From contig OY986438.1 in NCBI GenBank assembly GCA_963920525.1, positions 132,871,920-132,935,919 on the forward strand: DNA of 64,000 nucleotides. Direction: 5' to 3'. Below, in pieces: positions 1 through 64,000 of the stretch. Source of the stretch: Dichetophora obliterata. Taxonomy: Eukaryota > Arthropoda > Insecta > Diptera > Sciomyzidae. Within the stretch, counting starts at the first letter, position 1. Each line of letters begins with the position of its first letter. The position numbers and the translations under genes are program-made. Under the pieces are notes generated by a model. That model did no database searches and was not told the DNA's origin. It saw only the letters and a list, made by a program, of their open reading frames with translations.

Positions 1-1840
1 ATTCATGATCGCTAATGTGCACCCCGCTTTAAAGGTACGGGTTAAGCACTCTACTATTAGGTTACCGCCACCACGAATAAAAAAGATATCGTTACTTAAA
101 TTAGATATAGTATGACTCATGGGATGAAAAATGTTTCTGCGTATTTAACTCAATAAGAACACGACAAATATTTATTCAAAATATTTTATTTTAATACGTG
201 AATATCAAACGTTTTTATTAACGTTTTTTTTACTTAAGAAGTATAATCAAGAGTATATCATTCAAAAGGTACTGCACTATAGATGTGCAGAAACATGGTC
301 GTTTTGAAATTAAATGACCTAAGACCCAAAATATAACCATTTAAATTATAAGTTCTTTTCAGTAAGGGATTTCCAGAATATTAAGAGATCGGATGAAAGG
401 TCTAGGTGACGAGGCTTGTGCAATATGATTGTTTTTTAGATTGTTTTTACAATTAAAGATAGGTTGCAATTTTAAAAAAAGTTTGTTAAAAAAATTCCCA
501 AGTATTGACTTCAAAACCTTTGAGGTATCTTGAAAACGGTAGATTTTGTTAGTACAACGCATATTTTTATGCAAACTCATCAGCTCAAATTTAAAATGTT
601 TACATTAGATTCTAAGACTTAGTTTGCCGCTTATTCCCAATAGATTTTTTCAAGTATTTTTTTCTTTAAAGTTCAACTAAATCACTAAAGAAAAAAATTA
701 TATATACTGCTATATCAACAGAAATTTTTTTAATATTTTTGGCAAATTTACATATCTCTCAAAAAATAACGAAAAGTTGTGTTTTTTGTAAAAATAATTT
801 AAAGTGAAATTCACAGTTCTTACATTTTTTCGTATGATATATCATTAATTTGTAAAAATTGTTTTACTTAAGCACAAAAATTTAAAAACTTTTTCTATCA
901 TTAAAAGTCATCGATTTTTTATCCCAAAATTAATTTTTTCAAAATTTTGTTTTGTTTTATAAAGTTAAACAGCTTCAGAAGTAATTTTCTTGAAAAAATG
1001 TCCTAAATAATCCTTACCAATCAAAGGATATAAATAAATATCATTATATTAAAGCGTTAAGAACGAAGTTCACATTTTTAGTATTTATAAAATAAGGATA
1101 TTAATAAATCATGTATCATAAAAAAAGGTACTATTAAATAGATAATTATAAATATAATCTTAGAAAAAATTAGTTTTTGCTACCCGAAAAGTTGTAATGC
1201 TTGGTTTTCACTATGTAATTTTCAGTGGTCAGTTGTTGCCAATCAAATTAAAAACAACAACATGTAGACATTTTTTCTGACTTTGGCAATCTTTGAAAAA
1301 TTAAAAAAAATTAAATTATTAAATGTAGCTTTGCGAAAATGTTTCTAGAGTTTTATTAAGGTGATATTTCAGGTGATAAACTTTTGTGTTGTCTTAAAAA
1401 TGACATAGTGAAAACCATGGATAAGCATAAGCCATATAAAATCGTACAAAAAAGAAGTCAACCTTATTTTTCTATCTCTTCAAAAAACCAATTTTTCCAT
1501 GCAATGTATGTAAATATAAAACGGTAAAATGGCCCACAGGGTGGAATAAATAATTTTTTAATATTTTTTCAGGTTTTTCTAGAGGATTTAAATTAGTTAA
1601 TTAATTTTAAATAATTAATTTAGGAAAAAATTTAAATTAGTAAACAAAATAAATAAATAGGTTGTTAAAGAGCTAATGACATGTTCTATGAAATCTACGC
1701 TTCTGTTATAATAACAGTTATTTTCGAAATTTCTATTCAAAAAGTCAAATAGAAAGAGTAAGTCTATTCGATATTTTCATATAGCAATGTGATATTTTTC
1801 GATATTTAATCGAAAAAATTAGTCAAATTTTAACTTTTAT
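1..1840. other. AT-rich stretch, no gene seen
   Basis: No coding similarity, RNA gene or repeat boundary could be recognised on either strand. The short open frames here are low complexity and use non-ATG starts. Confidence 0.6.
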
Positions 1841-2145
1841 TTTTGACTGAATTCTCATGTAAATTCGAGAATATATCGGGGTGGGAGAAACTAAATGTTT
1901 TATTGAAAACTGGGGAAACTAGGTTTAAAGTAATAACACGGAGAGAATTCGAAGTGAATGGAACTAAAGGTGTTTTATTAGTGAACCTTAAACCAAACAA
2001 AGTTTTGAAAACAAGGCAGCGAGAAGCGCTGCCCAAAAGAAAATATGAAAAGAGTTTAAATGATGAGAGAACGACACTCCCGCGCTAGCGCCGGGCATCC
2101 ACCAGTGGCGTGAACATGCCACCCGCCTTGCAGGAATGCAAGACG

Positions 2146-3235
2146 TTACCAGGCACCCTGCTCTGATAAGACCCAACCAAAAATGGAGTTTTGGGCCAAC
2201 GGCATGCTAAAACCAGCCGGTAGAATGCTAGGCTGCATGACCCGGGAGTAAACATCGGTGCCCAACAGGATCCGAGCCGGTGATCTTTTGTAGAACTGAG
2301 GATCAGCCAGATTTATGTTTGGATAGCTTTGACTGATCCTCTCGTCTATGTCCTTAGACGGGGTGACGACCTCTAGATGCCGTTCTATCATCGCGGTGGT
2401 TTCAATGTGGACAGCCGATGTGAACCGACCACGAAGTGCCAGAGTGCAGACTTCTCTGCCGTCGACTACCGACGTAGGAAGTTGCCACTTTACGGCCAAT
2501 TCTCGGGGGATCCGGGTTTGCGAGAGGCAGGCGTCGAGTATGGCCCGCTCTTGGACAAGTAGTCCATTGGCCCAAGTACTGATGATGGCGGTTGGTAGTA
2601 GAGAAACTACCCGTTGAATGCTCGTCGTTACGGGTCTTGTGGGGGGGGACCGCTTCGGGAATTTGTCCCTCGACGATGACGCAAACGGTAGCATCGACTG
2701 CGGTCTCTTCTTGGAAGAGGACCGCTTCGGGACGTCGTCCCTCGACGACGACGCTAATTGGAACGTCGACTGCGGGCCCTTCCAAGGCGAACTCTTCAGT
2801 TCCAACCCAAACCCTCGTCGTTTGTCGGCAAGCTGCGGATGCAGGCTGTCGTTTTGGCTGCTTCGCGCGTCTTCCACGTGGTCTTCGGGAGTGTGCTCGA
2901 CTTAATCGGACCCGAACGTGCGTATGCAGCATGCTGTGGTGATCTTCACCGCAATGACGGCATCTGATATCGCTCCGACAGTCCTTTCGCATATGAACAG
3001 CTGAAAGGCAGTTGGAACAGTAAAAGTGGAGTAGTACTGTTCTCAACCGCTCCTCCAGGTTCATAGCTATGAACCGCCGGCACGACACCAGATTGTGCTC
3101 CATAGAGCACAAGCGACACTTTGGGATCGTGGCGCTGCGCGTCTCTGCGGTGTCAGGCTCACTTATGGCCATTTCAGAGTCCGTCTGGAGAAGCATCTCT
3201 TCAAACAAGTCGCGCACAAGGTTGGTGGTAGACAT
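2146..3235 (-). pseudogene. BEL-type zinc-knuckle plus retropepsin ORF, frameshifted
   Basis: The first in-frame ATG is at 3235 (minus), only 78 nt after the pol stop at 3313-3315. The N-terminal third has paired Cys/His knuckles (CRLCSMEHNLVSC, then CSNCLSAVHMRKDC, then CRHCGEDHHSMLH), like BEL/Pao Gag-Pol linkers. A basic stretch follows, then a roughly 66-bp internal duplication. After a run of eight C (plus-strand G at 2641-2648) the frame changes. The second frame, ending at 2146, carries the retropepsin-like region and its conserved end (LLGTDVYSRVM, then AQNSIFGWVLS). A one-base slip in the homopolymer explains the break. Zinc knuckle plus protease normally lies upstream of RT, so its position after integrase is unusual. 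It could be a second element's 5' part, or a genuine extra ORF of this family. Confidence 0.65.
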
Positions 3236-3312
3236 CCTGAGAGACGAAAACAAGAAGAAAAGAAAAAAGAAAGGAAAAGAAACGATTAAGATAAAAAGAG
3301 ATGGTGACGGAG

Positions 3313-4995
3313 CTAATTCGCTGGTAGCGCGATTAGTTTCACGATCGGTCGTGTATTACAACCTCTCTCGGTGCGAACATCAGCTACGCGAACTTTATTA
3401 TCGCTACCGACGTATGTTTTTAAAATTCGACCTTATCGCCATTCATTCGCTGGTAAATTATCTTCTTTGACAACGACTAAATCGTTGACATTGAAGTCTA
3501 ATTGAGGAATTTTCCACTTTGCACGCCGATGCATCTCTTTCAGGTACTCATCTTTCCATCGGTGGCAAAAATGTTGATGCATCGCCTTCACCTTTTGCCA
3601 TCGATTGACAAGAGAGAGTGGCTGATCAGATATTTCTGGCTCAACTGGCGAGAGCAGTGGGCCGCCAACCAAGAAATGACCTGGAGTCAGAGATTGAAAA
3701 TCAGAAGGATTTTCGGACATGGCGGAAAGTGGCCTCGAATTTAGACACGATTCGATTCGATTCAGTAGCGTAGTAAATTTCTCGAAAGTATACTTAAGAC
3801 ATCCGGCCATTTTTTTTAAAATGGTTCTTAATGCTTTTGACTCCAGCTTTCCAAAGCTTAAATATTAAATATGGGGAGCACCGGCTGGAATAAAATGCCA
3901 TGCGATTTCTTGATGACTATATTGCGCTAGTATGGCATAATGTGACGCACTTAGAAAGGTTTTAAAATCCTTTTTTAAGACATTTGAGGCTCCGACAAAG
4001 TTTGTACCATTGTCAGAGTACACATTTGCTGGGCAGCCACGCCTAGAAGCAAATCGAGAGAAAGCTGCTAGAAAAGTAGCGGTTGATAAATCGCTCGTGG
4101 CCTCCAGATGAATTGCCTTAGTAGAAAAGCACACAAATAAACAAACGTAGCCCTTACTGATTCGACAAGATCTACGTATGTAGCTTTTTATGTCGAATGG
4201 GCCAGCGAAGTCAATGCCAGTCGCAGCAAATGGCCGTGACATGACAGTTCGCTCGGCTGGCAGCGCAGCCATTATTTGCGTTCTTTGGCGTTTCATGTGT
4301 ACAACACATGTTTTGCAGTTATGCAGAGTTGATTTTATAAGATTTTTAGCTCGTGGGATCCAATATTGCATTCTGGAGCGCTTTTCTTCCCTATCGCGCG
4401 GACTGAGAGTACTAGCTTACGTGTTTCGCTTTCTGCATCGCACGAATGGGTGCACAAATGGGTGCGATGCAGAAAGCGAAACACGTAAGCTAGTACTCTC
4501 AGTCCGCGCGATAGGGAAGAAAAGCGCTCCAGAATGTCTTCATATTTCGAAAAATATGCAAAGTTTACTTTTACAGCTTTGCGCTCAAACGAAGTTTCTA
4601 GAGCTGGGGTTGGAGCCATGCTTGGAGCCATGCTTGGCCACGCTGACCGTTCGATTGTGAGCCAAGAAGGTCCATGCTACCAAAGAGCGTTGTCAACTAG
4701 CTCTTGTGGCGTAACTCCACGCGTTGCTAAGTCTGCAGGGTTTTCATGTTTATCTACATGAAACCAATTGTAAATTCCTACCTTCTCATCCACTTTTGAA
4801 ACTCTAATGGCTACGAAGGTTGTCCAGGAACATGGGGGCTTACAAAGCCAGGCAAGCACTATTGTAGAATCAGTCCAACAATACAAGCGATGCCTTTCTA
4901 TTTCAAGGTGCGATAATAAAGAATCTACCATATCTGCGAGAAGGGCTGCACCACATAAATCAAGACGAGGTAGCGGGATAACGATTATTTGTTGA
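3313..4995 (-). pseudogene. BEL/Pao pol fragment: RNase H, integrase, DUF5641
   Basis: Minus-strand segments in order: RNase H-like (4995-4677, with CWTDSTIVLAWL and ADLATRGV motifs), a linker with ILERFSSLSR, the integrase zinc-binding and catalytic core (4371-3865, with NCKTCVVHMKRQR, FAATGIDFAGPFD and YSDNGTNFVGA), and the C-terminal domain (3810-3313, with SRPLSAMSENPSDFQSLTPGHFLVGGP split across the motif). An in-frame TAA follows ANEWR near 3430, and the frame then resumes to a TAG at 3313-3315. Part of the integrase N-terminal zinc domain, between FRFLHRTH and QYWIPRAK, is replaced by the inverted duplication. The element is non-functional. Family assignment is firm, clade is not. Confidence 0.8.
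4369..4536. repeat. Perfect 75-bp inverted repeat with 18-bp spacer
   Basis: Arms 4369-4443 and 4462-4536 are perfect reverse complements by base-by-base reading; the spacer is 4444-4461. The right arm is the native BEL sequence, because on the minus strand it continues the pol frame (ILERFSSLSR onward). The left arm is the inverted copy and replaces integrase sequence. The perfect arms imply a recent event or gene conversion. Confidence 0.9.
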
Positions 4996-5000
4996 CTTCT

Positions 5001-7375
5001 TTGAAAAAATCATAACCGTTAGATACGTTTCCTGGCAGCCAAAGTTATGGATTGGCTCTAGTTTTCGATATAAATGTGCATGTGTACCGACGCATAATGC
5101 TTGATAATTATTGTTTTTGCAAAATATGTATCAGTAAGGGAAGAGATGAAGGCAAAAATGTTGAGCCAATGGCTGTAGCTATAAATTTGGTATGCAAGGC
5201 CATTACATCAAATTTTTTGTCATGTTGGCCTTTAAAGGAAAAGCCCTAAGGTTGAGCATAGTTTTTGTTTATTTAGGTTCATAAAACGTTAAAAATAAAC
5301 ATTTTAAAAAGGTAAATATAGCATTGCAAAGCAAATATCATCAGCTAACTTATATTATTGCATGTTTCTGCAAAGTAAAAGAATACAGCCAGTTTTTAAA
5401 ATAGTTAAAAAAATATTTATTTTTAAAATTGGCCCGTTGCTTTGACACAGAAACTTAGTTAGCAGCTTTGCTGCTCAAGGCGATTCATCAGTTTTCCGCA
5501 CCCTTTCTGTAAAAAATCGATTATAAACAACAAAATTACAATAAAAACTTTTTCTTCAGTCACATTCTTAAAATTATATATTTCTTGTTTTTTTTCTGAC
5601 AAGAATGTTTATTATAATGCCAAAACCTATTTAATCGTATAATTGATACTCTTTTGATAATGATTCTGTAATAACTCATCAACGCCAAAAATTTAACTAC
5701 CAAATTCAAAAACACAAAAATGGTTGAAAAAACTCTCACCGAATAAAGTTGAAAATGAACCAGTTTAAGTCGAAAGCATTAAAAAAAAAATACTAAAAAA
5801 TTTACACACAAATTAATAAAAAACGCACTTTCACAAACTTGCATAATATTATGGTTTTTTTAGTTATATAGAGTTTATAAATGGATTACAACATTTGTTA
5901 CACTGATCAGGTTGGAATGCATATTTGTTTTCCCATCTGTTTAGCTCTAGATTCAAATATTCTAAATTTTAATCAGCTTAAATATTAAATCCTCTAATTT
6001 TTGGCCTTAAAACTGTTGTCAAAATTATGCTAACACACTTATCAGCACAAACGCATTGCGGGTGTGCACACATACATATTTACACAGTTAATGAAACAAA
6101 GCATTGTGGTAAATATATGTTAATACAATCGATTTTTTGTAAGTACCTAGTTGTAGGCAAGTTTTTGTTTTTTGTAAGGGAAAACTTATGGTTTACGTTG
6201 CACAATAGTAATGATATTAATGTCAATTGCAAACAATCGTATGAAATTAAAAAAACAACTTAATATTCATATTTTTAAGGGTTTCTTTAGATAACTTTTG
6301 ACTTTTAACAGACAGTGTTAGCGTTCTCAAGACAGCATTCCTCACAAAACCGTATCATCGATTCTATTTCTTACCATCGAATTTTACAGCACCATGAAAT
6401 TTCTTATTTTTTTTTTACATGATGTCAATAGGGGATAATACTTAAAAATGGATTGTATGACAGGTTTTTTGCTTCGTCAAGAAATCAATTTTTCAGGATT
6501 ATCCCTTTAAAACTTGCTGCATTTTTTTCTTTTGCTATCTTCCGTGCTAGCCTTTAATTCGCAATTGCAGGTTGCTTTTATTTGTGAGGCGATGAAGTGG
6601 ATCTACATTGTAGCTGAGGCGTCAACAAACCGTATTTGACGCACAATTTATATCAATTGTAGCAAGCAATGTATACATTTTTCTTCCAGTGTTTTTCACG
6701 ACAAACTATAAAAGTCGTACATTCTAGAAAATTTTTTTCTTTTGTTACTAAAGAAGAATTTATAAGGTATCCGATATCTGTGATGTTGGTTCTTCTGCTG
6801 CTGTCATTGTCATGTGACAGATAGTAGAATGTAAATGGCTTGTAAATGATTTTTTCCTGCCGATAAGAGCACAAAAAGAAAAAACAGAGTAATGTTTAGA
6901 ACAGTTTGGATTTCTGCTTGAACGTGTGTGCATGTGTGTGTGTGTGAGTGCGAGTGTCGAAGTGTGGTTGAGCGAGTTTTAGACTTATAACATGTTTGGC
7001 TATAATCTAAGATACTTTGTTAGCCTAAAAGATATTTCGCACATGTTTTTTAGTGTTGCTATTAACTCGAAAACTATCTTACCGATTGCTATGAACCTGT
7101 TTTTTTATGTGTTGTCCCACTTTTTCTGATGGAAATGGAATGTGTAGTATTGCGATTTTAAAAGCATTTGCGAGCCATTGGAGGCAGTAAACCTAGTGAA
7201 TTTCGACTAAAATGGAAAAAAATGAATTTAGTTGTACTCATCAATCATTATTTTATGTGTTATAAACATATCACCGCAACCAAGGAAAAGCTAGAGTCTG
7301 TAGTCCCAAGTCCTTGGTCCTTCCAAGTGCTGGTCAAAGGTCTTAAAACTTTTTACTTGAAGTTCTGAAGTTTAG
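5001..7375. other. No gene seen; GT microsatellite
   Basis: No recognisable coding region or element. A short GT-rich microsatellite lies at about 6924-6965. The rest is AT-rich single-copy-looking DNA. Confidence 0.5.
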
Positions 7376-7810
7376 ATCTGGTGGGTGAGTACTAGAACGG
7401 GGTACTTGATGTCAATAACCTTTGGAGCAAAAAAATAGGTCTCAAGATACAAACATCGATATACGCATTATACTTTAAGATCAAACTCTAAATGCCGAAG
7501 CTATGACGTAAAATTTGAAAAGGTTCCTACGTTTGGCAAAATAAATTAAAAATATTTCTTTAAATAGTTCTACTGGAATAATCGAAATACTTACAAAGTA
7601 AAAAGTTTAATTATTTTTTGCAAGCTTTCTGACATTAGTGGTACTTCAGGATGGTGAGAACTGAAGATTTGGTGGAACGGGGTACTTGAGGTCAATGGTC
7701 TTTGAAGCAAAAAAAAATAGTCTTCTCAAGACACAAACGTCAATATGCCAAACATTAACATCGGACTGTAATGTCGAAGATATGACGAAACGTTTGGTAC
7801 AAACAAAATG
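7376..7810. repeat. Diverged tandem duplication, period about 290 bp
   Basis: Two copies of a block beginning ACGGGGTACTTGA.GTCAAT and continuing with a CAAGA.ACAAAC.TC.ATAT motif start near 7396 and 7677. They are clearly related but diverged. No coding capacity is recognised. Confidence 0.55.
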
Positions 7811-8147
7811 TTCGGAATTACCTTCCAAAAATGATTCGAATTATATGGTGTGCGGTATTTTGTTTTTTTCTGGTACTGTCTTGTACGTATATAAAAAAGG
7901 AATGGTATATCAAAAATTAAATAAGAACCTTAAAATTGTATGACAAAGATCTGGTTGTTTTTAGCTTGTTTTTTCAAGTCATTTAGTTTGTTTTTACTTT
8001 TTTTTTAGCTTTCTATTTTTTTAGCTCATGGTTACACTGGTAGTAATCAACGTGAAATAAAACGAATTAGTCGGTAACATATTCCGCCAATTCCGGAAAT
8101 ATAGGTCCGTATATGCAAAGTTTGTTTACCTCTACCCTAGGCTTTCT

Positions 8148-8435
8148 TTGGAGCGTCAAAAAGAATATTATTTGAAGTTATTGGATGAATGTAATGAATC
8201 AGAGGATAGTGATTTCAACGATGATTCAGACGAAAACTTCTTGTCTCGTATTGAGCCAAATGAATACTCGGATATTGATGATCAGAGCATTCTTACGTCA
8301 GAATCAGCAGCAGAAGCCAGTGATTCGGATAACACCCATAGTGGAGATGAAAATAGTGATTGTACGCCTACCATTAACGGTGCTTTACCACAAAAATTAA
8401 TTGGGCGACAAAAGAAAAAGCTGAGCGCTCCATAT
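8148..8435 (+). pseudogene. piggyBac transposase, N-terminal acidic region
   Basis: About 95 residues rich in Asp, Glu and Ser, beginning ERQKEYYLKLLDECNES, typical of the acidic N-terminus of piggyBac transposases. The expected initiator is TTG instead of ATG, consistent with a mutated start. The frame runs into the LINE tail at 8436. Removing the insertion between the two CATAT copies restores the same reading frame into the second block at 12542, which shows that the two blocks were one gene. Confidence 0.7.
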
Positions 8436-9408
8436 TTATTTATTTATTTATTTATTAATTTCATCTACTGGGCTTCGCCCTTACAGATTACTTAAAATAA
8501 AACTTATAAACTAGATTGATATGGTATCTAAATTAATAATTTCTTTATTTATTTACGGATTCAATCTTAAAGACTAATACATTTAATTGAATACAGTAAA
8601 TAAACTTAATCTGAATCTATACTCATTAAAATTGAAGTTATTAATTGAGAAAGACTGTTGCACAAATCAACGCACCTAGCAATTGATTCATTGGCAGCGT
8701 AAATTGTCCTATGCAAGGAATCAATGATTAATCTAGTATTTCTTAAAACTCTAGGTGGGTTGTAAACATGAAATAAACTAGACAGTTCTGAACACAAAAT
8801 TTTACCAGTAACAATATTATATGCAAACATTAAAGAAAAAACGTTACGCCTATCCTGAAGGGAGGTTAGACCATGAAATTTACGCCTAGCTATATATGAT
8901 GGGAGACCATCTTGCCAGCAAATTTTACTTAAAGCATATTTAGTAAAACGTTTCTGAACACTCTCAATTTTATTAGAGTGAACATCAAAATATGGATTCC
9001 AAATCAGGCAGCAGTAATCTAAACGACTTCTAACTAGAGCTACATACAGAGCCTTTACCATCAAAGGATCTTTGAAGTCTTGTGTATTTCTTTTTATAAA
9101 ACCAATCATAGAATATGCTTTGGCTACAATAAGGACTATATGTCTGGTAAATTTAAGTTTAGAGTCAAACAATACACCCAAGTCTTTGACTTCGTTTTTA
9201 CGAGAAATATGACAATTATTGACTGAATAATCGAACATTATTTGGTCGGAACATTTAGTAAAAGAGACTACACTGCATTTATTTATATTTAATAGAAGTT
9301 TATTTGAAACGCACCAATTGTTTAAAATATCTAAATCAGACTGCAGATTATGACTGTCTGAAAGCTTCGAAATTTTTAAATATAATTTAACATCATCCGC
9401 AAACATAA

Positions 9409-9855
9409 AGGCGAATTTACACGATTCACTATCATTGTTCACTTTGGATGAATCATCTGATTTGAAAAATGTAAATTGAGTTTCATCTTTAAAATGAAGA
9501 TGATTGTCATGCACATTGAACAGTGAAAGAAGTAGAAGGTCTTCCTACTTTTGATGAAAGTAAAAGCAAATGGAACTGATGTGTTATTCGTTCTGAAACA
9601 CAATTGAAAGGTGTTAACATAATTTTAAGCAGAAAGTTTATATTTTTTTTATTTAATTGCTGAACGGCTTTTATTTATTTAATTTTTTTAAACGTCAATA
9701 AAATTAATCAACCAAGGAATATATTTTGACATTCAACATCGAATCATCCACCAAATTTTAAATTTACACTTTGAATAATGTAAATTAAAAATTGATTCAC
9801 TGTCATCGTTCAACGTTCACTATCATCGTTTTGAGTGAAATGTGTAAATTCGCCT
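9409..9855. mobile_element. 447-bp MITE with TAA target duplication
   Basis: The terminal inverted repeat AGGCGAATTTACAC is perfect at both ends and continues imperfectly inward. It is flanked by TAA at 9406-9408 and 9856-9858. The insertion lies just before the FADD motif of the LINE RT, and removing one TAA copy restores the RT frame. A three-base TWA duplication suggests PIF/Harbinger mobilisation. No coding capacity. Confidence 0.8.
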
Positions 9856-10927
9856 TAAGACACTTTGAGTGTTGAAAGTGCTGCGGTAAATCATTATTAA
9901 ACACCAAGAATAGAAGCTGTCTACAATGAGTTCCTTGAGGTATACCGGAAAAAGCATCCACCAATATATCGGATTTTAAAGATCCAATCTTCACAAAAAG
10001 TTTTCTATTAGTTAAGAAACTTTTAAAGAACTTTATGAGATGGTCAGAGACTCTAAACTGCTTCAACTTATTTAAAAGAATAAGGTGGTCTGCTTTATCG
10101 AACGCTTTTGAAAAGTCAGTGTAGATAACATCTAACTGGCTATGATGCTCAAAGCTGTTGATTACACAGTGATACAAAAGTGAAAAAAAGAAATATACAG
10201 GGGTTCTCATGCAGCAATTCTGTTTTGCTGGAGTCCATAGAGTACGAAAAAACTTATACTTTTTCTCAGTCACTTCGTTAAGTAAGTTTTTTTATAACAA
10301 ATGTAGTGATATAACGATATTCCCAAAATTACAAGTTCAAAAAATCATAAGTTTACTCTGCATTAACCGATTTTCAAAATTTTGCTTTTATTTTACAGAT
10401 CTGATTTGTACTTTTTAACAAAAAAAAAACATTTTGGCAATCAGTTCAAAAATGGCTCAGTTACGGTCGATAAAGTAAAAAAAAAAAAATTAAAAAATGT
10501 TCATTTTCATCTCGCTCTAAATTGACCGTTTGGCAGAAAATTCTGCTTTTTTAAATTTTATTGACAATCATATTAAAGTAGGTTTCTAAAACAGGTAGGG
10601 TCATAAAAATCGGTTACAAAATGAATCAGTTACGCCAAGTTTTGTGATAACATGTCTTTTGCTTTTTTTGTGTTTTCTTAGAAATGTAAATATCTTTCAG
10701 GTAATAAAACAAGAAAACGCCTAATATACAAAATCATAGTTGGATGATTGTTACACTGTTTGTCTCAGCCAACGCTTGTTTACATTTCGCACTAATTGGA
10801 GTCATTATCCACATGTTTACATGCGTTTCTCCCCTTTCACGTCTTTTGCGTGGGTGACATTTTGCATCACAACAAACACGATTTTGTTTTTTCCTTTCCT
10901 ACTCACAACCGCACTAGTGCTGAATTA

Positions 10928-11570
10928 TTGACAGTACAGGGTCCGCCATATAACGTTTTTTTTTCAACTAGTGCTTATTTCGTGAATGGTAACACTTAGC
11001 TCATGTCAGATTTCACAGGTAATTAGTTTTATCCTTCCGCTGAACGAATTTGGTTGTGTGTACGCTTGAACAATGCTGGGAAATATTGCGACATTACTTT
11101 GATGCAGAAGATGCCGATTTTGCCAAAAAAATCATCAGAAATCATCAACAGGACGGCGCTACGTGCCACACAGCCGAAGCTACACTCGATGTTTTGCGCC
11201 ATGTTTTTGAAGATCGCATTATTAGCCGCAGAGCTGATGTCGTTTGGCCACCTCGGAGCTGCAATTTGACACCGTTGGACTATTATTTGTGGGTTGCCCT
11301 CAAAGATTAGTGTTACGCCGACAAGCCAGAGACAATTGACGCTTTAAAGGACAATATTCGTGAAGCCATTGGTGAAATACAGCTGCACACAATCGATAAT
11401 GTGCTTAAAAATTGGACCGATCGTGTAGGCTACTGCGTGGCCAGCCGAGGCAGCCATTTGATGAAATTATTTTCCATTATTAACCAGAAGGATTGCAGTT
11501 TCAAATAAAAAAAGAAATTTTAAAAAATATCTAGTAGTTTTTTTATAGATTTTTCATAGAAACACAAGAA
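10928..11570 (+). pseudogene. Internally deleted mariner-type transposase (D..41..D)
   Basis: It begins with a terminal-type sequence ACAGGGTCCGCCATATAAC (about 10935). The frame from 11050 has an N-terminal helix-turn-helix start (LEQCWEILRHYF) fused directly to the C-terminal catalytic half (HQQDGATCHTAEATLD, then RSCNLTPLDYYLW), so the middle of the transposase is deleted. Counting residues between the Asp of QQDGA and the Asp of TPLD gives 41, as in mariner-related DD41D groups (rosa type, known from Ceratitis). A TAG follows VALKD; the frame then continues YADKPETIDALKDNI to about 11500 and ends near a TAA. No matching right terminus was seen. Confidence 0.7.
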
Positions 11571-11571
11571 G

Positions 11572-11847
11572 TGTAAATTATGAGGAAATAGTACACGAAA
11601 TGCTGTCTGCCTACCATTCAATGGGCTGCAAAATGTCTATCAAATTGCTCATTTGAATATGTTCCCATCAAACTTAGGGCAGATGAGTGATGAACAAGGT
11701 GAACGATTTCACCAGGACATTTCAAGAATTGAACAGCGGTATGTTGGAAAAAGTAAAGTCAGTATGCTGTCTAACTACTGCTGGTCTATAAATCGAGAAA
11801 CTAGCAGCGATCTTTATAAAAAACAAATGAAACGCAAGCATTTCTAA
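11572..11847 (+). pseudogene. Fragment of a transposon ORF with GERFHQDI motif
   Basis: Translated in pieces (one frame change near 11650): YEEIVHEMLSAYHSMGCKMS, then LNMFPSNLGQMSDEQGERFH with QDISRIEQRY following, then MLSNYCWSINRE, ending at TAA (11845-11847) just inside the right inverted arm. I recognise this as the C-terminus of a protein that recurs in arthropod and cnidarian genomes in transposon contexts, but I cannot name its superfamily. Its position suggests it is the own transposase or accessory protein of the element with ~490-bp termini. Confidence 0.55.
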
Positions 11848-12403
11848 GAAAACACAAAAAAAAGCAAAAAACATGTTATCACAAAACTTGGCGTAACTGA
11901 TTCATTTTGTAACCGATTTTTATGATCTTACCTTTTTAAGAAATCTACTTTAATATGATTGTCAATAAAATTTAAAAAAGCAGAATTTTCTGCCTAACGG
12001 TTAGATGAACGGCGAGATGAAAATGAAAATTTTTTAATTTTTTTTTTTTTTTTACTTTATCGACCGTAACTGAGCCATTTTTGAATTGATTGCCAAAATG
12101 TTTTTTTTATTAAAAGGTACAAATCAGATCTGTAAAATAAAAGCAAAATTTTGAAAATCGGTTAATGCAGAGTAAACTTATTATTTTTTGAACTTGTAAT
12201 TTTGGGAATATCGTTATATCACTACATTTGTTATAAAAAAACTTACTTAACGGAGTGACTGAGAAAAAGTATAAGTTTTTTCGTACTCTATGGACTCCAG
12301 CAAAACAGAATTGCTGCATGAGAACCCCTGCATATTTTGTGTGTAGCACTGTGTTATCTGATTCGTAATCAACGCTAAATTAGTACATGTTGACCTTCCT
12401 GGT

Positions 12404-12536
12404 AGTTTTTCTGCGAATGATATTATGGTAAGGTGGCTGGATTTGGCGCGAACAGCATTTCCCATAAAGGGGTAGAACAGCCCAATTTTTCACCCAATAT
12501 ATCCCATCTAAGCCAACGAAATATGGCATAAAAATT
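12404..12536. other. Templated filler at the LINE 5' junction
   Basis: 12404-12450 is an inverted copy (one mismatch) of 12552-12598. 12450-12530 is a direct copy (one mismatch) of 13061-13141. Both templates lie in the piggyBac target just downstream. A few extra bases then lead to the CATAT duplication at 12537-12541. Confidence 0.85.
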
Positions 12537-12541
12537 CATAT

Positions 12542-14095
12542 GGAATACAAACGCACCAAATCCAGCCACCTTACCATAATATCATTCGCAGAAAAACTGG
12601 TTCACCTAAGTCGTCTTGCCTATTGCCTGAATTTGAATTGTTTCGTTTGTTGTTTTCTGAAGAAATATGCGATATAGTTGTTGGTGAAACTAACTGAAAA
12701 GCTTTGATTGTGTACACTACTATTAATTCCAAAAACTCGACTAAGCCGCCTCAACTTTGGACAACATTGACTCTCCAAGAGTTATATGCATACATTAGTG
12801 TACTTATAACAGCAGATGTACATCATTCAAAAAATGAATACGTTGCCGAATTGTGAAAGTAATCAACTTTACCAATTTTCCGAGCAACAATGGGAATCAC
12901 CAGATTTTTGCAATATAACCGGTTTTTGAGATTCGACAACAATACAACTTGCGCAATCAGGATGAAGGATGACAAGGCAGCGCCCATACGTGATTTGTGG
13001 GAAATGATGAATGCCAACCTGCAAAACAACTACAAACTAAACGGTTGCATCACTATTGACGAACAGCATTTCCCATAAAGGGGTAGAACAGCCCAATTTT
13101 TCACCCAATATATCCCATCTAAGCCATCGAAATATGGCATACAAATTTGGTGGGCTTGCGACTAAAAAACGTCATACCCATTGAAAGGAGAAATTTACAA
13201 CGGTAAACCAGCTAATGGTTCACGTTGAACGCAAGTAGGTTCCAAAGTGGTAAAACTGTTGGTGAAGAGCTTCAAACGTTCAGGTCAAAATATTACAATG
13301 GACAATTTCTTTACATCTGAGGACCTAGCGGACTATTTGTTATCAAAAAATCTTACGTTAGTTGGCACATTACTTATGAAAAAGCCGAGCATCCCAAAAG
13401 AAATGCTTAAAAGTAAGACTCGCCCCATTAATTCCTCTATATTTTGATTCTCTGGCGAAAAACTATTGTTTCCTACGTGCCCAAAAAGGACAAAGCAGTA
13501 GTGTTGTTTTCAACTATGCACCACGATAAATCGGTATCAGGAGACAACCAGATGCCAGAAATCATTAGGTACTATAATTGCACAAAAGGGGAGGGGTAGA
13601 TGTAATATACAAAATGTTGACTCATTTTACCTTAAACGCAGTACCAAATGGTGACCAGTTGCATTATTTTTCAATATCTTAGATGTTTGCGGATTGGCAT
13701 CATATATCATTCACAGTCAGCATCACTCTGATACTGCACAAAAAACCGATAGTCACCGAAAATTTTTACAAGAGCTGGGAAGGCAATTATGTATACAATA
13801 GGCAATTATGTATAGTATTCATAATAGATCGGAGAATGCTTAAGTTTACCGAAATTTTAACACCAAAAACGGCATCAAAGCTATGATTGATGACAACTCG
13901 GCTTAAAAAGGCAGCAGCAGAAAGGGGTCCAGATGGCCGACTAAGTATCCAGGGTTCTATTATATTTGCTCCCGACAACGTAAACCTCATCGCAAAACAC
14001 GAAAATGCTGCAACTACTGCGAAAAATCAATTTGTCAGGAACACGAAAATTTAGTCAATATGTGTGATTCATGTTCTCAAAATATTAAATTATAA
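12542..14095 (+). pseudogene. piggyBac transposase, core and C-terminal Cys-rich domain
   Basis: Recognisable piggyBac segments in order: NIIRRKTGSP (about 12575), LQELYAYISVLI (about 12775), RFLQYNRFLRFDNNTT (about 12905), ITIDEQHFP (first catalytic Asp, about 13060), NITMDNFFTSEDLADYLL (second Asp, about 13295), EIIRYYNCTKG then GVD after a one-base shift (third Asp, about 13590), and a C-terminal Cys-rich finger (CCNYCEKSICQEHE) ending in TAA at 14093-14095. All three acidic residues survive, but several stops and frameshifts (after EYVAEL near 12855, at 13446, near 13595) make it a pseudogene. Normal family length is about 550-600 residues. Confidence 0.8.
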
Positions 14096-14357
14096 ACTTA
14101 CTTGAATGACTCATAAATAAAATTAGCTTTAATATCAATATATGTATATATTTAATGAGTTTTTTAAAATTTATTTATTCACATATAGTTTCTCTCATAC
14201 AGATTGTTAGAAGGTACCCGAGTACCTACTTATACACGAAAGTGGACAATTTTTCGTATACACTTAAGGGTTAAAGATAATGATTGGAAAAGAGTTATTG
14301 GAAAAAAAATTAAATAAATCTCAAATTGTATGCTACAAAAAAAAATTTGATTTATTA

Positions 14358-15142
14358 CACAGTACGACAGTGGTTGGTTCACATGAGAAATTTTAACAGA
14401 ATATGAAAATAGGCTTAAAATAAAAAATACGTGTTTCGGCGTTTTGCTGTAGCACGTCAGAATTTTGAGAAAATCAATTTTTAAGCTTCGAAGGACCGTG
14501 GAGGTTCACTTGTAATGTAATACTATCATAAAAAGTTCTTTAAAAACAGAATGGGTGAACTGATTTTAATGCTTGGGGCAGTGTTGAATAGGGAATTAAA
14601 TTTGGATTTTTTTTTTATAAAAAAAAATATTTTTTTTCTTCACTAGATGGCGCTTTTATTTTCATGTAAAGTTAAAAAATAACCAAAAATGCACGAAATT
14701 CATTAAAAATACAATGTTGTTAATTTGAAATCCAATAACTAAAGTAGAATGTGGTTTGCTAGCCGGAAACCGCTTGATTCTGCAATATTTTTAATGAATT
14801 TCGTACATTTTTGGTTATTTTTTAAATTCACATGAAAATTAAAGTGCCATCTAGAGGCGAAATTTTTTTTTAATAAAAAAAATTCAAATTTAATTCCCTT
14901 TTCAAAACTGGCTCAAGCATTAAAATCGGTTCATCCATTCTGTTTTTATAGACTTTTTTATAATAGTATTACATTACAAGTGAATCTCCACGGTCCTTCG
15001 AACCTTAAAAATCGATTTTCTCAAAACTCTGACGTGCTGCAGCAAAACGCCGAGACACGTATTTCTTTATTTTAAGCCTATTTTCATATTCTGTTAACAT
15101 TTCTCATGTGTACTCAAAAAAATTTGATTTTGTCGTACTGTG
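14358..15142. mobile_element. 785-bp fold-back element, TTA duplication
   Basis: Two arms of about 390 bp are inverted copies of each other around a short centre near 14745. Ends are CACAGTACGACA and its reverse complement, flanked by TTA (14355-14357 and 15143-15145). Each arm holds a conserved block (GACCGTGGAG.TTCACTTGTA) and an AT-rich homopolymer tract. No coding capacity. A three-base duplication suggests PIF/Harbinger, but the ends are not diagnostic. Confidence 0.75.
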
Positions 15143-15145
15143 TTA

Positions 15146-16329
15146 TCTATGCAAAATTCAGAGAAACATGCGCTCAACTTAAAATTTAGTGGTTTCAAAG
15201 GATTGATTTCATCTTCACACTAGAACAACATGGTTAAATGGATGAATCGGGTGGATTTGCTGATACACCTTTGGAAGAGTCAATTCATTGAGTTTCAAAT
15301 GACGTCCTAAAATAAGTTTTCCATGAGTTAGTTTTTCTGCTTAAAACAATAATGTGCATCAAAGTCATGAAATACTAATAAACCCTGTAACTCCTAAGGG
15401 TGCTAAAATAGACCCCCCTCCAATACGATTTTTTGCTCAACTCAATGTCACCTTTCACCTATTTAAATAGTTGAACTCTATCGCGGTACACCCTGTATAA
15501 TGCAAAAGAAATTGTTTCATAATAATTGTGGAGAGGGGGGGGGGGTATAGGTTAAATCAGCCTAAAAATTACCCATTTTACGAATTTTTTTGATGTGCTA
15601 CTGTTAGTGGAAGTAACTTGCATTGATGTTTTAAAAATTATATTGAAAAATGTCAAGATATATAAAAATGGCGGCCGTTTTCCGGAAGCCCCTCCAAAAA
15701 AGTGGTTTTGCGGTGAGCTGTACATCTCATCAGCACATTAACTGAAATAAAAAAATGAAAATGTTTTGATAAGCTAATAAGATTCCCGAGGTAACGCTGT
15801 CGAAATTTTTTTTTTTTTAATAGTTTTAGATTTTTTGCAGCACTCAGCACAACACACAAAAATCAAGTTTTAACCAAAAAAACGACATATTTCTTACTGT
15901 AAAATTAAAAATTAGCAAAGAAAAAATAAAAAATCTATACCGTTTCCTTATGAATTTAGTTGTGAACGAGTGTACCAAATTTCAAAATGATCAGTTCTGC
16001 CGTTTTGGCTAAAAAGTGTTCACCGACTTTGAAAACACAACTTATGGGAAAATAGCTTTAAAGTATTTTACACTCGAACACCCCAGTATGAAGGCTGGTC
16101 ACTTGAAACGCCGTATCTTCGTAAGTTTTTTCCGATTTACTTCAAATTTTGACACAACACAATTTTAAAAGTTTAACAACAGTTTTAAAACCATACCCAC
16201 CCCGCCCTTTCCTCCCCCTTTAAATTAGAGAAATATTCTACATCAAATTTTAACTTAACTGAAATTGTGTTTAATAAAGAATATTTGGAGATAACTATAC
16301 ATTTTGTAATAATATCGAAGTTCAGTTGG
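15146..16329. other. No gene seen; possible transposon end and G11 run
   Basis: An 11-G run lies at 15535-15545. GCGGTACACCCTGTATA (about 15483-15499) resembles a Tc1/mariner terminus read from the minus strand, but no partner end was found. No coding region recognised. Confidence 0.4.
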
Positions 16330-16856
16330 TTAAAAATAAGTTAAAATAGCTAAAACCCGACTGTTAAAAAACACGCTCTAAAAAGTATGTTCTCATCTGA
16401 AATTTTTATGTATAAACTATTCAATGTTTTTTGTTTATTAAATAAAAACTTACACATAATTTATTTTATTGTATTTCATACATATTTATAGTGATATTCC
16501 GAAGATATCCGCAGTCGTATGCCACCTCATATACCATATGTGGTTATATGACGCCTTCTAGATATGTCGTGTCCTCTTGAAGCACTTTGCCCTAAAGCTT
16601 ATGATCACTTACCACTGTTACAATATATTGTTTTGTTAGGATAGGTGGCATACGACCACGGATATCTTCTGAATATCACTATGAATATGTATAAAATACA
16701 ATAAAATAAAGTATATGTAAGTTCTTTATTTAATAAACAAAAAAGATTGAATAGTTCATACATAAAAATTTCTGGTTAGAACATTTTCTTGTTTCATATT
16801 TTTTAGAACGTGATTTTTCGTAGTAAGGTTTTAGTTTTTTAACTTATTTTTTTATA
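16330..16856. mobile_element. Fold-back element, arms about 200 bp
   Basis: The left arm (about 16330-16530) and right arm (about 16643-16856) are diverged inverted copies; the conserved inner edge is GATATCC.C.GTCGTATGCCACC. The spacer is about 112 bp. No coding capacity and no clear target duplication. Confidence 0.65.
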
Positions 16857-17178
16857 GAGTGTATGTGAAAATGGTAAATCTCTTAACTTGACATAACGAG
16901 TCAAATTGACAAGTATCTCAAATATTCTGAGTTTGTAATTTGCTAAAAAATTAAAAACCTTGCCTACCTTCCATACAAAGTTAATATTTCACAATAATTA
17001 AATAATTTGAACTCTTGCACATAAACTTTGAACTCAAAAACTCAGTCTAAGGTTAAAATTCAGCAAAATTGAATAAAAGTTTCACCGAAATTCCAAACAA
17101 GATTACATCATCAATAAGCAAAACCGATTTAAATTCTACAAAATATAATGTCTTGATTTTACATTTTACTTGAAGAAA

Positions 17179-18406
17179 CCCTGCAGGACTTTCACCCAAC
17201 GTTAAGGTGATTACAAACTACTTTCAAAACAAACCACCAGTGGTTGAATAGTCAACTATTTTCTTCGAAAATAACTAGTGATTTTCTCTATGAAATGGCC
17301 GCAAAATCACCAGTACGTGCTACCTACGATATGACAGATTGACTAGTTTATATACGGTCCTTTTGAAACCAACTAATAGTCAGTCTATAGAAAATTAGCT
17401 TATATCTGACTACTTTCATTCTACTTACTAGCGAGGAGTAAGACGACTACATTTTAAATGGTTTTATATAAACTAGCTTCTAGTGTAAATATAAAATATT
17501 TAGACATACTAAAAAATATTTTAAAGTCGACTCAAAATTTAGTGTGACCTTTTTAAAAAAAAAAAAAATTACGAAAACAATATGAGAAAAGTTGCTACTA
17601 CATTTCAAGTCAACATTAAAATATTTTTTGGTTAATCTGATTGATTTTTATCTGGCTATATGAAGCCAGTTGGAAATTTTTAATAAGCAAAGCAAATAAT
17701 TTTATTACATTTAATGCTAAAACATGGGTTTTTCAGTCTTCAATAACGTAGTCAATTTATAAAAGTGATAAATTCCATTACCAAACCATTCTCAACCCAA
17801 CAAAGCAAACAAATTCAACAAATGTACTAAAACCTTTCTAACGATATAAAATGAAGGTGTGCTCTTCAAGTGTCCAGAAATTAGTGAATTGCTAATGGAT
17901 TTTCATTACAAATTCGACTTTTTGAATTGATATCCTAATTATAGAAATTGTATTTTAGTTAACTGAGCTCCGCGTTGTCTCAAAATAAACCCTATTTTGG
18001 CCATAAAAATAAAAATAAAAATCAATCAACTAAAAAATGTTGAGCCTAATCGGAGATGGTAAATTCAACAGATATGACACTTCAATGTGAAATAGGCGCT
18101 ATACAAATATTTCCAAATAATTTTTTTCAATTTTTTTTGTATAAGAACGAATTCTACGTCAACATTTCCGATACTATCGAAACTGTGTCGTTTTCTTAAA
18201 GCAAGCCACAACCCTGGCCACGGAGAAACAAATTGATGCAACGCTGAAACTTTTGTTTTGCTCGTTACTACAACCATGAAATTCTGGTTCGTGGCCGCTC
18301 AACTCACTACTTTTCGATGACTTTTCAACTAAATGAAAGTTGCTCTGTGAATAACTACCTTAAAGTTACTTAACTTTTCGGACTAGTTACGTTTAGTCCT
18401 GCAGGG
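17179..18406. mobile_element. 1.23-kb element with CCCTGCAGGACT ends
   Basis: A 12-bp inverted repeat, CCCTGCAGGACT, occurs at 17179-17190 and in reverse complement at 18395-18406. Similarity inside the termini is weak, and no identical target duplication was found. It includes a short stretch (about 18045-18115) whose translation resembles another fragment at 23494-23703. Confidence 0.45.
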
Positions 18407-20517
18407 AAGCTTATGTGAATCACAAAATCACCGATTAAGGTACGTCATTAAAACATTAAATCATTCATAACTGCGCAAATACTAAAATATTGCTGTGGGG
18501 TATTTTAACTTAGGCCCAGTCGAAAGCCTTTGTCGCTAGTAGGTATTCTTTATCCTTTAGTTGTTATCGCTTATAACTGTATCTAGCTAATCATGTTAAA
18601 TAAATATTTCCTTACTGCCGTAGATAGTTTTTGTTATGCACATAGTATAAATAAAAACTAATGACATATATTTTGATTTTTATTGAAATGACAATTTTGG
18701 TAGCAAAATTATGTTTTTAAAATAAAAGTTTTTATATCTGGCAACTTTGTTGGGAGCACGGAGATAAGCTATTTTGGGCTTTTGGACTAAGCTCAAAATT
18801 GCTCAATATTTTGTTCAGTTTAATAAAATAAAATTCCCGCAACGGTACCAAAGAATTTACATAATTTAAAAACTTATTAAGCGTACATCCTGGCACCATT
18901 TGTTCTGGCTCTATTCTCTTTCTGTCTCTTTTTTCAACTGAGGGACGAATCCTTTATGCTTTCAAATAAAAAGGTAACTGTATTTACAAACATAATTTAA
19001 GTCAGAGCTAAATATAAAATTGTTTGCTTTTCCTTGCTGATTTTTTGTCGCAATTCGTTAAATTTTATTAAACACCGTGTCCGCGGGCAACTGGTCGAAG
19101 AAAGTCTTGTTCTTCATTAAGTTTGTGTTTCCGTTTCCCTGCACAACAACCAGCTGTAAAAGTAAATCAAAACCAAGAAAAAAATTTCAAAAGAAAGGAA
19201 GAAGAAAAAAAATGAAAGGTCGGAAAATAATTAGAATTTCAAAGTAAGAACAAGAAATAAGTGACCTGAATGCAGCTAATCCTGCCAACAAAGGCAGATG
19301 ATATAAATATAAAAACCTTAAAATAGCACAACTCAGAGCAAAAACCCTTGATTTAAAAATGAAAGTCCTATGAATACAAACAACAGCAAAAAGAACAAAA
19401 TTAAAAACAAAAAATATGAAGCATTAAAAACCAGGACATTCTTAATTAATCCCCACTGTTCAACATAAGGACACCAAAATAAGCAAGCCAAAAAAAAAAC
19501 CAGATTAGAGGACATGCACGGGTAGGCTAAGCTGAGCAACTGCAGCCTGGTAATTAATAATTGTAATTTAGCAGCTTAAGGTGATGCCAAAGGCTATTTA
19601 GGACAAAACGCAAAAATAAAAACAAAAACAAAAACTGAAATAAAAGAACCACCACACTAATGAAGCTTTCTTTGCTATAAGGAAAGGAAGGTCAAATCAT
19701 AAACTCAGAAATGTTCCTTTTATAACTACACACACGCACAGAATTAATGCGTTCTTGTATGCATGGTCAAAAAGGTACCGCCCACGCTGCAGGCGGCGCA
19801 GAAAACAAAAAATATATGAGCATAAATAAAATTTAGTAAAAAGTTATGAATTTACGTGATGAAGTATCACACCCTCTGCTATGGCTATTTTGTTTGATAA
19901 ATAATGAAAAAGAAAAATTATGATTAAAGCTTTTAAGTAAACCCAATCTCTATATCTAAAATTCGCTAAAAAGCCAATTTTGCGAAAATCAGCAGTTGTG
20001 CAGTTAAAATCACAATTTTGATGTTGTTAAAATAAACTAAATTAAACAAAACACGACATTTTCTCCATATCCAAGAGATAATAGAAAAATTACTAAATCA
20101 TTTTATTTCTTTTAATTTTAAAAATTTTATTTCTTGATAAGTTAAAAAAACTGCTGCAAAGCAGGCTTTAAAATTTGTTGCTTTATTATTTTATCATTAA
20201 AAACTCGGTAGTTGATTCTCAGTTCAGGTTTGAAGTGTTTAAAGTGTTTGTGTTTGTGTGTATAAAAATCTAACCCTAAAAAATCAGTTTTGAAATCGGC
20301 TAGAGGAAACGCCCACCTCCTACACTGCCCACATGATAAGGGTTTAGTCTTGAGTTGCAGGAACAAAAATTAATACATATGTGTACCTAGGCTTGTTAAT
20401 TTTTAAATCAACGCGGCTCAGTGAAAATCATAAAAATCATAATTTAAGAATTTTTAGAATGGTAAACTTGATTACTTCGGATTTTTTAAAATAGATAAAT
20501 TGACATCAAAACAAAAA
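18407..20517. other. No gene seen
   Basis: AT-rich, partly A-rich sequence with no recognisable coding region, RNA or repeat boundary. It resembles ordinary fly intergenic or intronic DNA. Confidence 0.45.
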
Positions 20518-20985
20518 TCTAATATATAAAAATCTCGTGTCACGGTGTTTGTTACAGCACTCCTCCGAAACGGCTCGACGGTTTTTATGAAATTTTGTAT
20601 GTATATTTGGAAGGTATGTGAATAGATTTTAAAGTATATTTCACTCTCCTACACCCAATGGGCGCGTCACCTCCCATACAACCCAAATCTGCGATATCGA
20701 ATAGCTTTGGAGTTGAAGGCCGCACTGCCTCGGAATTCGGTATTCGACCACAATTTACACGTGGCGTTTCACTGATAACACTTTATGGGAGTTAGACAAA
20801 GGGGCGTGACACATCCCATAAAACCCAAATTTGCGATATCGAATAGCTTTTGAGTTATAGGCCGATGATCCTCGGAAATCAGTATTCGACCACAATTTTC
20901 ATATACAGTTTTACTGATAGCATTTTATTCGCATTTGGAAACGGATTTTGCACAATCGAAATCACCCTGTTCTTTTTTATCTCTC
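20518..20985 (+). mobile_element. Helitron/HINE fragment (5' end)
   Basis: It starts with TCTAATATATAAAAATCTCG after an A, as Helitrons do. It contains two diverged direct units (about 20657-20790 and 20812-20935) sharing CCCAAAT.TGCGATATCGAA and TCGACCACAATTT. A segment GACAAAGGGGCGTG.CAC.CCCATA matches the complete Helitron at 56585-57691. I saw no CTAG 3' terminus, so the copy is probably truncated. Confidence 0.6.
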
Positions 20986-21259
20986 TATATTGAAAGTCTT
21001 TTTTTTAGTTCGTTTTGAATGTGATGTTAAAAGACTATGTTTAATAGGCTGTTAAATTTTCATACAATATTCAGAGTAGCAATAATTTTATTTCTACGCT
21101 ATGGCTTTTTACTATAAAAGGAATATTTGAATCACATCACACATTTTACTAGCAGCTAACTAAATTATTTAAATAGATAAAAAATAAACTGGCCATTTCA
21201 GCCCTCGGATGAACTTTGACCTAGGTTCTATTGATCAATTGTGTTGTGCGTGTTACTAA

Positions 21260-21508
21260 TTTTTGATCAAAAATGATCGAGAACTGGACCTACGTGTCTT
21301 ATGCCAACTCCAAATGGTTGATGTTCTCAAGAAGCTTTACATTTCTATTTTTTCTCTCTGAGGTTTGCCATTGTCTGCAGAGAGGTGACGACCGAACAGA
21401 AAAATTAATGCAATTGAAAAACTTTCTGTCTGAGCTGGAATTAAACCCGGGCTACCGCAGTTCATTAGCTTAGGGGCCACGCACTCTACCCTCTAGGCTA
21501 CGGCCGCC
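21260..21508 (-). repeat. tRNA-derived SINE (tephritid-like)
   Basis: On the minus strand the head has pol III boxes: an A-box-like TAGCCTAGAGGGTAGAGTG (21500-21482) and a B-box-like GGGTTTAATTCC (21448-21437). Downstream blocks CAATGGCAAACCTC and GGAGTTGGCATAAG..GTAGGTCC recall a SINE common in tephritid genomes (from memory). The copy is diverged. Confidence 0.65.
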
Positions 21509-22055
21509 ACTTTATTTGACTAAGAAGTTTATTTTCTTTTTAAATTTTTTAAAAGTTTTTTGGACACCGCCACTGCATACCGCTTTTGTTTTTCTTTTAT
21601 TTCATTCTCAAATGCACCAAAGTCAAACGTTATTAGGTCACAGTGAATATGAGCGAATTGTTTTAAGACTATTGAGTTTAATGGAATATTGAAGGAGGAG
21701 CTAGGAAAGTAGGGAAAATAAAAATAGGGTTATTTTAAGACATAAGTATGGAACTTTAGGAAATTAAGATCAGAATGATACTAGCTTCAAACTAGCTGTG
21801 TTTTCTTTTTCAAACTAGCTGTTTAAGAGCAGCAGTAATGCCACAATTTACAGTTTGCTGAAGTTGGCATTAGGGAAAAATAATAATATAATATACTACA
21901 AAATCCTTTTTGCATATTACGAATATCCTCGTAACAACAATAGCGCTAGAGATAAATTTAGTAGTTTGTTTTGCTTAACTTATTTACGTTTATATTTTTA
22001 TGTCTATAATAAATGAAATCGTATTTAATATTTTTAAATATTTTTTTCTTCTTTC

Positions 22056-22193
22056 AATACATAAAAGGCAAGCACGCTGCTCCGTGTCTAATATCTCTCG
22101 AACAGCCTGAAAGTTGCACATTTTAATACATAAAAGGCAAGCATGCTGCTCCGCACACAGTATTTCTCAAATTGTAATTACTTTTTGACACTA
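22056..22193. repeat. Two-copy tandem repeat, period 69 bp
   Basis: AATACATAAAAGGCAAGCA.G with CTGCTCCG following starts at 22056 and again at 22125. Confidence 0.6.
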
Positions 22194-22433
22194 AAGTAAT
22201 TTTACAAGATACAGTATGCACAGAAAATATATTTGATAGTTATCAGTGACAGTATTGGGTTTTTACAATAGTACATTTTTGATCTAATTGCCTCTATTTT
22301 TCATCCTTTTATAAAAAAGTTATGAAGAATTTAATGAAATTCTTTTGAGTCGATTTGAGTCGATTGTACCAAAATATATAATTGTATCAGCCGCGAAATG
22401 ATACCGAGTTGCTACGTATATGAAGGTTTCAAG

Positions 22434-22677
22434 GCCAGTTTGTAAACTTGTGTATGAATATGATTGTTACCAAACTCGACTTTTTGGAATTTAACACTTG
22501 AAATATTGTTTCAAACTGCTTTAATACATAAATTTTAAGTACATTTGTAGTTAAGTGTATTTTAAGTGGTACATTTGTATTCTGCAAAAATCAAGTGTAG
22601 GTATAAAAAATCAAGCTTTAGAAAGAGAAAAAAGTGATTTCGGCAAAAGTTTTCAAAAAGGAAGTGTGCGGAGGACC
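22434..22677 (+). repeat. Interspersed repeat X, copy 1
   Basis: This block matches the reverse complement of 46649-46875 along its whole length: GCCAGTTTGTAAA at one end, GTGCGGAGGACC at the other, and several shared blocks between. Non-coding, class unknown. Confidence 0.6.
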
Positions 22678-23493
22678 TATAATAGAACAGGCTTTTATAC
22701 TAGTTTTGAAATAAATGTTAAACTTTTCTGAAATATAAGAAATCAGAACTTCTTTACTAAATCTTTCAATGGCTAGCCTAAACTAAGAACAATATAATTG
22801 TTTTGTGGTAATATTTCTTTCACTTAGTTCCTAAAAAAAAAACATAAATTTGATTTTTGTCCGATTGATTTTTTCTTATAAAATAGGCCAACAAAAATTT
22901 TTTTGCTTTTCTTCGGCACAAAATCGATAATCCAATCGACTTTAATGTCAAATATCTCTCTAAATTTATTTTTTTCATGTTGATTCATCTTTTTTTCATA
23001 GAACCAAATGTATTGATTTAAAAAAAAGCGTTGCAAAATTATAATAAAAATTTCTTTCTGACGTGTCCAATATACTGGGCAAATCCACTGAAAGGGTTAA
23101 GCAAAATTATTATAGCTAGTTATAATTTAAATATTTAAAAATTTAGCAAATATTTTTAATTATTATTAAAAAAGCAAATATTTAAAATCATTACATACAG
23201 CGATTTCAAAATAAGGCTTTATCTTCTGATTAAAGTGGAATTTGTTTCTTTATTTTGTACATCACAACTATTTTGTAACCCTTTCCTGCATTAGAAATGA
23301 TGATTTGTCTTAGTGTCTTCTAAACGTCCTATAAACTTTTAAGTGTTTTTGAATATTTCAAGTATGAACAACGATTACGTTTGGATTTAGAAAAGTAATA
23401 TCGTATTCTTTTTGCCAAAACGCTGCTTTTAATACAGCTTAATGCCATTATTTGAAAATTTGTGCATTTTGGGAAATCTCGGGATCACAAATT

Positions 23494-23703
23494 TCAAGTC
23501 CCGAAATTTGATGCCCTTATGTGATACCGTTCCTGAGATCTTAACGGACACCAACCCGTACAAACGATTTTATATGATAGATTATTGTCAATTGGTATGG
23601 TAAAATTTATATCACCCATTTCACATTGAAGTGTAATATCACTGAAGTGTACACCATCTACGATTAAACTCAAATTTTGTTCTTGGATTGGATTGCAATT
23701 CAA
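23494..23703 (-). pseudogene. Short unidentified coding-like fragment
   Basis: The minus-strand frame contains SLIVDGVHFSDITLQCEMGD. A plus-strand stretch at about 18045-18115, with one frame change, gives a similar string (LIGDG.., then DMTLQCEIGAIQIF). I do not recognise the family. Two similar strings in opposite orientation in one window suggest fragments of a transposon protein. Little else can be said. Confidence 0.35.
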
Positions 23704-24595
23704 CTGAGTTTTCTAAACCAAAAAACGGCCAATTTCAATTATATTTTTTTTTAAATATCTAAATTAAATTGGCTACATACCTATGGTATTTTTGTTCTTC
23801 TTATTCTTAGATCTATGCGATACTTAGAATAAAAATTGCAAAAACCCAAATCAGTTCTGCCAATTGGCATGACGCTAGAGGCTCAAGTATGCAATTTTTG
23901 ATAAATAAAATCGATGCAGCGATAAATTTTGCAATGAAAATGTTTAGCAAGGTCTATTTTTGTCTGATTTGAATAGCTTTAAAAAAAACTGATTGTGGGA
24001 CTCTAATAGAATTTGCACAAAAATAAGGTTTTTCGCTTTGAGCCGTCTCCGTTTTAAGGATATTTAGATTTTTTTCAGATTTCCGAGTTTCTTAGCATCA
24101 TCCTTCAAATGTTCTACCGACTCCACGGATCAGAAAAACTTTCGCAATTCAATACACAATCTAACTCATCTAATGTATAAGTTAAAAATTATATATTTTA
24201 GTATGAGAGCTATGTGCATTTCTTTTCGATTTCGGTCGTTTTTACAAAATATCTTAATCTTGAAAAAAAAATTTATTAGTGATCTACGATAACTTCTTAA
24301 CGTTATCTTGAATGAATGATTTACACTTCAAGTCACAATCAAAGAATATAAAAGATAAATGTTTAAAAAAACAATTATTATTATATATTAATATATTTGA
24401 AATGTTTTATGTTTATTTTAAATGTTTAATTTGCATGAACAGCCCTATTCTGGCAAATTAACAAATTGTTAACCAGTATTTTGTATATTTCTATGTGGTT
24501 TTTGTAATTTTTTCATTTCAAAACAAAATTTGAAGCTCAAAAATAAAAAATTTTGATAAAAATTGTCAATTGCTTTTCAGTTATTAGCTGCGTTC

Positions 24596-25234
24596 CATTC
24601 GCTTCAAAATAATCCAGATTATTTTTTTTTTTACATGCAAAGCAAAAACAAAAATAATAATCTTATAACAAATAGGATTATTTTTGCTATCCATATAAAA
24701 TTGTGATAGAGCCTTTAAAAAATTTGAAACACAGGTGCCGCACCTGTATATTTTTATGAGCTGTCATTTCATTTTTTTAATTATTTGTTTGTTTGATACA
24801 ATGACTATTAGGCAGCCATGACAGCTACCTATTTTCTCACGAGCTGCAACCATCAAATATTAAACAAAAGAAAACTAAACAAACCGCGTGTGTCACATAC
24901 AGTGGATGCATTCAGCGGAGCCAACAATTGCACTTAAATTATTTATATAAATGCATAATATCAATTATTAAATTAAATAATTTACATTTTTCTGAGGTTT
25001 AGAGTATAACACATTCAGAGAAAAAGATCGTTCACTAAGGTATCGCTACCATAACAGTTCACAACAATTTTGAACGACACACGTTCTCATGACACCTAAT
25101 AGTTATTGTATCATGATTGCTTGTTTGAATTTTATTTTGACTGCAACGGTAGTGCCCTCTACGAGTCGTTTTTCTTGCCGTTCCTTTGAGAAAATTTGTT
25201 ATCGCGATTATATTAAGGCGAAAGGAACGCAGCT
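24596..25234. mobile_element. Nested MITE with AGCTGCGTTCC ends
   Basis: Ends read AGCTGCGTTCCATTCGC and, reversed, AGCTGCGTTCCTTTCGC, flanked by ATT on both sides. Its internal block (about 24795-24975, with TTAGGCAGCC.TGACAGCTAC) is found again at about 55290-55486. Confidence 0.6.
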
Positions 25235-25285
25235 ATTGACAATTTCATTAAAAAATTTTGTTTTCTGAGCTTTAAAGCTATAAAT

Positions 25286-25760
25286 ACAATTGGGGCTACG
25301 GGCGTGCGACGTGTAAGTTCCACTGGCATGTAGAACTATTGCTGGCGTGTGGAATACAATCTTTGGCTATGTTCAGACGACAATTAAATGATTAAGCTAA
25401 TCCCTTTTTTTTTTCTTTTTTACTATATTTGACTAATTGATTCAGGTCTTGAGCGTCATCAAAATAAATATTGGTTATGTTTGAAGTTAGTTTTCGATCT
25501 CGCATAGTTAATTTTTTTAGCTGGAAAAATAAACCACAAATTTGGATTACATCAATCATTTGATTCTCGTCTGAGCACAGCTTTTTTATTTGTTTTTCAA
25601 TACACGTCTGTCAACTTAGAAAACAAAAATTTTTCCGGCTGCAGCGTTTTCTGTAGCCGCACGACAAGCTCGGTTTGTGATGTGGACTGTGTTTTTAACA
25701 TAAGAAATACATTTTTCTATATTGACAGACTACACGCCACCCGCCTGCAGTCCCAATTGT
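25286..25760. mobile_element. Nested TIR element with ACAATTGGG ends
   Basis: Ends read ACAATTGGGGCT and, reversed, ACAATTGGGACT; the similarity continues (GGGCGTGCGACGTGTA against GGCGGGTGGCGTGTA). No target duplication seen. Confidence 0.5.
25366..25581. mobile_element. Nested 216-bp MITE, family shared with 33019
   Basis: Inverted ends GCTATGTTCAGACGA and, reversed, GCTGTGCTCAGACGA, with AAATGATT conserved further in. Internal blocks (GATT.AGGTCT.GAGC, GTTTGAAGTT.ATTTTCG) also occur in the MITE at 33019-33472. Confidence 0.6.
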
Positions 25761-25857
25761 GTTTATAATATAAATTTTCAATTGAAAAAAAAAACAAACA
25801 TATAGAAATATTCAAAATACTGGTTAACAATTTGTTAATTTGCCAGAATAGGGCTGT

Positions 25858-27400
25858 AAGTATAAAGAAATCGAGTTTAGAAATTTAGATTGTTAAAAAT
25901 AAAGTATTTAATTTCAAAATGTTTACAGAATGCGATTGGGATAAATTGTTTTATAAGTCTTATAATTTCAATTCATTTATTATGATCGAAATAAGTTAAA
26001 ATTTGTAATTAAAGATATTAAAGTAAGCCATAAATCAGTTAATTAAATTTCAAATATATTTTTAAACTGAAATTTTTAACAAACAGTATTGAACAAAGTT
26101 CAAACCTTAAAAGTTGCCAAGCAATTAATTAAGCACTGTTCACAAATAAAACACCCAACGTTATCAAAACACGCCCACTCGATGCTACATACAAACTCCC
26201 CCTCCCCCAACCACACCCACAACTTTCTTTTGCTTTCACATCAAACGCCTGAGGGAAAAACTAATTATTAAAGCCGTTTGTTATAATTTACAGTTTTGCG
26301 AAAAAGTTTTCAGCACATGCAGCAGAAACCAATAAGTTTTTACAATTTACAACACAGTGGCAAGGACGAAGGCAACAACAACGATAACAACATCAACAGC
26401 AACATCAAAAACAACAAGAGCACCAAAAACGACACAGTTAACAAATTTAAATTTTCAATTTTCCCCAAAACAGTTTTTAAACTGCGCAGCCAAAACGTTG
26501 CAAAAGTTTTTGTTGCCCGGGAAAACTTATTGTTTTTGTAACAACCATGAATAGTCATGAGTGTGTTTCTGTCTCTGTGGGTGTGTGTGTGAGTCAACGA
26601 CTGGAGCTGTTTGATAACACCAACAGCTTCAGCAGCTGCACAAGTTTTTTCAAAACATGACAAATAAAAAGCAAAAAGAATAAATGTTAAAAAACTGCAA
26701 ATTAAAAAAGAGCATCAAGCGAAATAACGGTGTAAAATAGCTATTTTACAGAGCAGTAAGCATATAGTAAAGCAGCAGCGGCAGTCATGTGAGTGAAAGT
26801 GCAGAACAAAATGACGATAATCTTAAATGATGGAGGTTTCTGAGAAATGTAGGGTGGTTAAGGATGGTGGTAGTATCTATACGAGAAATATCTAAAATGC
26901 ACACATCTTAAATATTCAATAATTCAAACTTAATTAATATTTTTTTTAAGGGCAAAATCGCACAAAAGCAATACAACGAAAAACAAAATCAACGCCAATA
27001 TGGAGGGCTGTCTAAGCTGATAAGAGCAAAGAAAAAAAGAGAAAACCGAAGAAAAAATACCACACCATATATTAACAAACAAATTGGAAATTCTAAAGCA
27101 TAAACAAATACGAAAAATGAAGAGGATATTCTTTAAATCCAAGTTTTATTTACAAGATATTTTTGAAGTGACACTTACAAAGCAGCAATTTAATATTGAG
27201 GGTAACATTTTTCGAGTCTCGTCACTATCAAATGTTTTAGTTTCGTCATGGAAAATTTTTCGATTCTCGTCACGATTTTGTGTACACGGGCAATGACATT
27301 TTCTGTATTGAATGTTTTTTATATGGGTGTCAGATAGAGTAAAGAAATGCTTAGAAGATGAGGGGAACAAATTAACAGACCCAGCTCATACATTTTACCC
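25858..27400. other. No gene seen; CAA-rich tract
   Basis: A CAA/AAC-rich tract (about 26360-26440) and a GT microsatellite (about 26578-26592) occur in otherwise ordinary AT-rich DNA. Open frames here start at non-ATG codons and are low complexity. This may be host intron or UTR, but nothing shows it. Confidence 0.4.
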
Positions 27401-27639
27401 CCTTAGATGTCAAAAATTTTTTGATATGAACTATAACTAACGTGACCAACTACTTTTGGTGAAATTTGGGCATGGATTCCGGAATCTGGTTTGAAATTTC
27501 GAAATGATATGTAATACGTCAATTTGAAAACTTTTGTGTTTTTAATATAGTTTAAAAGATACATATATCGATAGATAAAATACAGTTTAAAAAATAGTGT
27601 TCCCACGTTCCACAAATCCACACATGAAGAAGAAGTACT

Positions 27640-29650
27640 AGCACAAGGATTGGCATCAGTTTCATTTTTCATTTTGAAGGTGTATTTTTCTTTGTTAGCA
27701 ATTTCTTCAAGTAATTTGGGGCTTGATTTCAACAATTCAAAGAAGTCCAAGCATGAAACTTGCAAGTTGGAATTGACGAATCTAAATTATTTATATTGTG
27801 GAATTAAATTATATTTACTTTAGTGACAAATGGAAAACAAAACAGCTCACAATATATTTTCAGCTATTGATTTGCAATCGTGTCTTCTCGATGGTTCAAA
27901 TTATTTTAATGATAGCGAACACTCGCTCGACGTTTGCAGAAGTGCCTGGCAAACACAAGACGAAGCCGACTATGCATAGCAAATGATTAAAAGGAATGTT
28001 TTTTTTAAATTTTCGAAGATTTCCACCCAACATTGATCGACTGCAGTGCAATTCTCTTCCCAACATTGAATCTTTGCGCACGTAAAATATTGGTCAAATA
28101 AATTGCTGTCGCTTGAAAGCGAGTCAAATCTGTTTTTTCCGCTATATATTTCTCTAAGGCGTGAATATGCTCCCATTCTGGGATAATGTCAAGCGCAGTC
28201 GAGGCAAACAATATGATGTGATCGAATTGTGCTGTCCATTTGGATATGAATTGATGGCGGTTTCTGAAGATAAAAAGTAAACTTAAATACGGAAAAACAA
28301 GAGGAATTCAAAATTTTCAACCATAAAACGTAATTGTTATCAGCAGAAACGACTCTTTCGTAACAGAATCATCGACGCAAGCAACTGTTTAAATTTCTCT
28401 CAGTACGCTTTTTTCAAATTCGCTTTTTTTCTCTCTTCAAGAGCCTCAATGAATATTGTGAGAGAGTGGCCAATTCCATCGCCGAAACATTTTCGCCTTC
28501 TATTAATTTTATTGTTCGAGAAAAAACCAATGACTACAGAAATAAATACAAATATGCGTAAGTAATCAATGATTGCAGTTCAATCAAAGTTAAAAGAAGA
28601 ATACGCACCCGATCTTTAAGAAAATATAGCCAAATTTTCGATACAGGATCGCGGAAGAAATTTTTCAGTACTTCAGTGTTCAGAAAATATTCCTTTAAAC
28701 CTTCAAAGATTATCAAAGTGGATTCAATAGCTGGCAACAATGCCAAAAAGCCAAATTTAACTGTATCCAAGCAATTTTTCATATTGCTCTTCGACAGAAT
28801 CGCAAAATTCTTTCAGCTTGTAACTCGCACAGTGTACAAGTAAAAGTGCGAATAAATTTTAACAACAATTAGTTCAACATCGAATGGCAATTCATCGCAT
28901 GCACTCTTCAACGTGTTGTGCACAATGTGAGCCGCACATCAAACACCAAATATTTGTGGGTTGATAAATTTCAATCTATAAAACACGTTGTTTTGACCGC
29001 AGCGATCAAGTCCACCGAAATTTGTATTTTCATTGTCGCCATAAAATCCAACCAGCTTCTCTTCAATGTTATAAGCGATCAATGGTTTTAATACAGATCG
29101 AATATAATTTCGGACGAACATCCTTTTTCAGACGACAATTCGATGATTCGAACTTTTACGCCTTCAGTTTGGTGGAAGTAGCGGACCAGAATGGGAAACA
29201 TCTTAATTTTTCCATGATTTGAAGCATCGGTTAGTACTGTAACGAAAAGAGCTTCTGACAAACTTTTTTCAGCTGTTTGATCGAATACGGCGCAATCATA
29301 TTGGTCACTCGCATTTCGTGTGTGAACAATGAAATTTCGACAGCTCAAAACAACTATGTATAATTTTGCTCGCACAATCTGATGAACGGAAACTATGATT
29401 TTCCTTGACCATGTGATAGGACCAAACACCTTCTCAAGTTGCAATTTTTAAATTGAATGCACTTAAGGTTGCACTTTTAAGAAACGATGGCACATCTTTG
29501 CTTTTCGAAGCAGCTGCAAGGCATTTTTATGCAGAACCGATTTTTAATGCGATTCGATGTCGGCCTTGCTGCTGTGAGCAAGACTGAACTCGGAACTACA
29601 AGTATCGCAGCGCACGTCACTTTCGCTTTTTTTTTATATAAATTTATATT
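27640..29650 (-). pseudogene. Decayed hAT-family transposase
   Basis: Minus-strand fragments follow hAT order. An N-terminal Cys/His finger lies at about 29640-29560 (SDVRCDTCSSEF.., then ESH). Next come the catalytic-domain start (VLTDASNHGKIKMFPILVRY, about 29270-29190), LVGFYGDNENTNFGGLDRCG (about 29060-29000), a middle region (28782-28534), and the C-terminal dimerisation motif LCLPGTSANVERVFAIIK (about 27950-27900) followed by VSCLDFFELLKSSPKLLEEI (about 27760-27700). Many frameshifts and stops make it an old pseudogene. No terminal repeats or 8-bp duplication were identified. Family assignment rests on the PGTSANVERVF and GDNENTNFGG motifs. Confidence 0.75.
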
Positions 29651-30480
29651 TTGCTTGCAAAACTGCGTTTAAAACACAAGTACCAAGGCGCTTAGGCATT
29701 TCTTTACTCCGGAAGAACGATTGCAAGTAAATATTAGAAATAAAAAGACAGAAAACTTAGATTTTAAAAAACGACCTAGCCAAGATTACACAGCTTTCAG
29801 ACAAAAGGTTTCTTTTCAACCTAATTTGTGTGCAGTTTATTGAAACTAACGTATTCTGGACAGTGCTTTCAGTTTAAAATATTAAAAGTGGTGATTCACC
29901 TCTAAGCTTTTAAGTATTGTTGGATTACATGAAACCGGAGAAGTTTTTGTCTTCAATTTGGCATAAACAGGACATATGGCTATCAATTTTCTACCAAAGT
30001 TTCCTAATATTTCGTAAGTATCCGCTAGAGAAGAAAAATATATTACAATCTGCGCTCACAAACCAATTGACTTATCCAAAATTATGCGGTTGCCACCTTG
30101 CCAGATTGTGCGATTTACCGCCAGTTAAACGGCGTTTTCTTTGTTTGAATTACCTATATTTTTTTGTTTATCTGAGGGAAATTTTGGTATATTTCGGAAT
30201 AGACCAAAAAAATTTCGGTATATAGCTTCCGAACACCGGAACTTACCTTTAAATTTCGGAATGATTATTATGATATTTTTTTATATTTTTGTATCCAAAC
30301 AGATAAATATTACAAAAACAGAAAATTTGTTACCAGTAATTACTAGTGAACGCAAATAAACGCTTACATTGCGTTTGCTAAGAAACTTAAGCGGTGATTC
30401 GAGAGAATAGAGCACTATCGTTGTTTAGCGTTGATGATGGCTCGGATTATGGTCCAAATCCTATAACCAAAGGTTTTTCT
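29651..30480. other. No gene seen
   Basis: AT-rich sequence between two transposon relics; no coding similarity recognised. Confidence 0.4.
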
Positions 30481-31205
30481 AGAGTTCAACTGCCTTTTTA
30501 GTCATGATATAAGAGACATCATTTTCGGATATTCGAACAAAAAAGCCGAAGCCTTGCTTGCTCGATGGAATGCGAAAAACCCTGACAAGCCGTTGCGAAC
30601 GTGAAAAGGAATTACTGAAAACGAACTGTCAGCTTTTATAGAAATTTTGTGTGGAAGTAATAAATCCCACCAAGAGTCACCAGCACTGCTTTGGAATAAA
30701 AATTCATATTCATTGTAGGGCACGCAATAGATTATTTGATATCGTTTTTTTTTTGAAATGATTACTTCGTGGAAAATTAAATAACATCAGGGACGTAAGC
30801 CACGGTGAGAGGGTTGTGAAATATGGCAGGAAGAAACGTAACTATGGAACACTTTTTTACAACACTGCCGTTAGCTAAGGAACTGGAAAATTGGAAAATG
30901 TTGGTTGTTGATCAATTTAAAGAAAAACACAAGATATGTGCTTAATGAGTTTAAGCCACCACGGCCATAAGCTTATTTGGCTTGTCTGAAAACATAAAAA
31001 TTTGCTATTATGCTCCTGGAAAAAATAAGAGGTTTTGTAGGTCAGTTAAGAAACTGGAAACAATTTTATGTTACAACAAAACCAAAGGCGGTGCATACAA
31101 TAGAGACAAAATGCTGTCCTAATACACATTAAAAAGAGAAACACTGCGTTGGCCTATGACAATATTCTAAAAAACTTTGGACACGGCAGGCCTTTCCGCT
31201 TTTTT
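30480..31205 (+). pseudogene. piggyBac element 2, strongly decayed
   Basis: Plus-strand translation in pieces gives DIRDIIFGYSNKKAE, ITENELSAFIEILCGSNKSH, RNVTMEHFFTTLPLAKELE (about 30835-30885), YNKTKGGAYNRDKML (about 31070-31115) and TLRWPMTIF, the order of a piggyBac transposase. The second catalytic Asp (MDNFFT in relatives) reads Glu here (MEHFFT), and the third (GGVD) is lost (GGAY). Many stops. It is cut at its 3' end by the Tc1/mariner-type element starting at 31208. Confidence 0.7.
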
Positions 31206-31207
31206 AA

Positions 31208-32345
31208 TATACAGGTTGTCCCAGACTTAGAGGACAATAATGCGGGGTGGTTCCTCGTGATGAGAAGATCAAAAAATCGTATGGGTTGGGGGTAGTTGCA
31301 AAAGCCCCCCCCCTAGGGAGAGGGGCACAAAGTTTTGCCATGAAGTCACAACTAAAAAAGTAATGATCACCTAAATTTAAAAACTACGTTTTTTTCTGAA
31401 AAAATTTAAATTTAACTTTTTTACGACGTTGTTTTTCCTTGGTCTATTCTCTATTAACCCGCTTTACATTGTTTTATTCTCAGAGCAGTCAATTATCGTA
31501 AAAAAACGAGTTTCGTATATAACCACTTTTTTCCTCACTGGAGCTCCTGTACCAACGTCTAATGATAAGGATCAAACGCTCACGACGCAGCACCCGGTGA
31601 ACATGGGATTTCAATGCTGGAGCTCTGCTTGCAATCCTACGCGTACTAATAGTGGAATCATTGTGCACTATTCGTTCTATTTTGTCATCAACCTGTGCAA
31701 GCCGATAAGCAGAGCCAAGCTCTCTGCATTTGCAAAACCGTAACAAAAAACAATATCTGCGTACTCTGAATAGGAGAACATTATAACTCTACGATCGGTG
31801 AAAGACTGTATCGATTCAGGCATGTCAAGCACTCAATAATGAAAACTAGCAACCAAATAAACTTTTTTTTAATTTCCGTGAAATCTAACTGTTGTACTAG
31901 TTATTCTCATCAAAGTAAACGAAGTCGCAGTCCTTGCATTTTAAAACCTTGGGAAAGGAAAAAATTAAAAGAATGAAAAGAAGAAAAAATAGCTGCTCTA
32001 AGAATAAAACAATATAAGGCGAATTAATAGAGAATTGACCAAGGAAAAAAACAATGTCATAAAAAATTGGTCGTTTCTCGAGAAAATTGCCTTTAAATTT
32101 GAATTTTTTAAGAAAAAAAAAGTATTTTTTGACTTTTTTTTTGTGGAGACTTTATGGCAGAATTTTATGCTTAGATTGATAAGAAAACTTAATTTCCTTT
32201 TCAATAAGTTGTTAAGTTTGGTAATCGGTGTTTCTGTATATTACTGATGGATTGAAACGTAATGACACCTATTATTTTTATTTTTCATTCCTACCTCCCT
32301 AGGGGGGCATTTGTGACCACCCCGCCTTCTTATTTTGGAGAGGAT
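31208..32345 (-). mobile_element. Tc1/mariner-type element, internally deleted
   Basis: The left end reads ACAGGTTGTCCCAGACTTAG (about 31213). A GCGGGGTGGT...CCCCCCTAGGGAG block at about 31239-31317 recurs inverted at about 32294-32328, indicating inverted termini. Only the N-terminus of the transposase remains (31489-31793). The rest is AT-rich. Confidence 0.55.
31489..31793 (-). pseudogene. Transposase N-terminus (IS630/Tc1/mariner type)
   Basis: The minus strand reads YSEYADIVFCYGFANAES (about 31775-31725), then a frame with IERIVHNDSTISTRRIASRA and HVHRVLRRERL. This is the helix-turn-helix part of a common insect mariner-like transposase that starts with a YADI..YG.. motif. The catalytic domain is absent. 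Confidence 0.65.
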
Positions 32346-33018
32346 GAAAAATAGAAATGTTATTGTAAGGTTTCCAGTAACAACAGCTATTGAATAATGT
32401 ATTATAGGTATTTAGTTTTATAACATTCTGTTGGGTAATTATCTCATTGCACGTTTTGCTACATGAAAGCCTGTTACCAGCATTTGCGAGAACCACCAGT
32501 TTGAAGCGAATGCAATTTCAAATCATGATGCAACTGGCCGCGTAGAGTACAAAGGCAAGTGCCATATTTAAAAAACAGCAAAACAAAAGAATGGAAACCA
32601 CACCAAACTTTTGTCAGATGCAAAAAACCCAGTTGTGCAGAGCACAACGTAGATAAAAAGACAAATTACAAAAAAAGGACATGAAGATATATGAGAGAAT
32701 GATTTTATTTATATAACTTGTACAAAAGCTCATCCTCCGACACACAGTGGAACGAGGTGGCCATAAAGAAAATCGTGAAAAATAATAAAATTGCAATAAT
32801 TGAATAAACTGGGAATGCCATTTGAAAGCTAATACTTCAAGCTATTCAAATATAAAACAACAATACTAAAAACATTTGTAGCGTTGCCACAGAGTGATGT
32901 GAAAGTTGAGGTTTTACATACATAACTTTTTTACTTTTTCAGGTGTACTATTTTTTAAGTACTGCAGCACTCTCAGTTTTTCACCGATTTTAACATTGTT
33001 TATATCAGCTTCTTAAGA
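32346..33018. other. No gene seen
   Basis: AT-rich DNA without recognisable features. Confidence 0.4.
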
Positions 33019-33472
33019 GGTGTTCACACGTCTGTCAAATGATTGAAGTTTATCGCGATTTTTTACTCTCTTTTACTCACTCTAAAATTTTTGATTTATT
33101 TCTGCTCACACATGATTTTTTTTATTGAAGTACCGATGCAGGCATTTGTTACTCTTCTGCCTACTTTTTTGCCTACTATTCTGTCTACTCTTCCTTTTTT
33201 TTCTTAAAAAAAACTGCTTTTGTGTTCAAATAAGTACTTTTTTAGAAATAATTTCCTAAACAACATAATTTCAAAAATACTAAACAACAGACAAGTAAAA
33301 AAATGCAACCCTTTGGCTGATTGATGTAGGTCTGGAGCTCAATCAAAATTTTGACTGATTCGATGAAGAGTTTGAAGTTCATTTTCGCTTTAGCAGAGAG
33401 TTCATTTTTTTAACATAGGAAAGCAACAACAAATTTTTATTGATTCAATCATTTGACAGACGTGTGAACACC
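33019..33472. mobile_element. 454-bp MITE, family shared with 25366
   Basis: Inverted ends GGTGTTCACACGTCTGTCAA and its perfect reverse complement; the repeat continues through ATGATTGAA, about 29 bp in all. No clear target duplication. Internal blocks match the shorter copy at 25366-25581. Non-coding. Confidence 0.7.
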
Positions 33473-34929
33473 CAATTTGCTAAAGCTTGAATTTTATTAT
33501 TTTGTACAAAAACCGTATTGTTTAAAAAATGTAAATCCAAATTTAAAAAAGAAAAAAAAACAAGAAATAATTACTCCGTAAATTTAAAATATTTTAGAGA
33601 AAATACTAAAATCTTTAAGAAAAAAAAAAAAATGCTGCTACTGCTAGATGCACTTTCGGAGTAACATAGGTTTTCCTATGGTACGTGAAACAAGTGTTTC
33701 AAAAATTAAGTTTTTGTTACTCAGATTACAACGAACGTGTTTGTCTAATTGAGATATAGTTTGCACTGTTTTATTTTGAATAGATAAAACTAAACAAAAA
33801 AAAATATTTTTTTTAATTGCACTAATGTAAAATAAAAGCTGATTAAAATTTTTGAAATATTAAATATTTTAAAATGAAAAAAAACTACTTCCTTACCTTT
33901 TTTTATATTTTATAACCAGAATGTGTAAACTCTAGAAAAAAAGAAGCTTAGCTATCTTTTTGCATAAAAGACTTCGTCCGTCAACCACCACAAAACTGCT
34001 ATTCAATGAAATTTACATTCTTCTTTCTTGTATTCAGTTTGTGTCTTTGATTTTTTCAACCACTTTAATTAGTGTAATATCAGAATTGTTTTAAATATAT
34101 TTCGTTATACATATTAGAAGTATTAAAAAAAAATACTTATTAATATCTTAAAAATTTCTAGCTGGAATAATTTCTTGCCAGCCTTAAAATGGATTGCTGC
34201 ACTATGCCAGCTTCGACAGTACTTACTCTCTTTTAATTTTTTTTGTTGTCTTCATTTGAATAATATTAGATTCATATCGAACATATGCTTCAGTATGATG
34301 AGTTATTTAGGTTGTGCTCGCATAGAATTCAAACAGAAATATGCAAACATATTATTGAAATGCAAGCATTTTATGTATTTGCAATAAGTTAATTGCTTTA
34401 GTGATTAGCAAAATTTTGTATTTATTTATTTTTTCATTCTTAAATTATATATTAAATTATCAAACACAATGTTGAATTATCTACTCCACACTGTAGGTGC
34501 ATTTCTAAGTCATCATGAGCTAAGCTTTTGCTTTACACATTAGCCATATTAATTATTTATTAATTATTTATTTACTTTAACAATAACAAACTAATAAAAA
34601 ATAGCGAAAAGAAATCTGAGTTAAATTAAAATTTTAAATTTAATTGAAGTGATTTGCCTTTAATATAAATACATTTACGTGAAATCAGTGCAGAAAGTAT
34701 GGAAATTAAATTTGAAATTGATATATATGAAGAGCTACATATTTGTTAGAAACTTTGTAGTGACTGCTCAAATAAAAATTATTGAATTATTTGAGGTTTG
34801 GTTAACTTTTTTCTACTTTTTAGGAAATACTAGCAAAAAGCAGCAGCGATCATTCGAAAATGTTTTTTCAAGAATACAAATTTAAATTTTTCGAAGCGAA
34901 TATATCGTAATTTAAGTTCTGTTATTAAC
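33473..34929. other. No gene seen
   Basis: AT-rich DNA. The short open frames show no known motif. Confidence 0.4.
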
Positions 34930-36150
34930 TCACTTCACGAATATTCCAAGTTATTATGCTTCAAAAAAGTTTAAAAATACGCTATTGCCAGAGCCAATTA
35001 TAGTCACCGAGACGAGACCTATGCAGAAGTGCCTCTTCAAAGTTTTTGAACAAAACAGCAGAAAGCATTCTAGAAAGCTGCACTTTTAGTGCAAAAAAGC
35101 ATGGTCATGTTAGAGTGTAAATGGGGAATTGATGGGAGCTCAGGTGATAATCTATATAAACAAAAATTTACCACTGAAGAGCAAAGTGATGAGATCTTAT
35201 TTGTTGAAGCTTTGGTGCCATTGCGCATCACTAACTGGAAAATCAGTAATGAAGAGTGGGTTAACAAAGTTTCTTCCTCCACGTCATTCTGCTGACCAAT
35301 TAAATTTTCGTTCGTACGTGAAAATAGACAACTTGTTGAAGCTGAAGAGCTACAAATGAAAAATCAAATCGAAAATTAAACAACATTTACAGCTATTATT
35401 ACAGAAAAAAACTATAAACGTTCAATTCAAAATGCATTTGACCATGGTGGATGACACTATTTTTTACGTATTGGAAAAAACAAGCTCTTTAAATTGTTAT
35501 ATTTGTAGTAAAACCTCTTCCCGCCCTACCATGAGTTCACCTGCTGTTCTTAAAAAGCCTGTAAAATAAGTAGTCCTGAAGTATGGAATATTTCCGCTTT
35601 ATGCTTGGATTAAATCTTTCGAATTTTTGAACCACATTGTCTACAGAATTCCTACATGTCATTGGCGAGTTTATAGTCAGGAAGATAAGTCAATTGTGGA
35701 TGGAAATAAAATAGGGATTCAATTGGAATTCAAAAATTAATTGGGGTTAATTTTAGATAGGGGATAAGGTATGGCAGCTCGAATGATGGCAACACAGCTG
35801 GCATTTTTAAAAAAATTTAGCGTATAGGCTGAGATAACAGATTTAGATTTGAATCTTTTAAAAAATTTGTATGCTGCCTTAAGTGTAATTACAAGCTGGC
35901 AAAAGGCGAATATGTTCAGTTTTGTAAATTTGCTAGCGGAGACAAGGGAAATTTTATGGTACGGTTATTCCTAGTACCAAATGTCTCCAACAGTCCATAA
36001 AATCCTTGTGCACGGATGTACAATAATTAAAAACTTCGCCATGCCAATCGGAATTTTTCTGAGGAGGCTTGAAAGCAAAGCGCAAAGACATACGAAAGTA
36101 CCGTTAGAGCCGCAGAAGAAAAGTTTCAGGAGAACTATGTTATTATGATC
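34930..36150 (+). pseudogene. Transib (RAG1-related) transposase relic
   Basis: Plus-strand translation, with frameshifts, gives AEVPLQSF (about 35018), CKWGIDGSSG with YKQKF (about 35113-35170; the Asp of the DGSSG motif matches the first catalytic Asp of Transib), SDEILFVEALVPLRI (about 35188-35232), PIKFSFVRE (about 35298-35325), LTMVDDTIFYVLE and CYICSKT (about 35440-35520; a second Asp region and a Cys pair), GIFPLYAWIKSFEF (about 35588-35632), and HGCTIIKNFAMPIGIF (about 36011-36060). The order and spacing match Transib transposases. At least four frame breaks or stops show decay. No CACAGTG-type ends were found around it. I am fairly sure of the family; the element's limits are unknown. 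Confidence 0.7.
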
Positions 36151-36399
36151 TGATCGTTGCGCTTCTTATATAATCTGAGCCCCGAATTTATTGCGGTAAT
36201 AATATTAGGAAATAATGTTTATAATGATAAAGTGCTGCAAGAGGAAGAACACGAAGGGTATTTTTCCAGAATTTTTAATTCTAATATATCGAGCGATAGC
36301 GATTAACAGTAGAGGTTTGAAAAGGCAAACTATGTTTTTGGCGACCGTACTTATTTGTACACTATTGTACATATTGTTTGATTTACTTATTATTAGGGC

Positions 36400-36845
36400 A
36401 AGGCATCTCATGCACTAAAAAAGTGAAAATATGCGCATATAAAATGCACTAAAAATTCTAAAATATGTGGTAAAAATATGCAATTAAAAATATTTTTATA
36501 ATAATTTATTATCAGTTCAAAAATAGATATTACGTGTAATTTAACAATAAAATAAAAAAATTAATTTTAAAATACGTACAAAATTAATTTATCAAAAACA
36601 ACAAAAATATTAAGTGAGTATAGAAGTAATAATTGTAAGGTATCTTTTCCCAAAATTTGTCGCACTAATTATACATGGCTGCAAATAAAAAAAAACACAA
36701 AAATATGCACAAACCACATTCATTTACTGTCAAATATACAAAAGTATGCGCAATAAATATGCAAAAATAGGAATTTTTGTAAAATATGCAAAACAATGCA
36801 TTTATTGCAACATATGCGAAAAAAATGCATTTACGATTGAATGCC
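36400..36845. repeat. ATGCA-rich repeat-like stretch
   Basis: Many copies of ATATGCA or AATATGC occur on both strands in about 440 bp, like subterminal motif clusters of non-autonomous transposons. Ends and class are not resolved. Confidence 0.35.
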
Positions 36846-37489
36846 ATTTGAAAGGAACTTTTATGATTCGTAAAGATAACTTAATTATTTGAATATTTGA
36901 AAATATTATTAATATAAGCAAAATTAATGATTTTTGATAATTGAAAAGTAGAAAGTAATCATAAAATAAAATAAGAATAAGAATTTTTTACTGTGTAATA
37001 CTGGTTATTTGAGGGTAAATTTTATCTTTTTTATAACATTTGTGTGGTATAAACTTTTTTTATTCCAAATAATTTATAAATTTTGTACAACTCAATATTA
37101 TAAAAATAATAAAACAAATATAATTTAAAAATTTGAAATGGATATCATGTGTTAGTCAAAATATATTTTGTTTCGAAAGAAAAAATGGTTTAATGGTTTT
37201 GATTGATCAGACGAGAAAAATGGTTCGGAAAAATTTATAAGATTTGATGGTATAACTTTAAAAAAACATTTTTGGTTTGGATTTATATGTATACAAAATT
37301 GAATAAAATGTATGCTCATAATTTTTACTGTGTACAAACAACATGTAAAACATTTTACAATAATCTAAAATTTTCTGCTGAATATGTGCACTAGCACAAT
37401 CCATTAAAATATTATACTTATAATTTTTGAGACTTTTTTGATCATAGATAAGTTGTCGATCATAGAATACTCTTTTCTACCTGGCAATG

Positions 37490-37642
37490 TTTAAAGAATT
37501 TTAAGGGCTCCATACAGATTTGTGTTCTTTTGGCCTGTACCACGGGACGTCTCTGACAGTACACTCAGGGAATTATTGAATTTCGTACACGGCTGCCATG
37601 AAAAAGATGATACTGTAGTAGCCATACTAGAGTTATTATATA
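37490..37642 (+). other. Short open stretch interrupted by the errantivirus
   Basis: After a TAA at about 37491 a frame runs VPRDVSDSTLRELLNFV, then HEKDDTVVAILELLY, into the LTR. If the insertion is removed at the TATA duplication it continues for a few codons (45119-45134) and stops. Composition looks protein-like, but I do not recognise it. It may be part of an older element or chance. Confidence 0.25.
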
Positions 37643-38038
37643 AGTTAAACAGATCGGTTTCTCGAAATAAAAACGACGATCCGGAGTTCTTTATTTAATA
37701 TTTATTTTTTGAGCTATGCTCAACTGTTTGCAATAACATCAAATTTGGAACTAAAGCTAAGAACTTTTACCAACAATCATAAGTAATAATTTTAATAGAA
37801 GAAGAAGAAGAATATTATAAAGAACTAAACTTCTAGGAATAACAAGTTTAAGATCATGGGAAAATGCAGTGTCTACATTTTCTCACTGTTGCAAGTTCTA
37901 TGTTATTTATTTCGCGAGCAGCTGGTCGCTGGATAGTCACGTTCAGCGCTCACATTACAGGTGGCTGGCTATTGTTGTCCATCGCTGTCGCTATCGTTGA
38001 ATGTTGATTCGTGGGCGTATTAACATGTGTCGTTAACT
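37643..38038 (-). repeat. 3' LTR of the errantivirus
   Basis: A 396-bp direct copy of the 5' LTR. The last codons and stop of env (to 38020) lie inside it. Confidence 0.95.
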
Positions 38039-39499
38039 CCTCCCTCTGTTAAATTCAAAACGTCCCTGTTTTGATCATTGATTCTGCTTAAAATTTCTTT
38101 AAGGTCCTTCTCTGCGTTTGCTGATAATTTCTTCTTCATGAATTGTCTTACGAGGAAAGTAACTAGTATGCTGATTAAACCAACAGTTGTTGCAAAAACC
38201 ATTATTATCCAATATGTCTGTTGTGATTGTACGTCTTTATTAATTGATGCGATTTGATTTGTGTTGTCTATATGTATTTTGTGGAGATACGGTAAGGATA
38301 ACTTCAATTCGTGCTGAAGAAACTTCATGTCCATGGTTTTTGGAGGGTGTGGTTGTGAAAATGTTGAATTCATTTTAGTTGCGAACCTTGTACCGTTAAT
38401 TTGTATGGATCCAGATGTAAACGTTAGTAAAAATGTTCCCGAGACCGTTAGATTTTGCTGGTCTGTGACGGTAGTATTTACGACTTCGTTCAAGATGATG
38501 ATTCCTTCGTCGATTTCTCGTACCAATGGTAAGTGAAATGCAGTTTCTGTTGGGCATGCTGCCGTGTTGTTATTTAAAAGTTGCTGCAAACATGATGATG
38601 TTGTCGGTTGACAAATTCGGGCGACTGATAAATCGGTGCAGTTTTTAACTGGTCGTGTTATGTCATGACAATTTGCTGCTTCACTAATATCTAACTTAAC
38701 AATTATTCCATTATGGCTTACGGGAAAAATTTTAATAAAGTCACAAAATTGGATAAGTTTAGGAACTTTTACAATATAAATAATGAGTTCATTATTTTGA
38801 AATACTTTTATAGTAGCAACTCTTAATATATTACTAATGCTAAGGGGTACGGCTTCAGAGTCGGTTAAATGACTGATTTCAATACTGTCTAATATTAGTG
38901 GATTAATTATGTTGTCTCTGGCTAGGACTATGGATAGAACCACATTGTTCAAGTGGTTAATGATAGCTGTATTTCGGTTTGCTATGAATTCTAATAATAA
39001 CGCTTCCCTACTTTGAAGAATATTGTTAGCGAAATGTCCTTTTTGGAGGATATTGATTCTTTCAGTCAATTCATTGATTTTTTCCTGTATGATTGAATTA
39101 ATCTTTGTTTGTCTGTTGTTGTTTTCTATTAACATTTTTTGTTTCGTAACCAATAATTCCCAATCCTCATGGTCAGGAGTGCCGGCTATGAATTTTAGTG
39201 CTGAGCCCAAAAAATCTATTGATCTAGCAAATCTTCTATTTACACGGATTGCGCTTATAATTCGTTCGATTTCCTGTATTTGTGCATCTATAATTTGCAG
39301 ATATTGCGAAATATTTCCAACTTTAGTGAGTGTGTCCTCTGTTTCGGTGATAATCCGCTGGTAGTCCGTCAGGTTTGTTTCGTGAATAAGGTACGTATAT
39401 TCGTCAAACACTGCTACTTTCCCATTAGTAACTGCTATGAAATGTGCCGGTGAATAATCAATTATTCTGGTTAAAGACTGTCGAAACAAATATATAATC
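38020..39499 (-). CDS. env: Errantivirus envelope glycoprotein (F-like)
   Basis: A membrane fusion glycoprotein related to baculovirus F and insect errantivirus Env. The open frame gives about 489 residues, but the first codon seen is TTG and the first Met comes only after residue 110, so the N-terminus and signal peptide probably come from a spliced leader exon joined at 39499. Visible features: a furin-type site RFAR (residues 86-89) directly before a conserved fusion-peptide-like region (FLGSALKFIAGTPDHEDWE), several N-glycosylation sequons, a Cys-containing ectodomain (CQPTTSSC), one membrane segment near residues 424-446 and a short cytoplasmic tail. The 3' end runs through the polypurine tract and 19 bp into the LTR. 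The frame is unbroken. Confidence 0.85.
38039..38047 (-). promoter_or_regulatory. Polypurine tract
   Basis: AGAGGGAGG on the minus strand abuts the 3' LTR. It lies within the env reading frame. Confidence 0.85.
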
Positions 39500-39501
39500 C
39501 T
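39500..39501 (-). promoter_or_regulatory. Putative env 3' splice acceptor
   Basis: On the minus strand a pyrimidine-rich tract ends CTTACTTAG just upstream of the env frame. Env has no usable ATG, so an upstream exon must supply it, as in gypsy. The donor was not identified. Confidence 0.6.
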
Positions 39502-39561
39502 AAGTAAGAAAAATAAGGGAAAAAAAATATATATGTAGAAAAGGAAAAGAGAAAGAAAATG

Positions 39562-42500
39562 TTATCTTAAATTATTTTTGTGTACTTTTTTCCCATTTAT
39601 TAGTACTGTTGTACCCAAATCTTCTTGTATTATGCCTTCTACAAAAACTTTGTCAAATTTGTTTCCTAATCGCCTATTTCTGCGAATAAAAACTTTATCT
39701 CCAGGTTGGTAAGCTTTATTAATACTTTTGTCGTGAGATCTGCGCACTGTGTTTTGCTGAGCCTTAATTAACTTACTCTTTATTATTTTTAGTTCGTCCT
39801 CCGTGTAACTATGTAGAATATCTATAGGTTTCTTGCCTGTAACGGAATGGATAGTGTTGTTATACTTTAGCGTTGCTAATAGAATTAAGTCCTCTGTATC
39901 TGTTATGTCATACTGCGCTTTAAGACAACGGGCTATTTCTAGAAGCGTTGAGTGTATTCTTTCTACTTGGCCATTGCTCTTGCTGTGCATTGGGGGCACG
40001 AAGTATTGTTCTATGTTGAAGTGATCCCTAAGAAATGTGGATATAATGTTGGATTGAAATGCTTTTTCATTATCCGAAACTAGAAGTCTTGTATTTTTAA
40101 ATTTCAAAAGGATTTGGAAAAGAGCTGTTTTGATATCTAAAGAGGATCTAGAGGTAATGGGTATTGCTGTAGCAAATTTTGAAAACTTGTCTATGCAAGT
40201 TAAAAAATGCTGTTTACCTGTAATAAAAATGTCCATATGTAAAATTTCTCCAGGGAAATTTGGCATGGGCGTTTCTGCGATTGCTATATTCTGGGGTTTC
40301 CGTTGGTACTTGTTTTCCAAACAGATCTTACAATTTGCAATGATGCCTTTAAGCATTTTTTTTATACCCGGGAAATAATATTCACTAATTATTTGTTGGA
40401 AGTTCTCTTGCAGCGATCTATGTGCGCGGTTATGCTCTGTTACTGCGGTTTCTAATTGGTCATCTTTATTTATAATATCAATAACTAGACGCTCGGTGTG
40501 AATAAATCTCACCGAAGGAAATGCTGTCACTAATTTGTCTTGAATGAGTGCCAAAGTTTGCAAATCGCAATGAATGGCGTTAATGGTATTAGGGTTGATG
40601 GTGTCTGTTAGGTATTTTATTAAGGTATCAGTAGTAGTAAAATTCATGGTATGCCGGATAAATTTTTGAAATATAATTTTTGTACCCTTAAAGCTGTGAG
40701 ATGCTTGAGACAAGATAAACTGGTTTTTAAACTGGTTAACTGGGAATTTAATAGTCTTTATAACCTGTGACAAGGAAAGTTCACTGTGTACTGTTGCGTC
40801 GACCGAAATTTCTGTCATTGCGTTAAGGTATTGCCTGCTCAAAGCATCAGCAACTTTGTTTTCTTTTCCTGGTTTATAGTGAAAAGTGGGTGCAAATTCT
40901 TCAATAAACGCGCGCCATCTTTTGATTTTGGAATTCGGGTTGCGATCGGAAATTGCGAAAGTAAGTGGTTGGTGGTCGGTAAAAATATGAATATTTGTTA
41001 TTCCATACAGGTAATGTCTCAAAGCCTGTAGAGCCCATACTATTGCTAATAACTCCCTCTCGTTAGTCGCGTAATTTTCTTCTGTCTTCGCAAGTGTGCG
41101 TGAAATCATTGTGATCGGTCTACCTTCTTGTGATAGCACTGCTCCTAATGCTACACTAGAAGCGTCTGTTGTCAGTTCAAATGGCTTAGTATAGTCGGGG
41201 TGTGCTAAAAGAACATCTTCGGAGGCCAGGATATTTTTCAGTTTTTTAAAAGCAAGACAGGCTTCTTCGTCAAATTCTATCTTTTGGTGTTTTGAGTGTT
41301 TTGTTCCAATATGACCATTTTCACCGCGGAGGTACCGTGTAAGGGGTTTTGCTATTTGCGCATAGTCCTTAATAAATCGTCTATAGTACCCTGATAATCC
41401 AAGGAATGAACGCAGTGATTTTAATGTTTTGGGTTTTTCGTAATTAAGGATAGCGTGAACTTTATCGGGACACGTTTTTATACCTTTCTCGGAGACAATA
41501 AATTCAAGAAATTCTACTTGTGTCTGAAAAAATTTAGACTTTTCGGATGAGACTCTCATGCCTGCTTTTTCAAGTTTCTGAAGTATTCTATTAATGTGCT
41601 CTAAGTGTGAATTTTCATTTGGGGAGTAAATTATTATATCGTCAATGTAAACATGGCATATCTTTCCTATGTCTTCTCTTAGAATGTCGTCTATTGCTCG
41701 TTGAAAAATGCTAGGTGCATTTTTCAGTCCAAATGGCAAGCGACAAAATTCGTATTTGCCGTTATTAACATTGAAGGCTGTTTTCTGTCTATCGTCTTGG
41801 GCAAGTATGATTTGGTGGAAACCAGATTTTAAATCTAAAGTAGTAAAAAATTTTGATTTGCCAAGATTAGCTAGTATTACAGAAGTGTCAGGTATGGGGT
41901 ATCTGTCGGGGACCGTAAGTTCGTTGATTTTTCGGAAGTCAATTACCATTCGTAATTTCTGTTTACCATTTACGTCTGCTCCCTTTTTGTTCACTATGTG
42001 TATAGGAGAGTTGAATGGAGAATTTGATTTTTGTATAATTCCATCTCGCAGTAAGGATTTTATTTCTTCATTGACAAATTCAGCTGCTGAAATCGGGTAA
42101 GGGTAACCTCTTGTGTAAATAGGGTTTTCTGTTTTTGTTTTTATAGACGCTTGCACTGTAGTGTTATAAGGTAGAGCTCTATCGGGATCTGCAAATGCAT
42201 TTGCATTTAATGAAATTATAGATTGAAGACGATCGAGTAAATGTGATGGAACCGAATCTAAATCTAGTATAATTGAGTTGACTTCTTGGTAGTTTTGATG
42301 CGTCAAAAATTCTTTGCCTGTTTTGTGGTGCAGAATGCCTTTTTTTACGTCTATTAAAGCTTCGATATCTTTGAGAAAATCGTAACCTAAAATTCCATCG
42401 AAATTTTTAAGGGCAGGTAATAGATAAAAGGTTGCTGTTTGGTTCAAAATGTTTACTTTACATTCCTTTTCTATAATATTCGTACCATTTACGGAGCTTA

Positions 42501-42650
42501 CTTTAAAGGGTTTAACGACTGCTTTAATATTGTTTAAAAAACTATGAGGCTTAATGTAATTCTTAGATGCCCCGGTATCTATTAAAATGCGAAGCTCTTG
42601 GCCATTTTTGTTTTTTTTTGTTATGAATGGCAAGAGCGACGTTAGCCTAA
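39562..42650 (-). CDS. pol: Errantivirus Pol (PR-RT-RNase H-IN)
   Basis: No initiator ATG: the frame is entered by -1 frameshifting from gag near 42650. Counting from the TTG codon at 42633 (1023 residues), domains are: aspartic protease with LIDTGAS (Asp19); reverse transcriptase with LPFGLKNAPS and the YIDD catalytic box at 329-332; RNase H with TTDAS (Asp490), NERE (525-527) and FTDHQP (Asp553); integrase with an HHCC zinc site (His734, His738, Cys768, Cys771), core Asp801, Asp854 and Glu891, and a GDKVFIRR C-terminal region. All key residues are present and the frame is unbroken. It ends about 60 nt before the env acceptor. Products replicate and integrate the element. Confidence 0.95.
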
Positions 42651-43814
42651 AAAATTTATTTCTTCGGTTTCAGTGTGTTCATCATTTACGTAGACACTTC
42701 CCTCATTTTCCTCCTCATAAACGGAATCTTCGACATCAGGGTCATTTAAAGGCTCTCCCAGCATGCAATTGATTCTTTGCATCTTATTTTGCATCATAGA
42801 ACTGCGTCCGGAGGAAATCTGCTCGCGTTCTCGCTTAACAGCGCGATTATGGGAATCGTACTGTTGCGATTGATATTGTTGTTGTTGCTGTGGCAGCCTG
42901 TTGCTTGAATTGTTGTTATTTTTTCTGAAAACAGACGAGCCTGGGTCAATTTCCATTGGAATAGGTTTATCCCCTGACTGCTTAGGTCTATAAGATGGGT
43001 GGGAATTGTAATTAAGGTTTTTTGGAGGTAATTGTTGTTGTGGTCTGTTAATTTTGATCAAATTGCCTGCAGCAAATGTTTTAGCAAAATCATGTCTTTT
43101 TTGATTTGTTTCTAGCTCTTGAGCGGTTGCTAAAGCCGAGGGAAGATCAGCAGGTTTTGCTGAAAACAAAATATCGCACAATGGCCGTCGCAGACCAGAG
43201 ATAAAAACTCGGAGGGCGTTTTCTCGTGCGCGTTCGTTAAGCACAGAAATGACATCTTCGTTATTACTATGTGTCATCTTATTTTTGTCCAGTATTAAAG
43301 TCAGTTGTTTATCCACATTGTCATAATAGTCAATGAGAGAACGGTTGCCTTGTCGAAGAATGCTAAGCTCGTTTTCCAGAACATGAATTGGTCTTCTGTC
43401 CGAGTAACATTGATCTAATCTTGCTATTATGGCCTTAAAATTAAGAATTGTATTAAAAGAAGAAAGCGTTGCGTTAGCTGAGCCGGTTATTTTATTTCTA
43501 AATATTCCCATTGCTATGTAATAGTGTTCTGAACCTTCCTTGTAATAGTTAATGGCAAAATGAGCTGCTTCTCGCCAAGCTGGATATGTTGAAGCATTTC
43601 CGTTAAATTCTGGTATAGATTTAATAAGATCTAAAGTCGTGCTCTTATTTTGAATATTTGGTAAAATAGTAACTGGAGCATATGACTCCACACTTGGTAG
43701 GCTCAATTGGCCAATAGCGTTTGTTATGCCTTCCAACTGGGTGGTAAGGCGACCATTCAATGCCTCCACAGCTGCATTAACTATGGTAAGCACTTGTTCT
43801 CTAGTAACTTCCAT
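42642..43814 (-). CDS. gag: Errantivirus Gag
   Basis: Structural polyprotein that packages the element RNA. The open frame extends further upstream, but I place the start at the first ATG (43814, MEVTREQVLT), giving about 390 residues, ending in TAA at 42642-42644. Features: a capsid-like central region (PEFNGNASTYPAWREAAHFA, then residues up to LRVFISGLRRPLCDIL), a Gln/Asn-rich low-complexity C-terminal part, and an acidic tail ending INFLG, similar to the gypsy-group Gag C-terminus. There is no CCHC knuckle, as usual for errantiviruses. The last codons overlap a slippery site leading into pol. The frame is unbroken. Confidence 0.9.
   Translation of the reverse strand: MEVTREQVLTIVNAAVEALNGRLTTQLEGITNAIGQLSLPSVESYAPVTILPNIQNKSTTLDLIKSIPEFNGNASTYPAWREAAHFAINYYKEGSEHYYIAMGIFRNKITGSANATLSSFNTILNFKAIIARLDQCYSDRRPIHVLENELSILRQGNRSLIDYYDNVDKQLTLILDKNKMTHSNNEDVISVLNERARENALRVFISGLRRPLCDILFSAKPADLPSALATAQELETNQKRHDFAKTFAAGNLIKINRPQQQLPPKNLNYNSHPSYRPKQSGDKPIPMEIDPGSSVFRKNNNNSSNRLPQQQQQYQSQQYDSHNRAVKREREQISSGRSSMMQNKMQRINCMLGEPLNDPDVEDSVYEEENEGSVYVNDEHTETEEINFLG
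42648..42654 (-). promoter_or_regulatory. Ribosomal -1 frameshift site, gag to pol
   Basis: The minus strand reads T TTT TTA in the gag phase, two codons before the gag stop. A -1 slip enters the open pol frame directly. This heptamer is a well-known retroviral slip sequence. I did not establish a downstream stem-loop. Confidence 0.8.
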
Positions 43815-44273
43815 TTTTTTATTTAAAAAACAAAACAACAAAAAATATTTAAACAGGTAATTAACTGTTAACAAACAACCAAACAAACATTAACTAATCA
43901 CAACAAAAACTCAATGAAAGTGAGAAAACAAAAATCCGACATTAATATTTTTCGCAATAACCATACAAATAAAATAAGCCAGAGACGTTAAAAATACTTG
44001 AAATCAATCACTTACAAAAAAAAAATATTTCTTGTTTATTTTTTACATAAAGACTCTGATTCGTACTTACATAAAGATTATTATTTTCATCTTAATAATT
44101 TTTAAATAAAATAAGACAAGAAGAAAAAATGTTCACAAGAGATTGGTCGTCTGCTGCTTTGGGATGCTGTTGATTCGCCTCTTCAAGTAGTCAATTGGTT
44201 TTCCTTTGATTTAATAAGACTTCTTCAATTGTTTTTTTTTTACTCAGTTGCTCTTATATCTCAGCACTCTCAA

Positions 44274-44690
44274 AATTTTTCAAAGTTAAAATCTTTTTTA
44301 TAACTTTTTTAATTTTTATTTAATAAAAGTATTTGCTTGGATGCTTTTGCATTTATTAGATCAATTTATGAAGTTTGTTTACTTTTTTTTTGAAACACTA
44401 AAAGTCACTTTTCAATGCTTTTTGCATTTACTTGTTCATTAAAATTTTGAAAATTTTTCAAAGTAAAAATCCTTTTTATAACTTCTTTTAATTTTTATTT
44501 AATAAAAGTATTTGCCACTTTTTCAAAAAGCTTCAATGCTTTTGCATTTATTAGATCAATTTATGAAGTTTGTTTACTTTTTTGAAACACTAAAAGTCAC
44601 TTTTCAATGCTTTTTGCATTTACTCGATAAATTGTTTAAACACTTTAAGTCACTTTTCAATGCTTTTTGCATTTACTTGTTCAATTTATG
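44274..44690 (-). repeat. Leader repeats between PBS and gag
   Basis: Roughly 180-bp units repeat about two and a half times, with starts near 44274 and 44452 (AAAATTTTTCAAAGT). Five copies of ATGCTTTT(T)GCATTTA occur near 44341, 44415, 44535, 44606 and 44660. The location matches that of the Su(Hw)-bound insulator in gypsy. Whether these motifs bind a protein is unknown. Confidence 0.75.
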
Positions 44691-44712
44691 TTGAGTGTTC
44701 GTTTTAATCACT

Positions 44713-44723
44713 GTTGGGCGCCA
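44713..44723 (-). promoter_or_regulatory. Primer binding site, tRNA-Lys type
   Basis: On the minus strand TGGCGCCCAAC sits at the end of the 5' LTR, sharing its last T. It is complementary to a tRNA 3' end GTTGGGCGCCA, the lysine-type primer used by gypsy. Confidence 0.85.
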
Positions 44724-45118
44724 GTTAAACAGATCGGTTTCTCGAAATAAAAACGACGATCCGGAGTTCTTTATTTAATATTTATTTTTTGAGCTATGCT
44801 CAACTGTTTGCAATAACATCAAATTTGGAACTAAAGCTAAGAACTTTTACCAACAATCATAAGTAATAATTTTAATAGAAGAAGAAGAAGAATATTATAA
44901 AGAACTAAACTTCTAGGAATAACAAGTTTAAGATCATGGGAAAATGCAGTGTCTACATTTTCTCACTGTTGCAAGTTCTATGTTATTTATTTCGCGAGCA
45001 GCTGGTCGCTGGATAGTCACGTTCAGCGCTCACATTACAGGTGGCTGGCTATTGTTGTCCATCGCTGTCGCTATCGTTGAATGTTGATTCGTGGGCGTAT
45101 TAACATGTGTCGTTAACT
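44723..45118 (-). repeat. 5' LTR of the errantivirus
   Basis: On the minus strand it starts AGTTAACGACACATG and ends GTTTAACT. It is identical to 37643-38038. An AATAAA signal (plus TTTATT at about 44769) lies near its 3' part. Confidence 0.95.
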
Positions 45119-45122
45119 TATA

Positions 45123-45805
45123 TAAAATGAAGTCACCTTAGCTGAAAGTCATAGCCCCAATTGAACCTGCAATAATCATAAAAAAAAAAAATAAAAATTT
45201 TTGTTGAGCGTCTTTTGCAAATAAGAGCTGTGGTTACAGTTGTGATACATTCAGTATTGTGGCTACTGCAACCAACTTTTAAATCTTGCTTGTAGAGAAA
45301 CTCCAATTTGGCTATTGTAGCCTCAATACAGTTATCATGCTTTTACTGAGAATACTAAAACCACAAAAGACAAATTTCTCCATTTTAGTTTTGGCTTTGC
45401 AGCGTGCTTGTTGGCAAATATTAAATAAATTGTTTTTAAAGTTAATCGGTATTTACTTTGCTAATCGCTTTACTTTGATAATCATTATTATGCCTATATT
45501 ATTGAAAAAAGAATGGACTCTTTTACAATTCCATTGTCTAAAACTATTTGTAAGCATGTTTCAGAAGTAAATTTTAATGCTAATTGTTTGTCGTATATAA
45601 TATGAGATATTCAAAGTTCCATAAAAATAATTAGTTTGTAAACTTCTATGAACAATTAAAATTTTATATTAATTTGATCAAAACAGTATTTTTTTTAAAT
45701 GATTTGAAATACAAATTTAAAAATATTTAAAAATAACAGTTTTATTAAGAAAACGGCATTTAGAAATTAATGATAACTTTAAAAGCAAAGAGGTAAGGAG
45801 CTTGA
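45123..45805. other. No gene seen
   Basis: AT-rich flank of the errantivirus, nothing recognised. Confidence 0.4.
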
Positions 45806-45850
45806 ATGAAAAAAGTTCTGACAACCTCAACATCAGGATTTATGGCTATT

Positions 45851-45975
45851 GCAAAAGGCGCTGTTATGACCCCTCCACAATTCGGCTATCAAAACCGAAT
45901 TCCTCTCACCATCGCAAAAGGCGCTGTTATGACCCCTCAACAATTCGGCTATCAAAACCGAATTCCTCTCACCAT
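45851..45975 (+). repeat. 63-bp tandem repeat, two copies, open frame
   Basis: Copies begin GCAAAAGGCGCTGTTATGAC at 45851 and 45914 and differ at only a few bases. The unit is 21 codons long, and the surrounding frame (45806-45988) stays open, encoding two near-identical 21-residue units (AKGAVMTP.QFGYQNRIPLT). No known protein is recognised. A transposon or satellite origin is as likely as a gene. Confidence 0.6.
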
Positions 45976-46648
45976 TAAAAGTACTTAAAACTTTCTGAGA
46001 GGTTGGCAAAGCATCTTTTAAACTGGAATCTAACAGCCCTTATGGAAGTTGTCAGAGCCTCATATTTTAAATTTTTTGAGAACTGTAATATTATGGCTAG
46101 AAGAAGCGAAGTTTTGATAGCATCGCCAGTTCTGTGAGTGTAGCCGTATATAATATTATGAATTTATTTTGCAACATTATTCATAAATAAAGGCGAAAGT
46201 TTTTACATTTTTTTATTTTTTTTAAGATTTACAACTCTCAGTTATTGTTTGTATGTCAACAGGCACAAATGTCTTAACATAAATTCCAAATCCATACTTA
46301 TTTTTTTGGTAAATTTTATAAATTTTATGCAACATAAAATTTATTTTAGAAACATTATTCTGTATGGGGATATGCGAGTTTTTAGACTGATTTAAAAAAA
46401 TTTTCCTGAATAATATTCTGCTGTTATAGGTGTTGTGTGTGTGAAACTATATTATTTTACGACTGCATTTCGTGGAATAATGACTTTTTTAGAATAAAAT
46501 TCGTATAGGAGGTGTTAACCGATTTCAAGCATTTTTACAAATTTTTGTTTTACGGCTCTAAAACACATATACATCAAATTTCATTGCTTTCTGATAACGT
46601 TTACTATCACTGGCTGCATTTCGTATGAAAGCATTCCACTGTGCCACG

Positions 46649-46875
46649 GGTCCTCCGCACACAACTTTTTTGGAGCCATTTGCCAAAATAAGTTTTTTCT
46701 CTTTTTTAAGCTTGATTTTTTATTCACTTGACTTTTGCAATATACAAATATACCACTTTAAATAACACTTTAAGTTAATACTCAATCAGCAGTTTTGAAA
46801 AATTACTTCAAGTGAAAAACTGCAAAAAGTCGAGTTAGGTAGCAATCATATTTATACACAACTTTACAAACTGGC
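46649..46875 (-). repeat. Interspersed repeat X, copy 2
   Basis: Reverse-complement match to 22434-22677. It is followed at 46887-46930 by ATCATGGGCGTCCGCAGTTT, which recurs at 50211-50255. Non-coding. Confidence 0.6.
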
Positions 46876-47246
46876 TCTGCAAACTATCATGGGCGTCCGC
46901 AGTTTACGGAAGATTCAAACAACTTCCTAAATTGTATATGTTATTGTAAGTTGCGCTCAAACTTGGGGATTTTAGAACTTGTTTAATAAAAACGTCGTTT
47001 TTAGATGTAGGAGTGTAAAATTGGGCAGGATCATGTATTTTGATAAATTGCATCAATAATGAATCAAAAAGTCGACTTAGAATTATTGTAACTTACGGCT
47101 TTTTTGATTTTATATGACGATATATTCATAAAATATATGTCAATATATTTTAAAGAGAACTCAAAAATACTTCGTTTACGGTATATTTATAAATAAAGCT
47201 GAGCTAAACCATGCATGCATTTTTAAATAGTATGTTGTACCCGTCG

Positions 47247-48806
47247 CACAGTGCTTTGTCCCAGTACATCGATGGGACAAAAATAGAAGGATTAGTCTTA
47301 GGTCCACAAAATTTCGTATGATGTTGTATTTGGAGTAAGCAAAAAAAAAAATCAAAATTTGGTTCTAAACGAATGAAATATTCTGGTACCTCCCATACAA
47401 AAGGTATAGGGATCCCGAAAATTCAAAGCGCTGTAACATCCTAACAGAGTGTGCAAATTTTACCAAACTTTCTAAACTGCATGATTTTTAATTTAAAAAA
47501 TTTAGTGCCAAATTTTAAAGAAATCGGATTACGAATTCTGGTACCTCCTATACAAAGGGTGCAATGGGTCTCGAATCAGACAGCAGAGTTTCAACCAAAC
47601 TTTCTAAAACATTTTTTTTAAGGCAAATTTAAAAGAAATCGGACCACGACTTTTGGTACCTACCATATAAAAGGTGCAATATTTCTCTAATATTTATACG
47701 TTATTTCTAATAATATAACGTGATACAGCATATTTAATTGTTTTTATTAGCAAAATACCAACATTCACATTTGGTCATTATCAATCAAGTGCAGTATGAA
47801 CAAAAAATTATTTATTTTATCGATATTGCTATTTCTTTTGATTAAAACTAAGCATCAACACCACAGGAGTCATCCCAAATCAATATTTTCTCTGTGTATA
47901 TATTTTCCAATACCAGCCAAATCAAAATAATTTTTTTTATGTTCCTCTTTGATGATAATACGGGATCTGAATGCAATAACATAAAGGTTGAAGCTACAAA
48001 TATTGGTCGATTATCCTCTAATTTGCCTCAAATACTTTTGTATGGGTACTACACAAGCTGAAACTTTGAAATTGCAAATAAGTTGATTTGTAAGTTTTTA
48101 AGATTTTTTGAAATCATCGCCGAAATAGCCCCCTAAAATTTTTTTCCTAATTTTACCCTTCGTTAGGATCCCAAAATACATCTCTTCCAGAGTGTAACTT
48201 TTTCAAATTAAAAAAAGTACCTTTCCACTCCACGCTAATAAGCAACCTGGCAGCGGTGAATGAAAATGTGAATTTAGAACTTTTTTAAAACTATTTTTTT
48301 TTAAGTTGCGGCAAAAAGCGGGCATAAATTCTTTCTTGGACCTTCTAAGAACACTATAAACTAAATAAAAACAAAATAAAAAAATGTTGGATTTGTCGGA
48401 TTTTTTTTTTTAATTCCATCAAACTTTTGTAATTTTTAAAATTTTTTAGAAAAAGATATTATTTGCAAGCGATTACAAATAAATCCAGTTAACATATTCA
48501 ACACATAATTTTTTTCTGAGTTCTGCTTATACTAAATAACACAAAAACTGAAATTTCAAGCTCTTTCTTAAAAAAATTAATTTTTGGGAATTATTTTCTA
48601 GAAGCAATACAATTCAGTTTTTAATTCATTAATTTTTGCTTAAATTTCGTTGACTTAAGCGCCCTCTGGTGAAGTGTAGGAGAGTTAAACGAAACTATTT
48701 ATTTCAAATTTATTTGAGTTGTATTGTTATCTATCGATTATTATAACTTTTATTATATTTTGAGACAATTTTTTTTTTATTTTTGTCTATGAGACAAAGC
48801 ACTGTG
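47247..48806. mobile_element. Non-autonomous Transib-type element with RSS-like ends
   Basis: The 1560-bp element has inverted ends CACAGTGCTTTGTCCCA (left) and CACAGTGCTTTGTCTCA (right, reversed). It is flanked by identical CGTCG at 47242-47246 and 48807-48811. A CGNCG-like 5-bp duplication and CAC..TG ends are hallmarks of Transib, the group related to RAG1. The left end has CACAGTG, 23 bp, ACAAAAATA; the right end has CACAGTG, 13 bp, ACAAAAATA. This mirrors V(D)J recombination signals (CACAGTG, 12 or 23 bp, ACAAAAACC). The interior is non-coding; three diverged copies of a TTGGTACCT..CATA..AAGG block start near 47389, 47539 and 47656. Mobilisation by a Transib transposase in trans is inferred. 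Confidence 0.8.
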
Positions 48807-49017
48807 CGTCGCAGTGATAAGTTAATATACCATTTCATTCACCCTTGTTTCACAGGCACTGTTTGGGATTTTTTCCCAAACTTTGAAATATTTAAAACCG
48901 CATTGACGCCTCCCACTTAAGCTTTAAGTCTGATATTTATAAATTGAACAAACTGGTTTTCTATTCTTTGCTAGCGCAAGTTGTGTACCAATTTGCAATA
49001 AGAATAACTGTCCACAT

Positions 49018-49695
49018 TAGTCTTGGGTAGTTGATTTTCGTTCTTTTAGTTCTTTTAGTTCTTTTAGTTCTTTTAGTTCTTTTAGTTCTTTTAGTTCTTT
49101 TAGTTCTTTTAGTTCTTTTAGTTCTTTTAGTTCTTTTAGTTCTTTTAGTTCTTTTAGTTCTTTTAGTTCTTTTAGTTCTTTTAGTTCTTTTAGTTCAATC
49201 AATTTTGCAGCGAGTCAGATCGAAATGAACTAGAAAAACTTTATTCAACAATTTTTTGAGTCCGTGCTGATACAGTTTTTCGCTAATGAACGGTAAAAAA
49301 ACGTTTTTGGAAAAACAAGATTTTGTGGCAAATATTGTGTGGCATGCCCCATATGTATTGTAGTATTTTTATGCAAATTTCTTCTATGTCCACAGTTAAT
49401 GATTGATTCGGTCAAATAGTTCGTATAATTTAATAGATCTGATCATGAACGAGTAAACAAAACGAACTAAAAGCCCTATTGAACTAAAAAATATAACGAG
49501 CTAACATACCTAACGATCTAAAACACCAAACGAACTATAAGACCTAACGAACTAACAACATGAACGAGTGCACGAAACGAACTAAAAGAGCGAACGAACT
49601 AAATGAACTAAAAGAACTATATGAACGAACTAGTTCATTAAATTCGACTGAACTAAGAAGAGCGATCTTTTTGTGAACTAAAATACCCAATCCTA
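49018..49695. mobile_element. hAT-like fold-back element with satellite arms
   Basis: Ends TAGTCTTGGGTA and, reversed, TAGGATTGGGTA match at 10 of 12 bases. The flanking duplication GTCCACAT is perfect (49010-49017 and 49696-49703) and fits the hAT pattern nTnnnnAn. The left arm is a perfect 17-unit array of TTCTTTTAG. The right part (about 49455-49640) is a degenerate array of the complementary unit (GAACTAAA, GAACGAACTAAA). It is organised like Drosophila FB elements, but with a hAT-type duplication. Non-coding. Confidence 0.75.
49041..49193. repeat. (TTCTTTTAG)17 minisatellite
   Basis: 153 bp of perfect 9-bp units. Lys-Glu-Leu or Val-Leu-Leu repeat frames across it are artefacts of the array. 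Confidence 0.95.
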
Positions 49696-49703
49696 GTCCA
49701 CAT

Positions 49704-50208
49704 GCGTTGCTAAGTGCGTTCATACGCACTTTTTGTACACTCATATGCTTTCATTTACCTGCATATATATACTCGCGCTCAAAAAAAAAACAACGAGTTA
49801 ATAATTTGATAACTAATATTATTTTTCTTGAATTATAACACAGTGTGCCAAAACCATAAATAAACAAGCACATCCAAAATTTATAAAAATTCTTAAAGAA
49901 GGTCATGTTGAGAGTCCATCGCACCTGATTTGACTTCTCAAGGACATCAAAATTTTTTTCAACTTATTTTTAAAGTTGAAGAGTTCGAATTTTGTTGTGT
50001 CTACATTAATTGCATTTTTACAGCCATTTGGCCTATTGGAAATGAAAAATAAAATTATTTTTTTTTCAATAAAGTTTGACGTAAAATAAGGCTGGATAAA
50101 TTTGTGTAAGAAAATATAGTTTCTTGCCTTAAGGTATCCGAATAAGCCAATGCCCAAAATTTGGTTGAAATATAGCGAGATATGGTCATATCTTTTCAGA
50201 TCGTAAGT
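49704..50208. other. No gene seen
   Basis: AT-rich DNA between the fold-back element and the LINE relics. Confidence 0.4.
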
Positions 50209-50300
50209 ATCATGGGCGTCCGCAGTTTACGGGAGAGTCAAACAGCTTCCTTGGGTAGCGTTATTAAATGCAACTAACAGCTTGTGAAAAGACCTCAAAT

Positions 50301-50670
50301 CTAGCAGGCTTTAAACCACTTCTGAGTATGTAATAATTGGAAGCAGCAATTGTAAAACCAACTTATTGACATGAACGAAGCAGCCGTACGGAGATTTCGT
50401 AATACATTATAAACTTTGCTTACACAAGAGTTAATGTGGTCCTCACAGGACAGGGTTGAATTAACAATGTATCCAAGATTGGTTGCCTTTTTGACTGTTT
50501 TCAGCTCAATGCCGTCTAATAACACAGGTGGGAAATCAGGTGTCTTGGAGGTGTGTTTTCGAAATTGGCAATATATATGATTTAAGAGAGTTTAATTTCA
50601 GCATATTCGTTCTGGCCCATTCTGCAACTGTTTTAATAGCCTCATTAATTTTAATGTTCTCATTCATGTC
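50301..50670 (-). pseudogene. LINE RT fragment (Jockey-like), C-terminal part
   Basis: The minus strand reads NENIKINEAIKTVAEWARTN, then KLNSLKSYIL, then (50525-50301) LLDGIELKTVKKATNLGYIV and EDHINSCVSKVYNVLRNLRT. These match the segment after the catalytic motif in Jockey/CR1-type RTs. Short and 5'-truncated. Confidence 0.65.
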
Positions 50671-50699
50671 CTTATATTTTGGCTACATCTTTTATTGAC

Positions 50700-51520
50700 A
50701 GTATTTTTTCTTGATCTTATTAGGGTCAGGCATGTGAATAGTAGGTGCTCCAGGGTCTCCACCAAGCACAGTACACAGTCACATCTACCCCGTAATGATT
50801 TTGGAGCCGTCTGTTAATAATTTGACAGCTTTGCTTATTCTACACCTTTGCAGCAGTTATTTATTTGGTCCTAGAAGTGTAAGTATTTTGGAAGTGACTG
50901 TTAAACGAGGTATCATGTAGTCCGTGCTAGTAGATAGACCTTTGCCGATTATACAATGTTTGAAATTTTGGTTAAGCAAAATTGGACGACCACTGGGAAT
51001 AAATTTAAAAAAATTGTATGTTAGAAAACCCAACAAAATGTATATCATAAGTTAGATCCAATGCATTAGAATGGGCGAGAGAACCCAGGTACTGCCTAAC
51101 ATATTCTTGTATGAGTATAGCGCAAGGGTGGCTTTTCTTAAACATTAATTCTCCATGGAAGCTTGATCTCCAGGACGGATCCTAGATATTTTTTGTAAGT
51201 TTTCGGTATGAGGCGTATGTCGTTTATTTTTGGTGGTACCCACGGTGGTATCTTTTACTTCTTTGTGAACAAAACCAAACCCGTTTTCTCTGCGTTAATA
51301 CTTAGACCGAAAGTATTTGACCATCTAAGTACCTCTTTGAGTGTACTATGCTTATGTCATGTGCATAAGATGTTATCTTCGGGGCTCTACCTTCAAAGTT
51401 TTTCAGTAGTTCATTGACAACTAGATTAAAGAGTAGATGCAAGAAGACACCACCCTGGGGTGTTCCACTTCGAATTTACCTTTCAACGGACTTAGTGCCC
51501 CACTAACGTACTTTCAATAC
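50700..51520 (-). pseudogene. Second LINE RT relic (R1/LOA-like)
   Basis: Minus-strand pieces: GTPQGGVFLHLLFNLVVNEL (about 51460-51400), SYAHDISIVHS (where relatives have YADD, so the first catalytic Asp is lost), EVLRWSNTFGLSINAEKTGL (about 51330-51270), KKYLGSVLEIKLPW, and CLVETLEHLLFTC near 50765-50730. Stops and frameshifts throughout. The order fits an R1/LOA-type element end, but the clade is uncertain. Confidence 0.6.
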
Positions 51521-51529
51521 GTCAATAAA

Positions 51530-53132
51530 GATATCTTAAAATTTCGACTAACAATATTTCGATATCTTATAAAGTACTTTTTACACAGAGAAAATTAACC
51601 TAAAAAAATATTGGATTATTTCCAAAAAATATTTAGTTAAAAGTATAATTAATACTAAATACGTTAATATGTTTTTTGAATAACGTAATCAAGTTAAAAA
51701 TAGCCTCTTAAAACAAGATTTCCACGAAGAAAAAATCACAAAGGTACCTTAAATTTTTAAATCACAGTTATCAATTTTAATAAAAATTTTTGAAAAGAAA
51801 GATGTTTGGACATAAAATCGCAGCTACTTATTTAACGTCTACAATAGAATTTAACTGTCTTATTTATTCTTATGTCTGCATTCTCGTCGCTATGTCTATG
51901 TCTTTAGCCCTATTTTATAGTCATATCTAACTGAGCGTATTAAGTATACAAATTAACATAGCTGATGTCATGATCTTATCTAATTGCTACAAAAAATGCT
52001 AAACAACCTGTGCTAATTTAGAGCAGTGAAAATTTTCTTCCATTTTTATCTCTCCATTTTATTTTAACAAACAAATAAAATGTGTTTGCCAAATGTGCAG
52101 ATATAAAACGTACGAATAATAATCATGAAAAAGGTATAAAAGTCCGACTGCTATTTGAGAAAAGTATTTAATTTAAAAATATAAACGGAATTAAAGAGGG
52201 AAAATGCTGACAGCCGCAATAGGCGGAATATAATAGAGGGAAAAATCCCTCAATGGAACAGTTACAGCAAGAATTAGGCACAAAAATTGATGCTTTATGC
52301 AAACAAGAATGTGAAAAACTAACACAAAAACACAACACACACCCACACACACGCAAACTCCAAAACTCTGAGTTAGTCATGGTGATAAGCACTGTGTGCC
52401 CAGTGGTGTTGGGGCAAAATAGGTTCGAATGAGGCAAAACACACATTTAATTAGTTGCGCTTAGTTGTGTAACCCACAAAAGCGAAACAAATTGTGCATT
52501 ATTGACGAAACTCGTCGATTAATGCTAATCCCGGTTACATCACCAAATTTCCTCACTAAAACGAGCCCAGCTTATCAAAGCAAGACAAAAAAACGAGAAA
52601 AACGAATTAAGATTCAGCAGAGGCAAAACAACATGCACAAACTTAAAGTGTGAGGCATACGCAAACATACAGACACTAATAGTCATAGCTTACCACAGAC
52701 AACATTTTGAATTGAAGAAACAAATGTCTCATGTTTGACAGTGAGACAATGAACTGACAGCCAGACAGACAGAAAGACAGAAAGACAGTGTAAAAATAAT
52801 ATGCATAGAAATTAGAAAATTTCTAATTTTTAGGATCGTTGGGTTTGAAATTTTTCTTTATATAGTAGCATGAGAAGAGAACGAACTACACACATAGATA
52901 CTAAAACACTTTAAAGTTTAAACAATATTCAGACAAATATTTACACATTACATTTACAGTGAAGCTCAAACTTTTTTGCTTTTTGTGTAGAGTGGATGAA
53001 CATTATTTTCAATAGCTACGTGTTCTGAGTAATAAAGTTTACTTGAAGCATCTTATAAAACAGAAGGTACATCTTTTGAACATTTGAACAGAATTCAATT
53101 ATAAAATAATTTTATTTTACTTCTATCTATAT
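51530..53132. other. No gene seen; microsatellites
   Basis: A CA-rich microsatellite (about 52322-52352) and a GACA-rich one (about 52745-52790) in AT-rich DNA. No coding similarity. Confidence 0.45.
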
Positions 53133-53140
53133 ATCTATAC

Positions 53141-53679
53141 CAGTGGTCTCCATTTCATAGTTCGCGAACTCGAGTACGAATTCGAACATTACACCGACAC
53201 GATCACACGTACGAAGTTCTCTTATTCAGCTGGCGCTGAGACTTCACACGAAGAGGTTCACGCCGTTAGATCAGCTTATCCACTGTACAAAATTAAATTG
53301 GAATACGAAAATGATTTTTTTATTTGCAGAAAATTTTTAAGGACTGCCATAATGCTTGGTTTGACAATGCACAAGTGACATATTGGAATATATTTCTTTT
53401 AAAAGCACTATAGAAGTATGAAACCTCAATATTCGTTTGTTTGAAAATGAATAACGCAATGAATTAGTTCTTCACAAAATTCACAAATGGATACAAATTA
53501 AAAGCAGGCTTCCCATTTTTGTGTCTTTTTAATAATAAAATACTCAAAATAGTTTTTTATAATAATACAATTCTTGCTTAATACCTGCTCAACAATTTGT
53601 GTCAGTGCAGAGAGTGAGAGAGCTACTAACATAAGCACAAAATCCGAAAATTGTATTAGTTTTTGTTTGGGGACCACTG
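53141..53679. mobile_element. 539-bp hAT-type MITE
   Basis: Ends CAGTGGTCTCCA and, reversed, CAGTGGTCCCCA; perfect 8-bp duplication ATCTATAC at 53133-53140 and 53680-53687, fitting nTnnnnAn. Non-coding. Confidence 0.85.
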
Positions 53680-53934
53680 ATCTATACCCAGTGGGCAACT
53701 GTAGGAGTCCGAAGTCATTCTAGCAGGCCTGCGTTAGGTTTTAAAAGACCTTCCACACTCCTTGAAAACGCCGTTTGATTGCTTGTATGAAATGGGAAAA
53801 TTTGTCAGGCCTTCTGCTCTCCTTGTTCAAAACAGAACTGCCAAAAGCGCTTTTCGAGAAGTCACGTTAGAAGGAAAAGTAATATAAATTTCAATTTGAA
53901 ATAAAAAATAACTAGCAATTTCAGATTTAAACCA

Positions 53935-54056
53935 TGGTCCTCTTATGTGGCGGTCCGACATCTTACCCACTCGTCTATCGTTGTTGTTAAAAAGCAGTAG
54001 CTTATTTTGCATCAATACAAATGAAAGTTAGCTTTCGGGAGCCCTGGTTCGAGACC
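53935..54056. other. tRNA/SINE-like pol III boxes
   Basis: On the minus strand TAGACGAGTGGGTAAGATG and GGTTTAAATCTG (53976 down to 53925) resemble A and B boxes. On the plus strand GGTTCGAGACC at about 54045 resembles a B box. These are probably fragments of tRNA-derived SINEs; no intact tRNA cloverleaf was seen. Confidence 0.3.
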
Positions 54057-54757
54057 CAACTCAGACAAAAAAATATTTTTTTGTTGTTTTTTTTTAAAAT
54101 CTACATTTTTTTACAAACTGTTATGTGTATTTAAAAATTTTTTTTTTGAATTTTTTTGTAAATTTTTTCATATAAAATAATATGAAAAGAATCAGAACCT
54201 TCAAAAGGTAGGCCTTACAGAAGTACTCATGAATGCAGTGATCATGGAAGGTGTATTGATGCCAATAATAGCAATGCTAGCATGACTTCTTTTGTGGAGC
54301 ACTCGCTTAAATGGCCACTGGGTCCTATTATATAAAATTGAAGTGAAAACTTTAAGTTACGACTTTACTCCAAAAGTTCTGGGCCAATTTTTATAAAAAA
54401 AATTTGTAAGTATCATATCTTTGCTACAGTCTTATTAAGGGGTATTTTTCTTTCGAAACTTGAATAATAAGTATATTTAAGTAAGGTATTAAGTTATTTA
54501 AGAAATCATCCTAACTACCACGCAATGCTTATTCGTTGTCTTTTGACGCGTTTGTGTTGCAAAGTTTGAATAAACTCAATGTTTTTCTCTATTTATCTAT
54601 TTCTCTTCGTGCTCATCTAGCACAGCGCAAAAAGAAACTTCCATATAAATTATTAAAAGTCTTAAAACTAACATGAAAGCAATATACATTGAAGAAATTG
54701 AGTTTGACCCACAATATAATTTTATACTTTAAAAATTTCTTATTATTTATGTTGACT

Positions 54758-54850
54758 TTATATGATTTAAATACAAATTCTTAATGTTTGATAGTTTAAA
54801 TCATACTTGATTTTAAATACAAATTCTAGTTGTTTGATAGTTTAAAATCG
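54758..54850. repeat. Short two-copy tandem repeat
   Basis: TTTAAATACAAATTCT and GTTTGATAGTTTAAA occur twice with a period of about 50-55 bp. Confidence 0.5.
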
Positions 54851-55284
54851 TTTATTGAGCTTAAGGTCAAAGTTAGAACAATTAATTGTTCTAACGAATC
54901 TTTCCAAAGAAACAACAACAACGACAAAGTTTTTTCAATATGAAAAGGAAAAAATCACTAGTTGATCTGATTTTCTGGCACAATTTCTGCCTGGCTAAGG
55001 GCGTCATCAGAAATCTTTGTGATACCCGTGCAAGCGCGCACTAACGCACTGCACCACCGGGGCGATGAGATTTGAAGTGTCAATTTCTCAGTCTTTCTCA
55101 ATTTTCATAATTTCACATTTGTTGTTGTATTTCTGTTTTACTTTAGTCTCTATGCTTATGTTATTATATGTAGTCCAGCAGCCTGCTGGAAGTCTGCACT
55201 AACAAAGGTAACTATGCACTGTTATGCTCTGTTATGGTAACTATGAAATGGAGCACATTCAGCCCTTACACTACCTTGTTTAGT

Positions 55285-55486
55285 TATACTATAGTTGTTA
55301 GGCAGCCTTGACAGCTACTTATTTTCTGCAATCTTTAAATGTAAAAAAAAAAACAAAATAGAGAGTATTTTAACGAGTACTTCAACGTGTGTTGGCTGCA
55401 TTTAGCAGAGTCAACAGTTGGCAACTGCTATGTCAAAATTTGAGTGAAAACAATTTGCAATTAAATTATTTATATAATTACATAAT
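55285..55486 (+). repeat. Repeat related to 24795-24975
   Basis: Shares TTAGGCAGCC.TGACAGCTAC, GCATT.AGC.GAG.CAACA and AATTATTTATATAA with the inside of the MITE at 24596-25234. It is cut on its right by the MITE at 55487. Its termini were not found. Confidence 0.55.
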
Positions 55487-55767
55487 GGGTATTCAGAGGT
55501 AGTCTTGTTACGGTGTTAGATTGTTGAAATCTTGATGTACGTTTGAACACACGCATTAAATTATTTTGCTACACCTACTCTTCTGTCAAAATTAGATTGT
55601 AAACTGACAACAAAAAAGTCAACACCGTACCAACACTCATAACAATAAGGTCGAGGTGTTGAGTTGTTGATATGTGACAAAACGTGCATTTTTTGTTGTT
55701 GTTGTGTTCTTGAAATAATGAACACTTCAGCAATCTAACACCGTAACAAGACTACCTTTGAATACCC
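55487..55767. mobile_element. 281-bp MITE with long inverted ends
   Basis: Ends GGGTATTCAGAGGTAGTCTT and, reversed, GGGTATTCAAAGGTAGTCTT; similarity continues for about 37 bp. The target duplication is ambiguous. Non-coding. Confidence 0.75.
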
Positions 55768-56584
55768 TTATAATAATTATAATGAAGAGTTTGTTCGGTA
55801 TAGTGCAATATTGCTCATGCAATGCATCGTTAGTGCTTTTCTGCACTGCACATGCAATACGACTCTGTTGCGATGCTTTGCCAATGCGCATTAAAATAGT
55901 TTTGTAGAACGACCGATTGGGAAAAGAAGAAAAATTCTAAAATTATATTTGAAACAATAAGAATTTACCGCTCATCTAATCTATTAAGTTTTGCTCAAAT
56001 AAATTCAAGTTTTTCTTTCATTTTGCGCATCAAAAAATGTACAATGTGCTATTTGCGCACGTAAAGCAAAAATTATGTTCAATCGAACTCTTGACGCTTG
56101 CAGTAATGCATTTAATTTTTTCATAGTACGTTCCTCTTTAGCAATGCTGCAATATTGAAATACTGCAGTCGTATGCGCATGCCAAACAAACTCGAAATTA
56201 AATTATTTACAACTTTTTTTTACCTACCCCTATTGTATCATGAGCTAAACATAAACAAAAAGGCCTGCAATGAATGAAAAACAGCTCTGTACAAATTTGT
56301 TCCTTCCAACGGATTATTTTTTATTTGGTAGTATATTGCTCTTAATACTGTTAACGTCGCCATATTACTATGAACCACGCCCACTTCACCGCCCCCTTTT
56401 TTAATTCAGATACTTACTTATACCACTAACAATGTTTGCTATACAAAATACTTTTTTTGTAATATGTATTTACCTAAAGTTTTATATACTTTTTATCTAC
56501 AGGTAAGCTAGCCATAGATTTTTTTATTACCAAATCCCCATTTTTCGCCCCATTTTACTTTAATTATAATTAATCTGCTTTCAA
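55768..56584. other. No gene seen
   Basis: AT-rich DNA without recognisable features. Confidence 0.4.
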
Positions 56585-57691
56585 TCTATATATATAAAAA
56601 TGAATGTCTGTCTGTCTGTCTGTTTGTTTGTTTGTTTGTGCTTTATAGGAGGCCAAACCCTTGGACCGATCTTCCTGAAACTTTCACAGCATTTTACTAT
56701 GACTCTGGAAAGAATAATAGGCTATATGAAGTTTTTATTGGACAAAGGGGCGTGGCACTGCCCATATAACCCAAAAATTTAAATCGCCATACTTTGGGCA
56801 TTTTTGGACCTACGTTGATGCTATTTGGTACATATGGTATTGGCATAATTAGGAATACGTACCAGGAGAAAAGTAGGTGGGACCACGCCCCTTTCTAGGT
56901 AAATTAAAAATCGCAATATAGTCTTAACTACTGGACCGATCGTCATTAAATTTTCACAATAGGATATTATTACGAAATAATAAATTCTTAACTATATAAA
57001 GTTGTGGGTGGACGAAGGGGCGTGGCCTCGCCCATGTAACCTAAAATTTAAAATCGTCATATCTTGGGCATTTTTTGACCAATGGCGGCAGTATTTGCTA
57101 TATAAGGTATTGGCATGAATAGAAATACGTACCAAAAGAAAAGTGGGCGGAGCATGCCCCTTTGTTTGCGATATATTGGAGGCTGTACCTGATAAGCGAT
57201 CTTAAATTTTCACAGCGTTCAGCTTTGGCTCAGGAATACTTATTACATGATAATATTTTTCGACTATGCACACTTCTGCACCTACTTTTTTACTACGTTT
57301 ATTAACGGCTTTCCCACATTTTTAAAATACATATTAATTAAAATATTGGGGTAGCCCCATTCTCTTTCTTCCACCACTGTCTTCAAAACAGCTGATTTTA
57401 TAATACGTGTTAATTAAAATAGAGAGTGGGGTAACCCCATTCTCATTCTCCCACAACTGACTGCGAAACAGCTGATTGTGTAATTGCTGCTTTTTGATTG
57501 GTCTAAAAATAAAAAGGGGGAGCCTGAAGCAAATTACATGCGATTCAGTGCTGAATTCTAATTGGTTTACAACAAAAAAAGAGGCGAAGCATTGAAATAA
57601 TTAAATTAAATAAATAAATTTTTGTAAATATATAAATACTTTTAATTTTATTTTATACGAGGGGGTAGCGAAGCACACCGGGTTCAGCTAG
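56585..57691 (+). mobile_element. Non-autonomous Helitron, both ends present
   Basis: Starts TCTATATATATAAAAATG after an A and ends CGGGTTCAGCTAG before a T, matching the Helitron A^TC...CTAG^T rule. Internal structure: (TGTC)n/(TGTT)n near the 5' end, two diverged units with ACCGATC, GG..AAAGGGGCGTGG and TGGGCATTTTT (about 56660-56900 and 56935-57175), then two units with GGGGTA.CCCCATTCTC and AACAGCTGATT (about 57350-57480). No Rep/helicase coding, so mobilisation would be in trans. A related fragment lies at 20518. Confidence 0.8.
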
Positions 57692-58319
57692 TTTAGCATA
57701 AATTTCAGTAAAATTAAACATCATAAGTTGGATTTTGCTACAATATCGATAGTAGAAATTTATACTACTGCATTAAAATGCAGCGATTGTTTAACTTTCA
57801 ACAACGGTAGCAGTCGTGCGTTTTTATTCCAGTTTGCTTATAATCACGTTAGGACTTTTGTTTTGGGTGCTAAAGAAGATAAATTTAATGAGTTTAGCCC
57901 TTACTTCCAAAATGCAGTAGCATGTTCTTTACTTAGAACTTTTATGAAGTGCACTTCTCGCGTCATTCTATATTAAAAAAATTGTCAAATAACAAAAATG
58001 CCTTTTCCAATTGTTCAGTAAGCTAGTGCAAGCATATTGGGTCAAACCATACCGACATACAAATATTGCCACGTTTTTAAGCATATTTCAATGCTAAAAA
58101 CGTAACTATACTTGCTGAAATGAAATAATGCAGTCTAGTTTAATTTTACTATAACATCAATAGTAAATTCAGTGTTGAATTTTACTACAATGTTAAAAGT
58201 TAAACACATGTTGAATTTTAATAGGTGTGTTAATTTAATACAGAAACAGCAGCAAAACTGTTGCCTACAAGTATTGTAGTAAATTTCAACAAAAACTTTT
58301 TGGAGTGTAGCCATCCGTG
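57692..58319. other. No gene seen
   Basis: AT-rich DNA with a few loosely repeated ATTTTACTA.AAT motifs. No element boundaries identified. Confidence 0.35.
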
Positions 58320-58942
58320 AGCTGGAATGGTTTGAAATAACCTCTAAAAATCGTGGTTTTTGTAATATATTGTCTAGTGTAATAATTGTAAAAAAATTAA
58401 CTGTCAGAAATTATATGCTGGAAAAAGCTCTTCCAATCTGCGTCAAATAATTGAAAATATTTGCAATCGGATTAAAGATAATGGTGTTTTTCATGCATAT
58501 TTTTGGATTTTTTTTATTTTATTTCCATACAAAATCTTTCACAATTCAAATCACTTTTGCTTTTTTTTTAATTTCTTACAATATTTTTTCAGTAGGTAAT
58601 TATTTTATAATTAATATTTAAGTTTTAAAATATATGAATTTAAGCAATTCTTAGTGATGGAATTCATGAGTGCACTCAAACTCTTTCTAACGATATCTTG
58701 AATGCGATCCGCATCAGAAATAATTAAGTTTTTTGTACTTCAGAGAAAATAAATTTTTTAAAAATGCATGAAAAACAGCATTATCTTTTATCTGAATGCA
58801 AAAATTTGAATTTTTTGATGCAGTTTAACAGACCTTTTTCCGGATTGTAATTTCTGACAGTTTATTTTTTACAACTATTACACAAGTCAATATGGTTACA
58901 AGAAAACTCGATTATTAGAGGTTATTTCAAACCATTCCAGCT
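58320..58942. mobile_element. 623-bp fold-back element
   Basis: Arms of about 190 bp are inverted diverged copies; the ends AGCTGGAATGGTTTGAAATA are perfect. No certain target duplication. Non-coding. Confidence 0.75.
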
Positions 58943-59385
58943 GTTGTATCATCTTGTGAGGATACGCGTAGATCCTAACACCTAACGGTCCCTATGGGCA
59001 GGCTCGAGGCCATAAAGTTGCCAAATGCGTTTTAACCAGAAGGAAAGCACACTCTGCCAGAGACTGCTTATTTTTCCTGGAAAGAAAGGTATACTCACCA
59101 ACTACATTCTTAGAATTAACTCAGAGGACTTCTTTTGTTCTTGTGTCCGCTTCTCAAGCCAAAAATTAACTCTTTTTATTTGAGCAGGGACCAGATATTT
59201 ATAACCTATGTGGCTTCGCTTCATCTTCTAAATTTCACATACATTATTTCTTAGTCTAAATAAGAATTAGGAAATGCTACTATCGCACTTCCTTATTTCT
59301 TGACCGAGATTATATCTGGCTCAAGAATTTACTCTAGTTCTATAAACTTATTTATTTCATTATTACAATTATTTCCAATATAATA
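58943..59385. other. No gene seen
   Basis: No recognisable feature. Confidence 0.35.
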
Positions 59386-59808
59386 AGGGTTTTCATGCAA
59401 ATGGGCAATACCCTTATAAATGGTATAAACCTTATAAGTTTATCAGCCTTATAAATGAACTGTCAAAATTCGTATGAAAAAGCTTTTGCACAAACCAGAT
59501 AAATTTGCTCTTCGATTTAGGTGAGCAAACGAGGTGGCAAACTTATATGATCAATCAGCTGTTTTCTTTTTTGAAGGAAAAGTTATAATTTGAGCAAAAC
59601 TAATAAAGATTTAATTCTAAAAATTTCAGAAAACAAGCAAACAATCCGCAAAGCGTCCCTGTTTAAATGGAACGAATCGCTGGCAGATCGCACAGCTGAC
59701 TTATATGCTGCAAATGCACAATCGACTTTAAGGGCTGTTCATACAACCTGTCTGATAAAAATAACTAATTGCCCAAATTAGAAGCCTGCCACTTTGCATG
59801 AAAACCCT
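59386..59808. mobile_element. 423-bp MITE
   Basis: Ends AGGGTTTTCATGCAAA and its perfect reverse complement. A TA or AAT duplication is possible; the flanks are too AT-rich to decide. The CCTTATAA.T motif repeats inside the left end. Confidence 0.75.
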
Positions 59809-62800
59809 TAATAACATTCTTAAAATATACAAATCTACGCACATACTTACTTAATAGTGCCAAGTTGAGCCGAACAAGCGTACAAATATTTTCAGCATGG
59901 AAAAATTGGGTCATATTTCCAACTGTGCTGAAACCAACAATAAAATATTATTTAAATTAATTTACTTCTGCTTTAACTGGCTCGTGCCCAAAAATGCATC
60001 GTTAGCATTGTTACGCCGGCTGCACAGAAGGAAATTGTTTTATTGGTTTCTTTCTGTTGTGCTTTAAATAACACTTGCTCTTTAAAATGAAAACTGATCG
60101 CCCAACTGGCGTCAGTGTTTATTAAATTTTATTGTCTATTCTGTTTTAAATATGCCGGCCTTGGCATTGAAGTAAATATGTTACTGTACTGCAATGCAAT
60201 GAACGCTGATCGCCCGAATTGGTTTTGCGGTAGATAAGTTTCCATTGTCAGCAATTGGCCATTAATTACAGAATACTTTCTTGGGATAGAGAGTTGTGAT
60301 ATGAGTCACAACACAGCTCACAGATGGCTATCACTAGAGTCGAGATATTTGGGGAATCATTATAACATAACCCAAGGATTATTTTAAGCAACTGTGCCGA
60401 ACAACTTTTTTTCGTGCGGCGCCTTAATATACGTACGGAATACAGTTGATGTTAATTTTAAATCATTCGAATTTTTCAGTGTATGCATCCTATCATGCAG
60501 GCTTAGCTCGAAAATCGTTCCTTGCTATGGCCCTGATAAGACATATTTACCTATAATTTCACTAGTTTTTTTTAATGGTAGAGTATTTTATCGAATCCTG
60601 GTTCTCCTTAGAATTAATATTCCATTAATAATCCTGAAAATTTATTAATTTCCTTATATAAAAACTTTAATCTTTAGAGTACCTAATTTTAGAAAAATAT
60701 CTCTCCGTACTTTGGGAAACACTGATAGGCTAAGGCAGCACTGCTGACACTTTGGGCACAAAAAAATTTGTGATTACAATAAGTTTTGTGTATTTATTTT
60801 CAACTTAAACTGAATTGCTTGCTCTAACAAGTGTAGTTAAATTAACCCTCAGTCAGAAAAGTAAATTTATACAGTTTCTTGTTCTGGGCATAAAGGCAAA
60901 AAGGTTTAAATGCCAAGAGGAAGCAGTCAGCCACACCCACAGCAAAGCACGCTACCATCCATTCAACAAAACTATTCTGCGTTCAAAATAGTAGAAGGGT
61001 GCTTATTCAGTATGGTTGCCACAACCGCAGCTCACAGTTTGGTTTAACTTCTGGCAACGTTATAGTTTATCCTTTTTTCAACTTCTTTTTTTATCCCCTC
61101 TGAGTATTTTACCTAAAGCAAGATTTTGTATTTGTTTAAGACTGGGTTATTTGACACATAGCTACAAAGCTAGAAAAAAAAAGACACAAGAGAAAAAAAG
61201 CATGAACCACATATACCACTACACCAAAGTAGCTATTAAAACCCACACATCCCAGCAATTCAGTTAAGTTTTTTGAGGTATTTAAAACTTAAAATAACAT
61301 CAATACTAGAGATAAGTTGATTTGTGGTAAGCAGCTAGGAAAGAAGAGAAATAGTTAAATACATACTTTGGTTTTTGTGTGACTTTAAAAAATAACCTTG
61401 TAATTAGTTCAGTAAAATCCACACACACCCCCTTCCCCCTTACAACTTTTGAAGTATTTGTCTAATTTATAGCTAATAGGTTAAGTTTTATTCCAATTAC
61501 TTAAAATTTCTAAAGTGCTGAAGAGTGATTATTATTATCAATAAAATTTTCATCACTTTAATCCACCACCTTTAAAAACACTTTGACTTTCTAGTAGCGT
61601 AGCTTAAATGTTTCGGCAATAAAGTTTACTTTTTAATTAGAGTCACCCTAAAGCAACGCCTTAAAACTCATAGATTTTACCTTTACTACAATTATTTAGC
61701 ATTGAACAATTAGGTACCCCATATAGAAGGTATACCTGAAAGATTTAATTGTGCCTCGTGGCAAGTTTCTGCTATGAAGGTGTATGTCTGTTTTTGTAGG
61801 TATGTAGATGTACATTTATATATATTTAAATGTGTGATATGTGAGTTCACTTTTTGCTGGGTGGCATGTTTGAGTTTTATCAACCGTACCGGTTAAGGTA
61901 TTCACTTGACGGCAGAGAGAAATTTTATTCAACCACATACTGTTGCACACCGATGTATTTACAGTTATGGCTGCAAGTCATCATTGAATAACTAACTAGT
62001 CATCATTATTTTATGCTCGGTGGTTGTTAGAAATGGACTCAGAATTAGTTTGAGTAGCTGAAAGGTGTATTTATTTTTAATAAATTTTTTTTTTTCTATG
62101 TTTGAAGTTGAAGTAAACATTTTTTTTTTTTGCGTGGTTGTTCATTATGTAGTTCTTGTTTGGTGTTGTGTTTTTAATACAAACTGTCTAAAATTCCAAG
62201 CCGACTTTTACATAAGTTTTTGGAAGCCTTGCATCTTCTTTGGTTAAGAATTAAGAATCTTAAAAACTTTTAAAAAGTTTATTCTTTGAAATAATTGCAA
62301 ATTGTAGAGCTGTATTTAGAGCTACATTTTTATCATAATTTCCATCTTAAATTTAAAAAAAATTAAGTACCAAAATTTAAAGAAATTGAAATTAAAAATA
62401 AAAACAAAAAATTCTTAGCAAAAAAATTTGAGTAATACATGAAATTTTAAATAACAAATAAAATTAAAGGACTTAACCTAATAGGTATTGTTGAAAACAT
62501 TCATCGATATTTATTTAATTATCTTATAATTCTAACATTTCCACATAATATTTTGTATTTCCACCCCTTTTGAGTTCTGTCATGCCTTAAATATGAAATT
62601 CTTGCGTTTGATGATGCGGAACATATATCGAAGAAATCCACAATTTATCGTTTTCGAAAAATCTTGCACATATTTAAGTATCTGTCCTTTTTATAGTCCT
62701 TATTTTTGGATTCCTCTGCTTCATCAGATTATTAACTACGATTCAAAATAAAAAACCTTAAAAAAAATTATTTTATATGAATAAAGTGCTCTTTTTTGCA

Positions 62801-62880
62801 CTGCAAGAATCATCTGTTTCGAACTTGCTACAAATTAGCCAGATTGGTATGAATAAAAGTAGTGTTTGCAACTGATTTTG
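59809..62880. other. No gene seen
   Basis: AT-rich DNA. Open frames are short, start at non-ATG codons and carry no known motif. Resembles fly intergenic or intronic sequence. Confidence 0.45.
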
Positions 62881-62949
62881 GGTAGTAAGCAAATGGTATA
62901 CTACAAGTTTGTAGTAAGCAAATGGCATACTACAAGTTTGTAGTAAGCT
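62881..62949. repeat. 29-bp tandem repeat with palindromic junctions
   Basis: The unit GTAGTAAGCAAATGG.ATAC with TACAAGTTT following starts at 62881, 62910 and (partly) 62939. Each junction forms the inverted repeat TACTACAA-GT-TTGTAGTA. Confidence 0.65.
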
Positions 62950-64000
62950 ATTTATATATATTAAATTGCTTAAATTTATTTAATTTGATATTTATTCGGG
63001 CAGGCGAAAAGAAGATTTGTTGAAATTGAAAGCAAACTGCAAACATGGCAATCGGCCATGGGCTATTTTAAAGCGCTCTTTAGATTCACTCTATTAGGGG
63101 TATTCACGATTCACGATTCACTGCACTTGCCTGTGCAGTTGAAGACTGGAGGACTTCGCAGCTGTGCAGTTGGGTTTTCGTGAACACGCCACTATTACTT
63201 TTTTCAAAGCTGTAAAAACTTTCAATGTGCACAAGTATACATTTGCTTCAGTCCTCAGCTGCACTGGCAAATGCATTGAATCGGGAATACACCTTTTTGA
63301 ATTTACCAGCTGCGACGAACATATATCACATTTTTGCATTAAATGCTACTTTCGAAGTTTTTTATTCATTCGGAATTCAAGCTTTTTTGCAGCATTTTAC
63401 TATTTGAAAGTTACTACAAATTACTGAAGATGCTACTTTTTATTCATATGGGCCAATGTGTTAGGGCTTTATGCAGTTATGAGTTATTTTAAAATAATAA
63501 ATTAAAATTTTCAAATGATGAACTGATACCTTTACATACTGACAAACTTTCTATGATGAAAAAGGGACGACTTATACTTTAAAGCAATTGTTTTCTTTTA
63601 TTTGATATCCATATTGTGAAGTTTTGAAGGTTTTATGTATGTAAATAAATGTTTTTAAACAATTTTTTTTTGTAACTTAAAAGTATTTTAAAAAAATCCT
63701 GATTCTCTATTCTTTGTCCCTAGTTTCACGTGTATATGGTTTACTTCTTGCGTTAAAAGTGCTGTCGTAAGGAGTAACCTATTTAAAATTTGCAAGGAAA
63801 TATGTCATATAAAGCAACCACAAGCGGGGCATGAAAAAAATCATAGATTTCCTGAAATAAGTCATTATAAATAGAAGGCAGTTCTGCAAGTATATGCAGC
63901 TAATTTCTTTTGCTTTGTTGGCAAAAATGTTCAACCTAATTTTTTTTTTTTTAAACAGAACCAACGTCTGTCAGGGACTCATTATAAAAACCAACCTAAA
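62950..64000. other. No gene seen
   Basis: No recognisable coding region. A short run of TTCACGA repeats lies at about 63103-63120. Confidence 0.4.

Follow-up and report, generated by a model that had tools for sequence, protein, structure and literature searches.

The 1560-bp element at positions 47247-48806 of the window (the whole 64,000-nucleotide stretch of Dichetophora obliterata DNA analyzed here) very probably arose by internal deletion from an intron-containing Transib DNA transposon and was mobilised, as a non-autonomous element, via two unlike ends that both begin with CACAGTG. The spacer between the heptamer and an inner nonamer-like motif is 23 bp at one end and 13 bp at the other, and the evidence from the host genome supports this asymmetry as a stable feature, inherited across a group of related elements and not private to the window copy.

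Structure and setting of the window element

The element has perfect 14-bp inverted ends (CACAGTGCTTTGTC), which begin with the CAC heptamer found at the inverted ends of the Transib superfamily. The left, 23-type end was read on the forward strand as a CGTCG flank (47242-47246), the heptamer CACAGTG (47247-47253, within the inverted repeat 47247-47260), a 23-bp gap (CTTTGTCCCAGTACATCGATGGG, 47254-47276) and the nonamer-like motif ACAAAAATA (47277-47285). The right, 13-type end, read as the reverse complement, has CACAGTG (48800-48806, within the inverted repeat 48793-48806), a 13-bp gap (CTTTGTCTCATAG, 48787-48799) and ACAAAAATA again (48778-48786), with the right copy of CGTCG beyond it on the forward strand (48807-48811). 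The heptamers, CGTCG flanks and 23- and 13-bp gaps given in the original prediction were confirmed by this direct reading, as was its remark that the shorter gap is one off the canonical 12; the spacers are 23 and 13 bp, not exactly 12 and 23. The two gaps differ by 10 bp, about one helical turn. The longest inner word common to both ends is the 10-bp GACAAAAATA, a match that was reached 7 times when the ends were shuffled 5000 times and 10 times in 5000 random draws of window segments. Each end also holds a short palindrome that the original prediction had not mentioned: TTTGTCCCA/TGGGACAAA on the left (47255-47281, most of it within the spacer) and TTTGTCT/AGACAAA on the right.

The interior contains a 68-bp repeat present three times in diverged form between 47354 and 47691 on the forward strand (47354-47421, 47509-47576 and 47624-47691) and, on the reverse strand, a relic of the last exon of a Transib transposase (47869-47988; tblastn E=3.7e-9 in the window, 55% over 40 amino acids). 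The longest stop-to-stop frame is 69 codons, and the window element is therefore non-autonomous. Its ten stop-to-stop frames gave two weak, unrelated matches and nothing else in Pfam, and Rfam gave no match at the gathering threshold.

The chance level of such a structure was estimated from 100 dinucleotide shuffles of the window. Inverted 14-bp pairs within 6 kb and with identical 5-bp flanks arose at 0.01 per shuffle, and none of them started with CAC. The real window has two 14-bp pairs with identical flanks: the element itself and 59386-59808. The latter spans 423 bp, has inverted ends AGGGTTTTCATGCA, is flanked left and right by TAATA, and is possibly a small transposon.

The element lies among gypsy-like, BEL-like and LINE sequences. 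An errantivirus-type, Gypsy-like element occupies 38020-43886 on the reverse strand and contains frames resembling gag, pol and env; its env frame matches Pfam Gypsy at 1.4e-95, and the named relatives of its gag come from Ceratitis capitata. Also on the reverse strand are retroelement fragments with rve and DUF5641 matches, probably BEL/Pao-like (2146-4371), and LINE-like reverse transcriptase fragments (8606-10273). Eighteen tandem copies of TTTTAGTTC lie beside the element at 49035-49196. Inverted copies of GGGGTTCTCATGCAGCAATTCTG and the sequence following it lie about 2.1 kb apart, at 10200 and 12328, each with CACAGTG just outside.

End pairing across the host genome

A search of the host assembly (1.31 Gb, 76 contigs) gave at least 88 matches to the window element, which belongs to family 1. 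Forty loci were examined, comprising the window copy, 20 of family 1, 11 of family 2 (copies about 4.1 kb long), 3 fragments and 5 of family 3. Two ends were kept at 32 of the 40 loci, in three related families; L130, L144, L145, L146, L160, L161, L162 and L180, which are without two ends, were left out of the pair count. All 32 two-ended loci pair one 23-type with one 13-type end, and no like-ended copy was found among them. Their 5-bp flanks are identical in 28 cases and agree at 4/5 positions in the other four. The original prediction had been staked on other copies not having symmetric ends and on the 5-bp flank being duplicated elsewhere, and it held on both counts.

Thirty of these pairs were tabulated. 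The spacers are exactly 23/13 in 28, L142 is 22/13, and L138 has an eroded nonamer that makes its spacing ambiguous (it was scored 14/23 once). Identical 5-bp flanks are present in 27 of the 30, with 4/5 agreement in three (L131, L132 and L136). As L121 and L129 share flanks, and L166 and L169 likewise, the 30 tabulated pairs represent 28 insertion sites. Transib duplications are 5 bp long with a CGNCG-like consensus; here the consensus is C-G-N-C-G (C in 28, G in 27, a mixed third position, C in 29 and G in 25; n=30). The two extra pairs, L164 with L189 and L173 with L188, have ends about 16 kb apart with intervening DNA that was only partly read; the first pair has identical flanks, and those of the second agree at 4/5 positions. 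No mate was found within 5.9 kb of a 13-type end at L171:2392(-).

An empty site with a single CGTCG, by which the original prediction was to be checked, is present for the window copy. When the sequences flanking the copy are joined, they align over the junction without interruption to an unoccupied paralogue in L128 (~221-533) that has one CGTCG; the insertion therefore made a 5-bp duplication. Two cases are weaker: for L134, the relative L143 covers the junction and has a 2-bp gap next to it, and a repeat within the window itself, near 54818-55147, is gapped at the junction. In the neighborhood of other copies, L173 has about nine matches of one host repeat at ~574-bp steps (~2500-7460), a tandem array beside a family 2 copy, and L136 has a Tigger/pogo-like transposase (1936-3448, reverse strand; DDE_1, HTH_Tnp_Tc5) nested in a 23/13 copy.

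Ends were also counted genome-wide by pattern. The strict pattern CACAGTGCTTTGTC-N(3-20)-GACAAAAATA had 38 exact matches in the genome and none in the control, 28 of them of the 23-type and 10 of the 13-type, with none at the other 16 allowed lengths. A looser pattern, CACAGTGNNNTGTC-N(2-22)-ACAAAAAT, had 246 matches in the genome and none in the control. Among 100 listed of these 246 ends, the spacer is 23 in 52 and 13 in 39 (91 together), the remainder being 12 (three), 28 (two) and 16, 19, 21 and 26 (one each). A separate class of 12-bp ends was considered and rejected: the three cases are variants of 23-type ends with an inner A-tract, in which the motif at 23 is intact (L193) or decayed (L194, L195). 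Neither L194 nor L195 has a partner end within 3 kb. Four candidate pairs from other end families are 13/23 in every case, with flanks agreeing at 5/5 positions in L191 and L193, 3/5 in L190 and 2/5 in L192. The only candidate like-ended pair seen is at G000 C1:51296684-51302549, where 23/23 ends of two different end families face each other 5.9 kb apart with flanks CGTCG and CGACG (4/5). The exact end pattern had no match in viral_contigs or genome_contigs. The 14-mer alone was present in at least 120 stretches of viral_contigs, with a single match each among the 80 listed; these were read as chance and rejected as related ends.

Transposases between unlike and alike ends

The RAG1-core-like DDE transposase of the Transib superfamily is encoded by family 2 copies, and the window copy keeps only the last-exon relic. 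The family 2 gene has four exons and points away from the 13-type end, towards the 23-type end. Splicing and translation of five copies (L171 and L167 were left out) gave stops or frameshifts in all of them. As for the autonomous partner called for in the original prediction, an intact source gene was not found among these five copies. The D, D and E motifs that the family 2 transposase has in common with HzTransib (Helicoverpa zea; PDB 6pqn), a homologous transposase, are taken here to be the catalytic residues. A read-through of L166, with X at two stops, matched HzTransib (6pqn) at E=1e-95 with 41% identity, and ProtoRAG RAG1L weakly (E=0.028). A 14-row tree places the family 2 protein with an unnamed protein of 69% identity, on the side of HzTransib; four further transposases of this genome, to which it is 31-35% identical, stand apart. 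The transposase pieces of family 3 share 52-74% identity with family 2. RAGL transposons have a RAG2-like gene next to the RAG1-like one; among frames of at least 120 amino acids, L163 has only its two transposase pieces.

The window copy has no transposase gene apart from the last-exon relic, and it aligns piecewise with a family 2 copy at 70-88%. Together, the relic and the piecewise alignment identify the window copy as an internal-deletion derivative of this lineage. The Transib identity assigned in the original prediction was borne out by the transposase gene in related two-ended copies, the CGNCG-like 5-bp duplications and the empty site.

The same genome also contains alike-ended Transibs. 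Three of the four other transposases are bounded by ends of the CACTATGG or CACAATGG type whose 5-bp flanks are identical, and by eye there is no length offset between the two ends. L174, L176 and L177 are members of such other Transib families, with flanks CTGTG, CGCTG and CAATG and long open transposase frames; the ends of L175 were not found in the stretch examined.

Readings of the unlike ends

The favored explanation of the window element is that Transib transposase from longer relatives would bind the CACAGTG ends and excise the element, which would then be joined into a CGNCG-like target, the 5-bp stagger becoming the duplication. Each element has its 13-type end 5' of the transposase gene and its 23-type end on the 3' side, and presents heptamer and nonamer-like motif at fixed distances that differ by about a helical turn between the ends. 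The lineage's own transposase presumably moved the window copy. The nonamer-like motif is a putative contact site, and the unlike ends may make it easier for the enzyme to bring one of each type into synapsis. Points against this explanation are that none of the five spliced family 2 copies is an intact source gene and that the window copy itself lacks a transposase, together with the 22-bp spacer of L142, the eroded nonamer of L138, the 3/5 and 2/5 flanks of L190 and L192, and the substitution rates at the 23-end of family 2 and near the 13-end of family 1.

Those rates formed part of a comparison of the ends with the interior. The 39-bp 23-type end is identical in families 1 and 3 and has one different base in family 2, and the 13-type end (29 bases) has one difference in family 2 and five in family 3, with no length change; between families 2 and 3, DNA identity is 67-72% over longer inner stretches and ~86% over the first 266 bp. 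In family 1 there are 11.7 (23-end) and 15.7 (13-end) substitutions per kb at the ends versus 50.6 inside, and the stretch adjoining the 13-end, at 17.3, is as low as the 13-end. In family 2 the 23-end (8.5) and the interior (9.8) do not differ, and the 13-end has none. The low substitution at the ends points to constraint, but only suggestively, because the copies were chosen partly by their recognisable ends.

Stable asymmetry alone does not amount to a pairing rule. It is nearly an even prospect that the asymmetry is inherited baggage, left by an old 10-bp indel in the palindrome loop, and that the enzyme reads only the terminal ~14 bp, whatever the spacing and the nonamer. Both ends share TTTGTC..GACAAA arms, and a loop indel would produce exactly such a difference; moreover, all copies come from asymmetric ancestors, and their uniform pairing is therefore not independent evidence of function. 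The alike-ended L174, L176 and L177 have evidently moved in the same genome, and the available portion of PMC7204232 describes invertebrate RAGL enzymes as expected to depend on the outermost ~15-17 bp, with asymmetry making no difference to them. However, family 3 keeps the spacing and the nonamer-like motif despite four changes in its 13-type spacer and the loss of the palindrome there, and several further end families keep 13 and 23. Spacer length also changed only once in 30 copies, versus 6.8 gap openings per kb inside family 1, in a sample whose ends were partly selected as recognisable.

A pairing rule may nevertheless operate in this lineage. Such a rule would be RAG2-free, with the transposase reading heptamer and nonamer at 13/23 spacing and synapsing one end of each; this is held here only tentatively and is somewhat unlikely.

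It is improbable that the palindrome TTTGTC..GACAAA is itself the functional inner signal and the nonamer likeness a by-product of its A-rich arm. Families 1 and 2 have the palindrome at both ends, and family 3 has it at the 23-type end; when the window was cut into 1422 tiles of 45 bp, only 24 contained a stem of at least 8 pairs. Family 3 separates the two readings at its 13-type end (CGTCGTTCCATAGAC), where the palindrome is lost and the 13-bp spacing and the nonamer-like ACAAAAAT are kept.

Another candidate for the autonomous partner, a 652-amino-acid transposase within the 23/13 copy L147, was rejected as very unlikely. L147 (355-9174), which has 23/13 ends and an exact duplication, contains a LINE and a long open frame that matches HzTransib at 5.5e-87. 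However, the frame is 96% identical to that of L174, which has CACTATGGG.. ends and its own 5-bp duplication, and it belongs with that CACTATGG-ended element; the transposase between the 23/13 ends of family 2 is a different one, which shares 31-35% identity with the CACTATGG group. L147 most plausibly reflects nesting or recombination. The probability of a chance inverted repeat with RSS-like letters is negligible: CACAGTG by itself is frequent (13 sites in the window), but chance is refuted by the shuffles, the family of copies and the L128 empty site.

Asymmetric Transib ends are already known as a kind, and what is new here is a well-sampled example in one genome. The available portion of PMC8355894, after Kapitonov & Jurka 2005, reports almost perfect 12 or 23 +-1 spacers in some Transibs, such as Transib5 of Drosophila melanogaster and Transib2, N1, N2 and N3 of Anopheles gambiae. 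Compared by description only, these resemble the present elements in having RSS-like heptamers and nonamers, ~12-bp and ~23-bp (+-1) ends and partly non-autonomous members, and differ in that here three families and many insertions come from one genome. Transib Subgroups I and II differ in the type of C-terminal tail (CTT1 or CTT2). Subgroup I is all asymmetric and Subgroup II mixed in the accessible text of PMC9435367, and the elements here are asymmetric as are Subgroup I and part of II. ProtoRAG asymmetry and HzTransib symmetry are described in the parts available of PMC8289069 and PMC7204232; the HzTransib TIRs, unlike the ends here, are symmetric with little nonamer similarity (PMC8289069). 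ProtoRAG (27/31) and AanRAGL (4/13) have, in the available text, bipartite asymmetric ends and 5-bp duplications (PMC8289069, PMC9435367), as do the present elements, whose ends consist of 14-bp and 10-bp elements 15 or 5 bp apart; ProtoRAG and AanRAGL own RAG1L and RAG2L genes and have other end sequences. V(D)J recombination signals, which recombine only as unlike pairs, have the identical CACAGTG and a 23-bp spacer in common with the ends here, and ACAAAAATA matches ACAAAAACC at 7/9 nonamer positions, whereas their shorter spacer is 12 bp rather than 13 and the ends here are a transposon's and are not known to respond to RAG. A literature search found no publication on this particular Transib family, which is not proof of absence. 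As asymmetric 12/23-like Transib ends had already been published, what the original prediction saw in them for the origin of the 12/23 rule is not new.

It has long been asked whether vertebrate RAG invented the 12/23 rule or took it over from transposons. Earlier examples of asymmetric Transib ends came from a small number of elements of flies and mosquitoes and from broader surveys. This one genome has numerous paired insertions, ends in the hundreds, most of them at one of two fixed spacings, and several transposase families, and the alike-ended Transibs alongside form a natural control, so that the question can be put to a direct test with defined substrates. If a RAG2-free rule of this kind is true, 12/23 logic would exist in the transposon cousins of RAG1, perhaps as a device against harmful like-end pairing in a genome crowded with hundreds of ends.
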